Positions 1-64,000 of a DNA stretch of 64,000 nucleotides are shown in pieces. Source of the stretch: Clostridiales bacterium (GTDB lineage: Bacteria; Bacillota; Clostridia; Christensenellales; Christensenellaceae); contig SVGZ01000003.1 in assembly GCA_015056045.1 (NCBI GenBank), positions 62,001 to 126,000 of the forward strand. Reading direction: 5' to 3'. The position numbers were made by a program, and so were the translations under genes. Within the stretch, counting starts at the first letter, position 1. Each line of letters starts with the position of its first letter. Below the pieces are notes generated by a model. The model ran no database searches, had not been told where the DNA came from, and was given only the letters and a program-made list of their open reading frames with translations.

Positions 1-2801
1 CATTCTCTCTTTTCTCTTTCGATCCATTCGTCGACAAATTCCTGAGAGACATAGTCCCAATGTACAGGCCAACCGATACCGGTTACGCGGCTTGCGGCAT
101 AGATGAATACCCAGATCTCAACTTCTTCGCCGGCTTCAAATTCATCGGCATCAACATACCACTGCGGTCTGTAGTGACCATCCCACGGGGAATTGGACGG
201 ATGATGAGCGGTCATTGTCTTGCCGTCTTTGCCGACGATGTAAACATCGGAGATACCATCAAGACCTTCGAAGTTGAGGAAGAGCTTCTTGCCTGCCGGC
301 TTTTCGCCCATATCCGGAACGACTGTCTTTGTATAGTATGCATAGTTGAGGTCAACATCTGCAGGGTAAATATCCCTTGCGCCGAAGAGAACATCGGGGG
401 ATCCCTGTGTATCGATGTGCTTCCAGATTTCGATATCGCGCTGTTCCATGATGAGCTGCGCATCGATCGAACCGGGCATCAGCGGGGAAATCTGCCAATC
501 GATGACGAAGTTGTTCGGAACTGTTTCAACAGCCGGGATTGCACCTGTCATTTCTCTTTCGATAACAAGCTCTGCCTTCGGTAAGCCCTTGACTTCTGCT
601 GTGATGACGAGGTTTCCATCCTGTGCCATGGAGCGGAAGTATGCGGTAGCTTTGCCGAATACGAAGTTCATTGTCGGGCCATGCCACTGAACGTGAGCAT
701 CGAGTCTCTGCGTTGTGGAGCCGATATATTCGCCAACGCCGTTGCAGCTGAAGGTTACAGGCCAGCCTGTTGTCGCATCACACCAGTTGCCCTTTTCGTC
801 AACGAGGAATGCATTGATGATAGCAACATCGTCGTTATTTGCCTTGAGCGAGGGGTTTTCCATAACGAGCTTGATCGCTGCCGGTTTGCCTGCGGTGTAC
901 ATGGTGTCTTCTGCCCAGACTTTGCCGTCTTTATAGGCGATCATCTGGATCTTGCCGGGTTCATAGACGAGTTCGGTCGGTGTGATCGCATACATATCTG
1001 TTTCGACCTTCTTGACAAACTTATCGTTGACATAGATCTCGATATATTCGCCGTTGTTCGGGAATTCGCAGGTGATCACTTTGCCTTCCTGACCGGGGTA
1101 ATTCCATGTCGGGATCTTTGCATAGGGTTCATTCTGCTTGAGGAATGCCTTATAGCCATGTGCTTTGGAGGTATATGTACCGTCGCAAGCCATGATTCTG
1201 GGTCTGTCGGAGTCATGTGCCCATGCTGTGAAGTGGAAGCCGCCGATAACAAATTCTTTTTCGAAGAAGATGTGTGCGTCATTGCCTTCATAGTATATTT
1301 CACGGCCCATACGCTGTTTGCCAAGAGGCATAACGCTTTCGGAGCAATACAGCGGGAGATCCGGCTTTTCTTTATGGAGACCTTCGAAATACGGAGCCTG
1401 ATGGTTTACGCCAAAGAGGTCATAGCCATATTCTTTTTCGTGTGCGCCTTCGGTATACATACCGTAGGAGGTTGCACCGGTAGTCGGTCTTGTGGGGTCA
1501 TATTCTTTTGCAACTGCAGCGAGCTTCTGCATGATGAATTTACCGGTATGATCTGTGACGGAGTCTTCTTCGTTATAAAGGGACCACATGCATACGGACG
1601 GATGGTTTCTGTCTCTCTTGACCAGGCGCTTGACTTCATCCTGAACCATTTCGGAAGGATGGAAGACACGGTTTTCATCCATAACGAGGATGCCGTATTT
1701 ATCGCAATAGTCATAGGTAGCTTCGCCGTGCGGGCTGTGTGCGGTTCTGAAGCCGTTGCCGCCGATGTCTGCGATCGTACGCATATGGTATTCACGCATG
1801 GAGTCGCTCATAGCGTTGCCCATACCGACCTGGATCTGATGGTTTGCGAAGCCATAGATAACGGTCTTTTTGCCGTTGACGAAGAGGCCCTTATCCTTAT
1901 CGAAGACGAGTTCGCGGATACCGAATGTTGTTTCGTATGTATCGACAACTGCGCCGTCCATGAGGACTTCTGTATAGAGCTTATAGAGGTTCTTGCCGTC
2001 TGCACCTGTTCCCCAGAGCATCGGATCTTCGAGTACGACATCCTGATAGAATGTTGTGACCTTCTGGAGCTTGCAGTTCAGCTCTTCGCTTGTCAGTTCA
2101 GCAACGATCTTGCCTTCCGGATCAGCGATCTTGGACTTAACAACGGCCTTCTTATCAACGAAATAATCGTTTCTGATTTCTGTTTCAATGTTGACTTTCC
2201 AGTTTTTGTCGTCGAGTCTGTTTGTATGAACGAAGGTACCCCAAAGATCAACAGCGAGTCTGTCTGTCTTGACGAGCCATACGTTTCTGTAAATACCGCC
2301 GCCTTCATAGTACCATGCTTCATAGTCTGTTGCATCGGCATGAACAGCGACGACGTTGTAGTCTGTTCCGTATCTTGCGAGCTCTGTGATATCGACTTCA
2401 AAGCCGATGCCTGCTGTGCGGTTGAGCTTTAAGATCATGGAGTTGACATAGACTTCGCAGCGTGTGGAAACGCCGTCGAACAGCAGCGTGATGCGCTTGC
2501 CCTTATCGGCTTCATCGAGTTTGAAATATTTTCTGTACCAGCCTGCGCCTCTGTTCTGCGGATATTTATGTTTTTCTGTGTCATAAAGATCCTGGGAAGG
2601 ACCGTTTTCGTTGACGAAATCGTGCGGCAGATTGACGACGCGCCAATCATTGTCATAGAAATCTCTTCTTGCCGGACCTCTTGCGTTTTCACCGCGGGAA
2701 CCACGGTAGGTCTGGTCGAAGCTTGTCTTGAGCGGCTGTTTATATTCCGGTTCGCCGAAATAGAAACGCCAGTCACGGTTCATAAGCAGTTTTTCTCTCA
2801 T
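1..2801 (-). CDS. Glycoside hydrolase family 2 beta-galactosidase-like protein (3' end outside window)
   Basis: Open minus-strand frame from ATG at 2801 (MREKLLMNRDWRFYFGEPEYKQPLKTSFDQTYRGSRGENARGPARRDFYDNDWRVVNLPHDF...) to the window edge. GH2 motif RNHPSVCMWSLYNEE present. RBS-like AAGGAG upstream. Not in the ORF track because it has no stop in the window. Confidence 0.9.
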   Translation of the reverse strand, partial: MREKLLMNRDWRFYFGEPEYKQPLKTSFDQTYRGSRGENARGPARRDFYDNDWRVVNLPHDFVNENGPSQDLYDTEKHKYPQNRGAGWYRKYFKLDEADKGKRITLLFDGVSTRCEVYVNSMILKLNRTAGIGFEVDITELARYGTDYNVVAVHADATDYEAWYYEGGGIYRNVWLVKTDRLAVDLWGTFVHTNRLDDKNWKVNIETEIRNDYFVDKKAVVKSKIADPEGKIVAELTSEELNCKLQKVTTFYQDVVLEDPMLWGTGADGKNLYKLYTEVLMDGAVVDTYETTFGIRELVFDKDKGLFVNGKKTVIYGFANHQIQVGMGNAMSDSMREYHMRTIADIGGNGFRTAHSPHGEATYDYCDKYGILVMDENRVFHPSEMVQDEVKRLVKRDRNHPSVCMWSLYNEEDSVTDHTGKFIMQKLAAVAKEYDPTRPTTGATSYGMYTEGAHEKEYGYDLFGVNHQAPYFEGLHKEKPDLPLYCSESVMPLGKQRMGREIYYEGNDAHIFFEKEFVIGGFHFTAWAHDSDRPRIMACDGTYTSKAHGYKAFLKQNEPYAKIPTWNYPGQEGKVITCEFPNNGEYIEIYVNDKFVKKVETDMYAITPTELVYEPGKIQMIAYKDGKVWAEDTMYTAGKPAAIKLVMENPSLKANNDDVAIINAFLVDEKGNWCDATTGWPVTFSCNGVGEYIGSTTQRLDAHVQWHGPTMNFVFGKATAYFRSMAQDGNLVITAEVKGLPKAELVIEREMTGAIPAVETVPNNFVIDWQISPLMPGSIDAQLIMEQRDIEIWKHIDTQGSPDVLFGARDIYPADVDLNYAYYTKTVVPDMGEKPAGKKLFLNFEGLDGISDVYIVGKDGKTMTAHHPSNSPWDGHYRPQWYVDADEFEAGEEVEIWVFIYAASRVTGIGWPVHWDYVSQEFVDEWIEREKRE

Positions 2802-3008
2802 AGCTTTTTCTCCTTAAAAAAACGGAATATTAAAGATGATCTCAAATAATTTTTTGACGCAAAATATACAGTTATTATATCCTCAATCGATAATAATGTC
2901 AAACAAATTCTCCTGCCGGACAGCTCCACCCCAGCTCTCTTGACAGCCTTTTTCCTTTTCCATATAATAATAATGTCATTCAATTTATTTTCATCAGGGG
3001 GTTTTCCT

Positions 3009-4154
3009 ATGCAGACAAGAGCTTATGGCAAGACAGGAATCACGACTTCTCTTTTCGGTATGGGCTGTATGCGTCTCCCGACGATCGCGGGCGCATCGGG
3101 CTTAGAAGAGATCGATAAAGAAAAAGCAATAGAAATGGTACAGTATGCTGCCAACAACGGCGTTACCTATTTTGATACGGCTTACGGCTACCACAACCAG
3201 CAGAGCGAAGCGCTGGTCGGCGAAGCGCTCGAAGGCGAACTGAGAAAGAAAGTTACCATTGCGACAAAGCAGCCCTATTCCGTCATGAAGACGAAGGACA
3301 ATATGCGCCGCAACCTTGAAAATACGCTCAAAAAACTCCGTACGGATTACCTCGATGTTTACCTCATTCACAGCATCCAGCCGCCGTATTGGGAAGACAT
3401 CAAGGCATTTGACGCGATCGGCGAATACGAAAAATTCCGTCAGGAAGGCCTGATCAAAAATATCGCTTTCTCTTATCACGGCGATTTTGAAACCTATAAA
3501 AAGATCGTGGATTATTACGATTGGGATATGGTACAGATCCAGCAGAACATCCTCGACGTCAACGATCAGGCAACATCCGAAGGCATCCGCTATGCCGGCA
3601 AAAAAGGTATGGCAGTCGTCATTATGGAACCTCTCCGCGGCGGCGGTCTTGCACAGCCTCCGAAGGAAGTTGCCGCACTTTATGAACAATACCCCGAAAA
3701 ACGCACAGCTGTTGAATGGGCATTCCGCCATCTCTATGATTTCCCGGAAGTCAGCGTTATTTTAAGCGGCGTTTCCACCATGGAACAGTTAAAGGACAAC
3801 ATCCGCATCTTCAGCGGTGAAGACGTAAAACCGAACTGCCTCACGGAAGCGGATAAGAAACTTCTGGCAGACGTCAAAGCGGCTTATGAAGCACGCGCAG
3901 GCATCAACTGCACAGCTTGCGAATATTGCCAGCCTTGCCCGATGGGTGTTGAGATCCCGAGACTTTTCAAGGCTTACAACAGCGGCATGATGTATGACAA
4001 CATGAACTTCGGCAAAGGCAGCTATGCTTTCGCAAAACGCAACGGCGCAGATGCTTCGAAGTGCGTTGAATGCGGTGCCTGCGAAAATGTCTGCCCGCAG
4101 AATCTTGAGATCATTGAACTTCTGAAGAAAGTTCGCGCTGAACTGGATGGTTAA
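3009..4154 (+). CDS. Aldo/keto reductase with C-terminal 4Fe-4S ferredoxin-like domain
   Basis: MQTRAYGKTGITTSLFGMGCMRLPT..., CTACEYCQPCPMGVEIP and CVECGACENVCPQNLEI cysteine motifs. Start moved from 2940 to the ATG after GGGGG. Confidence 0.92.
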   Translation: MQTRAYGKTGITTSLFGMGCMRLPTIAGASGLEEIDKEKAIEMVQYAANNGVTYFDTAYGYHNQQSEALVGEALEGELRKKVTIATKQPYSVMKTKDNMRRNLENTLKKLRTDYLDVYLIHSIQPPYWEDIKAFDAIGEYEKFRQEGLIKNIAFSYHGDFETYKKIVDYYDWDMVQIQQNILDVNDQATSEGIRYAGKKGMAVVIMEPLRGGGLAQPPKEVAALYEQYPEKRTAVEWAFRHLYDFPEVSVILSGVSTMEQLKDNIRIFSGEDVKPNCLTEADKKLLADVKAAYEARAGINCTACEYCQPCPMGVEIPRLFKAYNSGMMYDNMNFGKGSYAFAKRNGADASKCVECGACENVCPQNLEIIELLKKVRAELDG

Positions 4155-4164
4155 TGGAAAAAAT

Positions 4165-4197
4165 AAAGAGAGATGCTTAAAAAGCATCTCTTTTTTT
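4165..4197 (+). terminator. Intrinsic terminator
   Basis: AAAGAGAGATGCTT-aaa-AAGCATCTCTTTTTTT. Confidence 0.85.
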
Positions 4198-4205
4198 GTG
4201 CAAGT

Positions 4206-4676
4206 GGGCGAAAAATCTACGCCCCTACGGATATTTCTTTGTAATCGTTTTGCGATGTAATACGACAAGTTTTGCGAAGCAATACTCGCACACTCCAAGA
4301 GTGAGAGCCAAATAACAACGCCTCCCTTGTGCAAAGGGAGGTGGCTTTCGCATAGCGAAAGACGGAGGGATTGTTTAAAGCGATAAACAATAATGAGTAT
4401 TTCCTTTGGAAAACCCTCTCAGTCGGCTTTGCCGACAGCTCGCCGAGTTTTGCGAAGCAATACTCGAAGTTTTGCGAAGCAATACTCGAGGTTTTGCGTA
4501 GCAATACTCGCTCTGAGGGAGAGGCAAGCTTTATAGAAGCAATACTCGCTATCACTTATCATGCGCAAAGTGTGAAAGTCACAATCCCTCCACCGCAAGC
4601 GGTTCCCCTCCCTTTACACAAGGGAGGCATTTTTAAACTTGTTTGAATAAATTGGGCGCAGAAACCACGCCCCTAC
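4206..4676. repeat. Intergenic repeat island: REP-like hairpins, CCTCCCTT hairpin element, nested TTTTGCGAAGCAATACTCG inserts
   Basis: GGGCG...CGCCCCTAC at 4206-4228 and 4654-4676; cctcccttgtgcaaagggaggtggctttcgcatagcgaaagacggagggattgtt at 4321; three near-identical ttttgcg(aag/tag)caatactcg units at ~4445-4510. Confidence 0.85.
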
Positions 4677-4686
4677 GGTTACTTTT

Positions 4687-5463
4687 TCACCCTTCAAGAA
4701 GTCCGGCTGCACGAAGGTTGGCTAAAAGCGCATTGAACTGCGTGACGATGGTATCGACGGTGGCATCATCAACGGCAGCGGCAGGCGTTACAACACCTGC
4801 AGGACCTGTTGCGCCTGTAGGACCAACTTCGCCGGCAGGGCCTGTTGCACCTGTGGGTCCGATTTCTCCTGTAGGGCCTGTTGCGCCTGTCGGACCAATT
4901 TCACCCGCAGGACCTGTTGCGCCTGTGGGACCAACTTCACCAGCAGGACCCGTTGCACCTGTCGGACCAATTTCACCCGCAGGACCCGTTGCACCTGTTG
5001 GACCAATTTCACCCGCAGGACCCGTTGCACCTGCGGGACCTACTTCACCGGCAGGACCTGTTGCACCTGTGGGACCTACTTCACCGGCAGGACCCGTTGC
5101 GCCTGTAGGACCGATTTCGCCTGCAGGACCTGTTGCGCCTGTCGGTCCGATTTCGCCCGCAGGGCCTGTTGCGCCTGTGGGGCCAATTTCACCGGCAGGA
5201 CCTGTTGCGCCTGTCGGACCAATTTCACCGGCAGGACCCGTTGCACCTGTAGGTCCGATTTCTCCCGCAGGACCTGTTGCACCTGTCGGACCCATCTGAC
5301 CATTCATACCTGCAGGACCTGTCGGACCCATCTGTCCGTTCATACCCGCAGGACCAGTCGGACCCGTCGGACCCATCGGACCAACGATCAGACTGCAGCA
5401 AGGTGGTCTCTTATTTTGTCCACAGCAATTTCTGTTATTATCCTGATCAAAACATCTAGGCAT
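4687..5463 (-). CDS. Collagen-like (Gly-X-Y repeat) surface/exosporium-type protein
   Basis: [40 protein letters not shown]... then 14 x [11 protein letters not shown](I/V)-type units and tail [23 protein letters not shown]. Confidence 0.9.
4790..5293 (-). repeat. 36-bp coding tandem repeat (12-aa unit [12 protein letters not shown], about 14 units)
   Basis: Counted from the translated protein; units differ mainly at EI/EV and T/A positions. Confidence 0.85.
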
Positions 5464-5501
5464 AAGCTCTCCTTTTCCCGATAAAAACTCTGCCGCACGC
5501 T

Positions 5502-6638
5502 TTATTCTATGCGGTTTTCTTTGTTTTTGTTCCTGAAATAGCGCTTGTTATATAAATAGGAAGCATCTTCGGGCTTAAATTTTCCGGCAAGCTCGTTCAT
5601 GGCTTCCGCTTTTTTGAATTCCCCGAGCCGGTCATACAGCACACAAAGACGGATCGCAGGGAAATATCCGCTCATGTCCTTGGCAAAAAAAGTGCCCGTA
5701 TTCAAATTTTCCCTTGTCAAAAGCGCCTGCTGATACCAATAAACGGCAGCTTTCAAATCCCCTTTTTCTTCAAAAACCAAAGCCATTTCGCAGCAGATCT
5801 CGGCTCTTGGCAAAGCAAAGGCGAAGCTTTTTGCGAAAGAGAAAAGCGCTTCTTCCTTTTTGCCAAGCCTTCGGTATGCTTTTCCCAAAAATTTTGCAGC
5901 TTCGATCCTGTCGTTTTTCCAGGCGGTTTCTTCCTTTAGGTAATCTTCAAAAATATCGACCGCACGGGCAAATTCGCCGTGGTAATAAAGCTCCCTTCCG
6001 TAATAAAAACAATCTCGCAGGGAAAGCTTCCCTTCCTCTGCAAGCTGTTTTTCATAGAGCAAAAAGTTTCTTTTGCTGTACTCCTTTTTGACCGAACGAT
6101 GAAAAACGGCAGGCTTTTCAAGATAAATCGTCTTTCCCGAAACCTCGATCGTTTCGTGGACACGCCCTTTCCACAAAAAACCACAGGCACGCTTGACGAT
6201 CCGTTCACGATAAAAGGAAAAAGTCGGCTTTCCGCTTTCGTCAAACGCCGTATGGTAAGGCAGAAAGATAGCATCCGCATCGAGCTTTTCTTTCAGCTTA
6301 AGGAATTCTTCCTCGTTTTCGATCACGTCATCCGCATCGAGCCAGAAAATATACTCTCCCCTTGCCTTTGAAAAAGCGAAATTTCTTGCCGCAGAAAAAT
6401 CATCGCACCACGGGAAATCAAAAATTCTGTCGGTAAATGTCCCTGCGATCTCATTTGTCGTGTCGCTGCTGCCCGTATCGACGATGACGATCTCATCCGC
6501 AATGTTTTTTGCGCTCGAAAGGCAGCGCGCAAGGACTTCGGCTTCATTTTTTACGATCATGCACAGGCTGAGTTTCAAATCTTCACCCACTTTCCTTCTA
6601 TTGATATGCAGCGGATGGGCAGAACTTGCATCGGTCAT
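5502..6638 (-). CDS. Family 2 glycosyltransferase with C-terminal TPR repeats
   Basis: [45 protein letters not shown]...[12 protein letters not shown]: classic GT2/SunS-like motif. ORF track start (7094) is too far upstream; the start lies near 6638 or at a GTG/TTG near 6590. Confidence 0.88.
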
Positions 6639-6879
6639 ACCAAAATTTAAATAAAACGCATGGATTTCACGGGGCAAAATTGCATTTTTAGAAAAGAAAC
6701 TGCCAAAAAAATTCAAAACAAAGGAGCATTTCAGCCAAATATGCCTGCAATAAACTTCATTTTGCAATTTTCCAAAAATAATTTTGCATTTTTTCACATT
6801 TAGTACTTGCATTTCCTGCGTGTATGGTTTATTATTGAGAAGCATGATAAAGGAATACGCAAAGTATTTGGAGGTATAG

Positions 6880-8070
6880 ATGAAAATTTCGAAGAAGGCA
6901 GCGGCAGTCGCACCGTCTGCAACACTTAAAATAGACTCTGCATATAAACAAATGAAAGCTTCCGGGCTTGACGTCGTCGGTTTTGGCGCAGGCGAACCCG
7001 ATTTTGATACACCGGCATACATTAAAGACGCTGCAAAAAAAGCACTCGACACAGGCTTTACCAAATATACACCCGCTTCCGGCACGGCAGACATTAAAAA
7101 AGCCGTTGCGGCAAGAATGGAGCGAAAATACGGGTTGAAATATGACGCCGATCAGGTCATCATTTCCAACGGCGCAAAGCACTCGCTCTATAATTCCATC
7201 GCTGCGATCACAGACCCAGGTGATGAGATCATCGTCATCAAGCCCTATTGGGTAACCTACCCCGAGCTTATCGCCATGTGCGGCGGCAAACCCGTCTTTG
7301 TCGAAGCATTCGAAGCCGATTCCTTCATTCCGAAAATCGAAGCCATCCGCAGCGCGATCACCGAAAAAACGATCGCTATCATCTTAAATAATCCCTCCAA
7401 TCCCTGCGGATGCGTTTATGACAAAAAAACGCTTGAAGAGATCGCAGAACTTGCAAAAGAATTCGATCTTTATGTCATTTCCGATGAAATTTACGACGAA
7501 CTCGATTTCAACAGCGAATTCATCAGCTTCCCGACGATCAGCGAAGATGCAAAGGAAAGAACGATCCTCGTCAACGGCTTATCCAAGAGCTATGCAATGA
7601 CAGGCTGGCGAATCGGCTATACGCTTTCCTCCAAGGCTATCGCAAAAGCCATGAGCTCCATGCAGAGCCACATGACATCGAACCCCTGCTCTATCGCACA
7701 GTTTGCCGGCACTGCAGCACTCGAAGGACCGCAGGATGATTTAAACGCCATGATCGCAACCTTTGCCGAAAGAAAGAACCTCATCTGCAGCCTCATCAAC
7801 GATATCGACCTGATCAGCTGCGTTGAACCCAAGGGCGCATTCTATGTCTTTGCCAACATCAGCAAGGTCAAGGGCAAAAAGCTCGGCGATAAAGAGATTC
7901 GTGATTCGCTCGAATTTGCCGATATTCTTCTTTCGGAAGAACTCGTCGCCGTTGTTCCCGGTGCAGCATTCGGCAATGACGACTACATCCGCTTATCTTA
8001 CGCAACATCTGAAGAAAACATCAAAAAAGGTCTTGGCAGGATCAAAGATTTCTGCCTGAAGCTTAAATAA
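6880..8070 (+). CDS. Pyridoxal-phosphate aminotransferase (aspartate aminotransferase-like)
   Basis: MKISKKAAAVAPSATLKIDSAYKQMKASGLDVVGFGAGEPDFDTP...LVNGLSKSYAMTGWRIGY; RBS GGAGG. Confidence 0.92.
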   Translation: MKISKKAAAVAPSATLKIDSAYKQMKASGLDVVGFGAGEPDFDTPAYIKDAAKKALDTGFTKYTPASGTADIKKAVAARMERKYGLKYDADQVIISNGAKHSLYNSIAAITDPGDEIIVIKPYWVTYPELIAMCGGKPVFVEAFEADSFIPKIEAIRSAITEKTIAIILNNPSNPCGCVYDKKTLEEIAELAKEFDLYVISDEIYDELDFNSEFISFPTISEDAKERTILVNGLSKSYAMTGWRIGYTLSSKAIAKAMSSMQSHMTSNPCSIAQFAGTAALEGPQDDLNAMIATFAERKNLICSLINDIDLISCVEPKGAFYVFANISKVKGKKLGDKEIRDSLEFADILLSEELVAVVPGAAFGNDDYIRLSYATSEENIKKGLGRIKDFCLKLK

Positions 8071-8083
8071 GGAGTAAACTACA

Positions 8084-9478
8084 TTGAATAGAAGATACGC
8101 ACGCACGAACCTCCTTCAGGAGAACGATTACAGCTACCAGCTGCAGGATGTCAGCGAACCGGTATTGTTCCGTGAAATGTTCAACTACGACGAAGTCCCG
8201 AAGATCATGTTCAACCACAGAACAGTTCCGATGTACTTCCCCGATGATATTTGGATCACGGATACGACTTTCCGCGATGGCCAGCAGTCGCGCGCACCTT
8301 TTACGGTTGAACAGATCGTTGATTTATATAAATTGATGCACAAGCTCGGCGGTCCGAAAGGCATCGTCCGTCAGACGGAATTCTTTGTCTACACGCAGAA
8401 AGACAGAGATGCGCTTGCCAAATGCCAGGATTTAGGCTTTGAGTTCCCGCAGATCACGACATGGATCCGTGCAAACAAAAAGGATTTTGAACTCGTCAAG
8501 AGCCTCGGCATCGAAGAAACGGGTATCCTCGTTTCCTGTTCCGATTATCATATTTTCACAAAGATGGGCCTCACGCGCAAACAGGCGATGGATAAATATC
8601 TTGGCATCGTCAAAGACGCCCTTTCCCTTGGCATCAAGCCCCGCTGCCATTTTGAAGACATTACAAGAGCGGATTTCTATGGTTTTGTTGTTCCTTTTGC
8701 CAACGAACTCGGCAAGCTCCGCAAAGAATCCGGCATTCCGATCAAGATCCGTATGTGCGATACCTTAGGCTACGGTGTATCTTACCCGGGTGCATCTTTG
8801 CCCAGAAGCGTACAGGGCATTGTTTACGGCCTCAGGTTCTATTCCGGTTTCCCGTCGACATTGCTCGAATGGCATGGTCATAACGACTTCTATAAGGTTG
8901 TTACAAATGCGGCAACGGCTTGGCTCTACGGTGCATCGAGCGTCAACTGCTCTATCCTCGGCATCGGCGAACGCACCGGCAACTGCCCGCTTGAAGCGAT
9001 GGTTATGGAATACTGCTCCCTCAAGGGCACAACAGACGGCATGGATCTCCACGCGATCACAGAGATCGCCGAATATTTCGAGCGCAAGATCGGCTACGAA
9101 ATCATGGACAGAACACCTTTCGTCGGCAGAAACTTCAACTCCACAAGAGCCGGTATTCACGCAGACGGACTCATCAAAAACGAAGAGATCTACAACATCT
9201 TCAACACAGAGAAGATTCTGGGCAGACCGGCAACCGTCATGATCGGCGAAGTTTCCGGCGCAGCAGGTATTGCGCACTGGATGAACGCACACTTCAAACT
9301 CGTCGGCGACGAAAAGATCGAAAAGCAGGATGAACTCGTCCTCCGCGTCAAGGCAGAAGTTGACCGTGAATATGCCGAAGGCAGAACGACAAGCTTTGGT
9401 GATGAAGAACTCGAACAGATCATCCGCGAACTGGATCCCGAACGCTTCTTCAAACTCACGCATATCATGCCCATGTAA
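8084..9478 (+). CDS. DRE-TIM metallolyase (HMGL-like; isopropylmalate/homocitrate/Re-citrate synthase superfamily)
   Basis: DIWITDTTFRDGQQSRAPFTVEQIVDLYKLMHKLGGPKGIVRQTEFF...; TTG start after AAGGAG. Confidence 0.85.
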   Translation: MNRRYARTNLLQENDYSYQLQDVSEPVLFREMFNYDEVPKIMFNHRTVPMYFPDDIWITDTTFRDGQQSRAPFTVEQIVDLYKLMHKLGGPKGIVRQTEFFVYTQKDRDALAKCQDLGFEFPQITTWIRANKKDFELVKSLGIEETGILVSCSDYHIFTKMGLTRKQAMDKYLGIVKDALSLGIKPRCHFEDITRADFYGFVVPFANELGKLRKESGIPIKIRMCDTLGYGVSYPGASLPRSVQGIVYGLRFYSGFPSTLLEWHGHNDFYKVVTNAATAWLYGASSVNCSILGIGERTGNCPLEAMVMEYCSLKGTTDGMDLHAITEIAEYFERKIGYEIMDRTPFVGRNFNSTRAGIHADGLIKNEEIYNIFNTEKILGRPATVMIGEVSGAAGIAHWMNAHFKLVGDEKIEKQDELVLRVKAEVDREYAEGRTTSFGDEELEQIIRELDPERFFKLTHIMPM

Positions 9479-9487
9479 ATTGCATAT

Positions 9488-9525
9488 AAAAAGAGCCGCC
9501 GAAATTGGCGGTTCTTTTTTTGTTT
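9488..9525 (+). terminator. Intrinsic terminator
   Basis: AAAAAGAGCCGCCGAAATTGGCGGTTCTTTTTTT. Confidence 0.85.
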
Positions 9526-9532
9526 TGGGTAA

Positions 9533-9830
9533 AACCCTCTCAGTCGGCTTTGCCGACAGCTCTCCCAGAGGGAGAGCCAAGTATTTACAATCCATTGTTC
9601 AATGATATGCCTCCCTTGTAAAAGGGAGGTGGCATGGCTTTGCCATGACGGAGGGATTGTTCTTCCATCAATAAAATAACGCATCAAGACATTTGTCATC
9701 GTGCAAAAAACCTCTCTGTGCAATGTTATAGAACCCTCTCAGTTGGCTTTAGCGACCAAGTTTTCACGAAGTGAATACGACAAGTTTTCACGAAGTGAAT
9801 ACTTGCTTTCCCAAAGAGAGCCAAGAATTT
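9533..9830. repeat. Intergenic repeat island (CCCTCTCAGTCGG and CCTCCCTT hairpin families; two 24-bp CAAGTTTTCACGAAGTGAATAC inserts)
   Basis: Same elements occur at 4410-4530, 25040-25100, 51599-51995. Confidence 0.8.
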
Positions 9831-9887
9831 CTTCTCATTAACACAACAAAAAAGAACCTATCGCTATCGATAAGCTCTTTTCCACTT

Positions 9888-10916
9888 TTAAACGCCTCTC
9901 TTGTAGGCTTTGTAATCGATCCGGACATCGACCTTATCCGCAATGAGCTTGTTGACACGGTCAAGATCAATCTGAACGGTTTCCTTTGTGCCTTGCGAGA
10001 CAACGTCGATAAACATGGCAACATAGAATTCATCGTTGTTCATCGACATTGTATTCGGGTCAAGACCGGGGCAGCTGCCCAGATAATACAACTCCGTTGC
10101 GGCAAAAAGACCATAGGCTTCCTTTTCCATGCCAAGCGCATCCCGATAGGTATAACAGATCACGATATTCGGGAAATCCTCCGTAGAACGATAAAAATCA
10201 ACACTCCTGATCTTCGGCATGGGTACTTTTTTATCCACAAAAGGGCTGCCGATCAGCTCGTATTTGATCTTGCCTTCCTGCATCTGCTTCACGCATTGCA
10301 TCACGAGCGTTTCCGCATAGATCTGTTTGGAAAAATCGCTTTTAACGGCAATATACTCTGCATTTGTCAGCTTTTCTTTTGCGGAAATATAGTCGCCTGC
10401 TTCGAGCAAGGCCAAAATTTCAGCCTCTTCGATCTTTCCCAAAAGCTTTTTCGCATCCGTCACACGCGCATCCTCGGGGTATTTTTCGAGGAAAAACAGT
10501 GTCTCTTCCCTTGCTAATGAAAAATCCGCTTCTGCAAAAGCATTTTCGGCCTTTGCAAAATAGGCTTCGGGAAGTTTTAACAATAATTCTTCCGCAAGCT
10601 TGGCAGCTTCGGTTTCGGCATATTGCGAAAGGACGACATTTGCGGCAGTTTCCGCTTCGGCAAGATCACCCGTGGCAAAGCTTTCCTCTGCAGCGGCGAA
10701 TGCGTTTTCGGCAATTTTTTCGATCAAAGCCTGTGCCGTTTCGGCATGATCAGGGTATTCCGCGATCACTTCACGGGCGATCGATTCCGCTTCGGCCATT
10801 TTTCCGTCGGCAAAGTGCAGCTCCGCTTCTTCAAGCAGCTTTTCGGCCTTTCCGCAGCCGGCAAAAACCATCAGCGCAGCGAGCAAAAACAGGAGAAAAA
10901 TATTCTTTCTTCGCAT
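9888..10916 (-). CDS. Lipoprotein with tetratricopeptide-like repeats
   Basis: MRRKNIFLLFLLAALMVFAGCGKAEKLLEEAE...; lipobox FAGC; start moved to ATG at 10916. Confidence 0.8.
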   Translation of the reverse strand: MRRKNIFLLFLLAALMVFAGCGKAEKLLEEAELHFADGKMAEAESIAREVIAEYPDHAETAQALIEKIAENAFAAAEESFATGDLAEAETAANVVLSQYAETEAAKLAEELLLKLPEAYFAKAENAFAEADFSLAREETLFFLEKYPEDARVTDAKKLLGKIEEAEILALLEAGDYISAKEKLTNAEYIAVKSDFSKQIYAETLVMQCVKQMQEGKIKYELIGSPFVDKKVPMPKIRSVDFYRSTEDFPNIVICYTYRDALGMEKEAYGLFAATELYYLGSCPGLDPNTMSMNNDEFYVAMFIDVVSQGTKETVQIDLDRVNKLIADKVDVRIDYKAYKRGV

Positions 10917-11009
10917 AGCCTGTCCATCCTTTTTTCTTGATAAGTAAAGTTTAACAAAAAAGCATCCGCTTGGCAATAAAAAGACCCGCAAAATGCAGGT
11001 CCTTCTCTC

Positions 11010-11084
11010 TTATTTCTTCAATTTCTCCTTTAAAACCGCACCGATCGTTACGCTGCAGACGGGTTCGACATATTTTGCAAAAAG
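11010..11084 (-). pseudogene. Duplicated 3'-terminal fragment of the acyltransferase gene at 11848-12963
   Basis: Reads LFAKYVEPVCSVTIGAVLKEKLKK*, matching the C-terminus LFAKYVEPVCSVTIGAVLKERLKK* of the intact gene; followed on the minus strand by GGACCTGCATTTTGCGGGTCTTTTT. Confidence 0.85.
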
Positions 11085-11149
11085 TGTATTTGTTTCATTT
11101 ATTTTTAATTATTCGGATTAAATGATCTTTTCCCAGCGTTTTTGCATTT

Positions 11150-11683
11150 TCACTGTAGGGGCGTGGTTTCCGCGCCCGCTTTTTTCATATCGCTATATAA
11201 TCGATCCCATTTCCAACGCAAAGGGTTTTCTTCAATATAATTATAGATCTCATCATAATCATACTGATTGCGGATAATATGATCAAAAAAAGAACGCTGA
11301 AATACGCTTTGTCCTTGGCTGCTTCTTTTTTCGTTGATCTCCTTACTGCATTGATATTTCCACCATCCCATTATACTTGCGATCGAAGGTTTCCCTTTTT
11401 CTTCAATCAAACCGTCTGCGATCGTCAGCAGTAAATGAACATGATTCGGCATGATAACATAGTTATCAACAAAAACGCTCGTATACTTCTCGGGAAGCTC
11501 CAGTATCCATTTTTCAACGATCATACCATATTCCGTTAGCACTGCTTCTGCATTTTCTTCTGCAATAACGGAAAAGATGTTTTCTCTGTTTTGGGTGCAA
11601 ACAGTGATAAAATAGGCACCGTTTTTTCCGTAATTATAGTCTTTTAATCTCGGCGATTTTCGTTTTGATCGTATTTTTTCCAT
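11150..11683 (-). mobile_element. REP-associated tyrosine (Y1/HUH) transposase, RAYT family
   Basis: MPNHVHLLL HUH-type motif; NYVIMPNHVHLLLTI...DEIYNYIEENPLRW catalytic Tyr region; about 177 aa. Confidence 0.9.
11155..11177 (+). repeat. GTAG-preceded REP-like hairpin flanking the RAYT gene
   Basis: GTAGGGGCGTGGTTTCCGCGCCC. Confidence 0.8.
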
Positions 11684-11703
11684 TTTTATTCTTTAAGGTT
11701 TAC

Positions 11704-11726
11704 GGGAGGGGTAACCCCTCCCCTAC
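11704..11726 (-). repeat. GTAG-preceded REP-like hairpin flanking the RAYT gene (inverted orientation)
   Basis: gggaggggtaacccctcccctac; reverse complement GTAGGGGAGGGGTTACCCCTCCC. Confidence 0.8.
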
Positions 11727-11847
11727 GGATTCTACAATCTTTTCTCTGTAGGCGCGTGATATTCGCACCCATTTTAGTCATTATGCCATGTCCTTTGTTT
11801 CGGGAGAGGAAACCTTTCAAGACAGCTTCTTCATTCAATCCTCTCTC

Positions 11848-12963
11848 TTATTTCTTCAATCTTTCCTTCAAAACCGCGCCGATTGTTACGCTGCAGACGG
11901 GTTCGACATATTTTGCAAAAAGCCACGAAATGCCGAAGGTCATGAGAACCGAAACCGCAAACAGGATCCCATACATCGCGGTGTAATCCATCGTCCCATA
12001 AAGCGCGGTGAAAAGCACAGCCGCAAAGGAACAGATCACCGGCCAATGGAAGGCATAAACGCCGAAAGAAAGCCGACCAAGCCATGCCATCGGTTTCAGC
12101 CCGAGGAAAAGTTTGATCCACTTCGTCCCCATAAGGCAGATCAAAAGAAGCGCCGCATAGAAGGCTTTGAAATAGCCGTCGAGGACGAATTTACCCGAAA
12201 GATAGGCTTCAGGGCTGATCTTGGGCAAGAGCTGCATATGACCGCTGTGCACAAGCCAAAGAATGAGCACCGAGAGCACAGTGAAAAGGTAATTTAAGCC
12301 TTTGCCGTTTCTGACTTCACGGATGAACCAGCCGATGCCTGCGCCCAAAAGGCAGGCAAAGGTCACATAATGAATGAAAAATGCAGCAGCAGTCAGCACA
12401 AGGAAGACCACAAGGTGCAACTTCGGGAATTTTTCCATGAGAAAACTGCCGAGATAGGTCAAGAGCGAACCCAAAAGCATATACGAAAGCATCCAGAACG
12501 GACCGGAAAAACTGTCGTCCGCCATGAACCAGAGCTTGAAAAAGGGCGAAGTAAAAAGATCGAGCGCCGTATGCGGTGTGCTGTAATAACCGGCAAACCA
12601 GCTGTTGCCAAGCGTTCTGCCGGCTTCACCGTTATAAAAACCGAGCATTTTTTCGATCAGGAAAATGACAAGGCAGATGAAAAAGATCGGCAGCGAAAAA
12701 CGCAGGTATCGCCCGAGCGATTTTTTAACAAGTGCCGCAGGCGTTTTGATTGCGCTTTTTGCCGCCAAATAGCCGCTTATTACGCAGAAAATGCCGATCT
12801 GAAAATCGCCGTCCAAGAGGACTTTCAAAAGATCGGAGCCGAGATACGTCACCGTTTCCGATAATTGCGGGTTCATAAATGCGCCGTAAAAATGCGTCAG
12901 GAAAACGCCGATGCAGGCGATCGCTTTTAAGCCGTCGAGATAATTCTGCCGTTTATTTTCCAT
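11848..12963 (-). CDS. Acyltransferase 3 (OafA/YrhL-like) integral membrane protein
   Basis: MENKRQNYLDGLKAIACIGVFLTHFYGAFMN...; multiple TM segments. Confidence 0.9.
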   Translation of the reverse strand: MENKRQNYLDGLKAIACIGVFLTHFYGAFMNPQLSETVTYLGSDLLKVLLDGDFQIGIFCVISGYLAAKSAIKTPAALVKKSLGRYLRFSLPIFFICLVIFLIEKMLGFYNGEAGRTLGNSWFAGYYSTPHTALDLFTSPFFKLWFMADDSFSGPFWMLSYMLLGSLLTYLGSFLMEKFPKLHLVVFLVLTAAAFFIHYVTFACLLGAGIGWFIREVRNGKGLNYLFTVLSVLILWLVHSGHMQLLPKISPEAYLSGKFVLDGYFKAFYAALLLICLMGTKWIKLFLGLKPMAWLGRLSFGVYAFHWPVICSFAAVLFTALYGTMDYTAMYGILFAVSVLMTFGISWLFAKYVEPVCSVTIGAVLKERLKK

Positions 12964-13116
12964 GTGTTTCTCCGTCCAAAATTAGTATCTACATATTATC
13001 ATCCATCGCAGCACTTTGGCAAGTCAAGTTTAGATCATGCATATTTTAACAAAATACTTGCATAAATTCACAGTTTTGCTATAATATCTTTGATAAAAAA
13101 TAAAGGAACTTTTTTG

Positions 13117-14007
13117 ATGAATAAACAATTAAAAGCAAGTCTGCTTCTGCTCTTAACGGCGCTGATCTGGGGTTTGGCCTTTGTTGCGCAAAGCAGCGGC
13201 ATGGAATATATCGGGCCATTCGGTTTTAACGCGATAAGGAGCCTCATGGGCGCCATAGTCGTTTTGCCGCTCGTCCTGATAAACCGCAAAAAAGAGGCTG
13301 CACTCCCCGAAAAGGACAGACAGAAATTCCCGTTTTTTGGCGGAATTCTCTGCGGTTTGCTGCTTTTTTCTGCGAGCAGCCTGCAGCAATTCGGCATGGT
13401 TGAAACGACCGCCGGAAAAGCCGGTTTTATTACAGCGATGTATTCGGTTTTGGTACCGATCCTTGGGCTTTTTATCGGCAAAAAGACAAGGCTTCTCGTA
13501 TGGGTTTGCGCTGCGGTTTCGATCATCGGTTTCTATTTCCTCTGCGTAACGGAAAGCTTTACCGTATCGATGGGCGATTTCCTCGTATTTTTATGCTCGG
13601 TTTTCTTTGCCGTACACATTCTTTTTGTGGATAAAATTTCACCCCATGCAAACGGCGTTGAAATTTCCTTCATGCAGCTTTTAACGATGTCGTTCCTGAG
13701 CTTCATCTGCACGATTCTTTTTGAAGAACTGCACTTAGAAGACATCCTCGCCTGCATCGTACCGCTTGCCTATGCCGGTTTTTGCTCAATGGGCATCGCC
13801 TATACGCTGCAGATCGTCGCACAGAAAGATGCTGACCCAACGGTCGCTTCGCTCATCATGTGCCTCGAATCGGTTTTTGCGGTCATCGGCAGTGCGCTGA
13901 TTTTGGGCGAAGAGATGAACGCAAGGGAAATTTTAGGTTCGATTCTGATCTTCGGTGCGGTCGTTTTATCGCAATTGCCCGAAGGTGCGTTCAAAAAGAA
14001 AAAATAA
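13117..14007 (+). CDS. DMT/EamA family transporter
   Basis: MNKQLKASLLLLLTALIWGLAFVAQSSGMEYIGPFGFNAIRS...; hydrophobic, EamA repeats. Confidence 0.88.
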   Translation: MNKQLKASLLLLLTALIWGLAFVAQSSGMEYIGPFGFNAIRSLMGAIVVLPLVLINRKKEAALPEKDRQKFPFFGGILCGLLLFSASSLQQFGMVETTAGKAGFITAMYSVLVPILGLFIGKKTRLLVWVCAAVSIIGFYFLCVTESFTVSMGDFLVFLCSVFFAVHILFVDKISPHANGVEISFMQLLTMSFLSFICTILFEELHLEDILACIVPLAYAGFCSMGIAYTLQIVAQKDADPTVASLIMCLESVFAVIGSALILGEEMNAREILGSILIFGAVVLSQLPEGAFKKKK

Positions 14008-14071
14008 GATAAAATTGCAAACAAAAAGGCGGTCCCATTCTCATGAGCCGCCATTTTTATTCTATTCGTTA

Positions 14072-14770
14072 TTATTTACCGCAGGCTTCGACAAGCGTAC
14101 GGAAAATGCCCAAAATGCTCTCGCCTCTTGCTTCAAAGATGCGTTCGGGATGGAACTGCACGCCGAAGAAAGGCTTATCCACAGCCTGAATGACTTCGAT
14201 GACGCCGTCTTCGCTCCAGCCCGTTGCGATAAGACCCGGAGCAAGCTCGCCGACAGACTGATGATGCGTCGAGTTGACGGTCGTTTTTCCCGTAAAGAAA
14301 GGCTTCATAAAGCATTCGTCCGAAATTTTCAGCTCATGGCGTTTGCCGTGACCGCTTGCGTGCGAAATGCCAAGAACGCTGTCGTTATCCTGTATCATCG
14401 TTCCGCCAAGGGCAACGTTTAAGACCTGTGCGCCTCTGCAGATGCCGAGGATCGGTTTACCCTGTTTTGCCATCTGCTGTACAAGGGAAATTTCATATTC
14501 ATCTCTGCCGATATCGGGTTCGCCGCTGCCTTCGTTTTCCTTGCCATAGCGCCAGGGTTCAATATCCGGTCCACCGGAAAGGATAATGCCGTCGAGCTTT
14601 TCGATGAGTTCGGGTTCCGCAGGGCAATCGCCTGCAAGATACACCGGAACACCGCCGACGAGCCTGATCGCCTGCATATATTTGACGTTGCTGTGGATAA
14701 ATGTACCGGGATGCGGTTCGTTTCGGTCAACTGTCCAGACCGTGATCCCGATCAGTGGTCTTTTTTGCAT
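14072..14770 (-). CDS. Gamma-glutamyl-gamma-aminobutyrate hydrolase family (class I glutamine amidotransferase-like)
   Basis: PLIGITVWTVDRN...GILSGGPDIEPWRYG...PILGICRGAQVLNVALGGTMIQD...GVQFHPE. Confidence 0.92.
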   Translation of the reverse strand: MQKRPLIGITVWTVDRNEPHPGTFIHSNVKYMQAIRLVGGVPVYLAGDCPAEPELIEKLDGIILSGGPDIEPWRYGKENEGSGEPDIGRDEYEISLVQQMAKQGKPILGICRGAQVLNVALGGTMIQDNDSVLGISHASGHGKRHELKISDECFMKPFFTGKTTVNSTHHQSVGELAPGLIATGWSEDGVIEVIQAVDKPFFGVQFHPERIFEARGESILGIFRTLVEACGK

Positions 14771-14785
14771 TGTTCGTGTCCTCCT

Positions 14786-16378
14786 TCAGACGCGCGGACC
14801 ACCGCCAAATGTACCGGCAGCCTTGCTTCTGTTGATGTCTGTCATGTTTAATTCTGCATGGGGAAGAATTTCCATCAGAGCCGCATCGTGACCGTTTTTC
14901 AGGGAAATTTCTTCGTCAAAGATCATGGTATTGTGTTCGTTTTCGGAAAAAGCCTTCCATTCGGGCATACCGACAGCCGTCGGATATCCGTTTTTCGCAA
15001 AATTTGTCCATGCGTGGCAGATGATATCCTGCAGCCATTCCGAAATACCCGGCATATAGGAAGCTTCGAGGTAATCGGCATTGTGGAAAACATAGGGGAT
15101 CTCCGCATTGTGCCACGGGACCGTTCCGCCATAGAAAGGCGCTTCAAGCGTAAAAAGGTAATTGAAAGTCGGCGCAGAGGCATATTTTGCGCGCTCTTTT
15201 GCGTAATCCAGCGCACCGACACGGAACATCGTATCCGTAAACAGGACATCGGCGATGTTCTTTTCGGGGTAAGCGGTTTTGAAAGCGGCGATCAGCGCAT
15301 CGGCTTTATCGCCTGCAGCTTCGCGGATCATGGCAATGCGTTTTTCCGCATCCCATGTGTTTTTGCGGTTATCGCCGATCGAGCGGTTGAAATTGCCGGA
15401 AAATTCGCCAAGAATCGAACCGACCATCAGCGGGATCTTCTTTGCCGTATCGCGCATTCCGGCTTCATAAATATCGCCAAGATAATAGCTGCCGTCTGCG
15501 ATCGGTCCAAAGCCCATTGCCGCACCGGGTCCGAGCTTTTTCACAGCCTGTGCGAGCTTATAATACGGAAGCTTTTCGATCTCTTTGATGTTTTCTTTGG
15601 TGATGCCGAGGTTTTTTAAGATTGCTTCGGTCACTTTGATGGATTCTTCCCACGAAGGCGAAAGGAAATTGCGTGTCGTTCCGCTCTGAATGATGGCTTT
15701 ATGGTAAAGCCCATCCGCAGAAGGCATCTGCAGCAGTGTCGCAACTTTTCCTCCGCCGCCGGATTGTCCGAAGATCGTGACGTTTTCCGGGTCACCGCCG
15801 AAAGCAGAAATATTTTCCCTTACCCATTCGAGTGCAGCGACAAGGTCTGCCATGCCGAGGTTGCCGGAATATTGATATTCCTCTCCATACGCCGAAAGGT
15901 TCAGGAAGCCCAAAATATTCAGTCTGTGGTTTAAGGTTACGACGACAACATCGCCTACTCTGCTCATATTTTCGCCGTCATAGGCAAAATGTTCGATACC
16001 CGAACCCGTCGCATAGCCGCCGCCATGCAGCCAGACCATAACGGGTTTTTTCGCATTTTCGTCAAGATTCTGCGTCCAGATATTCAGGTACTGGCAGTTT
16101 TCATCCTGCGGGTAAAAGACGTGCGGAACGTTGAACTGATCGTGCGGAATGACGGTTTCTACCTCGGGGCAGACAGTGCCGTAGATGATCGCATCTTTTA
16201 CGCCTTCCCACGAAGCCGGTTTTTTCGGCAGATGGAAACGCTCTGCATCGGCATATTTAACGCCTCGGAAAATATAGGTTCCATCCGAGATCAGACCACG
16301 GAGTTTGCCCTGTTTTGTTTTTGCGATCGCTTCATCGGGGCTGCAGATGACCTGTGTGGTGAGTTTTTTGATAAACAT
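14786..16378 (-). CDS. Type B carboxylesterase/lipase
   Basis: KPVMVWLHGGGYATGSG...ENVTIFGQSGGGGKVATLLQMP. Confidence 0.92.
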   Translation of the reverse strand: MFIKKLTTQVICSPDEAIAKTKQGKLRGLISDGTYIFRGVKYADAERFHLPKKPASWEGVKDAIIYGTVCPEVETVIPHDQFNVPHVFYPQDENCQYLNIWTQNLDENAKKPVMVWLHGGGYATGSGIEHFAYDGENMSRVGDVVVVTLNHRLNILGFLNLSAYGEEYQYSGNLGMADLVAALEWVRENISAFGGDPENVTIFGQSGGGGKVATLLQMPSADGLYHKAIIQSGTTRNFLSPSWEESIKVTEAILKNLGITKENIKEIEKLPYYKLAQAVKKLGPGAAMGFGPIADGSYYLGDIYEAGMRDTAKKIPLMVGSILGEFSGNFNRSIGDNRKNTWDAEKRIAMIREAAGDKADALIAAFKTAYPEKNIADVLFTDTMFRVGALDYAKERAKYASAPTFNYLFTLEAPFYGGTVPWHNAEIPYVFHNADYLEASYMPGISEWLQDIICHAWTNFAKNGYPTAVGMPEWKAFSENEHNTMIFDEEISLKNGHDAALMEILPHAELNMTDINRSKAAGTFGGGPRV

Positions 16379-16390
16379 GGCAAAACCTCC

Positions 16391-17971
16391 TTATTTTTTC
16401 TTTCCCATAAGACCGGCAAGGGAAACCGTCACTTCGGGCATAAGCGAAAGAAGATCCGCATCGTGCGCAAGTGCGAGCTTCGATTCACGGTCAAAGATCA
16501 TGGTGTAATTTTCGTTTTCTGTGATCGCCTTCCATTCGGGAACGACACCGCCATTGGGGTCGCCGTTTTTTGCAAAATTGACCCAGGAGGAAGAAACGAT
16601 CTCCTGCAAAGCTTCCGTTTCACCCGGCGTAAAGGAAGGCTCGAGGTAATCGGCATTGCGGAAAATATAGGGAATTTCGGCATTGTGCCAAGCGACCGTT
16701 CCGCCGTTGAACTGCGATTCCCATGTGAAAATATAATTAAATGTCGGCGCACCGCCCATTTTGCTGTGTGCACGGGCAAATTCAAGCGCAGCTTTTCTGC
16801 CGGAAATATCCATAAAGAGCAGGTCTGCGGTATTCTTTTCGGGGTATGCGGCGATGAATGCTTTTTCCAGATCTTCGGTCTTTTCGCCGAAATAGCTTTC
16901 GAGCATTTCCTTTTTATAGGCTTCTGTCCAGCTGTTTTTGCTGCCTTCGCCTTTTGGGGAAGCAAAATTATTCATAAATTCGCCGAGCACCGTTCCGCAG
17001 AGGTTCGGGATATTTTTTGCCGTTTCGCGGAAGCCGACCTCAAGCGGATGACCCATATAGTATTCGCCATCACAGACAGGTCCCCACATCATGCGCCTGC
17101 CTGTTTCTTTTTCCATCTGCTGCTGTGCAAAATTTGCCGCTTCGGCGAGTTCATCGTAGCAGACTTCTTTGATCTTTCCGATGTTTTCGGGTTCGATCTT
17201 CAGGTATTCGAGGACGAGTTCTGCCGTTCTTTTTGCGATTTCTTTTGTGATCTCACGACCTTTTGTCATGCCGCCGCTTTGGAGAACGGCTTTCTTGTAA
17301 AGACCATCCGCTGCCGGCATCTGCAGGAGTGTTGCGACTTTTCCCCCGCCGCCGGATTGGCCAAAAATCATAACATTTTCCGGGTCACCGCCAAAAGCTG
17401 CGATGTTGTTTTTGACCCATTCGAGCGCAGCAACAAGGTCTGCCATGCCGAGGTTGCCGGAATTTTTATACTCTTCGCCATATGCCGAAAGATCGAGGAA
17501 GCCCAGAATATTGAGCCTGTGCGTGACCGTTACGACGACGACATCGCCTTCTTTTGCCAAATTTTCGCCGTCATAGGCATAATGTTCAATGCCCGAACCC
17601 GAAAAATAGCCGCCGCCATGGAGCCATACCATAACGGGCTTTTTCGCATTTTCATCAATGCTGTTCGTCCAGATATTGAGGTTTTGGCAATCCTCGCCCT
17701 GAACGCCGAAATAATGCGGCACATTGAACTGATCGTGCGGAACGGGTGTAAAAATTTCGGGACAGCAGAAGCCATAGACGATCGCTTCCTTGACGCCTTC
17801 CCAAGGCTCGACAGGTTTCGGCATGCCGAATCTTTCCGCTTTTGCATAGTCTACCCCGCGGAAAACAAAGGTACCGTCCGAAATGACACCGCGAAGAATA
17901 CCCTCGCGTGTTTTAACCTCTGCCTGTCCATAGTCGCAAATTACCTGTTTTTTCAGTTTCCGAACATACAT
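16391..17971 (-). CDS. Type B carboxylesterase/lipase (tandem paralogue)
   Basis: KPVMVWLHGGGYFSGSG...ENVMIFGQSGGGGKVATLLQMP. Confidence 0.92.
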   Translation of the reverse strand: MYVRKLKKQVICDYGQAEVKTREGILRGVISDGTFVFRGVDYAKAERFGMPKPVEPWEGVKEAIVYGFCCPEIFTPVPHDQFNVPHYFGVQGEDCQNLNIWTNSIDENAKKPVMVWLHGGGYFSGSGIEHYAYDGENLAKEGDVVVVTVTHRLNILGFLDLSAYGEEYKNSGNLGMADLVAALEWVKNNIAAFGGDPENVMIFGQSGGGGKVATLLQMPAADGLYKKAVLQSGGMTKGREITKEIAKRTAELVLEYLKIEPENIGKIKEVCYDELAEAANFAQQQMEKETGRRMMWGPVCDGEYYMGHPLEVGFRETAKNIPNLCGTVLGEFMNNFASPKGEGSKNSWTEAYKKEMLESYFGEKTEDLEKAFIAAYPEKNTADLLFMDISGRKAALEFARAHSKMGGAPTFNYIFTWESQFNGGTVAWHNAEIPYIFRNADYLEPSFTPGETEALQEIVSSSWVNFAKNGDPNGGVVPEWKAITENENYTMIFDRESKLALAHDADLLSLMPEVTVSLAGLMGKKK

Positions 17972-18087
17972 ACCTGTTCTCCTTTCAAGTTAGGTATATG
18001 GTCTTATTAAAAATTCTGCAAAATCGATGTTTTAAATATTCTTTCAAGAATAAACCTGCAGCCTTCACATAAATCCTCTTATAAGGA

Positions 18088-19155
18088 TCAACGATCAGAC
18101 TTACTTAAAAAATCTTTCAAGTACTGTGTTGTTTCGTTTTCATAGGCTTCGGCAAAAGCGTTTTCCATAAACCAGTTTTTTGCATCGCCGGCAAATTCCG
18201 CTGCATAGAAAACTTCGCTCATGAGCGCAAGATCAGAAACAACTTCGCCCGAAAGCGCACGCAGGCCAAGAAGCATGGCTGCTTTTCCGGCAAGGGCATC
18301 GTTTGTACCGATAGCCGCTGCGATCAGTTCAGGGTTATCCTGCATGATGCCGAGGATTTTTTCCGTTAAAACGCAGGAGAAAATTTCAAAATCGTCCCTT
18401 TCCGCTGCTTTGAGTGCCTCTGCCATATGAAGCGCATAGCTTTCGTTTTCGGCGATCAGCGCATCGATCATCCCAGGGAAATAGCGTTCTAGCCTGTCGT
18501 TTGCCCAATCCTCAAGGGAATATTCGCTTTCCGCTTCGGCAAAAGTGCCTTTATACATGAATTTGCCTTCATCCATATAGGTATTAAAAGCTTCGCTTGC
18601 CGCCGTCATTTCGCTTTCAAACATGGCGAGCAGACGAACCGGTGTATCGTGCGGCGGATAGGTCAAAATCGCTTCGTAAAGCTGTGTGATTGCCTGCGAA
18701 TTGTCCTTTGTGATAACGAGGTCTGCACCTGTGCCGAAACTTCCCGTATGGTCAAAAATCACGACGGTTTTATCCGTTTCGATGCTCTTTTCAAGCGCTG
18801 TTTTTGCGTTGACGATGATGAGGTCCGCTTCGGATAAAAGCGCTTCGTCAAGTGCCGCTGCCGTATCTTCCGCATAGAAAAATTCCGCTTTCATGCCCAT
18901 AGCTTCCGATTCGGATAAAATTCCTGCGGCAAAAAGGGTATTTTCCGCTTCTGTGCCTTCGCAGATGACGGAAACTTTGATCTCTTCCTTGCCGAAAACC
19001 TTTGCAAAACCTTCGGGTTCGGGTGTTGGCGTCGGTGCCAGTGTTTCAAAAACGACGGGCGCTTCATCTTCTTCCGCAGGCTTTGCCTGACAGGAAAAAC
19101 AACCGAGCAAAAGTGCAAAAACGATCAACAACGAAATGTATCTTTTAATATTCAT
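18088..19155 (-). CDS. Lipoprotein, periplasmic-binding-like
   Basis: MNIKRYISLLIVFALLLGCFSCQAKPAEEDEAP...; signal/lipobox, Rossmann-like body. Confidence 0.7.
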   Translation of the reverse strand: MNIKRYISLLIVFALLLGCFSCQAKPAEEDEAPVVFETLAPTPTPEPEGFAKVFGKEEIKVSVICEGTEAENTLFAAGILSESEAMGMKAEFFYAEDTAAALDEALLSEADLIIVNAKTALEKSIETDKTVVIFDHTGSFGTGADLVITKDNSQAITQLYEAILTYPPHDTPVRLLAMFESEMTAASEAFNTYMDEGKFMYKGTFAEAESEYSLEDWANDRLERYFPGMIDALIAENESYALHMAEALKAAERDDFEIFSCVLTEKILGIMQDNPELIAAAIGTNDALAGKAAMLLGLRALSGEVVSDLALMSEVFYAAEFAGDAKNWFMENAFAEAYENETTQYLKDFLSKSDR

Positions 19156-19334
19156 ATTGCCTCCAAATCTTATAGCATAAGCATAGCCGAAGCCGCCTGA
19201 AAAAGCAAGTTTTTGGTTTCCGAATTGTAAAATTTTCGAGCGGAAAGCGCTTTTTTATGCAGCGGAAAAAACTTCGTGCTATAATATACTTGGGAAATGT
19301 TTTTCCCGCAAATTTTCAAAAAAGAGGAAGACAG

Positions 19335-20048
19335 ATGAAGGTATTCCCTGCGATCGATATCAGAAACGGAAAATGCGTACGCCTGACCTATGGCGAGATC
19401 AAAAACGAGAAAATTTACGGTGATCCGCTTGATTTTGCCTTACGCTGGCAGGAAGAAGGTGCGGAAATGCTCCACATCGTCGATCTTGACGCGGCTTTTA
19501 CGGGCGAATTCAAAAATAAAAAGCTGATCCAGAAGATCACGGCTTCGCTCAAAATTCCGGTACAGCTTGGCGGCGGTGTCCGTACAAAGGAAGGCATCAT
19601 CGAACGCCTTGACGAATGCGGTGTTTCGCGCGTTATTGCGGGGACTCTTGCGATCGAAGACCCTGTTCTGCTCAAATGGGCACATTCGACATATCCCGAT
19701 CGCTTTATTGCCGGCATTGACGCAAAAGACGGCAAAGTTGTTACCCGCGGCTGGGTCGAACAGACAGAGGTCAGCTCCATCGAGCTTGCCAAAGAGGTTC
19801 GCGCGGCAGGTATTCAGACGATCGTTTACACCGATATTTCCCGTGAAGGCGCAATGAAAGGACCGAATATTGCGCATCTTGGCGAAATCGTCAAATCGAC
19901 ATGGTGCAATGTTCTGGCATCGGGCGGCATTTCCACGGTAGAGGACATCGAAAGCGTTCGCAGTACAGGTGCATACGGTGTGCTGATCGGCAAGGCTTTA
20001 TATGAAGGTCTCCTGACGCTGAAAGATGCGATCAAGGCCGGTTTATAA
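19335..20048 (+). CDS. hisA: Phosphoribosylformimino-5-aminoimidazole carboxamide ribotide isomerase
   Basis: MKVFPAIDIRNGKCVRLTYGE...VQLGGGVRTKEGI...TDISREGAMKGPN...ASGGISTVEDI. Confidence 0.93.
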   Translation: MKVFPAIDIRNGKCVRLTYGEIKNEKIYGDPLDFALRWQEEGAEMLHIVDLDAAFTGEFKNKKLIQKITASLKIPVQLGGGVRTKEGIIERLDECGVSRVIAGTLAIEDPVLLKWAHSTYPDRFIAGIDAKDGKVVTRGWVEQTEVSSIELAKEVRAAGIQTIVYTDISREGAMKGPNIAHLGEIVKSTWCNVLASGGISTVEDIESVRSTGAYGVLIGKALYEGLLTLKDAIKAGL

Positions 20049-20157
20049 GATTTTTCAAAAATTGATTAAAAATTTGGTTTCGGTATTAAACGGGAGCTTT
20101 CGCGAGCAAACAAGAGATATCATGTTGTTTTTGCTTAAATTCGGCTGAATTTCGGTT

Positions 20158-20186
20158 TTGACTCCGTATAGTTCCTCCTGTATAAT
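20158..20186 (+). promoter_or_regulatory. Sigma-70 type promoter for tRNA array 1
   Basis: TTGACT-N17-TATAAT upstream of tRNA-Val. Confidence 0.85.
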
Positions 20187-20232
20187 ACAAACTGTTCCAA
20201 GGAGCTTGGCTCCGAGGACAGCCAAGTTTTGT

Positions 20233-20308
20233 GGGAGCATAGCTCAGCTGGGAGAGCATCTGCCTTACAAGCAGAGGGTCACAGGTTCGAGCCCTGTTGT
20301 TCCCACCA
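20233..20308 (+). tRNA. tRNA-Val(TAC)
   Basis: Full cloverleaf with encoded CCA; anticodon loop CTTACAA. Confidence 0.95.
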
Positions 20309-20317
20309 CGCAAAAGT

Positions 20318-20394
20318 GGCCCGGTAGTTCAGTTGGTTAGAACGCTAGCCTGTCACGCTAGAGGTCGAGGGTTCGAGCCCCTTCCGGGTCGCCA
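20318..20394 (+). tRNA. tRNA-Asp(GTC)
   Basis: GGCCCGGTAGTTCAGTTGGTTAGAACGCTAGCCTGTCACGC...CGCCA. Confidence 0.95.
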
Positions 20395-20414
20395 TTTTTT
20401 TGCGAATCACATAT

Positions 20415-20489
20415 GCGGGAGTGGCTCAGTGGTAGAGCGTTGCCTTGCCAAGGCAAATGTCGCGAGTTCGAATCTCGTCTTCCGCTCCA
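20415..20489 (+). tRNA. tRNA-Gly(GCC)
   Basis: GCGGGAGTGGCTCAGTGGTAGAGCGTTGCCTTGCCAAGG...TCCA. Confidence 0.95.
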
Positions 20490-20492
20490 TAT

Positions 20493-20567
20493 GGCGCCAT
20501 AGCCAAGTGGTAAGGCACAGGTCTGCAAAACCTCTATGCCCCGGTTCAAATCCGGGTGGCGCCTCCA
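20493..20567 (+). tRNA. tRNA-Cys(GCA)
   Basis: GGCGCCATAGCCAAGTGGTAAGGCACAGGTCTGCAAAACC...TCCA. Confidence 0.95.
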
Positions 20568-20569
20568 GA

Positions 20570-20602
20570 AAAAAGCCTCGTTCAAAAGAACGAGGTTTTT
20601 TC
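20570..20602 (+). terminator. Terminator of tRNA array 1
   Basis: AAAAAAGCCTCGTTCaaaaGAACGAGGTTTTTT. Confidence 0.9.
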
Positions 20603-20790
20603 AACTAAATTTGCCCTTATAGGCAAGTGAAATTCTGCTATCGCAGAGTGAAATTGCTTCGCAATGAAATATTCGCTGTCGCGAATGCTGGCAAATTTAA
20701 TTTCACATCGAACGCAGTGAGATATTTCATCATTCATAAAATGAATGATTTCACATTTGCCGCAAGGCAAATATTTCAATCTACTTTCAT
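20603..20790. repeat. Chain of short hairpins separated by GAAAT/ATTTC
   Basis: TTTGCCcttataGGCAAg tgaaat TCTGCtatcGCAGA gtgaaat TTGCttcGCAA tgaaat ATTCGCtgtcGCGAAT ... CATTCATaaaATGAATG atttca CATTTGCCgcaaGGCAAAT atttca. Confidence 0.85.
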
Positions 20791-21117
20791 GATAAATTTA
20801 TCTCCTCTGCGTACCCTTTCGTTATGGATATTTCTATGCGTCAGCATAGTGCTATTTTTAACTAAGTTTGCTCTTACGGGTAAGTCGCTTTTGCAGAGTC
20901 AAATTGCTTCGCAGCGGTAAATTCGCCTTACAAATACCGGCAGATTTTATTTCACACGAGGCTTACCAAAGATTTCTCCGGCGCAAAATGATTATGCAAG
21001 GCTTTCGCTAAACAGATCACATGATCGGCAGCCTGCTCTCTTTCATCGGCAAAAATACATCTGATTTCGGGATCTGGCTTTACCCGCCAAATATTTTCCA
21101 AAATTTATCAAAAATGT

Positions 21118-21146
21118 TTTGACAAAGTATGGGCCTTATGTTATAC
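21118..21146 (+). promoter_or_regulatory. Sigma-70 type promoter for tRNA array 2
   Basis: TTGACA-N17-TATACT. Confidence 0.88.
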
Positions 21147-21191
21147 TAAATCTCGTCCTGAGGGAAACCGAGGGATTTGCCAAGCTTTTGT

Positions 21192-21267
21192 GGGAGCATA
21201 GCTCAGCTGGGAGAGCATCTGCCTTACAAGCAGAGGGTCACAGGTTCGAGCCCTGTTGTTCCCACCA
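21192..21267 (+). tRNA. tRNA-Val(TAC), second copy
   Basis: Identical to 20233-20308. Confidence 0.95.
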
Positions 21268-21274
21268 CCAAAGT

Positions 21275-21351
21275 GGCCCGGTAGTTCAGTTGGTTAGAAC
21301 GCTAGCCTGTCACGCTAGAGGTCGAGGGTTCGAGCCCCTTCCGGGTCGCCA
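21275..21351 (+). tRNA. tRNA-Asp(GTC), second copy
   Basis: Identical to 20318-20394. Confidence 0.95.
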
Positions 21352-21375
21352 TTTTTTTACCCTAAAATAAAATAT

Positions 21376-21450
21376 GCGGGAGTGGCTCAGTGGTAGAGCG
21401 TTGCCTTGCCAAGGCAAATGTCGCGAGTTCGAATCTCGTCTTCCGCTCCA
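21376..21450 (+). tRNA. tRNA-Gly(GCC), second copy
   Basis: Identical to 20415-20489. Confidence 0.95.
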
Positions 21451-21451
21451 G

Positions 21452-21486
21452 AAAAAAGCCTCGTTCAGAAGAACGAGGTTTTTTTC
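21452..21486 (+). terminator. Terminator of tRNA array 2
   Basis: AAAAAAGCCTCGTTCagaaGAACGAGGTTTTTTT, near-copy of 20570-20602. Confidence 0.9.
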
Positions 21487-21487
21487 A

Positions 21488-21660
21488 ACTAAATTTGCCC
21501 TTATGGGCAAGTGAAATTCTGCTATCGCAGAGTGAAATTGCTTCGCAATGAAATATTTGCTTCGCAAATGTGGGCAAATTTAATTTCATATTTTGCTTTA
21601 GCAAAATATTTCACCAAAGGCACAGCCTTTGATTTCACCGCAAGCGTCAGCGAACGTTTT
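21488..21660. repeat. Second copy of the GAAAT-separated hairpin chain
   Basis: TTTGCCCttatGGGCAA, TCTGCtatcGCAGA, TTGCttcGCAA, ATTTGCttcGCAAAT, TATTTTGCtttaGCAAAATA, CAAAGGcacaGCCTTTG separated by tgaaat / atttca. Confidence 0.85.
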
Positions 21661-21798
21661 CACTAAAAACCATGTATCTTCGAATTCCCACAAAAAAATC
21701 ATTAAACTCTTCAAAAAAACACAGCACATCCCCATGATTCTTTTTCTTTCCCAAAAAATATGCTATAATATCCTCATCCCATTTCTTCGGAGGAAACC

Positions 21799-22752
21799 AT
21801 GCAGTATAAACAGCTACCCTACATCAAAAATCCCGTTTCCCGCATCCTTTTCGGCACGGCAATGTCGCCCTTTTTTGAAGATGGTGAAGCCGACCATATC
21901 CTCGACGCCGTTTATGAAATGGGCATCACGAGCTTTGACACCGCAAGACGCTACGGTTTGGCAGAGCGAAGCCTTGGCCGCTGGGTCGAAAAAAACAACT
22001 TGCGCGAAAAGCTCGTCATTTTATCCAAATGCGCACACCACGACGATTTCGGCAATAAGCGCGTTTCCGAAAAGGACATCCGCGAAGACCTCGAGATCAG
22101 CTTAAACGAACTCAGGACAACCCACATCGATATTTATCTCCTCCACAGAGATGACCCGGAAGTGCCTGCAGGCGAGATCGTTTCGCTTTTGAACGAGCTG
22201 CACGAAAAAGGCCATATCGGCGCATTCGGTGCATCAAACTGGAGCCACGAGCGCATTGCCGAGGCAAACGCCTATGCAAAGGCAAAGGGACTCATCCCCA
22301 TGACGATCTCCAGTCCCAATTTTTCGCTCGCCGAACAGGTTGAAGATCCTTGGGGCGGCGGTTGTATTTCGATTTCGGGACCGAAAGAAGCGGCTGCAAG
22401 AGCCTGGTATCTTGAAAACAATATGCCCGTTTTTGCCTATTCAAGCCTTGCGCACGGGCTTTTATCCGGTCGTGTGAAAAACAGAGCCGATGCGGAAAAA
22501 CTGCTCGGCGAAGCTGCTGTCAAAGGCTATGCGAGCGAAGATAATTTCATTCGCATTGCCCGCGCGGAAAAGCTCGGCAAAGAAAAAGGCCTCACGATCG
22601 CACAGGTCGCTATGGCATATTTGTTCAATACGGAACTCGATGTTTTTGCGATCGTCAGCAGCGCTTCCAAAGAACGCATGCAGGCCAATATTGCCGCATC
22701 GGAAGTCATGTTAACAAAAGCGGAAATGGATTACCTCGATCTGCGGGATTAA
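21799..22752 (+). CDS. Aldo/keto reductase family protein
   Basis: MQYKQLPYIKNPVSRILFGTAMSPFFEDGEADHILDAVYEMGITSFDTARRYG...IDIYLLHRDDPE. Confidence 0.9.
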   Translation: MQYKQLPYIKNPVSRILFGTAMSPFFEDGEADHILDAVYEMGITSFDTARRYGLAERSLGRWVEKNNLREKLVILSKCAHHDDFGNKRVSEKDIREDLEISLNELRTTHIDIYLLHRDDPEVPAGEIVSLLNELHEKGHIGAFGASNWSHERIAEANAYAKAKGLIPMTISSPNFSLAEQVEDPWGGGCISISGPKEAAARAWYLENNMPVFAYSSLAHGLLSGRVKNRADAEKLLGEAAVKGYASEDNFIRIARAEKLGKEKGLTIAQVAMAYLFNTELDVFAIVSSASKERMQANIAASEVMLTKAEMDYLDLRD

Positions 22753-23004
22753 TTTTTAACGATAAAAGGAGCGTACCCATATGGATATGCTCCTTTTTTG
22801 ATTGCTTTTAATAAGAAAAAACTTTTTTCGATCCCGTTAAACCATTTGAAACCACGCCTCTACAGGTACTTTAGCAATACTCATAAATTGTCATTTTATT
22901 TATAAAAATAACCGTTAGATTTCATATACATGGAGAGCCAAGCATTATTTTTTGAAAACTCGTTCAGCTTTGCAGGCTAAGAAGATATAAAGCAGACTTC
23001 TTTC

Positions 23005-24033
23005 TCACAGCAAAACCACGCGTTTTTCCGCACTGCCGTTTTCCGCAAAGGCGATCTCACCTAAAACGCCTGCAAAACGGTTTTCATAAAAGGCTTCCGT
23101 GAGCTTTTTAAAATGCTTTTCGTCCGCTTTCAGGTTCTTCTCGCCCGCTACATTAAAAGCGCTTAACGCAGCATTTGCCGCTTCAAAACCGAGCGCATTA
23201 TATACGGTGGCTTCCCTGCCGTAAAGGTCAAAAAATGCCGAAAGAAAGGCTTTATCTGCCGATCCGACAGAAAATTCGCCCAAAATATGAAGCTTTTCCT
23301 CTTCATAAAGCGCCTGTGCATAGGCAAAAATTTCGCCCTGATAGCCCATATTGAAAGCCGCATCCGCAACAGCCGAAACCACATCCGCATTTCCCGGGAC
23401 AAAAAGCGCATCTGCCTGCGCATTGATCAGCTTCGAGATCGCTTTGGTCAGGTCTTCAACCGTTTCCGCAAGAACGACCGAATCTGCAGCGGCAAGAAAA
23501 GCATCTGCCGCAGCTTTTGCCTGTGCATCCGCAGCGTCATAAAGAACCGCCGTTTTTTCCGAGTGATTTTCCGCCATCAAAGAAGCCGCTGCTTTCCCAT
23601 AAGCGGAAGCGCCAAGGCTCAGGGAAAAACAATTTTTCCCGAACAGGATCGGTTCTTCCTGTGTGACCGTCGGTGTGATGATCGGAATACCGTCTTCCGC
23701 AGCAGCCTGCATTACCGCAAGCGAAGGCAGATAATGCGAAGGCCCGATGATCGCCAAAACCTTCTCCGCCATACATTTGCGGTAAGCTTCCATCGCCAAA
23801 ACGGGATCAGAGCCGTCATCATAAATATGAAGCTCGATCTGACGCCCAAAAAGCAGAGCTTCATCGTTCCATTTTTGCACGAGCAGGCTTGCGCCTTCGA
23901 TGATCTCTTCACCGACGACGGTATTTTCCGAAACAATAAGACCGATTTTGACGGGCTGATTTGCCTTTCCGCAAGATGCGCAAAGAAATGCGGCCGCTAA
24001 AACGACCGCTAACCATTTCTTTATCCTTTTCAT
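23005..24033 (-). CDS. ABC transporter substrate-binding lipoprotein (branched-chain amino acid type)
   Basis: MKRIKKWLAVVLAAAFLCASCGKANQPVKIGLIVSENTVVGEEIIEGASLLVQKWN...LAIIGPSHYLPSLAVMQAAAEDGIPIITP. Confidence 0.85.
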   Translation of the reverse strand: MKRIKKWLAVVLAAAFLCASCGKANQPVKIGLIVSENTVVGEEIIEGASLLVQKWNDEALLFGRQIELHIYDDGSDPVLAMEAYRKCMAEKVLAIIGPSHYLPSLAVMQAAAEDGIPIITPTVTQEEPILFGKNCFSLSLGASAYGKAAASLMAENHSEKTAVLYDAADAQAKAAADAFLAAADSVVLAETVEDLTKAISKLINAQADALFVPGNADVVSAVADAAFNMGYQGEIFAYAQALYEEEKLHILGEFSVGSADKAFLSAFFDLYGREATVYNALGFEAANAALSAFNVAGEKNLKADEKHFKKLTEAFYENRFAGVLGEIAFAENGSAEKRVVLL

Positions 24034-24887
24034 TTGACAGATTTATCGAGCTTGCTGCTCGCTTTTTCCATAAAATAGGCGATGACAGCGCCAACAACGA
24101 AGCAAACCGCACAGATGACGATATCCATCACGTCATAAGCCTGTTCAAGCGGCATGATGACCAGCGTCGAAGCGATGACGATGCCGATGATGCTGTGATA
24201 CATGAGCGCATAATGCTTATCGAAAAGGTATTTGATCGGCTTGGCGATCAGCACGACCATGATGACAAGGCCTACGCCGATGGGTAAAATAACGCCGAGA
24301 TCGAGCGCAGCAATGCCTGCAGACATCGGCTGGTAAAGCCCCAAAAAGATGAAGATCGAAGAAGGACTCATCCCCGGAACGATAAGGCCGATTCCCCAAA
24401 GAAGACCGCAGATCAGCCACCAGAAAAGGTTCGGTTCGATCTGCATCGTTTCTCCGCTGCCAAGGAGCGTTAAAAAGGCAAACATAAAAATGCCCGCAAC
24501 GGCAAGCGCAATATATGCACCTTTACTTCTGCCCTGTTCACCGGCTTCACGGTAAAGCGAAGGGACTGTCCCCAAAATCAGGCCGATAAAGAGCCAGAGT
24601 GCCGGAAGCTCATTTTCCCTGAAAAGCCAATCGACGAGCTTGGACAAAAGGACGACACCGACCGCAAAACCGATGACGATCGGCAAAAAGAACTTGATAT
24701 TTTTTTTAAGGCTGCGGAACGGATGCGATAAAAATTCCATCATCGGGCGATAGATCCCCAAAACGACGGACAAAACACCGCCGCTGATACCGGGTAAAAT
24801 CGCGCCTGTACCGACGAGCGCACCTTTGACGACCCTCCAGAGCCACGAAAAAAGAGTGTCTTTCTTCTCTTCCATTGTTTCCTCCAA
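24030..24887 (-). CDS. DUF368 family integral membrane protein
   Basis: LVGTGAILPGISGGVLSVVLGIYRPMMEFLSHPFRSLKKNIKFFLPIVIGFAVG...GLIVPGMSPSSIFIFLGLY. Confidence 0.88.
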   Translation of the reverse strand: MEETMEEKKDTLFSWLWRVVKGALVGTGAILPGISGGVLSVVLGIYRPMMEFLSHPFRSLKKNIKFFLPIVIGFAVGVVLLSKLVDWLFRENELPALWLFIGLILGTVPSLYREAGEQGRSKGAYIALAVAGIFMFAFLTLLGSGETMQIEPNLFWWLICGLLWGIGLIVPGMSPSSIFIFLGLYQPMSAGIAALDLGVILPIGVGLVIMVVLIAKPIKYLFDKHYALMYHSIIGIVIASTLVIMPLEQAYDVMDIVICAVCFVVGAVIAYFMEKASSKLDKSVK

Positions 24888-25130
24888 AGTTTTTTAACTC
24901 TGTTATTTTATACCAAAACGGGGGCTTTTACAACCAAAGGGCAGGTTTTGCACGAAAAATTTACAGTTGGCGGTTTTATTTACGAAATATCCAACGAGGT
25001 GTGGTTTTTGCGTCCAAATGCCATTTCCTATTACTTCAAACAATCTCTCAGTCAGCTTCGCTGACAGCTCCCTTAAAGTGAGTATCGCTTACGCGAAACT
25101 CCAAGGGAGCCATTATTTTTTCATTTTTAA

Positions 25131-25430
25131 TCAAACTCACGATTTCAGGTTACTAAACCAAAGCCAACCAATCTCTAAAATTGAAAATCCGGTCAAGCAT
25201 TTGGCTGCCTTGTTTTTATCTTTTACAAGCAACCTTACGATTTCAGGTTACCAAACTGCAGACCATCAATCTCTGAAATTGAATAGTCGCGCATGCGAGT
25301 ATGCTTTGCAAACAAAAAAAGCGGTCGATCAATGATCGCCCCTACTTTTTCTTTTGTCATCAACCTCACGATTTCAGGTTACCAAACTGCAGACCATCAA
25401 TTTCTATCATTGAAAAGTCGCGCAGCGTTA
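25131..25430. repeat. Three direct copies of a ~60-bp motif (cacgatttcaggttaccaaactgcagaccatcaatctctgaaattga) plus a GTAG hairpin
   Basis: Units at about 25131-25186, 25229-25290, 25359-25424; gatcaatgatcgcccctac at 25326-25344. Confidence 0.85.
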
Positions 25431-25436
25431 GGCTGC

Positions 25437-26564
25437 TTACTCTAAATAATCTCTGAGCTTCTTACTGCGGCTCGGGTGACGGAGCTTGCGGAGTGCCTTG
25501 GCTTCGATCTGACGGATTCGCTCACGGGTAACGTTGAATTCCTTGCCAACTTCTTCGAGGGTTCTTGCACGGCCGTCTTCAAGACCAAAACGGAGCTTTA
25601 AGACCTTTTCCTCACGGGGTGTGAGGGTATCTAAAACATCCATGATCTGCTCTTTTAAGAGTGTAAAGGAAGCTGCCTCTGCCGGTGCCGGTGCATCATC
25701 ATCGGGAATGAAATCGCCAAGATGGCTGTCATCTTCTTCGCCGATCGGGGTCTCGAGGGAAACAGGTTCCTGTGCGATCTTCTGAATTTCGCGGACTTTA
25801 TCGACCGTAATGCCCATTTCTTCGGCAATTTCTTCCGGCAGCGGGTCACGGCCGAGCTTCTGCAAAAGCTGCCTCGAAACACGGATCAGCTTATTGATCG
25901 TTTCGACCATGTGTACGGGGATACGGATCGTTCTTGCCTGATCTGCGATGGCGCGCGTGATCGCCTGACGGATCCACCATGTCGCATAAGTCGAGAATTT
26001 ATAGCCTTTTTTGTAGTCAAATTTTTCGACCGCTTTGATAAGGCCAAGGTTGCCTTCCTGAATCAGGTCAAGGAAAAGCATGCCTCTGCCGACGTATCTT
26101 TTTGCAATGCTGACGACAAGGCGCAGGTTTGCTTCGGCAAGCTTCTGTTTGGCAGCATCATCGCCGTCTGCCATGCGCATGGCAAGGTCTTTTTCCTCTT
26201 CGGCGGAAAGCAGCGGCACTTTGCCGATCTCTTTTAAATACATACGGACCGGATCATCGATATTGATGCCATCGGGTACGAGCATATCCGGGTCAAGCGT
26301 CTGCGTGACATCGTCCAGCTTATCGTCATCCTTATCGCCGTCTTCATCGATGATGTCGATGTTGCTCTGTTCCAAAACTTCAAAGAGCTTTTCCATCTGC
26401 TGCGCCTTCATGCCGATCTCTTCGACAACGGCGTTGATCTCCTGATAGGTCAGGATACCTTTTTTCTTGCCCTGTTCGATCAGCGAAAGGATCTTTTCCT
26501 CTTTTTTCGTTTTTTTGCTCTGTTCCGGAGCTTCTGTTTTTACTGTCTTGTCCAAATCATTCAC
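25437..26564 (-). CDS. rpoD: RNA polymerase primary sigma factor
   Basis: [30 protein letters not shown]...[31 protein letters not shown]. Confidence 0.97.
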
Positions 26565-28327
26565 CCTCTGTTCAAACGTTCCTGCAGTGCGCGGATCTCC
26601 CGATCAAGCTCTGCGATGCGCAAAAGCGCTTCTCTTCTCTTTTCTTCATCTGCGGCGGCAAATTCTTCCCTTGCCAGGCGCAGCTTATCCTGTTTCATCT
26701 TTATTTTCATCCGAATCGACAAAGTCATGGCGTAATGCGCCTTATTGACGATGCCCTCGGGTTCGCGTACACTGATGAGTTCGGCGAAATCCTGCTTCTC
26801 CTGCGGGTATGCAAGAGAAAACCCACTTATTAATTCGCCGCTGTTCGGCAAAAACCCTTTTTTTATTTGCTCAAAAATATAAAAATATAATTTTTCGTAG
26901 GTTTTGAAATCTTCCGCCGTTAAATCAAGCCCTGTGATGAGATCCGGCTTGGATAAAAGCAGCGCCATGAGCTTCGCTTCTTCCTCAGCATCCTGTGCGG
27001 TTTTCATAAGCATCTGCTCTCTGTTTTCGGGAACGGGGATATTTTTCTCTTCGCCTGTGACCTGTGCTTTGATCGTACTTTCGGAAATGCCTGTTTCGTT
27101 TGCCAAAAACTTGATATAGCGGTCTTTCTGAATTTCGTTTTTCAGGCCGCTGATCAGCTCCGCAGCCTTTGTCGCATAAGCCGTTTTGCTGTCCGCATCG
27201 TTCATGTCGAAATCCATTTTTATGCGGTAGAGCTTAAATTCAAAGCCGCTTCTTGCCTGTTTGGCGAGCTTTACATAGCCGGCTTTGCCGTATTTTTTGC
27301 AGAAATCATCGGGATCCATATTGTTCGGGATCGTGATGACCTTGACGGATAAGCCTTCACCTTCCAGAATATCGACCGCACGATAGGCCGCGTTGATGCC
27401 CGCCATATCGCCGTCATAGGAAATAAAGACGTTCGGGCTGTATCGCTTGATGAGCCTTGCCTGTTCCTTTGTCAGCGCAGTGCCAAGGGAAGCTACGGCA
27501 TTTGTGATCCCTGCAGCATACATGGAGATGACATCCATATACCCTTCCGTCAGAATGATGCTGCGGATGTCGTTTCTCCCGCGGAGCATATTGAGACCAA
27601 AGAGGTTATAGCGCTTGTTGAAGATCGGCGTATCCGAGGAGTTGAGATATTTCGGTTCACCGTCGCCGATGATCCTTCCGCCAAAAGCGATGACTTCGCC
27701 CGAAAGGTTGATGATCGGGATGATGACTCTGTTGCGGAAAATATCATAGGTATTGCCCTTGTTTTGCCGGACGAGGAAAGCATCCATCATTTCCTTCTGC
27801 GTATAGCCTTTTTTCAAAAGATGATCGCGCAGATCGTTGAAGCTGTCTTTCGCATAGCCGATGCCGAATTTGCCGATCAGGTGCGAAAGCTCTCTTTTTT
27901 CCATATATGCATAGCCTGCTCTGCCTTCGGGGCTTTTGATCACGCTGTTGAAATAAAGCGCCGCTTCACGCATCATTTCCGTCAGGCGCTTGCGGTACTG
28001 TTTTTTCTTTTCCCAATCTTTATCGTCCGTTTCCTCCGGCATGGGGATGCCTGCCCTTTCCGCAAGAAAACGCACCGCACCCAGATAATCGAGGTGTTCC
28101 TGTTCCATGATGAAATTGATGACACCGCCGCCTCTTTTGCAGGAGAAGCAATAGAACATTTCCCTATCGGGCGTTACCGTAAAGGAGGCGTTTTTTTCAT
28201 TATGGAATGGGCAAGAAGCCCAATAGCGTGTCCCTTTTTTGGTCAGGCTGACGTAATCGGAAACGACGTCCACTATACTGTTTTTGCTGAGCAGATTGCT
28301 CATCCATTCTTCACTGAATCTTGGCAT
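26561..28327 (-). CDS. dnaG: DNA primase
   Basis: [48 protein letters not shown]... zinc finger and TOPRIM motifs. Confidence 0.97.
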
Positions 28328-29335
28328 TTATAAACTCTGTATGGGGTTCCAACCCTTGGGAACATAAAGTTCCGCATATCTTGAGATGATGTAGGCGTCC
28401 GTCATGCCGGCGATATAATCGGCAACGCAGCGCTCTTTTCCTTCTTTTTCGATCTGCCTGTAAATATAGTTCGGCAGTTCGGAGAGATTTTTCATATAAT
28501 ATTCAAAAAGGTGGGCGATCACGCCGTCGACCTTTTTTTCTTCCGCTTTGGCGTAGGGATTTGTATAGACCTCGCTGAACATGAAATCACGCAGAAGCTC
28601 CGTCGCACGGGCAAATGCATCGCTCTGCATAAGGCAGTTTTTCCCTTCGCTCACGTTTACGATGTCGTTTATCATATTACCGATGCGCCTGCTGTGCGTT
28701 TCGCCAAGGATCTCGGTACAGGCTTTGGGCAAGTCCTCATTTTTCAGAATACCGGCACGGATAGCATCGTCGATATCGTGATTCAGGTAAGCGATCCTGT
28801 CGGAAAAATTGACCGCCATGCCTTCCAAGGTTTCGGGTCTGAGTGATTTTTTGTGGTTTAAGATGCCGTCCAGCACTTCGTGCGTCAGGTTTAAGCCCAT
28901 GCCGTTTTTTTCGATCATGGTGACGACACGGATGCTCTGTTCATTATGCGAAAAAGGGAGGATCGTGTCAAGTGCCCGCTCGCCTGCATGGCCAAAAGGC
29001 GTATGCCCAAGGTCATGGCCAAGCGCAATGGCTTCGGTAAGGTCTTCGTTGAGGCTGAGCGCTTTGGCGATGGTCCTTGCGATCTGCGAAACTTCCATCG
29101 TGTGCGTAAGCCTTGTGCGGTAATGGCTGCTGTCGGGGTATAAAAAGACCTGCGTTTTATCCTTCATGCGGCGGAAAGCCTTGCAATGGATGATCCTGTC
29201 ACGGTCACGCATATATTCTGTGCGGAGATCGCCTTCTTCCTCGGGTCGCAATCTGCCCTTTGTGTTTTCACATTTGGCGGCATATGGCGATAAAAGCAGC
29301 GCCTCCTGTTTATAAATTCTCTCCCTGATGGTCAA
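28328..29335 (-). CDS. dgt: Deoxyguanosinetriphosphate triphosphohydrolase-like HD protein
   Basis: YRTRLTHTMEVSQIARTIAKALSLNEDLTEAIALGHDLGHTPFGHAGE. Confidence 0.92.
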   Translation of the reverse strand: MTIRERIYKQEALLLSPYAAKCENTKGRLRPEEEGDLRTEYMRDRDRIIHCKAFRRMKDKTQVFLYPDSSHYRTRLTHTMEVSQIARTIAKALSLNEDLTEAIALGHDLGHTPFGHAGERALDTILPFSHNEQSIRVVTMIEKNGMGLNLTHEVLDGILNHKKSLRPETLEGMAVNFSDRIAYLNHDIDDAIRAGILKNEDLPKACTEILGETHSRRIGNMINDIVNVSEGKNCLMQSDAFARATELLRDFMFSEVYTNPYAKAEEKKVDGVIAHLFEYYMKNLSELPNYIYRQIEKEGKERCVADYIAGMTDAYIISRYAELYVPKGWNPIQSL

Positions 29336-29459
29336 AAGCTTCTCACCTCACATTCCTACATATATATATTTCTCCATCGGAGTCGGAAAATCCTCTTTTT
29401 TTCCTGAAAATTTGCCGGAAAATCTTAAAAAAATGAAGATGATTGCGTGAATACAGCAT

Positions 29460-29860
29460 TTCTTTATCGTCGAAGGAACAATCCCTCCGTCTTTCGCTAT
29501 GCGAAAGCCACCTCCCTTTCACAAGGGAGGCTTTTTTAACTTAGAAATCGATCATAAATCATAGCGAATAATACATTCGGGCGCGGAAACCACGCCCCTA
29601 CGGATGCTTCAAAGTTGACTCTAAAAACAGAAACTTGGCTCTCCCTCTGGTTGCTCATGTAATATAATTTGGATCGTAAAAGAACAATCCCTCCGTCAAA
29701 AATCAAAGATCCTTGACACCTCCGCCGAGTTTTGCGTCAGCAATACTCGCATTCACAAGGGAGGCATTATATTTGAAATCGTTTTGCGTCAGCAATACGC
29801 CGAGTTTTGCGTCAGCAATACGCCGAGTTTTGCGTCAGCAATACTCGCTATCACTTAAAA
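29460..29860. repeat. Intergenic repeat island (reverse-oriented composite element plus nested GAGTTTTGCGTCAGCAATACTCG units)
   Basis: 29479-29601 is the reverse complement of the composite at 42896-43100; second hairpin element at 29680-29770 carries an internal insert. Confidence 0.85.
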
Positions 29861-29890
29861 AAAGAAGGCTTGCATTGCAAGCCACTTTTT

Positions 29891-30175
29891 TTAATCTTCT
29901 TCGTAGTACTGTTTTTCAAATTCGTGCCAGACGCGGTCGAGTTCTTCTTCACTTTCGATGGGTTCGAAGAGGTCGCCTTCTTCGTCTTCGATGAGCCTGA
30001 GGATGAGAACTTCGTCTTCAGCGATCTCATCGTTGGGTTCGGCGGGTGTCAGCGCGATATAGAAATCTTCGCCGCAGGGGAAAGTCATAACCTGTTCAAA
30101 ATCCACAACGTTGCCGGCATCATCTTCGAGGCTGATGATAGCGCTGTCATCATATACTTCGTTTTTCTTGCTCAT
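29891..30175 (-). CDS. DUF1292 family acidic protein
   Basis: MSKKNEVYDDSAIISLEDDAGNVVDFEQVMTFPCGEDFYIALTPAE... Confidence 0.88.
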   Translation of the reverse strand: MSKKNEVYDDSAIISLEDDAGNVVDFEQVMTFPCGEDFYIALTPAEPNDEIAEDEVLILRLIEDEEGDLFEPIESEEELDRVWHEFEKQYYEED

Positions 30176-30314
30176 AATTGCGTGTGCTTCCGCAAGGGCG
30201 AAAGCTTCCTTTCTTATTATAAAAGTTTATTTCAGATATTCTTCCCAAGCCTTTCGGTCTATAAAACCCTGTAATATTGCAGGCGATACTGCACTGCATC
30301 TTTCATTACAAGAT

Positions 30315-30758
30315 TTACTTCAGATATTCTGTCCAAGCCTGTCTGTCGATGAAGCCTTGCAGTATCGCCACTGCCGCCATCTTATCGACAACTTTTCTTC
30401 TGTCTTTCCTTCGCATATCGGCTTCGATGAGGAGCTTTTCCGCAAAAACGGTCGTCAAGCGCTCATCTTCAAAAGCGAGCGGAAGGCCGGATTTTTCCTG
30501 CAGCTTTTCGGCAAAGAGCTGGACTTTTTCCGCCATCGGGCCAAGAGTCCCGTTCATATTTTTTGGCAGACCGCAGACGATCAGCTCAACGGAATTTTCC
30601 TTGATCACATTGCAGATGTGTAAAAGATCCGCTTCTTCATCGCCTTTTCTTGTATAGCTCTCAAGCCCTTGCGCCGTGATGCGCATCGGGTCGGAAACGG
30701 CGATCCCTATTCTTCTATCGCCCATATCGAGCGCCATGATCCTCTTCTGATAAATCAT
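30315..30758 (-). CDS. ruvX: Putative pre-16S rRNA nuclease / Holliday junction resolvase-like
   Basis: MALDMGDRRIGIAVSDPMRITAQGLESY...VCGLPKNMNGTLGP...DERLTTV. Confidence 0.94.
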   Translation of the reverse strand: MIYQKRIMALDMGDRRIGIAVSDPMRITAQGLESYTRKGDEEADLLHICNVIKENSVELIVCGLPKNMNGTLGPMAEKVQLFAEKLQEKSGLPLAFEDERLTTVFAEKLLIEADMRRKDRRKVVDKMAAVAILQGFIDRQAWTEYLK

Positions 30759-31015
30759 CAGTCTTTAGAAAACTCCTCGATATAGGAGGAAACGATCTCT
30801 TCCAAGACCTGATCTCTGTCAAGACGGGAGATCAGCTTTCTTGCATCGTTGTAGCTTGTGATATAGGTCGGATCACCGGAAACGATATAACCGACGAGCT
30901 GATTCATCGGGTCATAGCCCTTTTCCTTCATTGCAAGGCAAACAAGCCTCAAAATCCCACGAACGGGATTTTCCATATCTTTATTAAATGAAAATTTCGT
31001 CGTCTTATCAAACAT
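30758..31015 (-). CDS. ireB: IreB family regulatory phosphoprotein (UPF0297)
   Basis: [55 protein letters not shown]. Confidence 0.93.
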
Positions 31016-31144
31016 CGGTGAAACTCCTTTCCTATGGCTTTATTATAACAGCAAGAGGGTCACTTTTCAATCACATCATTGGAGAATTTAAAACTTATAC
31101 ACAAATGACGGCATATTCTGCCGTCACTTATCACAATATCTTGT

Positions 31145-31300
31145 TTAGAGGCACATTTCGTGCAGTTTTCTTGCCAGGCAGCGCTTGCCCTTATGCATCA
31201 TACGGCAAAGCTCCGGCGAGACCTTTGGGTAAAGCATCGCGCCAATCATTGCACCCATCATGCCGCAAGCCGCTACACATACGATCGAACTTGTTTTCAT
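31145..31300 (-). CDS. 51-aa small membrane protein, YtxH-like N-terminus, Cys-containing
   Basis: GAGGTG RBS then MKTSSIVCVAACGMMGAMIGAMLYPKVSPELCRMMHKGKRCLARKLHEMCL*; below the ORF-track length cutoff. Confidence 0.6.
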   Translation of the reverse strand: MKTSSIVCVAACGMMGAMIGAMLYPKVSPELCRMMHKGKRCLARKLHEMCL

Positions 31301-31394
31301 TGCAACACCTCATTTCGATTTTTTCTTAGTGTTGCCTTTTTTCGGGAAATTATGCGGAAAATAATTTTTAATATAAAAGCAGTTTTTGAAGTAT

Positions 31395-31740
31395 TCATAA
31401 GGGTTTCCGCGCCCGAATGAATTTATCGCTATGATTTGCGATTGATTTTCAAGTTTTAAAAATATAAAGCCTCCCTTGTGAAAGGGAGGTGGCTTTCGCA
31501 TAGCGAAAGACGGAGGGATTGTTCCTTCGACAATAAAGAGATTCAAACAATCCCTCAGTCATATTTGCAAACGAAACACTGCGGGCGATCAATGATCGCC
31601 CCTACAATTTTAATCAGATTGTTTTTCTGCTCTTTTTCCAAGTGAATTATCTTTTTCTCCGTAGGGGCGTGGTTTCCGCGCCCGTTTAATCCTTACCCTA
31701 TGTTATTAATTTCGGGAGGGGTAACCCCCCCTACAGTCTG
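31395..31740 (+). repeat. Composite intergenic repeat with GTAG hairpins
   Basis: Shared order with 42896-43290: cgcggtttcc-hairpin, CCTCCCTT element, 'gttccttcgacaataaagagattcaaacaatccctcag', 'gcgatcaatgatcgcccctac'. Confidence 0.88.
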
Positions 31741-31814
31741 AAAGATAGTTTTGATATTCTTTTTCACGAAAAAACACCTCCCTGCGAGTTTTCACGCAGG
31801 GAGGCTCTTATTCT

Positions 31815-32960
31815 TTAATACACCGGCGAAATCGACCTGATCCGCAGAACAACTCTCTTTAAAATCTCCACGGCCTGATCAACTTCCTCCATCGTGTTCA
31901 TATGCCCGAGGCTCAGACGAATCGAATGTTTCGCTTCCGATTCCGAAAGACCCATCGCAAGAAGCACGTGCGAAGCCTCCGCTGCACCTGCGGAACAAGC
32001 TGAACCGCCTGAAGCGGCAAGTCCTTCCATATCAAGGCTCAAAAGAACCGCATCGCTTCCTGCACCGGGAAAACGGAAATTAACTGTACCGGGCAGCCTG
32101 TGTTCACGGTTTCCGTTGAGATAGACATCGGGAATTTCCGCAAAAATGCGCTTTTCCAGATGTTCACGCATGGCGCTGATCCTTGCGGTCTCTTCCTGCA
32201 TTTCCGACACGGCAAGAGAAAGTGCAGTTCCCATTGCCACGATCGAAGCCGTGTTTTCCGTACCGGGTCTTTGGTTGCGTTCCTGTGCACCACCACGCAT
32301 AAGTTTGGCAATGTTCACACCGTCACGAATATACAGCGCACCAACGCCTTTGGGCGCATGAAATTTATGTGCAGAAATCGAAAGCAGGTCGATGTTTTCC
32401 GCTTCCACATCGATGGGCAGATGCCCCGCCGCCTGCACCGCATCCGTATGGAATAAAATGCCGTGTTCACGGGCAAGTTTGCCGATTGCAGCGATCTCAT
32501 TGACAGTCCCGACTTCGTTGTTCGCATACATGATGCTGATGAGTGCAGTATCCTCTCGGATCTCTTTTGCAACGGCTTCGGCGGTAATGCGACCGGTTTT
32601 ATCGGGCTTGACATAGGAAACCGAGAATCCCTGTTCTTCCAAACGTTCGCAGGTATATAAAACGGCATGATGCTCGACCATAGAGGTGATCATGTGCTTG
32701 CCTTTTGCCAAAGCCATCGCGCCTGTGATCGCCCAGTTATCGCTTTCCGTTCCGCAGCTCGTAAAAAAGATCTCACGCGGAAGCTTTGCACCGATGGCAG
32801 AAGCGACCTGTTTTCTCGCCTTTTCGATGAGGCTGTGCGCAGATCTTCCCATGGCGTAAAGCGAAGAAGGGTTGCCGTATTCTTCCGATAAAACGGGAAG
32901 CATGCTTTCAATAACTTCCGGGCGGACTTTTGTCGTTGCCGCATTATCAAAATAGATCAT
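31815..32960 (-). CDS. Cysteine desulfurase (NifS/IscS family)
   Basis: MIYFDNAATTKVRPEVIESMLPVLSEEYGNPSSLYAMGR...ISAHKFHAPKGVGALY...SGGSACSAG. Confidence 0.95.
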   Translation of the reverse strand: MIYFDNAATTKVRPEVIESMLPVLSEEYGNPSSLYAMGRSAHSLIEKARKQVASAIGAKLPREIFFTSCGTESDNWAITGAMALAKGKHMITSMVEHHAVLYTCERLEEQGFSVSYVKPDKTGRITAEAVAKEIREDTALISIMYANNEVGTVNEIAAIGKLAREHGILFHTDAVQAAGHLPIDVEAENIDLLSISAHKFHAPKGVGALYIRDGVNIAKLMRGGAQERNQRPGTENTASIVAMGTALSLAVSEMQEETARISAMREHLEKRIFAEIPDVYLNGNREHRLPGTVNFRFPGAGSDAVLLSLDMEGLAASGGSACSAGAAEASHVLLAMGLSESEAKHSIRLSLGHMNTMEEVDQAVEILKRVVLRIRSISPVY

Positions 32961-33008
32961 ATTGACTCCGAAAAAAGATGCCCTTTTTTATGAGCATCCC
33001 CAAATATT

Positions 33009-33839
33009 TTAGATAAATTCGATCACAGAAGCGTGTGCGCCTGTGTTTTTCTTATCCCTGCGGTAAGAATAGAAAAGCTCCGGATTGCAATAGGTGCAAT
33101 GCTCGGAAAGCGTGATATTTTCCGCAGGAATGCCGAGTTTTTTCAGCTGCATCAGGCAGGCCATCGGCAGATCGACAAAGAGCTTGCCTTCGCGTTTGAT
33201 GATCAGGCTTTCGCCAAATCTTTCGCGGAAAAGCGATGCGACATCTTCCTGCACTTCAAAACAGCAGGCTTTGATCGAAGGCCCAAGGCCGAAAATGATA
33301 TCCTCCGGCATAACGCCGTAAAGTGCCGTGAGTTTCCCCATAATCGAGCCGAAAACGCCCTCATAAATGCCTCTCCAGCCTGCATGACAGACGCCTGCAG
33401 TTCTTCCCTTTTTATCGGCAAAGAAGATCGGCGTGCAGTCTGCGTGGATCGTTGCGGCAACGATCTCTTTCTGATCGATGATGATGCCGTCGCAGAAAGG
33501 CAGCTCGTTTTCACGGAAGAGGCCCATGCCCCTGTGTTCCAGATCGACCCGTTCGAGGTTGATCCCGTGTTCATAATGGCAGATGACGACCTTGTTTTCA
33601 TCAAAGCCGACCGCATTGGCAAAACGGGAAAAATTCTTCTCGACATTGCCCGGTGTCATTTCGCGCTTAAAGCTCATGTTCAGGCTTTTCTGGTTGCCTT
33701 CGGAAACACCGCCGATCCTTGTGGAAAAAGCGTGCCGAAGGAAGCCCAGCTCCGAAAAAGCGGGGATCGTATAATAGACGACGCCCTGATTTTCCGCAAT
33801 GGCGAAGCCTTTTTTAACTTTTGCCAGATAATCCTTCAT
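33009..33839 (-). CDS. Multicopper polyphenol oxidase / YfiH-YlmD (purine nucleoside phosphorylase LACC1 family)
   Basis: AFSTRIGGVSEG...ATIHADCTPIFFADKKGRTAGVCHAGWRGIYEGV...CTYCNPELFYSYRRDKKNTG. Confidence 0.93.
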   Translation of the reverse strand: MKDYLAKVKKGFAIAENQGVVYYTIPAFSELGFLRHAFSTRIGGVSEGNQKSLNMSFKREMTPGNVEKNFSRFANAVGFDENKVVICHYEHGINLERVDLEHRGMGLFRENELPFCDGIIIDQKEIVAATIHADCTPIFFADKKGRTAGVCHAGWRGIYEGVFGSIMGKLTALYGVMPEDIIFGLGPSIKACCFEVQEDVASLFRERFGESLIIKREGKLFVDLPMACLMQLKKLGIPAENITLSEHCTYCNPELFYSYRRDKKNTGAHASVIEFI

Positions 33840-34288
33840 CGTTTGATGAGCTGTTTTAATTCAGCCATAAAGGTATCGACGTCTTTGAATTCCCTGTAAA
33901 CAGAGGCAAAGCGGACGTATGCGACCTCGTCTGTTTCCTTGAGGGCATCCATGACCATTTCGCCGATCTCTTTGACGGGGACTTCGTTCCGGACGTCGTT
34001 CGAGACTTTTCTTTCGATGGAAATAGCGATGGACTCGATCTTATCCATGGAAACGTTGCGCTTTTCGCAGGCTTTGATGATGCCTCTTTTGATTTTTTCG
34101 ATGTCAAACTGCTCTCTTGTGCCGTCTTTTTTGACGACCATGATCGCACCGCGTTCTGCCTTTTCGTATGTTGTGAAACGCCTTCCGCACTGGATGCATT
34201 CACGCCTTCTGCGGATGGATGTACCGTCATCAAGCGGTCTGGAATCCACTACCTTGCTGTCGCTGCAGCCGCAAAAAATACACTTCAT
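33836..34288 (-). CDS. nrdR: Ribonucleotide reductase transcriptional repressor
   Basis: MKCIFCGCSDSKVVDSRPLDDGTSIRRRRECIQCGRRFTTYEKAE. Confidence 0.97.
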   Translation of the reverse strand: MKCIFCGCSDSKVVDSRPLDDGTSIRRRRECIQCGRRFTTYEKAERGAIMVVKKDGTREQFDIEKIKRGIIKACEKRNVSMDKIESIAISIERKVSNDVRNEVPVKEIGEMVMDALKETDEVAYVRFASVYREFKDVDTFMAELKQLIKR

Positions 34289-34312
34289 ATTTTCTCCTGT
34301 GTTAAAAAAACC

Positions 34313-34567
34313 TTACTTTACCGTCTCGCAGAGCGAAACATCCACCTCGACAAGAACGGTATCATCCCCGAATTTGACGATATTTCCAAAAGGGATCACG
34401 ATCTGTTTTGTATAAAAGACCCCGAGGAAACTATTGCATGGCATCGGCACGGCGATCGCACAGATCCTTCCCGAGCATTCATCCAGAATGAGGTCCGAAA
34501 TGCAGCCGAGCCTTGCGCCGTCTATTAAGTTGATGACCTGTTTTTGCCTCAAATGACAATACCGCAA
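34313..34567 (-). CDS. YlmC/YmxH family PRC-barrel sporulation-associated protein
   Basis: LRYCHLRQKQVINLIDGARLGCISDLILDECSGRICAIAVP...; TTG start after GGGGGTG. Confidence 0.85.
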   Translation of the reverse strand: MRYCHLRQKQVINLIDGARLGCISDLILDECSGRICAIAVPMPCNSFLGVFYTKQIVIPFGNIVKFGDDTVLVEVDVSLCETVK

Positions 34568-34676
34568 GATAAACACCCCCACAGTGTATATTATGCGCAA
34601 TATATCATTTAAGTTCATTATAGCATGGCATTCCCCGCTTTGCAAAAAATATTCTCCCCGTTTCAAAAGTTTTTTA

Positions 34677-34705
34677 TTGCATTCGGCATTTATTGGGATT
34701 ATAAT
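34677..34705 (+). promoter_or_regulatory. Sigma-70 promoter for tRNA-Ala
   Basis: TTGCAT-N17-TATAAT. Confidence 0.8.
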
Positions 34706-34717
34706 GTTTTTGTCCGT

Positions 34718-34793
34718 GGGGGTATGGCTCAGTTGGTAGAGCGTCGCGTTCGCAATGCGAAGGCCAGGGGTTCGAATCCCCTTATCTCCACCA
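34718..34793 (+). tRNA. tRNA-Ala(CGC)
   Basis: GGGGGTATGGCTCAGTTGGTAGAGCGTCGCGTTCGCAATGCGA...TATCTCCACCA; G3:U70 alanine identity pair. Confidence 0.93.
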
Positions 34794-34830
34794 AAATCGG
34801 CGAGGTTCGAAAGAACTTTGCCGATTTTAC
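34793..34830 (+). terminator. Terminator after tRNA-Ala
   Basis: AAAATCGGCGAGGTTCgaaaGAACTTTGCCGATTTT. Confidence 0.8.
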
Positions 34831-35009
34831 TTTTTCCCTTTTCACTCTTCACTTTTCCCTGTTTATTGCCGATTTTGGTGGAAGTAACAGGTAAGTGAGT
34901 TTTCCTCCGGAAAAACTCAGTGAATAGTGAAGAAGTTTAGGAATCTATTTCGTGACCATTCATGACCATTTCATGACCATTTCATGACAAATTCCAAAAT
35001 CACTTTTTT

Positions 35010-35849
35010 CTAAATATCCGCAAAATCCTCTATGATCCTCCGCTCGAGGTCTTCCATCGCGCGCCTTACCCTTGCCTCTTCCTCTTCCTTGGTGTAGACA
35101 CGTTCCCAGGATTCACGCGGAAATTTCTTTTGATCTTCCGCTTCCCAATCGCCAAGCCTCCGCTTCCAATCGACAGGCGTACCCTTGCTTGTCTGCCAGT
35201 TCCGCTCTGCAAAATGATCAAAGAAGCGCCGTTTATCCACAAAAACATAGCCTTTCTCGTGGCAATACTCCTCTATTTCCCCAAGAGTCGGCGGCAATAT
35301 GTTTTCGGAAGAAAGATCTGAAAAAGAAGGCAGGTCGGAAGCCATTTTGTTTTCTTCCTTCTCTTCTTTTTTATTTTCTTTTTCTTTTGTTTTGTTTTCT
35401 TCAGTTTTATTTATTGCATTTCCGTCAGCAGAAACCTCTGTTTCCGCAGCAGAAACCTCCTCTTCCTTTTCTTCTTCAATGAGGAGAAACGCACGATCAT
35501 CCGCAACGACCCTTTTCTTTACTGCACCAAAATAGAATTCCTGAATCTCCCTTGAAGTCAGGATCCCGTGCTGCTGATACATCCCTTCATCAAATATTTT
35601 TCTTTCGATCGCGCGCTGAACGACTTTTTTCAGCAAGTCAAAAGGTATCTCCCAATCATTCGCAAAAAGCAGCGCACTATCTTCATCCCAATAGCAATAA
35701 TAGCCTTCACCGCCGTAGATTTCCTGCAGAAGGCAAATCACCGCCGCATAGCCCATCAGCCCGAACTCTGCCTTGATCAGGCGCATTTTTGTGCTTGGGT
35801 GTACATCTACCGCAAAATAATCCAGCTCTTTTTTTCTTGGCCTTGCCAT
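35010..35849 (-). CDS. DUF4373 / DnaD-like replication-type protein (phage/ICE-like)
   Basis: MARPRKKELDYFAVDVHPSTKMRLIKAEFGLMGYAAVICLLQEIYGGEGYYCYWDEDSALLFANDW. Confidence 0.75.
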   Translation of the reverse strand: MARPRKKELDYFAVDVHPSTKMRLIKAEFGLMGYAAVICLLQEIYGGEGYYCYWDEDSALLFANDWEIPFDLLKKVVQRAIERKIFDEGMYQQHGILTSREIQEFYFGAVKKRVVADDRAFLLIEEEKEEEVSAAETEVSADGNAINKTEENKTKEKENKKEEKEENKMASDLPSFSDLSSENILPPTLGEIEEYCHEKGYVFVDKRRFFDHFAERNWQTSKGTPVDWKRRLGDWEAEDQKKFPRESWERVYTKEEEEARVRRAMEDLERRIIEDFADI

Positions 35850-35929
35850 AAAACTCCTTTCATGCCTTTTTTCCCGGCATAGCTTTTGTTATATACAGCA
35901 TAACAGAGCTTTTCGCTGCACAGTCCGTG

Positions 35930-36190
35930 AAGTTTCGGCACTTCGTACGCCGAACTTCCCAAAGTTCTAACCTTCGCGCTTACCGCTTGCGCGATATGCT
36001 TCGCATACCGGTTAAAACTTTCCAGTTAATCTGTTGAAAGATAGTAAGAGTTTCGTCACTTTGTACGCCGAACTTCCAATTATCCTGTTAATAGAAAGTA
36101 AAAGTTTCGGCACTTCGTATGCCGAACTTCCCCAGTTATTCTGTTGAAAGATAGTAAGAATTTCAGCACTTCGTACGCCGAACTTCCCTC
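35930..36190. repeat. ~55-bp repeats with GTTCGGC...GCCGAAC hairpin (4 copies)
   Basis: ctgttgaaagatagtaagagtttcg(g/t)cacttcgtacgccgaacttcc at ~36031, 36085, 36141, plus a partial at ~35931; related copies at 51382-51575. Confidence 0.85.
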
Positions 36191-36257
36191 TTCTTTACAT
36201 TGATCCTGATTTTTAATATAATAGATTTATCAGATCCGAGCAGGAGGAAAACATCAT

Positions 36258-36965
36258 ATGAATGAAAAGATCCGCTCTCTTCGTATTGAAAAAGGTCTTT
36301 CCGAAAAGGAAATGGCAAAAATTCTTGGCATCACGCCCTATCGCCTCATGCTCCTTGAGGAAGGCTCGCAAATGCCCAATGAAAACGAACAGAAAATTCT
36401 TTTGAACCAGTTCGGCTTCCGCTTTGAAATAGCAAAAGAAGAACTGCCCGATACAGAAGCAGTCGAGTGCATAAGCTTCCGCATCACAAAGGATGAACTT
36501 GCCCCTTCGCTCAAAAAAATCAACTTTATGTCTTGGCGCAGAATGTTTTACAGCATAATCATAATTGTTCTGCTTCTCGTGTATGCACATCTGATGCATA
36601 ACGAAACTACGAAAATTATGGGCACCACCACTTTGCTCGTCATAAGCTCTGCTTTTAGTACGTTTTTCTTCAGGCAAAAGAAAGCAAACAAAGAATCTCT
36701 CCTCACTATTCCGCAGCGTGAATATCGCCATACTTTTTTCAGAAAGTACATGATCGTCGATATTTTCAAAGAGGATGAGCATATCCTGATGGAAAAAATC
36801 CCGTATGAACAGATCGACGCCGTTTATGAAACGCCTGTGCTTATTTTCCTGCATTATCGGAACAGGTCTTACCTCATCAAAAAGGACGCGCTTGCCGAAA
36901 ACAGCATCGTTAACAGATTTATCGCCACGCTTCCTAAAAACAAAGTCATTCGAAGCAAAAAGTAA
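36258..36965 (+). CDS. Membrane-anchored XRE-type HTH protein with C-terminal YcxB/PH-like domain
   Basis: MNEKIRSLRIEKGLSEKEMAKILGITPYRLMLLEEG (HTH_3); two TM stretches; IPYEQIDAVYETPVLIFLHYRNRSYLIKKDALAE. Confidence 0.7.
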   Translation: MNEKIRSLRIEKGLSEKEMAKILGITPYRLMLLEEGSQMPNENEQKILLNQFGFRFEIAKEELPDTEAVECISFRITKDELAPSLKKINFMSWRRMFYSIIIIVLLLVYAHLMHNETTKIMGTTTLLVISSAFSTFFFRQKKANKESLLTIPQREYRHTFFRKYMIVDIFKEDEHILMEKIPYEQIDAVYETPVLIFLHYRNRSYLIKKDALAENSIVNRFIATLPKNKVIRSKK

Positions 36966-36977
36966 AAAGGAGTCCCC

Positions 36978-37823
36978 ATGAAAGCATTATTTACCCTTAC
37001 ATCCGCAGAATCACGCAGACTCATCGCCAAAGGCGTCGCAGCCATGCCCGAAGTGAAAAAAGCCTGGGAAAGCGCATACCTCGTTTTGGCAGGCGGCACG
37101 ACAAACGGTTTCGTTGCACAGGAGCTTCTTTGCGATAAGTCCATCGAACCGCAGCGCACAACGGCAGGCATCAGCACAGACGGCGTTTTATGCGTCACTT
37201 CCGATGCTTCGAGGAAGTTCTTCCCCAATGTTTTTTACAAAGGCGAGGCAAGGCCGCAGATGTCCATTCAGGATGCCTTTAACGATTTCCACAGGGAAAC
37301 GGTCGTCATCAAAGGCGCCAATGCTTTTGATATGGAAGGCAGAGTCGGCATCATCACAGCCGGTTTTGACGGCGGAACTGTTCCGAGGCTCATGGGCACG
37401 GTCACTTCCAAAGGCCTTTTATGGGTCACGCCCGTCGGTCTTGAAAAGCTTGTTCCCAATGTGGCAAAATCCGCGGCAGCTTTAGGCGGTGCCAATTCGA
37501 TCGATATTTCCATGGGCGCAGACCCGGGAATGTTCTGCATTTCCGGCACGAAGATCGTTACAGAGATCGAAGCGATCAAAATTCTTTTCGGGCTTGAAGC
37601 AAACCTCATCTGTGCAGGCGGTGTCGGCGGCAACGAAGGCGCTGTTACGCTGACCGCAGAAGGCGAAAAAGAGGCCGTTGAAGCGCTTGTGGAATTTCTG
37701 GAAAAAGAAGTCAAAGGCGAAAAGCCCGTTCCCGGCAACAAAGGCGATTGCGAACACTGCGTATACCGTTTCTGCCGCTATCAGGGCAAAAAGAAGGAAG
37801 ATTTGCCCGCTTGGCTCAGATAA
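36978..37823 (+). CDS. Conserved hypothetical protein, Gly-rich with C-terminal CxxCxxxxC
   Basis: MKALFTLTSAESRRLIAKGVAAMPEVKKAWESAYLVLAGGTTNGFVAQELL...GDCEHCVYRFCRYQGKKKEDLPAWLR; good RBS and codon-like composition. Confidence 0.7.
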   Translation: MKALFTLTSAESRRLIAKGVAAMPEVKKAWESAYLVLAGGTTNGFVAQELLCDKSIEPQRTTAGISTDGVLCVTSDASRKFFPNVFYKGEARPQMSIQDAFNDFHRETVVIKGANAFDMEGRVGIITAGFDGGTVPRLMGTVTSKGLLWVTPVGLEKLVPNVAKSAAALGGANSIDISMGADPGMFCISGTKIVTEIEAIKILFGLEANLICAGGVGGNEGAVTLTAEGEKEAVEALVEFLEKEVKGEKPVPGNKGDCEHCVYRFCRYQGKKKEDLPAWLR

Positions 37824-38122
37824 AAATTTTGGAGCGTATCCGTGTGATGCGCTCCTTTTTTAAGTATGAGGGAAAAGTGAAGAGTGAATAAGTAAGGTAG
37901 TTTTGCTTCGCAAAACGATTTTTTGTCTGCAGTTGTCACGTAAGAAGTATCTTTCATACTGTCAGGGAGTGGTTTTCCTTCCCAAAATATAAAAATACAG
38001 CGTAATAATAAAATCAGGTGCGGAAACCACGCACAAATACTGCAAAAAAATTATCAAAAATCCCCACAAAACCGTGATAATATGGTATCATAAATAAAAC
38101 ACCCTTCAAAAAGGAGCATAAC

Positions 38123-39547
38123 ATGAAAAAAACCGTACAGGATATTTTAGATCTGATCGCACAGAACGATATTAAGATGATCGATTTCAAAATGGTCGAT
38201 ATCAACGGGCAGTTCCGCCACGTTACCATTCCGGCAAAGAATTTCTCCGAAGATACGCTGATCTCCGGCATCGGCTTTGACGCTTCCAACTATGGCTATT
38301 CCGTCGTCGAAAAGAGCGACATGGTCTTCATTCCCGATATCGATACGGCGATCATCGATCCTTTCTGCAAGGTCCCCACGATCTCTATGACGGGCAACGC
38401 CATGATCATCGATTACCCCGAAAACAGACCGCTCGCACAGTACCCGAGAAACATCGTTTTAGCCGCAGAAAACTATATGCGTGAGCTTGGCATCGCAGAC
38501 AAAATGTATATCCTGCCTGAATTTGAATTTTATCTCTTTGATAATGTCGGCTGGGAAGTTGCGCCTTATGCCGTTTCCGCGCACGTCGATGCAGAACAGT
38601 CCTATTGGAACAGCATGAACGAAGGCACGGGCAACGTTATTGCAAAGCAGAAGGCTTACCACATCGCAAAGCCCTTTGACGTCGCATACGAAATGCGCAG
38701 CGAAATGTGCATGATGATGGAAGAAGCCGGTATTGAGCTGAACTATCATCACCCCGAAGTTGCCGCTTCCGGTCAGTTTGAGATCGAACCGCAGCTTGGC
38801 GAAATGTCCAAAATGGCGGATGCGACCATGATGATCAAATACATCATCCACAACGTCGCAAGAGAACACGGCAAGACAGCGACCTTTATGCCGAAGCCGA
38901 TCTATGGCGAAGCAGGCAGCGGTATGCACGTTCATATGCTCCTCATGAAAGACGGCGAACCTGTTTTCTCCGACGACAACGGCTATGCTCATTTAAGCCG
39001 CGAAGCGCACTATTTCATGGGCGGTCTTTTGAAACATATCAATTCCCTCTGCGCCTTAACAAACCCCTCGACAAACTCCTTCAAGCGCCTTGTTCCGGGT
39101 TTTGAAGCGCCTGTTACCGTCGGTTACGCAACCTCCAACCGCAGCGCTGTTATCCGTATTCCTGCTTATGCAAAGAGCGCAGACAGACGCCGTTTCGAAC
39201 TCAGAAATCCCGATGCGACCTGCAACCCCTATTTCTGCTATGCGGCAATCCTTATGGCAGGTCTTGACGGCATCAAGAACAAGATCGATCCGCATGAAAA
39301 CGGTTGGGGACCTTACGACATGAACCTCTATCATCTTTCCGATGAGGAAAAGGCAAAGCTCAGCCATCTGCCGACTTCGCTCGAAGCAGCACTCGATGCC
39401 CTCGAAGCGGATCACGATTACCTGACCGCAGGCGGTGTTTTCCCGGAAGCACTTTTAAAGAATTTCATCGCTTCCAAGCGTGCGGAATGCAGCGAAATGG
39501 CAAAGATCCCGCATCCGGCTGAATTTGAAAAGTATTATAATCTGTAA
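38123..39547 (+). CDS. glnA: Type I glutamine synthetase
   Basis: LPEFEFYLFDN...AGSGMHVHMLLMKDG...TNPSTNSFKRLVPGFEAPV...RSAVIRIPAY. Confidence 0.95.
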   Translation: MKKTVQDILDLIAQNDIKMIDFKMVDINGQFRHVTIPAKNFSEDTLISGIGFDASNYGYSVVEKSDMVFIPDIDTAIIDPFCKVPTISMTGNAMIIDYPENRPLAQYPRNIVLAAENYMRELGIADKMYILPEFEFYLFDNVGWEVAPYAVSAHVDAEQSYWNSMNEGTGNVIAKQKAYHIAKPFDVAYEMRSEMCMMMEEAGIELNYHHPEVAASGQFEIEPQLGEMSKMADATMMIKYIIHNVAREHGKTATFMPKPIYGEAGSGMHVHMLLMKDGEPVFSDDNGYAHLSREAHYFMGGLLKHINSLCALTNPSTNSFKRLVPGFEAPVTVGYATSNRSAVIRIPAYAKSADRRRFELRNPDATCNPYFCYAAILMAGLDGIKNKIDPHENGWGPYDMNLYHLSDEEKAKLSHLPTSLEAALDALEADHDYLTAGGVFPEALLKNFIASKRAECSEMAKIPHPAEFEKYYNL

Positions 39548-39551
39548 AAAA

Positions 39552-39580
39552 ACTGCAAGGGCGACCATTGGTCGCCCGTT
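39552..39580 (+). terminator. Intrinsic terminator after glnA
   Basis: GGGCGACCattGGTCGCCCGTTTTTT. Confidence 0.85.
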
Positions 39581-39779
39581 TTTTAATATAATGTTTCTAT
39601 AAATGCGGACGATCGATGATAGCCCCTGCTTAATTACAACCATTTTGTTTCCAAACGGAAATATTTACAAATCTTTATCATGATATGGCTTTATTTTATA
39701 CCAATCCTGTTATATAATAAGAAAGGCTTGGGAAAACTAAGCCTATACAAATGAAAAATAATTTTTAAGGAGATATCCG

Positions 39780-40244
39780 ATGAAAAAACTTTTATCCCTT
39801 ATCCTGGCGATCGCCATGATCTTCACCCTTTCCTGTGCAAAGGCAAAAGAAATGCCCGGAGACACCATGACACCCGAAGAGATTATCGAAAAGCTCTATG
39901 AAGGCGCAGAAGAACTCCCCATGGGCCTGATGAATATGCCCCTCGATGCAGATAACTTCGAATTCTTCCTCTTCATCCCCTATATCGAAGGCGCTGAAGG
40001 CGTTGCTTCCGAACCCGGTATCAGCTCGATCGCACACTCCGCAGTCGTCCTGAGACTCCCCGAAGATGCCGATGCCGAAGCAGTTGCAGAAGAAATCGAA
40101 AAAAATGCAAACCCCGTCAAATGGCTCTGCGTTGAAGCTGAACAGACAAAAGTCGTCCTCCACGGCAGAACGATCCTCCTCGTAATGAGCAATTCCGCTC
40201 TTGCAGACCTCGTTGTTTCCAACTTCGATGCACTCTGGAAATAA
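39780..40244 (+). CDS. Small lipoprotein, possibly DUF4358-like
   Basis: MKKLLSLILAIAMIFTLSCAKAKEMPGD...VKWLCVEAEQTKVVLHGRTILLVMSN. Confidence 0.65.
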   Translation: MKKLLSLILAIAMIFTLSCAKAKEMPGDTMTPEEIIEKLYEGAEELPMGLMNMPLDADNFEFFLFIPYIEGAEGVASEPGISSIAHSAVVLRLPEDADAEAVAEEIEKNANPVKWLCVEAEQTKVVLHGRTILLVMSNSALADLVVSNFDALWK

Positions 40245-40316
40245 AACTTAAAAAAGACGATCCCCGAGCGAAACATCGGGGATTTTCACTATTACTTGGA
40301 AAAAGGAGATAAAATT

Positions 40317-41720
40317 TTGATCTTTTCCGGCATCACATTTTTATACCTGTTTTTCCCGATCGTGCTGCTGCTCTATGCGGTCGTACCGAAAACATGGAAA
40401 AATCACGTTCTTCTGGCGGCAAGTCTGCTCTTCTATTTCTGCGGAGAACCGGTCTATGTCACGCTGCTGATTTTTTCTTCGTTCAGCGATTTCTTTATCA
40501 GCACCTATATCGAGCGCCATCGAGGCGAAAGAAAAGCGAAGTATGCGCTGATCTTATCCATCATCATCAACCTCGGGCTTCTCGGTTTCTTCAAATATAC
40601 CGATTTCCTCATCGGCACGGTGAACGATATTTTGGGTACTTCCATTCCCTTGGTCAAAGTACCCTTGCCCGTTGGCATCAGCTTTTTCACTTTCCAGACG
40701 ATGAGCTACACGATCGATGTTTACCGCGGCGATGCACACGCAGAACCGAATTTTGCGACATTTGCGACCTTTGTCTGCCTGTTTCCGCAGCTCGTTGCAG
40801 GGCCGATCGTCCGCTATACGGATATTTCGCGCGAACTGCACGAGAGGACAACAACTTCCGATGATGTTTTTTTAGGTATCAGGCGCTTTGCTTTCGGTCT
40901 CGGCAAAAAAGTCCTTTTGGCAAACGCATTGGGCGAGCTTGTTTCAACTTTCCGCGCGGCAAATGAAAATTCCGTCGTCTTTTACTGGCTCTATGCCGTC
41001 GCCTATTGCCTGCAGGTCTATTTCGATTTTTCGGGCTATTCCGATATGGCGATCGGTATTGGGCGCATTTTCGGTTTCCATTTCCCGGAAAATTTCAATT
41101 ATCCCTTTATTTCAAAGAGCATCACGGAGTTCTGGCGCCGTTGGCATATGACGCTCGGGGCTTGGTTCCGCGACTATTTATACATCCCCATGGGCGGCAA
41201 CCGTGTGAAAAAAAGCCGTTGGTTTTTAAATATTTTTGTCGTCTGGGCAACAACAGGGCTTTGGCACGGCGCTGCTTTTAACTTCATCCTCTGGGGCGTC
41301 TATTTCGGCATTCTGCTGACTCTGGAAAAGCTCTTCCTCCTCAAATGGGTTGAAAAACTCCCGGCATTCCTGCGGCATATCTACCTGCTTTTCATCGTCA
41401 TGATCAGCTTCGTTATTTTCAACGCCGCTTCGATGCCCGAAATTCTGACCGATATCGGCGGACTTTTCGGCCTTGGCAAACTGCCGCTTATCAGCAGCGA
41501 AACACTCTATTATCTGCGGAGCAATGCGGTTCTGATCATCCTCGGCTGCATCGGTGCAACACCGCTTATGCGGAATCTCGCCCGCAAACTCGAAGAAAAT
41601 GCAGTCGGCGCAAAAGTTTCCGCTGTATTGACGCCCGTTGTGACGGCGATATTGCTCATCGTCTGCACCGCTTACCTCGTTGACGGGAGCTTTAATCCCT
41701 TCCTCTATTTCCGTTTCTAA
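40317..41720 (+). CDS. MBOAT family O-acyltransferase (AlgI-like)
   Basis: FFPIVLLLYAVVPKTWKNHVLLAASLLFYFCGEPVY...SITEFWRRWHMTLGAWFRDYLYIPMGG...GLWHGAAFNFILWG; TTG start with AAGGAGAT. Confidence 0.94.
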   Translation: MIFSGITFLYLFFPIVLLLYAVVPKTWKNHVLLAASLLFYFCGEPVYVTLLIFSSFSDFFISTYIERHRGERKAKYALILSIIINLGLLGFFKYTDFLIGTVNDILGTSIPLVKVPLPVGISFFTFQTMSYTIDVYRGDAHAEPNFATFATFVCLFPQLVAGPIVRYTDISRELHERTTTSDDVFLGIRRFAFGLGKKVLLANALGELVSTFRAANENSVVFYWLYAVAYCLQVYFDFSGYSDMAIGIGRIFGFHFPENFNYPFISKSITEFWRRWHMTLGAWFRDYLYIPMGGNRVKKSRWFLNIFVVWATTGLWHGAAFNFILWGVYFGILLTLEKLFLLKWVEKLPAFLRHIYLLFIVMISFVIFNAASMPEILTDIGGLFGLGKLPLISSETLYYLRSNAVLIILGCIGATPLMRNLARKLEENAVGAKVSAVLTPVVTAILLIVCTAYLVDGSFNPFLYFRF

Positions 41721-41732
41721 GGAGGCAAAACC

Positions 41733-42821
41733 ATGGAAAAATTCAAAAAATACGCCACGATCGGGCTTTTCCTCCTGCTGATCTTCGGTCTGCTCATCCT
41801 GCATATCGCACTTCCCGATCAGGGACTTTCCTATTCCGAGCGCAGAAAACTGGAAGCTTTCCCGAAGGCGACACTTCTTTCGATCAAAGACGGCAGCTTT
41901 TTCGACGATCTCGAGAGCTATCTGTTGGATCACTTCCCTTTGCGCGAAACTTTCCGCGGCATCAAGGCAGATCTGCATTTTGATCTGTTCCGGCAGCTCG
42001 ATAAAAGCGGTCTTTACCAAGCCGATGGGCATCTTATGGAGCTTGACCCTGTTCTTGATGAAAAGCAGCTTGCTCTTGCGATAAACAAGATCAACGCGGT
42101 CATTTCTGCACATCCCGAAGCGGCAAGTTATTATTTTTCGATCATTCCCGACAAAAATTACTTCCTTGCAAGTAAAAACGGCTACCCGGCGATGGATTAC
42201 GAAAAGCTGATCTCTTCGGCAAAAAACGGCGTTCCAGCAGCTTATATCGACATCCTTCCGCTGCTTTCGCTTTCCGATTATTACAACACTGACAGCCATT
42301 GGAAACAGGAAAACATCCTGCCTGTTGCGGAAAAACTGCTTGCGGAAATGGGCAATCTGCCCCATGAAAGAAGCTATACGACGCATGAACTTAAGGGTTA
42401 TTTCGGCGTTTATGCCGGTCAGGCGGCTGTTTCCGTTCCTGCGGATACACTCCGCTACCTCACAGATGAAGTGACGGAAAATGCGCTTGTAACGAGTCTT
42501 GAGCAGGATTCGCCGCTTTCGGTTTATTCCGAGGCCGATTTCAAAAATGTCGATCCCTATGATGTCTATCTTTCCGGTGCGGAAGCACTCCTCACGATCG
42601 AAAACCCGCTCGCAGAAAATAAAAAGCATCTGATCCTCTTCCGGGACAGCTTCGGCAGCAGCATCGCACCCTTGCTCATGGGCGAATACAGCCGCATCAC
42701 GGTCGTAGATCTGCGCTATATTCGTTCAGATCTGCTTTCGGAATACCTTGATTTTACCGGCGCGGATGTACTTTTCCTCTACAGCACGGGCATTTTGAAC
42801 AACGGTGCGATTTTGAAGTGA
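41733..42821 (+). CDS. DHHW family protein (AlgJ/AlgX-like)
   Basis: YYNTDSHWKQE motif, LILFRDSFGSSIAPLL; adjacent to the MBOAT gene. Confidence 0.88.
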   Translation: MEKFKKYATIGLFLLLIFGLLILHIALPDQGLSYSERRKLEAFPKATLLSIKDGSFFDDLESYLLDHFPLRETFRGIKADLHFDLFRQLDKSGLYQADGHLMELDPVLDEKQLALAINKINAVISAHPEAASYYFSIIPDKNYFLASKNGYPAMDYEKLISSAKNGVPAAYIDILPLLSLSDYYNTDSHWKQENILPVAEKLLAEMGNLPHERSYTTHELKGYFGVYAGQAAVSVPADTLRYLTDEVTENALVTSLEQDSPLSVYSEADFKNVDPYDVYLSGAEALLTIENPLAENKKHLILFRDSFGSSIAPLLMGEYSRITVVDLRYIRSDLLSEYLDFTGADVLFLYSTGILNNGAILK

Positions 42822-42895
42822 GAACAAACAAATATAAAAGACACGGCGTTTTTGGCGCTGTGTCTTATTTTTATCCATAAAATTATATTCTCTCC

Positions 42896-43290
42896 GTAGA
42901 GGCGTGGTTTCCGCGCCCGAATGTATTGATCGCTATGATTTATGATCGATTTCTAAGTTAAAAAAGCCTCCCTTGTAAAGGCGAGTATTCGCTCCGTGAA
43001 AACTTGACGTATTGCTGACGCAAAACGATTCAAATATAATGCCTCCCTTGTGTAAAGGGAGGTGTCAAAAATCTTTGATTTTTGACGGAGGGATTGTTCC
43101 TTCGACAATAAAGAGATTCAAACAATCCCTCAGCCATATTTGCAAACAAAACACTGCAGGCGATCAATGATCGCCCCTACAATTTATAAAAGGTCATTGC
43201 ATTAAAAAAGTTCCTGTCGCTTCGTCTTTTCTGTTCTTTTTTCAAGTGAATTATATTCTCGTGGTTTCCGCGCCCTTTCATTCAAACAAA
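42896..43290 (+). repeat. Composite intergenic repeat, copy with internal insertion
   Basis: Same order of blocks as 31395-31740; extra ~70 bp 'gcgagtattcgctccgtgaaaacttgacgtattgctgacgcaaaacgattcaaatataat' splits the CCTCCCTT element. Confidence 0.85.
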
Positions 43291-43331
43291 AAAACACAGC
43301 ATCCGAAAATGCTGTGTCTTATTTTTAATTC

Positions 43332-44321
43332 TTAGTCCATGAGGCTGTCGATAACCTTCTTCGGGAGATCTTCGAAGAGATCGCTGACAGCTACTCTTTC
43401 GTGGATTCTCTGAACAGCTTCAGCAAAGAGCGGTGCAACCGAAACGGTGATCATCTTCTTGCTTTCCTGAATGAAGTGGTTTTCAACGGTATCCGTGCTG
43501 ATGACGAATTCGAGGATGCTGTCATCGATCTTCTTAACGCCTTTTTCACGGAGCATGTTATGGCCGAGGCAAGCGCCGATGCGTTTTGCACCTTTCGCCT
43601 TGAGGCCGTTTGCGATATCGACGAGCGTACCGCCGGAAATCGTAAAGTCGTCAACGATCAGGCAGTTTTTGCCTTCAACATTGCCGATGATCTCAAGGAT
43701 CTTTGCGTTTTCATCGTGACCTGTTCTTGTTTTATCGCCAATGGCAACGGGTGTGCCAAGGTAATCAGCATATTTTCTTGCATTCTTTGCAAAGCCGGCA
43801 TCCGGAGAAACGACGACGAGGTCTTCCATAATGTCGAGGCCTTTGACATATTCGCAAAGAACGGGCAGAGAATAGAGATGGTCCGAAGGGATCTTGAAGA
43901 AACCCTGAACCTGCGGGCTGTGGAGATCCATCGTGATGAATCTGTCTGCGCCTTCGAGTTCGATGCAGTCTGCACAGACTCTTGCACGGATAGATACACG
44001 GGGTTCATCCTTCTTGTCGCCTTTTGCATAGCCAAAATAAGGAACGATCGCCGTGATGGAGCTTGCGCTTGCTCTTCTGAAAGAATCCAGCCAGAAAAGC
44101 AGCTCGACAAGCTCGTTATTGGGGTCAAGACCGATCGGCTGAACGATATAGACGTCTTTATCTCTGACGGTTTCCAGGATGCGGATAAAGATATTGCCGT
44201 CGGAGAAATGAATTACTTCAGATTTACCAAGCTCTGCGCCGAGATATTTACACATTTTTTTCGCGAAGCTCATCCCTGCGCTTCCAGCGAAAATTTTAAT
44301 ATCGCCATATTCGGAGTGCAT
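43332..44321 (-). CDS. prs: Ribose-phosphate pyrophosphokinase
   Basis: DIKIFAGSAGMSFAKKMCKYLGAELGKSEVIHFSDGNIFIRI...DKRTRTGHDENAKILEIIGNVEGKNCLIVDDFTISGGTL; start moved to 44321. Confidence 0.93.
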   Translation of the reverse strand: MHSEYGDIKIFAGSAGMSFAKKMCKYLGAELGKSEVIHFSDGNIFIRILETVRDKDVYIVQPIGLDPNNELVELLFWLDSFRRASASSITAIVPYFGYAKGDKKDEPRVSIRARVCADCIELEGADRFITMDLHSPQVQGFFKIPSDHLYSLPVLCEYVKGLDIMEDLVVVSPDAGFAKNARKYADYLGTPVAIGDKTRTGHDENAKILEIIGNVEGKNCLIVDDFTISGGTLVDIANGLKAKGAKRIGACLGHNMLREKGVKKIDDSILEFVISTDTVENHFIQESKKMITVSVAPLFAEAVQRIHERVAVSDLFEDLPKKVIDSLMD

Positions 44322-44468
44322 TCTTAAAAAAGACCTCGATTCATTTTTTCTACAGTTAGTATAGCACAACTGATGCAAAGTGGCAATAACAATTACTGAC
44401 AAGATTTGTCATGATTTCAAAAGAAAAGCAAAAAAGCAGCCAAAAACTGACTGCTTTTTGTTTATTTT

Positions 44469-44831
44469 TTACTTTTTGATGATTTTCTTTCCGCTTGCGC
44501 CGATCAGCTCGTTGCGTTTCTTTGTGAAGAAGATCATATAGACAATGAAGAAAACGATATCAAAGCCTAAAATGATTTTATAGATCAACACGGAAACTTC
44601 AGGTCCCAGGAACTTGAAATAGCTCAGTGCAGCCTGGAAAAGGAGTACCGGACCCATGATATAGCTCAGGATCCTGTTGTATTTCACAAGCTCACCTCTC
44701 GAAGCCTCGGGGACTTCGCTCATATCATAGATCTTGCCTTTGCCGGTGATCGCACAATAGAGGAAATAGATGCCAAGGGCAACTTCCATCAGGGTAAAAT
44801 ACCCATCCATCATTTGCATCGGATCGTTCAT
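44469..44831 (-). CDS. Hypothetical 120-aa membrane protein
   Basis: MNDPMQMMDGYFTLMEVALGIYFLYCAITGKGKIYDMSE...; three hydrophobic segments. Confidence 0.65.
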   Translation of the reverse strand: MNDPMQMMDGYFTLMEVALGIYFLYCAITGKGKIYDMSEVPEASRGELVKYNRILSYIMGPVLLFQAALSYFKFLGPEVSVLIYKIILGFDIVFFIVYMIFFTKKRNELIGASGKKIIKK

Positions 44832-44843
44832 AAGGCTGCTCCG

Positions 44844-46220
44844 TTAAATTTTTGTGATCTGGACGCCGTCTTTGCTGTCCTTGAGTTCATAGCCTTTTGC
44901 CTTGATCTCGTCGCGGAGTGCGTCTGCTCTTGCCCAATCACGGTTCTTTCTTGCTGCTGCTCTTTCTTCAGCGAGCTTCTTGATCTCTTCGGGAATACCA
45001 TCTTCTTCGCCTTCACGAAGGAGACCGAGAACATTCATGAGTTCGTCGATGAGTGCGAGTGCATTCTTTGCGCTTTCCGCATCACCGCCGCCGGCTAAAG
45101 CTGTGTTGACGTCTTTGACAAGTTCAAAGATCGCTGCGATCGCGTCTGCTGTGTTGAGGTCGTCATCCATTGCGAGGGTAAATTTATCTCTTGCAGCGGA
45201 GAAATCGACTTTTTCGCCTTCTTTTCCGGCATCGGCAACGAATTTCAGCGTTGCACGGCAGGTCATGATTCTTTCAAGCGAGGTTGCTGCCTGCTGAATG
45301 AGGTCATCGGAGAAGTTGATCGGGTTTCTGTACTGCGAGGAAAGCATGAACATACGAACAGCCAAGAGGTCATACTTTTCGGCAATTTCACGAACTGTGA
45401 AGAAGTTGCCTAAAGATTTGCTCATCTTTTCGTTGTTGACGCGGATGAAGCCGTTGTGCATCCAATACTTCGCAAAGGGTTTGCCTGTAGCGCCTTCGCT
45501 CTGTGCGATCTCGTTTTCATGGTGCGGGAATTTGAGGTCTTCTCCGCCGCCGTGAATGTCGATCTGTTCGCCAAGGTATTTCATGGACATAGCCGAGCAT
45601 TCGATATGCCAGCCGGGTCTGCCTTCAGAGAAGGGGCTTTCCCAGGCGATCTCACCGGGCTTTTTCGCTTTCCAGAGCGCAAAGTCGCTCGGGTTGCGCT
45701 TAACGTCTGTCACGTCGATTCTTGCGCCCATTTCGAGGTCTTCGATCTTCTGGCCGGAAAGTTTGCCGTATCCGTCGAAGGATTCCGCATCGTAATAAAC
45801 GTCGCCGTTTTCCGCAACGTATGCGTGACCTTTTTCGATCAGCGTTTCGATGAGGTGAATGATCTCCGGAATATGTTCGGTTGCTTTCGGGTGGACACTT
45901 GCGGGCTTGATATTTAAGCCTGCAGCATCTTTATAGTATTCCGCGATGAAGCGTTCGCCGAGTTCTTTGACGGTGATGCCTTCTTCGGCTGCGCGTTTGA
46001 TCATCTTGTCGTCTACGTCGGTAAAGTTCTGAACGAAGGTTACCTTGTAGCCTCTGTATTCGAGGTATCTGCGAAGGGTATCGAATACGATGAAGGGTCT
46101 GGCGTTGCCGATATGGAAATAGTTATATACCGTCGGACCGCAAGCATAGATCCTTGCTTCACCGGGATGTACGGGGACGAATTCCTGTTTCGTTCTCGTC
46201 ATCGAGTTGAATATTTTCAA
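44844..46220 (-). CDS. cysS: Cysteinyl-tRNA synthetase
   Basis: [33 protein letters not shown]...[14 protein letters not shown]...KMSKSLGNF. Confidence 0.97.
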
Positions 46221-46254
46221 AATAATCCCTCCAAAAAATGGTGTTGATGGTTAA

Positions 46255-47514
46255 TTAAAGAGCCTTTGCGTTTGCGAGCAGATATTTTTCTGCTTCAGGG
46301 CACCAGAGGCCGGAGTTAGCTTCAACGATCTTTGCGAGTTCTGCGAACATCGGGTCTGTTTCGCCGAGTTTTGCGAAATCGTCGATCGCTGTTAAGGGCA
46401 TGGAGATATGTGTATAGATGAGCTTCTTGCCGCCGGGGATCTTGGGCAGGTTGATCGTTGTTTCAGCTGCTGCATCGAGGCCGCCGACGTGTGTGATCAT
46501 TGCCGAGGGGTTGATCTTGCCGCTGTTCATCATTTCGATTGCTTCGATCATGTCATCTGTATTGCCGCCGGAGCTGCCGCAGAGGTGCTGTGCTGCATAG
46601 TGAACATTGTAGAAGTTGAACATTGCGGAGAATTCTGTGTTTGTCGGGCCTGCGAAGAAGTTGAGGCAGCCATCAAATGCGAGGAGCTTGCTGCCCTGTT
46701 CAACAACGGGCTTAACCGGTGCATATACGAATACATCGTCATAGCCTTTGCCGCCTGTGAGGGACATGATGTAGTCGATGCTTTCGGGTTCTCTTGTATT
46801 GACATAGTGGAGTTCTACGCCACATTCTTTTGCGTGTTCAACGGTATAGATCCTGGAAGCTCTCTCGAGTCTTGCATCGTCGATATCTGTAACAACGAGT
46901 CTGCCGGGCTTTCTGTCGCAATGGAGAGCGTAGTCGATCGCACCAAGACCCATCGGGCCAACGCCTGCCAGAATAGCGCAGTTGCCGCCTTCAACGATGC
47001 CCATTCTGTGTTCATAGACACCGGGTGTTGTGTGGTAGTTTGTGTGGAAACCGCCGATGATGCAGCTCATGGGTTCTGCCAGGGAACCGAAGTAGAATAC
47101 ATCGTTTTCATAGTTCAGAAGAGCATCAACTTCCATTGCTCTTGCGGGGATGATAACATATTGGGAGTCACCGCCGCAATACTGATAGGAGTAACCGGGA
47201 GCATAGAGTGTTGTTGTGGGGTTGATGTTCGGCTGGATAGCGAACTTCATGCCGGGTTTGAATTTATCCTGCCATTTTGCGCCAACTTCAACGATTTCAC
47301 CGCAGAATTCGTGGCCGACGATGACGGGGTTCTTATCGATATCTTTCGGAGCTCTCTTATGACCAGCGCCCTGTTCAGCAAGTTTGAATGTGCTCATACA
47401 TACGCTATCGGAAACGATCTTTGCCAGAATTTCATCTTCTTTGATTGCCGGCAGTTCGAACTCTTCGAGTCTTAAATCTTCTACACCGTAGATTCTTACA
47501 GCTTTTGTTTTCAT
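46255..47514 (-). CDS. Zinc-dependent medium-chain alcohol dehydrogenase (L-sorbose-1-phosphate reductase-like)
   Basis: MKTKAVRIYGVEDLRLEEFELPAIKEDEILAKIVSDSVCMSTFK...GHEFCGEIVEVG. Confidence 0.88.
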   Translation of the reverse strand: MKTKAVRIYGVEDLRLEEFELPAIKEDEILAKIVSDSVCMSTFKLAEQGAGHKRAPKDIDKNPVIVGHEFCGEIVEVGAKWQDKFKPGMKFAIQPNINPTTTLYAPGYSYQYCGGDSQYVIIPARAMEVDALLNYENDVFYFGSLAEPMSCIIGGFHTNYHTTPGVYEHRMGIVEGGNCAILAGVGPMGLGAIDYALHCDRKPGRLVVTDIDDARLERASRIYTVEHAKECGVELHYVNTREPESIDYIMSLTGGKGYDDVFVYAPVKPVVEQGSKLLAFDGCLNFFAGPTNTEFSAMFNFYNVHYAAQHLCGSSGGNTDDMIEAIEMMNSGKINPSAMITHVGGLDAAAETTINLPKIPGGKKLIYTHISMPLTAIDDFAKLGETDPMFAELAKIVEANSGLWCPEAEKYLLANAKAL

Positions 47515-47643
47515 ACTTTCCTCCAATTAAGTTTCAGTTCATGAAAAACTGTTTTTAACTTTTTATACAGATATATTATATCACAAAGATTCCGCAAAAC
47601 ATATCTTTTTACTGTCGTTTCGCGGTTCTTTTTTTAACATTTT

Positions 47644-48345
47644 TTAACTTTTTATCATGAGCGGGGCAAAAGAGAGGTAATCGCAGGATGTCAGGTAATA
47701 CGGGATGCCGTCAAGCTCCGTATCAAAGTACTGCGATTCATCGAGCCTGCTCTTTGTAAAGCCGTGGATATGCCCGAAAACAACCGCTTCAACGTTATAT
47801 TGCGCGATCAATTCCGTAAATTCCGTAGCTTCACGCTTCAGCGAATACGGCGGGTAATGCATCATGACGATCGTGCGTTTTCCCTTTGTTTTGTCGAGGC
47901 TCATCTTTAAGCGGTTCAATTCACGCAGATAAATTTTTTCGTCCTCTGCGGTAAAATCGCTGTCTGTGCGCTGTTTCCAGCCGCGTGTTCCGGCAATGGC
48001 AAGATCTTCGCTGATGTGATAAGCATCGTTCTGAATGAGGTACATGCTTTTTGGCAGGGCGTTGCGCGTTTTCGTCAGCGAATCGTGCCAGAAATCGTGG
48101 TTGCCTTTGATGAAAACAACTTTCCCCGGGAGTTCACCGATCTCTTCAAGGTCATTTTTTGCATCGGAAAGAAGCATTGCCCAGCTGATATCGCCCGCAA
48201 TGAGCACGGTATCCTCTTCTGTTATCATTTGCCTCCAGTTTTCGCGGATCTTTTGCCAGTGATTTTCCCAGTTTTTCCCGAAAATATCCATGGCTTTGCT
48301 CTGACCGCCGTCAAGGTGAAGGTCTGCGATCGCAAAAATACTCAT
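47644..48345 (-). CDS. Metallophosphoesterase
   Basis: MSIFAIADLHLDGGQSKAMDIFG...LIAGDISWAML...FIKGNHDFWH. Confidence 0.93.
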   Translation of the reverse strand: MSIFAIADLHLDGGQSKAMDIFGKNWENHWQKIRENWRQMITEEDTVLIAGDISWAMLLSDAKNDLEEIGELPGKVVFIKGNHDFWHDSLTKTRNALPKSMYLIQNDAYHISEDLAIAGTRGWKQRTDSDFTAEDEKIYLRELNRLKMSLDKTKGKRTIVMMHYPPYSLKREATEFTELIAQYNVEAVVFGHIHGFTKSRLDESQYFDTELDGIPYYLTSCDYLSFAPLMIKS

Positions 48346-48938
48346 CTTTCCTCTGTTATCAGCCTTTCGATCTCTGCCACAAGCTCATCTTTCCCGTAAT
48401 TATCCTCCGAAGAAACGGGGATGATGTTGTAGGAATAGGATGTCGGCAGGTTTTTACGGATCTTCATGCACTCGTTTTTGCGCTTGGATTTGGCGATCTT
48501 ATCCGCTTTTGTCGCAACGACCGCATAGGGAATGCCCATCTGTTCGAGGTAGACGATCATGCCCTGATCCCGGACGGAAGGTTCATGGCGGATATCGACA
48601 AGCAGAAGAACCGCACGCAGGTTTTCCTTTGCCGCTTCGAAATAACCGTGCATCATCTCTTCCCAGCCTTCCTGCTCCTGTTTTGACGCCAGAGCATAGC
48701 CATACCCCGGAAGGTCTACCATATAAAAGCTGTCGTTCAGCAGGAAATAGTTGATGAGCTTTGTCTTGCCCGGCTGTTTGCTGACTTTTGCGAGCTTGCC
48801 GTTGTTCGTCAGCATATTGATGAGGGAAGATTTCCCGACATTCGATTTCCCGACGAGCGCAAACTCCGGCATACCGTTATTGAAATAATTCTTTTTATCT
48901 TTGACGCTGCGGATGAAAACCGCTTTTTTGATCTGCAT
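48342..48938 (-). CDS. engB: Ribosome biogenesis GTPase EngB/YsxC
   Basis: FALVGKSNVGKSSLINMLTNNGKLAKVSKQPGKTKLINYF...VDLPGYGYA. Confidence 0.96.
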   Translation of the reverse strand: MQIKKAVFIRSVKDKKNYFNNGMPEFALVGKSNVGKSSLINMLTNNGKLAKVSKQPGKTKLINYFLLNDSFYMVDLPGYGYALASKQEQEGWEEMMHGYFEAAKENLRAVLLLVDIRHEPSVRDQGMIVYLEQMGIPYAVVATKADKIAKSKRKNECMKIRKNLPTSYSYNIIPVSSEDNYGKDELVAEIERLITEER

Positions 48939-48941
48939 TTT

Positions 48942-51248
48942 TTACTCCGCAAATACGACTTCCGCAACCTGTGCATATTCGGAAACGGGAATGAACCTGA
49001 TCTGTTTCTTGATTTCCTCGGGCATTTCCTCCGCATCGCGTCTGTTCGCTTCGGGGATGATGACCGTCGTGATCCCTGCACGAAGTGCTGCTAAGGATTT
49101 TTCCTTTAAGCCGCCGATGGGCAGAACTCTGCCTGTGAGCGTGATCTCACCCGTCATGGCAACATCGTGGCGGACTTTTCTTCCCGTAAGAGAGGAAAGC
49201 ATCGCTGTGCACATCGTAATGCCTGCGGAAGGTCCGTCTTTGGGAACAGCGCCTTCGGGAACATGGATATGCATATCATCTTCTTTCAAGAAGCCTTTTT
49301 CAAGGCCAAAGAAATCTGCCTTCGAGCGGATATAGGAAAGTGCCGTTTTTGCGCTTTCTTTCATGACGTCGCCAAGCTGACCCGTGAGTTCAATACCACC
49401 GCCGCCTTCCATAATAGCGGTTTCAATGGGCATTGTCGTTCCTCCGCCGCTGGTCCATGCAAGACCGACAACAACGCCGACGCCGTCTTCTTTGGGCAGG
49501 CTCGTGTCTTTGAATCTTTCCTGACCAAGATATTTTTCGAGGTTGCTGACTCGTACAGCCATGCGCTTTTTGCCGCCTAAATACTGCCTTGCAGCTTTTC
49601 TGCAGATCGTGCCGATCTGTCGTTCAAGATCACGCACGCCGCTTTCATAGGTGTAGCCGGAAATGATCTTTTCAAGCGCACTATCTTCGATGCGCAGTAT
49701 GCTCTTTTTCAGCCCATGTTTTTCGAGCTGTTTGGGAATGAGATGGCGCTTGCCGATCTCGAATTTTTCGTAAGCCGTGTAGGAAGAAAGGTTGATGATC
49801 TCCATACGGTCGAAAAGCGGTCTCGGGATCATATCGATATCGTTTGCTGTCGTTAAGAAAATGACATCCGAAAGATCAAAATCGATGTCGAGGTAATGAT
49901 CTTTGAAGCCGGTGTTCGTCGTCGGGTCAAGAACTTCGAGCATTGCCGATGCCGGGTCACCGCGGAAATCATTGCTCATTTTGTCGATCTCATCGAGCAG
50001 GAAAACGGGGTTCATCGTGCCGGCTTCTTTGATTCCCGAAACGATACGGCCCGGAATTGCGCCGATATAGGTTCTTCTGTGACCGCGAATTTCCGCTTCA
50101 TCTCGAACACCGCCGAGCGACATACGGACAAATTTTCTGCCCAAAGCTTCCGCGATCGAACGGGAGATCGATGTTTTGCCGACACCGGGAGGTCCTGCAA
50201 AGCAGATGATCGAACCCTGATTGCCCTTTGTCATGCTGCGTACGGCCAAAAATTCCAGAATTCTTTCCTTGACTTTTTCCATACCGTAATGCTCACGGTC
50301 GAGGACAGCTTCCGCTTCGGCAAGGTCGAGCTTATCCTCCGTATAGACGCCGAAAGGCATCGAAAGGATCCATTCGATGTAGTTTCTCGAAACATTATAA
50401 TCGGGCGAACTCGGGCTTAAAAGCGCCAGTCTGTCGAGTTCTTTTCTGACTTTTGCCTTGTCCTCTTCACGGATGTCGAGTTTTTCAAGCTGTTCGCGGA
50501 ATTCCTCGATCTCGGTGCCGTCCTGCCCTTCGCCGAGTTCGGTCTGAATGGCACGCATCTGTTCGCGCAGGTAGCCTTCTTTCTGGTAACGCTCGAGCTG
50601 CTGTCTTGTGCGCTTGTTGATGTCGTTTTCGATCAGGGCGATCTGTTTTTCCCTGTCTAAAATGCGCAGGAGCTTATCCGCACGGATGGAAAGCGCCTCA
50701 GTTTCTAAAATATCCTGCTTTTCCTCCGTTGTTTCGAGGACGTTTAAGGCGATCGTATCGACGAGCTTCGTCAGCGTATTCAGCTCACGCATCGAGAAAA
50801 GCGTATCGGGGTTAAAGCGGCCACTGACTGCAGAAAGTTCTTCCGCTGCGGCAAGAAGCCTTCTTCTGTAAGCATCACGGATGTCGATTTCCTCGATCTC
50901 GCTGCCGAAAGGCTCTGTTTCCGCCTGATAAATGCCGTTTTCAAAGACAAAATTCACAAGTCTTGCCCTGTGCGTTCCTTCGATCATGACGCGGATACCG
51001 CCCGCAGGTAAGCGCAGAATGTAGCGGACTTTTGCGACGATACCGATCGGGTAAAGATCGCCGTCGATGGGTTTATCGATATTGGCGTTTTTCTGCGTGA
51101 CAAGGAAAACCCTTCTGTCCGCCTTCATGGCGCCTTCGAGTGCTGCTATTGAAAAATCCCTTGCTGCCTCAAAATTGGTGACCATTGCCGGGTAAACGAC
51201 AAGACCTCTGAGAGGTACCATGGGTATTCTTGTGATCGTATTTTCCAT
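48942..51248 (-). CDS. lon: ATP-dependent protease Lon
   Basis: ICFAGPPGVGKTSISRSIAEALGRKFVRMSLGGVRDEAEIRGHRRTYIGAIPGRI...PKDGPSAGITM. Confidence 0.96.
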   Translation of the reverse strand: MENTITRIPMVPLRGLVVYPAMVTNFEAARDFSIAALEGAMKADRRVFLVTQKNANIDKPIDGDLYPIGIVAKVRYILRLPAGGIRVMIEGTHRARLVNFVFENGIYQAETEPFGSEIEEIDIRDAYRRRLLAAAEELSAVSGRFNPDTLFSMRELNTLTKLVDTIALNVLETTEEKQDILETEALSIRADKLLRILDREKQIALIENDINKRTRQQLERYQKEGYLREQMRAIQTELGEGQDGTEIEEFREQLEKLDIREEDKAKVRKELDRLALLSPSSPDYNVSRNYIEWILSMPFGVYTEDKLDLAEAEAVLDREHYGMEKVKERILEFLAVRSMTKGNQGSIICFAGPPGVGKTSISRSIAEALGRKFVRMSLGGVRDEAEIRGHRRTYIGAIPGRIVSGIKEAGTMNPVFLLDEIDKMSNDFRGDPASAMLEVLDPTTNTGFKDHYLDIDFDLSDVIFLTTANDIDMIPRPLFDRMEIINLSSYTAYEKFEIGKRHLIPKQLEKHGLKKSILRIEDSALEKIISGYTYESGVRDLERQIGTICRKAARQYLGGKKRMAVRVSNLEKYLGQERFKDTSLPKEDGVGVVVGLAWTSGGGTTMPIETAIMEGGGGIELTGQLGDVMKESAKTALSYIRSKADFFGLEKGFLKEDDMHIHVPEGAVPKDGPSAGITMCTAMLSSLTGRKVRHDVAMTGEITLTGRVLPIGGLKEKSLAALRAGITTVIIPEANRRDAEEMPEEIKKQIRFIPVSEYAQVAEVVFAE

Positions 51249-51381
51249 ATATATAAGCATCCTTTCCCGTTGATATGGATGTTTCTGCCCAGACTTAAAG
51301 GACACAAAACCTGCTTTTCCTAATTATATTTATACAGTTTGATTATAGCAAAAAATATACCGCGATTCAACAGGCGAAAAT

Positions 51382-51995
51382 GAAGTTCGGCACTCCGTAC
51401 GCCGAACTTCCTGAAGTATTTTCTTTTTCCGCATACGGGCGGAAAAGATTTCTTCAAAATCACGAAAATACTTCCTGGTTTGTGTGTTGGAATATAGTAA
51501 AAATTTCGGCACTCCGTACGCCGAACTTCCCAAGTAATTCTGTTGGAATATAGTAAAAGTTTCGGCACTTTGCACGTACATGGTTCTTTGTTGAAAAAGC
51601 CCTCTCCGTCGGCTTTGCCGACAGCTCTCCCAGAGGGAGAGCCAAGATTCTTCATAAATGCTGAAACATTGCGAAGTATATTTGCATGATCGTCATTTCG
51701 ATTTGTAACAGGCTTATTAAGAAAAACTTGAGTTCCGCACGCAATAAAAGCCTCCCTTGTGTAAAGGGAGGTGGCAAAAATCTTTGATTTTTGACGGAGG
51801 GATTGTTCTATCGGTTTTATAGAAGATTTCAAAAAGCCCTCTCAGTCGCATTCTGCGGCCAAGTTTTGCGACAAGAACACTTGCCTCTCCCTTTGGGAGA
51901 GGTGTCCGAGTGCAACGAGGACGGAGAGGGTTTTCGCACATAAAGCGCCCTTAATATCTGTGATAAAAGCCCTCTCAGTCGCATTCTGCGGCCAA
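51382..51995. repeat. Repeat island between clpX and lon (GTTCGGC hairpins, CCTCCCTT and CCCTCTCAGTC families)
   Basis: gaagttcggcactccgtacgccgaacttc x2; ccctctccgtcggctttgccgacagctctcccagagggagagccaag; gcctcccttgtgtaaagggaggtggcaaaaatctttgatttttgacggagggattgttc. Confidence 0.85.
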
Positions 51996-52075
51996 GGTTA
52001 TAGAGTTTTTCCGCAAACATCCCTTTTGCAGCAAAAAAAGAGCATGGATTTTTCCATACTCTTTTCTTACTTGTT

Positions 52076-53338
52076 TTAGGCTAAAAGCTCCTGCCCTTCT
52101 CCCAAAAGGAGCGGCTGCTTTTTCGTATCGAGGACGACCTCTTTCGTGATGACGCATTTCCTGACGTCATCCCTCGAGGGTACTTCGAACATGATGTTTG
52201 TCATCAGATTTTCGACGATACCGCGGAGTCCTCTAGCGCCTGTGTTGCGTTCTTTTGCCTGTTTCGCAATTTCAACAAGCGCTTCCTCTTCAAACTCAAG
52301 CTCTACGCCGTCCATTTCGAGCAGCTTTTTATACTGCTTGACGAGCGCGTTTCTGGGCTCTTTCAGAATTCTGACGAGTGCTTCTTCGTTGAGCGAACCA
52401 AGGGTAACAACGACCGGAACACGACCGACAAACTCGGGGATCAGACCGAATTTAAGGAGGTCTTCTGGCTGCAGTTCGCTGTAAAGCTCGCCCAGATCTT
52501 TTTCCTGTTTCGTGCGGACGTCTGCGCCAAAACCCATGGATTTTCTGCCGACGCGGTTTTCGATGATGCTCTCAAGACCGGAGAATGCACCGCCGCAAAT
52601 GAAAAGGATGTTTGTTGTGTCGATCTGGATCAGTTCCTGATGCGGGTGTTTTCTGCCGCCTTGCGGAGGAACGGATGCCACCGTGCTTTCAAGAATTTTC
52701 AGCAGAGCCTGCTGAACGCCTTCGCCGGAAACGTCCCTCGTGATCGAAGGATTTTCGCTCTTTCTGGCGATCTTGTCAACTTCGTCGATGTAGACGATGC
52801 CGCGCTGTGCTTTTTCGATGTCATAATCTGCAGCCTGAATGAGGCGCAGGAGGATATTTTCAACGTCTTCGCCGACGTAACCCGCTTCTGTGAGCGTGGT
52901 CGCATCTGCCATAGCAAAAGGAACGTCCAAGAGTTTAGCGAGCGTCTGCGCGAGGTAGGTCTTGCCGCAGCCTGTCGGGCCTAAGAGCAGGATGTTGCTC
53001 TTCTGCAGTTCAACGCCGTCATTCTCTTTATTTTTCGATTTGCCGCCGTTCTGGATCCTCTTATAGTGGTTATACACAGCAACTGCGAGGTATTTTTTTG
53101 CTTTTTCCTGCCCGATGACGTATTCATCAAGCATGCGGACGATATCCTTCGGCTTGGGCAATTCCTGCAGATCCGGAAGGACTTCGCCCTCGAAATCTTC
53201 TTCGATGATCTCTTTGCAGAGTTCAATGCATTCGTCGCAGATATAGACACCGGGTCCTGCGATAATGCGCCTGACCTGGTCCTGATACTTTCCGCAGAAC
53301 GAACACTTTACCGGTTTTTTATCTTCTATTTTTGTCAT
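52076..53338 (-). CDS. clpX: ATP-dependent Clp protease ATP-binding subunit ClpX
   Basis: [30 protein letters not shown]...[45 protein letters not shown]. Confidence 0.97.
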
Positions 53339-53379
53339 TGAAACGCAGCTTTATGTGCTGCACCCTCCGAATATAATAC

Positions 53380-53967
53380 TTATCTTCTTGCCGGGATGAT
53401 CTCGTCTACGATGCCGTATTCGAGGGCAGCCTCTGCGGAAAGGTAATTATCCCTTTCGGTATCACGGGCAACTTCTTCAATGGATTTTCCCGTTCTTTCG
53501 GCAAGGATCCTGTTCATTTTCGCCTTGATATCGGTGATGTGCTTTGCCTGAATGGCGATATCCGTCGCCTGACCTTGCGCACCGCCAAGAGGCTGGTGGA
53601 TCATGATCTCACTGTTGGGGAGTGCTTTTCTCTTACCTTTTGCACCTGCTGCCAAAAGGAATGCACCCATCGAAGCAGCCATGCCAACACAAATCGTGGA
53701 AACATCGCACTTGATGTACTGCATCGTATCATAGATCGCCATACCGGAGCTGATGACACCGCCCGGACTGTTGATATACATAAAGATATCTTTATCCGGA
53801 TCTTCCGCTTCGAGGAAGATGAGCTGTGCCACGACGAGATTTGCCGTCACGTCATTGATCTCTCCGGAAAGGAAGATGATCCTGTCTTTTAAAAGTCTGG
53901 AATAGATATCGTAGCTTCTCTCACCGCGGTTGGTCTGTTCAACTACAATTGGCACATAATTTGTCAT
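53380..53967 (-). CDS. clpP: ATP-dependent Clp protease proteolytic subunit
   Basis: [39 protein letters not shown]...[14 protein letters not shown]...IMIHQPLGG. Confidence 0.97.
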
Positions 53968-53991
53968 TATTTTTACTCCTTTTTACAGGGC

Positions 53992-55275
53992 TTATTTTAC
54001 AATGGCGCTATCCTTAACGAGTGTAACGACCTTGTTGTAAAGTGCTCTGTCCTTAACGTAATTGAGTTCTTCTGCGTTGATCTGAGCCTTATATTTTTCA
54101 ACATCCTGGCCCATATTTGTTGCCATTTCTGCGATGGCTGCATCTGTTTCTTCTTCTGTGAGTTCAAGCGCTTCAGCTTTGCAGATCGCATCGAGAACGA
54201 GCTGTGTCTTGATCCTTCTTGTTGCGGAGGGTCTGTAGCCTTCTCTCATGGATTCTCTTGTTGCGCCTGTTGTCTTTAAATAGGTTTCGAAATCGAAGCC
54301 CTGATACATCATTCTGTATTCCATTTCCTGCATCTGGTAATCGATCTGGTCTTCGATCATGCAAGCCGGGATTTCAACTTCTGCATTTTCAACTGCCTTC
54401 TGAACAGCGGCATCTTCAAGCTGATAGTTATATCTTGCTTCTGCCTGTGTTTCGAGGGTCTTTCTGACGTCTGCTTTGTATTCTTCAAGCGTATCAAATT
54501 CGGAAACGTCCTGTGCAAATTCATCGTTGAGTTCGGGGATCTGTTTTTCCTTTACGGAGATGACTTTGATCGCGAAAACAGCTGCTTTGCCTGCGAGGTT
54601 TTCAGCATGATACTGTTCGGGGAATGTTACGTTGATGTCGCCTTCCTGACCTGCTGTCATGCCGACGATCTGTTCTTCGAAACCGGGGATGAACATACCG
54701 CTGCCAAGGTCGAGGCTCTGTGCTTCTGCAGTGCCGCCTTCAAATTTAACGCCGTCTACGCTGCCGGAATAGTCGATGATGACCTTATCGCCCATCTGTG
54801 CTGCTCTTTCAACGTCGATGTAGCGAGCGTTCTGGTTTGCTCTGTTGCCGAGTTCTTTTTCAACGTCTTCGTCTGTAACTTCTGTCTTTGTGATCTCGAG
54901 TTCGATGCCCTTATAGTCGCCGAGAACAACTTCGGGTTTTGTGTATACATCAACGGTGAGTTCGATGCCTTCTTCTTTGCTCATGGATTTGATGTCAACG
55001 TTTTCGGGTCTGGAAACGGTGAAAAGACCTGTTTCTTCGATGGCTGCTCTGTATGCTTCGGGGAAAGCTTCGTCAAATGCGGTTTCAAAGAAAGCCATTT
55101 CGCCATAGTATGTTTCGATAACTTTTCTCGGAGCCTTGCCTCTTCTGAAGCCGGGAACATTGTATTTGTTTTTATCCTTATTATATGCTCTGTTGAGTGC
55201 TGCATTAAATGCTTCTGCGCTGATCTTGAATTCTACCTGAACTTTGTTCTTTTCAAGTTCCTTAAAGCTTGCCAT
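53992..55275 (-). CDS. tig: Trigger factor
   Basis: VPGFRRGKAPRKVIETYYGEMAFFETAFDEAFPEAYRAAIEE. Confidence 0.95.
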   Translation of the reverse strand: MASFKELEKNKVQVEFKISAEAFNAALNRAYNKDKNKYNVPGFRRGKAPRKVIETYYGEMAFFETAFDEAFPEAYRAAIEETGLFTVSRPENVDIKSMSKEEGIELTVDVYTKPEVVLGDYKGIELEITKTEVTDEDVEKELGNRANQNARYIDVERAAQMGDKVIIDYSGSVDGVKFEGGTAEAQSLDLGSGMFIPGFEEQIVGMTAGQEGDINVTFPEQYHAENLAGKAAVFAIKVISVKEKQIPELNDEFAQDVSEFDTLEEYKADVRKTLETQAEARYNYQLEDAAVQKAVENAEVEIPACMIEDQIDYQMQEMEYRMMYQGFDFETYLKTTGATRESMREGYRPSATRRIKTQLVLDAICKAEALELTEEETDAAIAEMATNMGQDVEKYKAQINAEELNYVKDRALYNKVVTLVKDSAIVK

Positions 55276-55438
55276 TATACTTACTTCCTCCGTATATTAT
55301 AAGTTTATACTTACTTGGTTTTTATGCGACGGCACATCTTCGCATACCGTCACTCATTGTATAATAGCATACCAGTAAAATTTTGGCAACAAATATAAGG
55401 TTTATTCACGGATTTTTTTCGGGTTTAACGGCATTTTT

Positions 55439-57345
55439 TTAAAAGCCGAGCGTCAGCTCATGTGTCTTGCCGTCATCTTTAAGTTCAATGCTCTGTATCT
55501 TCTCTCCCCGTTTCATGTTTATATGATATTCCGTTTTGCGGAAAATATATCGGAAAGAGAAAACTTCCCAATTTTCGGGAACTTTCGGCAAAACGCTGAG
55601 CCTGTTTCCGCAGATTCTGATGCCTAAAAACTCCTGCACAACGGCGTTATATAAAACCGCTGCACTGCCCGTATACCAGGTCCAGCCTGCTTGCCCGAGT
55701 GCAGCCGGATGTGCATAAACGTCTGCTGCCAAAGCATAGGGTTCACCACGGTATCGCATGGCATCTTCTCTTGTTTTTGTATGCGAAGTCGGCAAAAGCG
55801 CCCGGAGAACTTTTTCCGCTTCTTTTTTCAGGCCAAGCCGGCAAAGCGCCATGAGTCCCCAAGCGGCTGCATGCGTATATTGCGCACCGTTTTCACGAAC
55901 CCCGGGGAGATACCCGCGGATATAGCCTGCCTCTGTTTTTTCAAAAGGCGGATCAAGCAGCAGGAAAATTTTCTCCTTTTCCAAAAAGAGCCTGCGATAT
56001 GCCGATTCCATGGCTGTTTTTCCCTTTTCAGCGCCGGATAAGACCGCCCAAGCCTGCGATAACAGGTCGATACGGCATTCCTTTGCTTCCGCTGTGCCGA
56101 GTTTATTGCCGTTGTCAAAATATGCGCGCAGATACCATTCGCCATCCCATGCAAATCTTTCCGTATCTGCCATGAGCTTTGCCGATTCCGCAAGGTATTC
56201 CGCTGCTTTTTCTTCCATATGATATTGCTTCAGATAGGGTGCGATTTCCCTTTTGATCTGCGCAAGGAAAAAGGCCAGAAAGACGCTTTCCCCTTTTCCT
56301 TTTTCGCCGACTTTATCCATGCTGTCGTTCCAATCTCCGCCTTTCATCAAAGGCAGACCGTGCTGACCAAGGCTTGAAGCATGGTCGATTGCCCGAACAA
56401 GATGCATGAGGAAGGCTTCCCGTTTTTCCGAAAAAGCAAAATTCCGATAGAGGTCTTTTCCGTTTTCGATCGCTTCCGACTGCAAATAGCGGCAATTTTC
56501 TTCCAAAATCGAAAGATCCTCCGTCATTTTTATATATTGCAGAGCCGCATAGGGCAAAAACAGCAGATCATCGGAAATATGCGTGCGAACGCCTGTGCTT
56601 TCAAAATGCCACCAATGCAGAACATCGCCTTCGGCAAACTGCCTTTCCGCAAAATACAGCAGCTGTCTTCGGACAAATTCCGGGTCATTATATAAAAACA
56701 TGAGCGAATCCTGCAGCTGATCGCGAAAACCGACAGCACCGCCGGATTGATAATAGGCGCTTTTGGCCAGAATACGGGAAGTTTTCGTCTGGTAAGGCAG
56801 CCAATGGTTGACCATGATATCAAGTTCACGCATCGGTGTTCTTATCCGCAGGCTTGCATCTTTCGGGGCATCTTTCGGCAAGCTGTTTTTATCCGCACAA
56901 CCGAGTGACAGGCAGATCTCCTTTTCTTCGCCTTTGTTTAAATCGATCGGGATCTGCACCGCAAAACAAGGCTCTGTGTTGGATGCAAGGCTTCCCGAAT
57001 ACGACTTTGCAAAACTATCCGCTTCAAAACCGTCTGTCGTATAGGAAGCTATCTTTTCGCTTGCGTAAAAATACACCTCTTTTTCCGGCATGGTCAGGCG
57101 GTTTCTTGCCGAAAGTCTGCCCTTTTCTTCCGCAAAAACGATGCCTTTTTTGGGTTCATCGGGGTTTTCGCCAAGCTGTAGCTTTGCCCGATAAAAAAGC
57201 ATCAGAGCCGCTTTTTCGCCATGATTTTTGATTTTTACCGTCGTCTGTTTTTCGCTGCCGAAAAGCCTGATCTCGGTTTTCAGGGAAAATCTGCCTTCCG
57301 TTTCAAAGCTTGCATAGCCGTTCCCAAAGCGCACGAGGTATATGC
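55439..57345 (-). pseudogene. 5'-truncated GH94-type glycoside phosphorylase / cyclic beta-glucan synthase C-terminal region
   Basis: Family-like sequence begins abruptly at VRFGNGYASFETEGRFSLKTEIRLF and continues GGAVGFRDQLQDSLMFLYNDPEFVRRQLLYFAERQFAEGDVLHWWH...LMKGGDWNDSMDKVG...PYALAADVY to a normal stop. The ORF-track N-terminus (to 57463) overlaps the neighbouring ORF in another frame. Confidence 0.7.
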
Positions 57346-58874
57346 GTGTAATTGTCGGTATCCACATCCAGGAAATCTTTATCAACAATTCTGAAAATAT
57401 TGTTTCCGCTTTGTGTATTGACGATAATTCGTTTATTTGCACCCGAATTCGTACTTTTTGCATAAGCCGTATTTGCCGTAATTTTGCCGAGCAAATCAGT
57501 ACGGTAGTTGTAAGGTGCTAAGGTATCGGCATAAAGATCGACTCTGTTTTTGGATGCGTTGTACTGCGCATGGTTTGCACCGCTGTTATAGGTGTAATAG
57601 CCAGTCTGATTGTCATAAACAAATTCGAACTGTACATCTTTGTGTACGATTTTACCTGTTGCAGCATCTGTACCGAAGATGATCTCTCCGCGGTCAGAAC
57701 CATGTGTTACCGGGTAACCGCTCGAGCTGAGATATTGTTCAACAATACCCTGCGTTGCGGGAAGTGCCCCAAGGTTCATACCTGTCCCTGCTGCGCCTGT
57801 CGTAAACCACAAACCGCTGCTGCCGTATTGATTGTTATAAGCGACTGCATCAAAGTCGTTCAGCGTAACGGGGAATTCCACAATGGAATAACGGGAAGAA
57901 AGATTCTTTTCTTTCAGGAAATCCCTGAGAAGTGTCGGTTTATATGTCGTTTCGCTTTGCAGGATAACATAGTGCGAAAAATGCTCCGTTTCGATCAGAA
58001 GCGAGATAGCTTCCGTACCGTAAACATTCTGTAATGCCAAAAGCTCTGCCGTTCCGTCATCGGCAATGTGCAGGATCGCAATATTTTCCGCAGAAGAATG
58101 GATGCTTTCGATATCAAAACCAAGAAGAACTTTTCCGTTCGGCTGCACTTCTTCGCCGTTGCAGGCAAAGCTGATGTCAACGACTTTGCTCGATAAGACT
58201 TTTACCGAATAATCTGTGAAAAATCCCGAAACGGCTGCTTTCGATGCGGCAACTTCCTCTTCGGCTTCTTCAACTGTGCTGATGCTTGCCGTTGTGCCTT
58301 CGGGGAATACACCTTCCGCTGCTTCGATGCCGATCCGGACACCTTCCACAGAAACATCGGGGAAAACAGGTTCTTCGGGTTCTTCCGTTCCGTTATCGAT
58401 AAGCTCCTTCAACGCAGCATATTTTGAAGCATCCCATTTTTCCAGCATGTTCAAAAGGTCTGTCTGTGTTGTGCTGTCAAGATCATTCCATCCGGCATAG
58501 ATCTCTTCGGCGGTTTTGCCCTCAAAGAGCGATTTGATATAGGTTTTGCGCTTGCAGCCATCGACATGGTCTGCAATATTGCCGCTTTCCGGCGGATATT
58601 CACAGTCACAGGCATATTCATCGGTTGTCTGCGCTTCGGAATCATCGACCGTTTCCTCTTCGGAATCATCGGCCGTTTCTTCGGGTTCTGCCAAAATATC
58701 TGCTTCTGCGCTTTCTTCGGGTTCTGCATCAACCGTTACGGAAGGCAAAGCATCCATTTCGGGCATGGTGCTTGTTTCGGGGATGATTTCGCCTTCGGCA
58801 TAGCCAAAGCTCGTGCTCGCAAAAAGCATAAGGAGACACAAAACAAAAGCTGTGATGCGTTTTATTCCTTTCAT
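57303..58874 (-). CDS. Secreted surface protein, likely 3'-truncated
   Basis: MKGIKRITAFVLCLLMLFASTSFGYAEGE signal peptide, acidic region, beta-rich region FEFVYDNQTGYYTYNSGANHAQYNASKNRVDLYAD; ends ...DVDTDNYTHIPRALWERLCKL with no anchor. Confidence 0.7.
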   Translation of the reverse strand: MKGIKRITAFVLCLLMLFASTSFGYAEGEIIPETSTMPEMDALPSVTVDAEPEESAEADILAEPEETADDSEEETVDDSEAQTTDEYACDCEYPPESGNIADHVDGCKRKTYIKSLFEGKTAEEIYAGWNDLDSTTQTDLLNMLEKWDASKYAALKELIDNGTEEPEEPVFPDVSVEGVRIGIEAAEGVFPEGTTASISTVEEAEEEVAASKAAVSGFFTDYSVKVLSSKVVDISFACNGEEVQPNGKVLLGFDIESIHSSAENIAILHIADDGTAELLALQNVYGTEAISLLIETEHFSHYVILQSETTYKPTLLRDFLKEKNLSSRYSIVEFPVTLNDFDAVAYNNQYGSSGLWFTTGAAGTGMNLGALPATQGIVEQYLSSSGYPVTHGSDRGEIIFGTDAATGKIVHKDVQFEFVYDNQTGYYTYNSGANHAQYNASKNRVDLYADTLAPYNYRTDLLGKITANTAYAKSTNSGANKRIIVNTQSGNNIFRIVDKDFLDVDTDNYTHIPRALWERLCKL

Positions 58875-58885
58875 GGTTTACCTCC

Positions 58886-59458
58886 TTAATTTTCAGGCCA
58901 GCCAAGAGCTTCTATCGCTGTTTCGCCGTTATGCGCCGTTTGTACAGCCTGTGCCAAAACATTGATCTCCGCTTTGCAGTTCTGATATTCGTTCGTCATC
59001 ATCGGTCCGTCAAAATGCACTTCGCTAAAAAGCGGTTCCGTTTTTTCTCCGGTCAAAACAGCCTCATTGTAATAATACCAGCCGTCTTTTTCCGTCCATT
59101 TTTCGCCGGTTTCAATGCGGATGATGTTTTTCAATTCATCCTCTGCAATTTCCATGATATTGCCGTCCTGATCAAAGACCACAATTTCAAATTTTGCACG
59201 GATAAAGGCCTTTTCATCTTCATTGCGGATGAGTGCAATCTTGCTCACCGTTGTTCCGGGCATGATCTCCACAGGTTTATCGGGATATGGCAAAAGCCCC
59301 TGTTCGGTTTCCTGCCACTCCTCTATTGCAATGTCTATCCCTGCGGTCGTGATGACGTTATGCGCAGTATCTTCCGCTGTAAAATAGGCTATCGTGCCTG
59401 TTACGGAAGCTGCAGCCAAAACCACCGCAGCAGCTAATGCCAGAATTTTTCTTTTCAT
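58886..59458 (-). CDS. SipW-dependent-type signal peptide protein (TasA/camelysin-like) 4
   Basis: MKRKILALAAAVVLAAASVTGTIAYFTAEDTAHNVITTAGIDIAIEEW. Confidence 0.87.
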   Translation of the reverse strand: MKRKILALAAAVVLAAASVTGTIAYFTAEDTAHNVITTAGIDIAIEEWQETEQGLLPYPDKPVEIMPGTTVSKIALIRNEDEKAFIRAKFEIVVFDQDGNIMEIAEDELKNIIRIETGEKWTEKDGWYYYNEAVLTGEKTEPLFSEVHFDGPMMTNEYQNCKAEINVLAQAVQTAHNGETAIEALGWPEN

Positions 59459-59577
59459 ATCAAGCTCCTTAAACGGAATTTGGGTCTTTCCCATAGGAGA
59501 ATACCCAAGGCACAACACCTTAGGTACTCTCATACGGGCACTCCATGAAAACGGAGTGCTTTCCGCATGATCAAATT

Positions 59578-60345
59578 TTAGTCATTGTTGATCCATGTTC
59601 TGTTTTCATAAGCTGCTTTGAATTCAGCTTCTGTAACCTGACCTTCGGCTTCTACCGGGTCACCAAAAGCTTCGTTCAGCGCTTCGTATGCATCGTTGAA
59701 GCCTGCAGCCTGTGCACCTTCAGCAACAACATAGATCTTCCATTCTTCGCCAAGAGCAGCTTTCAGTCTTGTGACGTCTGCATTGGTAACTTTGGAATCG
59801 AGGTAAACCTGGCTCATTGCATCAACGGTTGTTTCGCCTGTCTTGAGCGCTGTTTCATAGGTTACGACATATACGTTATAGGAAACGCCATCGATCGTTG
59901 TTGTGTAGCTGTTCCAGTTGCTGCCGGTTGTGCCGTCAACTGTTTTGGACCAGTTCCATTTGCCGTCTACAACAGATTCGGGTGTGTAGTTGAAGTGAAG
60001 AATGTTTTTGGAAGCGTCAAATGTCGGGTCACCATCATCGAGCAGTGTCGGGATAGCGATGTGTACGCGAACGTATGCATCTTCGGAGCCGTCATTTGTT
60101 ACGTAAACTTCTTTTTCAACGCCGTTTTTCAGTGTGCCGTTCTGTGCAGAACCGACAGCAGGAATGAGTTCTTCGATGCCAAGAGCATCGTTATCGCCAA
60201 AGTCTTCCCAAAGGTCGATTGCAACGTTGCCTGTTGTGAAGGTATTCTTCTGTGCATCGGTATCTGTGAAGTAAGCGAGTGTTCCGCCGACTGCTGTTGC
60301 GAGAAGAGCAACGACAAGGCAGATCGTTAAAATTTTCTTTTTCAT
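59578..60345 (-). CDS. SipW-dependent-type signal peptide protein (TasA/camelysin-like) 3
   Basis: MKKKILTICLVVALLATAVGGTLAYFTDTDAQKNTFTTGNVAIDLWE. Confidence 0.9.
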   Translation of the reverse strand: MKKKILTICLVVALLATAVGGTLAYFTDTDAQKNTFTTGNVAIDLWEDFGDNDALGIEELIPAVGSAQNGTLKNGVEKEVYVTNDGSEDAYVRVHIAIPTLLDDGDPTFDASKNILHFNYTPESVVDGKWNWSKTVDGTTGSNWNSYTTTIDGVSYNVYVVTYETALKTGETTVDAMSQVYLDSKVTNADVTRLKAALGEEWKIYVVAEGAQAAGFNDAYEALNEAFGDPVEAEGQVTEAEFKAAYENRTWINND

Positions 60346-60394
60346 CAAATGTCCTTTCTTTTATGCCATCTGGTTTCCCGTTTGAAAAATGGGA

Positions 60395-61030
60395 TCAATA
60401 GTTTGCATTGTTCTGTGCCAGTGCCCAAGCCTCTGCAGCGGAGAATTCTTCGCCGTTTGTTTCAAAGCGCTGTACGGAGTATGCGGTGAATGTGAGTTCG
60501 GGAGCTGCCACTTTGCCCTGTTTGATATCATCCATCATTGTCCTTGTGACGGAAGGCTTAACGCCAACTTCATCATTTTCCCATTCAATGGTGACATCGT
60601 CAGCTGTATCTTCCGTACCCATAGGATCTGTATAGGAACCTTCACCTAAGATATGGAATACCTGATCTGTTGTCAGTTCATCAGCGGTAAGATAGTAAAC
60701 ACCATCTTCTAATTTCTTCCAATCTCCATCGATCGCATAAGCGATGTATGTATCCAGATTTGCGGTTTTTTCAACCTTGACGAAAACATAGCAAGCTTCG
60801 CTGTTTGCCTTTACGGTAACGAAAGGATCCTTATCGATCGTGTGACCGGGAACCATTTCGTAGCCTTCCGTTGTCTCATCGAGTTCGATATCGATATCCG
60901 ATGTTGTGAAAACGTTTCTGACCGGGTTTGTCTTATCGAGCAGCCAAGCGAGTGTTCCGCCGATAAGGCAGCCCATCAGAAGGACGATCGATAAAGAAAG
61001 TGCGATGATCATTTTGTTTGTTTTCTTCAT
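60395..61030 (-). CDS. SipW-dependent-type signal peptide protein (TasA/camelysin-like) 2
   Basis: MKKTNKMIIALSLSIVLLMGCLIGGTLAWLLDKTNPVRNVFTTSDIDIELDE. Confidence 0.87.
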   Translation of the reverse strand: MKKTNKMIIALSLSIVLLMGCLIGGTLAWLLDKTNPVRNVFTTSDIDIELDETTEGYEMVPGHTIDKDPFVTVKANSEACYVFVKVEKTANLDTYIAYAIDGDWKKLEDGVYYLTADELTTDQVFHILGEGSYTDPMGTEDTADDVTIEWENDEVGVKPSVTRTMMDDIKQGKVAAPELTFTAYSVQRFETNGEEFSAAEAWALAQNNANY

Positions 61031-61102
61031 ATTGCGTTTCCTCCTTTCCTTCGGAATAAAGGGGTAAAAGGGTAAGACAAAAAAGTCCTGCCCTTTTTAA
61101 AA

Positions 61103-61756
61103 TTACGGGTTCATCTGTTCGTCAAATGCTTTCCAAGCTTTGTCTGCATCGCCTTCAAAGCCATCTGCCTGAATAGCGTGTGCCTCGATATCGATCTTGA
61201 GATTATCAAGTTTAGCCATATCTTCGTTGGTCAGATGTGTCGGCATTTCAATAGCGGTGAACAGCGGTTCAAGCGGAAGTGCAGCCTTGTCCACTGTGTT
61301 GACGGTCTTGTAATAACGGAATTCATATACGCGTGTATCGCCAACTTCCTTTTCGTCAACAAGCATCCATTTGGAAGCATCATAACCTGTCAGGATAGTA
61401 TCCAGTTTTACACCGGGAGCAAAGATAGCATCAAGATCAGCCTGTTCATTGATCGTCATGATCATTCTGATAAAAGCTTCTTCACTGTCAGCTTCAACGG
61501 TGACTGTCGGGTCTTTCGTGTAGGTATGACCGGGCAGGAGATGATACTTATTGCCATCTTCTGTTCTGCCTTCACCTGTGGGCTCACCCATTTCATCGAC
61601 AATCTCTTCATCGAGCTTGATGTAGACCTGACCAACTGTGAATGTATTTTTGATATCATCCTTATCCGTCAGGTATGCCAACGTCCCAAGGACGGACATC
61701 GCTACAAGAAGAACTGCGGAGACCATTGCAAGTAATACTTTGTATTTCTGTTTCAT
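61103..61756 (-). CDS. SipW-dependent-type signal peptide protein (TasA/camelysin-like) 1
   Basis: MKQKYKVLLAMVSAVLLVAMSVLGTLAYLTDKDDIKNTFTVGQVYIKLDE. Confidence 0.88.
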   Translation of the reverse strand: MKQKYKVLLAMVSAVLLVAMSVLGTLAYLTDKDDIKNTFTVGQVYIKLDEEIVDEMGEPTGEGRTEDGNKYHLLPGHTYTKDPTVTVEADSEEAFIRMIMTINEQADLDAIFAPGVKLDTILTGYDASKWMLVDEKEVGDTRVYEFRYYKTVNTVDKAALPLEPLFTAIEMPTHLTNEDMAKLDNLKIDIEAHAIQADGFEGDADKAWKAFDEQMNP

Positions 61757-61808
61757 TTTGTCCTCCTTTCCTCAAAAAGACTTATATTGCCAGCCCGAAG
61801 GCTTGACT

Positions 61809-62339
61809 TCATTTTTCATCTGTTTCCTTCTTTTCTTTTTCAAAAAGATCCGGAAGAAAGATCAGAAGCAGTATGATCGCTGCCGCTGCGATCGCAAAAT
61901 AGGTTCCCGGCGGATTCTGAATATAATTGGCAATGTAGCCAAGATACGGGATCGTAAAGATCGGTGTTCCCTGTACATTTTTATAATGCACAAGGCTGCC
62001 ATCTTCCGCTTCGTTGGCATCGCCTTTTGTCTTGAAGCGGATGACTTCCGGGTCTTCCTCATCGGGAACGACTTCGACGATGCGGTGTGTCGCGACCATT
62101 TTTTCGCTGATCGAATAGGTAATGACATCGCCTGCTTCAAGCGTATACGGATCAACCTTTTTGACATAAATAAGCGCACCAACGTGATATGTCGGCTCCA
62201 TGGAACCCGAAAGGACCGTGAACGGTGTCAGCCCGATGAACCTTGCACCGACAAGAAGGGTCGCTAAAATAACAACAAGCACAACCAATGCCGTCGTTGT
62301 AATATCCCAGATTTTTTTAGCCGTTTTGTTCATATGCAT
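61809..62339 (-). CDS. sipW: Signal peptidase I, SipW (archaeal/ER) type
   Basis: LTPFTVLSGSMEPTYHVGALIYVKKVDPYTLEAGDVITYSISEKMVATHRIVEVVPD; SGSMEPT Ser motif, VATHRI (His rather than Lys) typical of ER-type. Confidence 0.92.
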   Translation of the reverse strand: MHMNKTAKKIWDITTTALVVLVVILATLLVGARFIGLTPFTVLSGSMEPTYHVGALIYVKKVDPYTLEAGDVITYSISEKMVATHRIVEVVPDEEDPEVIRFKTKGDANEAEDGSLVHYKNVQGTPIFTIPYLGYIANYIQNPPGTYFAIAAAAIILLLIFLPDLFEKEKKETDEK

Positions 62340-62365
62340 GCCTGCTTTTCGGATTATTTTTCGGG

Positions 62366-62400
62366 AAATAAAAAGCAGCGATCCCTTGCGAGACCGCTGC
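62366..62400 (-). terminator. Leader intrinsic terminator upstream of sipW (candidate attenuator)
   Basis: Minus strand GCAGCGgtctcgcaagggatCGCTGCTTTTTATTT. Confidence 0.8.
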
Positions 62401-62414
62401 AATGTGTTTACTTT

Positions 62415-62445
62415 GGTCTGCAACCGCCTGTTTTTGGTGCAGACC
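62415..62445 (-). promoter_or_regulatory. Leader hairpin upstream of the terminator
   Basis: Minus strand GGTCTGCAccaaaaacaggcggtTGCAGACC. Confidence 0.8.
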
Positions 62446-62447
62446 AT

Positions 62448-62466
62448 GACATAATTCATATTATGT
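62448..62466. repeat. Left inverted repeat of candidate invertible segment
   Basis: GACATAATTCATATTATGT, perfect inverse of 62720-62738. Confidence 0.92.
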
Positions 62467-62719
62467 AATTTTAAATTAAACGGGGAAAATGATCATTAGC
62501 CCAAATTGATTTTTGACCGCAGGAAAGTAAAGCTTCATCAAATTCCCGTTTTGGAAGCCAAATAAAAAAGTGCATCCTTCACATTTGCACTTGTATCACA
62601 ATTTGTTACAAAATTTTTATACGATTTTGCGGTCTTTATGCTTGATTTGCCGTTCATATAATGCTAAACTAAACCTAAATCAGAACTTGATAATCTGTTT
62701 GCGGAAGCAGTCGCCACGG
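62467..62719. promoter_or_regulatory. Candidate invertible promoter segment (~253 bp between inverted repeats)
   Basis: Contains TATAAT at 62657-62662 facing right (away from sipW) and a hairpin+T-run facing left. Confidence 0.75.
62561..62592 (-). terminator. Leftward intrinsic terminator inside the invertible segment
   Basis: Minus strand AAGTGCAaatgtgaaggaTGCACTTTTTTATTT. Confidence 0.7.
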
Positions 62720-62738
62720 ACATAATATGAATTATGTC
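62720..62738. repeat. Right inverted repeat of candidate invertible segment
   Basis: ACATAATATGAATTATGTC, followed by TTTTTTGTTTTG. Confidence 0.92.
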
Positions 62739-62757
62739 TTTTTTGTTTTGCCCGTTT

Positions 62758-63594
62758 TTATATCAATCCGAGCCGTTCGATCTTTCTTCTGTGTTCGGTG
62801 CCCGTTGTCATGATATAAATTCTTGTCGTGTTGATGCTGCTGTGACCCAAAATATCCGCCAGTTTGGCGATATCTTTTTCAATGCCGTAAAACGTCCTCG
62901 CAAAAAGCTTGCGCAGGTTATGCGGAAAAACCTTTTTGCTGTCTACGGCAGCTTCCCGGCAAAGCGCCTTCATCTGTGCCCAGATCTGACTTCGGCCGAT
63001 CGGTTCCCGTTTTTTATTGATAAAGATCGGCCCGTTTTTAATTTTTTGCAGCTTTGCATAGCGCAGGAGCATTTTTATGAGCTTCCCGGGGATCAATATC
63101 TGCCTGAGCTTGCCCTTGCAATGGATCAATACTTCGCCTTTCTGCAGGGCTTCAACAGTAAAGTAGCAAAGCTCCGAGACTCGTATTCCCGTTCCGCAGA
63201 TCGTTTGAATAATAAGCCTGAGCTGCGGTTTTTCCTCTGCCGCTTGCAGCAGCCTTTGGTATTCCGCTTTTGAAAGCTCTTTTTCTGCCTTGCTGTAAAT
63301 CTCTTTCTGTTGTTTTAAGGCTTTTAGGCATAAATCGTTTCGCCCGATAAATTTAAAAAAGCTGTTGATGCTGGCGATCATGGAATTGATCGAACGCACC
63401 GCATAATTCTCTTTTAACAAATGCTCTTTAAACGCCAGTGTCTTTTCTTTTGTCAGTTCGCCCTCTTTGTTGAAATCTGCAAAACTCCTCAGATCGCGCA
63501 GATATTTTTCGATCGTCGCTTCTGCTTTTTCCTCATGTACCAAATAAATTCTGAATCTGTTTATCAATTCTTCTGTCAGCCTGCTGCTACTCAT
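62758..63594 (-). CDS. Tyrosine site-specific recombinase (phage integrase family)
   Basis: MSSSRLTEELINRFRIYLVHEEKAEATIEKYLRDL...TICGTGIRVSEL...HNLRKLFARTFY...LGHSSINTTRIYI; start at 63594 after GGGAGG. Confidence 0.93.
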   Translation of the reverse strand: MSSSRLTEELINRFRIYLVHEEKAEATIEKYLRDLRSFADFNKEGELTKEKTLAFKEHLLKENYAVRSINSMIASINSFFKFIGRNDLCLKALKQQKEIYSKAEKELSKAEYQRLLQAAEEKPQLRLIIQTICGTGIRVSELCYFTVEALQKGEVLIHCKGKLRQILIPGKLIKMLLRYAKLQKIKNGPIFINKKREPIGRSQIWAQMKALCREAAVDSKKVFPHNLRKLFARTFYGIEKDIAKLADILGHSSINTTRIYIMTTGTEHRRKIERLGLI

Positions 63595-63757
63595 CCTGAA
63601 CCTCCCGGAATATTCCCGTTTCATGCACTTCCGCTGCAGATCAGGTTCTGCTATAGGCCAGCATACAGATCATCAGTATATAATATTTTGCCTGTTTATT
63701 ATATGCTTCCTCAATTTCGATTGCAAACGGTTTTACCATAAAACGGTGTTTTTTCGC

Positions 63758-63795
63758 AAAAAAAGTACAGCTGCGTTAAGCTGTACCCATTTTTA
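63758..63795. terminator. Bidirectional-type terminator
   Basis: aaaaaaaGTACAGCTgcgttaAGCTGTACccattttt. Confidence 0.7.
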
Positions 63796-63877
63796 TATGC
63801 AATTTTGTCCGTTTTATGCCGTTTTATCCCGTTGTGATTTCGTTTTTGATATGTTTTCTACCGTTTTATCCCGTTAA

Positions 63878-64000
63878 TTATTTAATGGAAAAACCCTGTC
63901 TTCCCTGAAAATCATTTACCTTCATATAGCCGCCGCCGACATTGGCAACCGTTCGGAATGCGGAAAGATCTATTCTGCCATCTTTGACATAGGTTTCATC
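63878..64000 (-). CDS. C-terminal end of an unidentified protein (5' part outside window)
   Basis: ...DETYVKDGRIDLSAFRTVANVGGGYMKVNDFQGRQGFSIK*. Confidence 0.5.
   Translation of the reverse strand, partial: DETYVKDGRIDLSAFRTVANVGGGYMKVNDFQGRQGFSIK

Follow-up and report, generated by a model that had tools for sequence, protein, structure and literature searches.

A Clostridia RAYT gene with GTAG hairpins and its probable place in TnpAREP subclass 2.4

A RAYT gene flanked by inverted GTAG hairpins

The window, a 64,000-nt stretch of DNA from a Clostridiales bacterium, carries a gene for a 177-aa HuH/Y1 protein (Table 1). This protein is a RAYT (TnpAREP). Its open reading frame is intact and contains the two segments named in an earlier note made from the sequence, MPNHVHLLL and YNYIEENPLRW; the HuH and Tyr motifs (NHVH and YIEENP) are invariant in relatives. 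The protein scores 74.4 bits (E = 8e-21) against the NCBIfam profile NF047646 (REP_Tyr_transpos, REP-associated tyrosine transposase), just under the curated cut-off of 80, and 32.6 bits against Pfam Y1_Tnp. It has the Y1 fold in common with the TnpA of IS200/IS605, but the match to the corresponding profile (NF033573) is weak, at 21.6 bits for a cut-off of 55. The sole sequence match in the PDB is 4ER8, a TnpAREP, in which a RAYT is seen in complex with a REP hairpin. The same entry also ranks first (E = 2.6e-7) among the fold matches of a structure model that was built from three sequences and has a modest mean pLDDT of 67.7; the fold alignment shows 22% identity. In this model, the third strand (80-87) is predicted to bear HuH and helix 139-155 the Tyr.

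Two hairpins with a GTAG foot lie at the ends of the gene, inverted relative to each other. The first, GTAG[GGGCGTGG(TTT)CCGCGCCC], has its T.G pair in the GGGCGTGG stem and is the 3' repeat that had been said to encode AGAETTPLQ: it does specify the final codons of the RAYT and this C-terminus. The second, predicted as a reverse-oriented element on the 5' side, is found 20 bp upstream of the start codon and differs from the first in its stem (GGGAGGGG versus GGGCGTGG). When folded as single-stranded DNA, both do better than shuffled sequences (z = -2.65 and -2.69, respectively). REP stems open with three G-C pairs adjoining GTAG. A third, degenerate copy had been proposed at 11748. The tetranucleotide is present there, but the sequence folds no better than its shuffled versions (z = -0.39) and is absent from the matches of the REP covariance model; having GTAG without a stable hairpin, it is at most a decayed REP. 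At a scan score of at least 14, the window contains six GTAG hairpins, as opposed to 0-2 in 10 shuffled windows.

The window gene lacks both of the internal REPs that are common in its relatives (see below) and has REPs at its ends instead, only the one at the extreme 3' end falling within the reading frame. In addition, alignment with 4ER8 places a phenylalanine (FQ for WQ) at the position of W94 of E. coli TnpAREP, which is otherwise well conserved according to PMC6006769. In view of these two features, the activity of the protein may be reduced or altered. Together with the decay of one REP copy and the presence of a single RAYT copy in the genome, they also lend weight to the view that the RAYT survives only as a remnant, dead or domesticated, with REPs left over from earlier activity. 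We consider this rather unlikely, since the frame is intact, the HuH and Tyr motifs are conserved and six exact copies of the type a REP suggest recent spread.

Table 1. Features of the window (positions counted from its first nucleotide)
Feature	Position	Strand	Evidence or remark
RAYT / TnpAREP gene	11150..11683	-	177 aa; HuH (NHVH) and catalytic-Tyr motif (YIEENP); profile and PDB 4ER8 matches
REP type a, GTAG + 8-bp stem, 3-nt loop, one T.G pair	11155..11177	+	Hairpin scan; REP model 33.1 bits; ssDNA folding
REP type b, GTAG[GGGAGGGG(TTA)CCCCTCCC]	11704..11726	-	Hairpin scan; REP model 31.7 bits; ssDNA folding
Decayed REP-like sequence, GTAG without stable hairpin	11748..11770	+	Folding z -0.39; not listed by REP model
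Left copy of 81-bp direct repeat: duplicated acyltransferase 3' end	11004..11084		88% identical over residues 346-371
Right copy of 81-bp direct repeat: 3' end of intact acyltransferase gene 11848-12963 (-)	11842..11922		
Apparent inserted unit, 757 bp, with RAYT and REPs	11085..11841		Inferred from bracketing direct repeat
Short REP pair of 74 bp: type a (+) followed by type-b-like (-)	31661..31734		Hairpin scan; folding
REP type c, GTAG[GGGCGATC(ATT)GATCGCCC]	31583..31605	-	REP model 35.9 bits
REP type a	29579..29601	-	REP model
REP type a variant	4654..4676	-	REP model
REP with degenerate stem	4206..4228	-	REP model
REP type c variant	25323..25345	-	REP model
REP type a variant	42896..42918	+	REP model
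REP type c variant	43158..43180	-	REP model

A direct repeat around the RAYT unit

The RAYT unit is bracketed by two copies of an 81-bp direct repeat, 94% identical to each other. Because the repeat is host gene sequence, the 757 bp between the copies look like an insertion, as suggested by the occurrence of the acyltransferase 3' end on both sides. Seven of 23 RAYTs lie between direct repeats 36 nt or longer, but no such repeats flank any of 515 control segments from the same loci (Fisher 1e-10). Besides the window, the loci concerned are L003, L132, L133, L139, L140 and L148, the repeats ranging from 36 to 131 nt, and in at least four of these six (L003, L132, L133 and L140) the repeat itself includes REP sequence.

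The copy of the neighbouring gene's end and the excess of long repeats at RAYTs could both be taken to mean that the whole RAYT unit is mobile and that, in contrast to the REPtrons described so far, its insertion duplicates long stretches of target. This appears improbable to us. With REPs inside the repeat at those four or more loci, recombination or tandem REP units can account for it; the length of the duplication varies; and target duplication by HuH single-stranded DNA transposition is not known. As to the RAYT together with its REPs, types a and b are found again, in unchanged order and without an intervening gene, in the short pair of Table 1, whose left flank is 81% like that of the RAYT unit. 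The RAYT thus sits within what is, at this other site, a short inverted REP pair.

REP copies in the genome

A covariance model of the REP was run over the 2.07-Mb genome, a draft with a completeness of 79.7%, and matches were accepted at E 0.012 or better. The genome-wide count of GTAG hairpins for which the earlier note had called comes to about 25, falling into several stem types. Precisely, 25 places were found, 19 of them on the 142-kb contig of the window, which makes up 6.9% of the assembly (binomial p = 9e-18). Type a is represented by six exact copies and, within three mismatches, by 12 copies confined to this contig. Near-identical 23-mers recur with an invariant GTAG foot, and the stems co-vary, changing in pairs while GTAGGG stays constant (the sequences had been selected as hairpins). 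Thirteen of the 14 REPs in the window are intergenic, though 87% of the window consists of open reading frames.

Such crowding of REPs on one contig would also be seen if the contig were a mis-binned piece from another REP-rich organism, in which case the genome-wide counts would be nearly meaningless. We hold this to be very unlikely: GC content and tetranucleotide usage agree with those of the other contigs, the only homologue of the neighbouring acyltransferase among 17 relatives comes from the same genus, and REPs are found on contigs C12, C18 and C23 as well. Mis-binning was rejected as unsupported by composition or by the acyltransferase homologue.

REPs and RAYTs across the order

The survey covered 396 genomes of the order, all drafts and partly incomplete. 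A RAYT was called at E below 1e-6, and genomes with at least 10 matches to the REP model were scored as REP-rich, the number of matches per genome being capped near 20. By these measures, 25 genomes have a RAYT and 27 are REP-rich. REP-rich genomes account for 18 of the 25 with a RAYT (72%) versus 9 of the 371 without (2.4%); the Fisher p of 3e-19 is only indicative, since some of the REPs used to build the model came from the vicinity of RAYTs, a bias towards association, and since the genomes are related by descent and not all complete. Equal abundance of GTAG hairpins in relatives without a RAYT had been named as evidence against a REP/RAYT system; the two groups differ instead. The linkage between REP abundance and RAYT presence is strong but not absolute, as nine genomes are REP-rich with no RAYT detected (G029, G038, G097, G135, G263, G319, G332, G364 and G366). 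These fit RAYT loss or incomplete assemblies; alternatively, their REPs might have been moved by something else.

Homologues of the window RAYT are flanked by REPs or contain them. RAYTs are few in the family, and the sole other genome of the genus examined has neither a RAYT nor REP richness.

A REP pair inside the RAYT genes of relatives

The most interesting by-product of the analysis is a regular pair of REPs inside the RAYT genes of relatives. Of the 88 distinct full-length RAYTs compared within the class, 78 contain at least one in-frame REP; both fixed sites are occupied in 57, the second alone in 18, the first alone in 3 and neither in 10. The two REPs flank the HuH codons in opposite orientation. 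The first lies some 40 codons ahead of HuH, on the coding strand, where it is translated in frame to Val-Gly (GTA GGN). The second is on the opposite strand, in most genes about 13-24 codons past HuH. In the structure model of the window protein, these sites map to predicted loops at about residues 38-46 and 88-99. No GTAG hairpins were found elsewhere within the open reading frames of the 88 RAYTs.

The arrangement is apparent with no selection for hairpins: 63 of 87 genes have GTAGG at the first site and 75 of 87 have it at the second, compared to 2 and 4 for the other strand. Of these sites, 58 and 73, respectively, form hairpins, versus 3% and 6% of shuffles. Moreover, the two stems within one gene match, with a mean arm identity of 0.94, whereas the mean for permuted pairings is 0.58 and at most 0.65 in 2000 permutations. 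A total of 31 arm types is found among 56 RAYT genes. With so many stem types, each accompanied by its own transposase, the co-evolution of protein and REP becomes directly testable, and the cognate REP of such a RAYT can be predicted simply from the RAYT gene itself.

PMC6006769 already documents REPs inserted in frame into genes of subclass 2.4, as a rule between the HuH and Tyr motifs, along with an 8-aa insertion elsewhere, which may correspond to the first in-gene REP site. Whereas insertions between HuH and Tyr are the general case in the main text of that paper, the relatives in the present survey typically have two fixed sites whose stems match. A fixed, oppositely oriented REP pair with matched stems was not found in the texts consulted; supplementary Figure S10 of that paper may show part of it.

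The two-REP arrangement is seen in the RAYT reading frames of L002, L131, L134-L136, L138, L142 and L158-L226.

A rule whereby external REPs would always be oriented as the internal ones was also considered and discarded: the nearest 5' REP is in plus orientation in 11 cases and minus in 6, and the nearest 3' REP is split 4 to 4. With this rule unsupported, the plus/minus arrangement in the window proves little by itself.

Were the GTAG hairpins no more than common intrinsic terminators, or mRNA hairpins close to gene ends, that happen to neighbour a transposase, their intergenic location and GC richness would fit, but this simple reading is rejected as extremely improbable on account of the recurring 23-mers with their invariant GTAG foot, the paired stem changes beside a constant GTAGGG (in sequences chosen as hairpins), the in-frame sites within RAYT genes, a senseless place for a terminator, and a REP abundance predicted by RAYT presence.

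Gene remnants

Two gene remnants look like products of REP-to-REP deletion. In L155 (3037-3341), the inter-REP segment is gone and the junction reads GTAC, as if GTAG-to-CTAC had been removed with one TA kept. In L228 (343-604), half of each hairpin is left and the halves are fused as one GTAG...CTAC hairpin, a double-foot form proposed in PMC6006769 to arise via central deletion. Both junctions fit either excision made by the enzyme or slippage on inverted repeats. RAYT-catalysed excision as an established fact was rejected: other remnants have other junctions, REP-to-REP only in part in L149 and not so in L227, L229 and L230, and polymerase slippage on inverted repeats could give like products.

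We envisaged that the two fixed in-frame REPs could turn the HuH-coding segment into a REP-bounded, excisable unit. By carrying the cognate substrate in its own gene, the enzyme would be kept matched to its REP and could shut down its own activity through excision. On this view the window gene would be a derived form, with the pair enclosing the gene in its entirety. This proposal is speculative, and we rate it as unlikely.

Assignment to a known family and proposed mechanism

As a whole, the window system is best explained, with high probability, as a REPtron made of a RAYT of TnpAREP subclass 2.4 (RAYT group 4) and its cognate REPs. The fit to this subclass follows from the motifs, the REP type and the lack of a C-terminal extension. 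The motifs tabulated in PMC6006769 are NH[IFV]H, WQ and YIxNNP; NHVH of the window protein matches the first, FQ replaces the second and YIEENP is close to the third. Three G-C pairs at the GTAG foot, in-frame REPs within relatives' genes and occurrence in scattered phyla are further likenesses to the subclass as presented in that paper, and so is the C-terminus: the protein stops soon after the core, its tail is partly REP-encoded and it has no conserved extension. The window gene departs from the subclass in its F for the W of WQ and in having no internal REP.

The E. coli REPtron (PDB 4ER8, subclass 2.2) likewise combines the HuH/Y1 fold with GTAG hairpins flanking the gene, but has longer, bulged REP stems and a protein with a C-terminal extension (PMC6006769). 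The REPINs of Pseudomonas and their group 3 RAYT (PMC3116915) are similar in that inverted REP pairs of about 70-80 bp lie between genes; however, their copies are far more numerous than the approximately 25 found here and the protein belongs to a different subclass. Since RAYTs of subclass 2.4 and such REPs were already described across several phyla (Quentin 2018, PMC6006769), the window system is not unprecedented but is a Clostridia member of a known RAYT/REP family. The earlier note's picture of a REPtron with several stem types in a Clostridia-type genome agrees with the protein, the hairpin anatomy, the genome-wide copies and the co-occurrence with RAYTs. It places an intact REP/RAYT system in a group thinly covered in the REP literature consulted.

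TnpAREP of E. coli binds single-stranded REPs at GTAG, cleaves them through its Tyr and carries out strand transfer (PMC8266576, PMC3733652). By analogy, we infer the same three activities for the window RAYT. It would most likely bind GTAG hairpins where the lagging-strand template is left single-stranded; its Tyr would then cut near the foot of the hairpin, and REPs or inverted REP pairs would in this way be copied or moved into intergenic sites of the same genome.

Other repeats on the window contig

Repeats unrelated to the REPs are likewise concentrated on the window contig, so the clustering of REPs there need not stem from the RAYT. Islands of mosaic repeats, composed of different palindromic units (of the CTCCCTTGT...AGGGATTGTT type), several of them joined to GTAG REPs, are concentrated on this contig and occur in the window at 4200-4690, 9530-9690, 29450-29860, 31400-31740, 42860-43290 and 51590-51900. 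A second hairpin family (TTTCGGCACTTCGTACGCCGAACTTCC), which lacks the GTAG foot, forms short arrays at 35904-36187 and 51386-51586. The window also includes a tandem array with an 18/36-bp period (4681-5436) and a tRNA cluster that is tandemly duplicated with a period of about 960 bp (20227-21588).

Follow-up and report, generated by a model that had tools for sequence, protein, structure and literature searches.

The window, as we call the whole 64-kb stretch of DNA analysed here, contains in the direction of transcription a tyrosine recombinase gene, a recombination site, a short segment, a second site and a sipW operon, with both the recombinase gene and sipW on the minus strand. An earlier note on this DNA had described the layout of the genes correctly, in that the recombinase stop codon lies 19 bp to the right of the repeat and the sipW start ∼110 bp to its left. 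The perfect 19-bp inverted repeat that it reported is likewise exact: both arms are 19 nt long, 100% complementary and 253 nt apart. No other 19-mer inverted pair within 600 bp occurs in the window, and 40 first-order Markov shuffles of the window gave zero 19-mer pairs and at most one 16-mer pair. The inverted repeat is not due to chance. Across the 2.07-Mb genome, ACATAATNNNNATTATGT is found in these two places only. The coordinates of all features are reported in Table 1.

Table 1. Features of the recombinase, candidate invertible segment and sipW operon in the window.
Feature	Coordinates	Strand	Details
Large protein, 523 aa	57303..58874	-	Ordinary-looking signal peptide; 11 bp from preceding ORF
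Exported protein 4, BsaA/TasA-like	58886..59533	-	TIGR04090 1.6e-11, below cut-off
Exported protein 3, BsaA/TasA-like	59578..60348	-	SipW-type signal peptide; TIGR04088 8.3e-10
Exported protein 2	60395..61030	-	Signal motif GGTLAWLLD
Exported protein 1	61103..61756	-	SipW-type signal peptide; TIGR04088, PF12389
sipW, ER-type (Ser/His) signal peptidase I	61809..62339	-	Start 62339 or 62333
Intrinsic-terminator-like hairpin in sipW leader	62375..62400	-	11 bp, -20.2 kcal/mol, then TTTTTATTT
First leader hairpin, upstream of terminator	62414..62444	-	GGTCTGCA...TGCAGACC
Left recombination site, sipW-proximal	62448..62466	+	Dyad ACATAAT-TCAT-ATTATGT plus one outer G
Invertible segment (candidate)	62467..62719	.	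253 bp
Segment promoter (predicted)	62642..62670	+	-35 TTGATT 62642-62647, 17-nt spacer, -10 TAAACT 62665-62670
Right recombination site, recombinase-proximal	62720..62738	-	Perfect inverted partner of 62448-62466
Tyrosine recombinase, XerA/XerD-like	62758..63624	-	288 aa, or from ATG 63594

The first gene of the operon encodes a signal peptidase that matches TIGR02228 above its cut-off and the Bacillus SipW equivalog NF046067 below cut-off (E 1.3e-31). We found this ER-type peptidase together with neighbours bearing SipW-type signal peptides (TIGR04088), the combination that defines SipW. The gene and exported proteins 1–4 occur in the same order at four related loci (L032, L033, L035 and L036), where sipW is 65–77% identical; exported protein 1 is syntenic at these four and at L082, and exported protein 3 is 75% identical in L033. 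Exported proteins 3 and 4 score 25 and 44 bits against TIGR04090 (TasA/BsaA), whose curated cut-off is 60, which at the sequence level suggests no more than a resemblance to the Bacillus TasA/BsaA matrix proteins. The 523-aa protein is probably encoded by the last gene of the operon; it is not conserved in the related operons, and profile searches gave no family match for it. Weak similarity was seen to proteins near the switches in L103 and L105.

The recombinase matches PF00589 (E 2.7e-24) and NF040815, the latter below the family cut-off. In an alignment to 4a8e (XerC-like), the catalytic residues R148, K172, H235, R238, H261 and Y270 are all present. Scanning species genomes with this protein returned 80 relatives of 55–65% identity, mostly from Clostridia with one from Holdemania. 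In the Clostridia family of L098, 93 of 401 sampled genomes carry relatives, with up to six copies each, and four single genomes (G1018, G933, G810 and G044) hold five to seven family copies apiece, which suggests several parallel switches. At one locus reached twice (L116, the same as L033; G065:C16:25304-26140), the recombinase frame contains one internal TGA, and at a distance of 6 kb there is a second copy, which is partial; this is possibly a locked switch.

The DNA 3′ of each relative's gene was scanned for ACATAAT-N4-ATTATGT in inverted register. Site pairs were found beside nearly all relatives not truncated by a contig end, lying just 3′ of the recombinase gene at 70 loci and then at 31 more; the 101 loci include the window, and four were reached twice, leaving 97 distinct. 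The four-base core is identical within the locus in 69 of the 70, where shuffling predicts 2.7 (maximum 9), and in this set the cores are never palindromic and are of 38 kinds. The enlarged set gave core matches in inverted register in 100 of 101 loci, with 56 core variants. Among the later-fetched loci, mostly relatives from the L098 family at 46–60% identity, 25 of 31 have site pairs (one locus had been seen before) and all 25 have matching cores, even where the sites have drifted to ACAAAAT-N4-ATTTTGT. Such a pattern fits the action of a tyrosine recombinase, because the core may vary freely yet must agree between the partners. Proximity and co-occurrence suggest that the recombinase and the sites belong together. 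Past the distal site, an ORF on the same strand starts within 400 bp at 58 of 68 loci. Three or four tandem site copies were also observed at one or both ends of the segment in L040 (6865-6930 and 7176-7240), L048, L067, L070, L084 and L097, and might make deletions possible, or segments of more than one length.

When aligned, the segments of the family share a single conserved element, CTTGATTTTT-n-TATGnTATAAT, a promoter that ends ∼27, 37 or 48 bp before one site. The window's predicted promoter ends 49 bp before the right site, with a PWM score of 18.2 against a 99% null level of 14.2. The earlier note had taken TATAAT (62657-62662) as the -10; this motif is present but falls in the spacer of the conserved promoter, and the functional -10 is probably the TAAACT given in Table 1. 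This correction leaves unchanged the direction that the note had assigned, rightward and away from sipW, and its reading of the printed orientation is upheld: judged by the conserved promoter, the window is in the OFF orientation for sipW.

Orientation was called with confidence as ON for 21 loci and OFF for 70 (four duplicate loci are all OFF), using a PWM whose training set was also the set being called. Two of the loci are in cultured relatives: L043 in Hespellia stercorisuis DSM 15480 is ON, and L036 in Cuneatibacter caecimuris DSM 29486 is OFF. Nine of 125 homology pairs contradict the calls, seven of them via locus L137. Both promoter orientations are present among homologous loci of related species, and at least 18 orientation changes are placed on the recombinase tree. 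Two pairs of homologous segments are inverted outright between species, aligning on the minus strand in BLAST: L067 with L097 (79% over 182 nt) and L058 with L064 (81% over 161 nt). Because most assemblies are OFF, inversion may be rare. Contigs from the 80 species-genome loci end within 300 bp of the recombinase gene at 10 of 30 downstream breaks, compared with three of 30 upstream, and those of L104 and L080 end directly behind the first site. This excess 3′ of the gene points to mixed orientations in the samples, to which the repeats themselves could contribute.

The matching cores, the two promoter orientations, the segments inverted across species and the loci with sipW as first gene all back the invertible promoter proposed in the earlier note, and we consider it highly probable that the locus is a phase-variation cassette in which a recombinase-inverted promoter segment switches the sipW operon. 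Orientation could instead act after initiation, with transcription from a fixed upstream promoter (for example, that of the recombinase) blocked in one orientation by a terminator in the segment, as has been proposed for some C. difficile switches. A leftward hairpin with a T run (62592-62561) does face sipW as printed, and the recombinase gene and sipW point the same way, so transcription could run through from one to the other; what the segments conserve is, however, a promoter, and terminators lie inside the segments at few loci and on either strand, which makes this mechanism unlikely. Less probable again is a relic or locked switch that no longer flips here, leaving sipW silent or served by another promoter. 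We found no flipped copy of the window's own segment, including by an exact flipped-junction search of viral contigs (most viral contigs with a recombinase relative stop at the gene or close to it and are uninformative on orientation), and the window's recombinase sits on a fairly long tree branch, but its catalytic residues are intact and the arms are still perfectly identical, whereas without selection or recombination they would diverge. That the repeats are protein-binding dyads or paired weak intergenic terminators, without any recombination, is very hard to credit: each site is dyad-symmetric and a T6 follows the right copy, yet the non-palindromic core varies between loci while matching inverted within them, and segments are found inverted between species.

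The distances between the two sites are themselves patterned and recur at intervals of ∼10.4 bp (R 0.59, taking one locus from each of 72 clusters), a strength of periodicity reached by none of 2000 jittered controls; a held-out test of the spacing phase agreed weakly (p 0.035, n = 25). At 271 bp, the window's site-to-site spacing falls within the mode of 270–274. We infer that the sites have to be brought face to face on a small DNA loop and, if this is true, the ∼10.4-bp rule shows that switches in nature are constrained by synapsis of their sites over such a short loop. The promoter-to-site distances were likewise observed to be periodic, near one DNA turn.

Between the switch and sipW lies a feature that the earlier note did not mention, a strong intrinsic-terminator-like hairpin in the sipW leader (62400-62375). 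A homologous hairpin is present in L032, L033 and L035, and in L043 with a weaker T tract; it is absent from L036 and L082. Being outside the invertible DNA, the terminator would act in both orientation states and, since it stands between the switch and sipW, simple promoter flipping is an incomplete account of the locus. Turning sipW on probably also needs read-through of this terminator, which is likeliest an attenuator or antitermination point. The 3′ arm of the first leader hairpin could compete with the terminator stem, and the leader as a whole is more stable than its shuffles (z -4.3). Two other hairpins, which the earlier note had read as terminators, do exist but are weak (-6.1 and -7.2 kcal/mol). 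No riboswitch or leader RNA in Rfam scored above its gathering score in the sipW leader or in the loci of five relatives; matches to FuFi-1 (20.2 bits against a gathering score of 59.6) and to SNORA77 (far below its gathering score) were rejected. A search for a NusG-paralogue antiterminator of the LoaP/UpxY type gave just one NusG domain in the 80%-complete genome. In L067 and L097, a hairpin and T run were seen directly past the distal site, ahead of SipW-containing operons.

A SipW-like gene is the first after the switch in nine of 63 first genes scanned, and SipW homologues lie within ∼6 kb of the switch in ∼22 loci. Other targets are TetR-led SipW operons, SPFH proteins, collagen-like or LRR adhesins, and histidine kinases. 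These varied targets imply that the cassette is general and SipW one recurrent target, with at least 11 changes on the recombinase tree.

We propose the following working of the switch. The adjacent tyrosine recombinase would act on the two 18–19-bp dyad sites, and strand exchange around their asymmetric 4-bp core would invert the 253-bp segment. As printed, the promoter would face the 3′ end of the recombinase gene and sipW would be off; after inversion, the promoter would drive transcription to the left, through the site and on into the leader of sipW. There the terminator would impose a second condition (read-through or antitermination), such that orientation permits expression and the leader may tune the output. 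Cells in the ON state would make SipW together with four SipW-processed surface or matrix proteins. The family comparisons indicate that the segment very probably can flip, switching the secretion operon on and off; that it inverts in the window's organism, by means of the adjacent recombinase, and that the leader plays the part given to it here, we infer from the DNA sequence.

The combination of recombinase and switch recurs in ∼100 loci of gut Firmicutes, in both orientations. For the window's arrangement, the prediction is that in uncultured gut Firmicutes an entire dedicated export pathway, the peptidase and its substrates, is turned on and off by DNA inversion, the substrates probably being matrix or surface fibres. 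By the site rule (ACATAAT-N4-ATTATGT with a matching core, and a promoter ∼27, 37 or 48 bp away from one of the two sites), any genome can be screened for switches of this kind and for the operons they control, and the candidates can be checked against reads that already exist. More tentatively, at somewhat less than even likelihood, the recombinase, helically phased promoter, terminator-bearing leader and SipW pathway with its substrates may form one cassette for all-or-none, two-step control of secretion in Clostridia and a Holdemania genome.

Invertible promoters with tyrosine recombinases are already well known. The closest described group is from the hCom2 community, where Clostridia inverton group 139 is reported with tyrosine-recombinase group 35 (PMC11892184). 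As described there, 32 of 33 group 139 invertons are in Clostridia, and inversion was seen in reads, for example from Clostridium sp. D5 and Intestinimonas butyriciproducens (PMC11892184). Like the window, the group combines Clostridia, short invertons and a tyrosine recombinase nearby, whereas SipW, signal peptidase and camelysin are absent from the main text of that paper (PMC11892184). Group 139 may be the window's switch family. The C. difficile cwpV, flg and cmrRST switches resemble the window in that a short invertible element, bounded by inverted repeats, precedes operons with surface or regulatory functions. At flg and cmr, inversion is combined with a leader riboswitch (PMC6837544), whereas the window's leader has no Rfam riboswitch match. 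Bacteroides also pairs invertible promoters with a tyrosine recombinase, as the window does, mostly for surface functions (as described in PMC8748976 and PMC11892184), but belongs to another phylum, with other site groups and with capsule or resistance genes in place of SipW export. Among the open-access papers that were searched, we found no SipW or signal peptidase linked to an invertible promoter or inverton. The window shares with the Bacillus tapA-sipW-tasA operon the co-encoding of a SipW peptidase with its own substrates. The Bacillus matrix operon is controlled by SinR/SlrR-type regulators, not by DNA inversion, whereas in the window sipW is preceded by a recombinase-linked switch.
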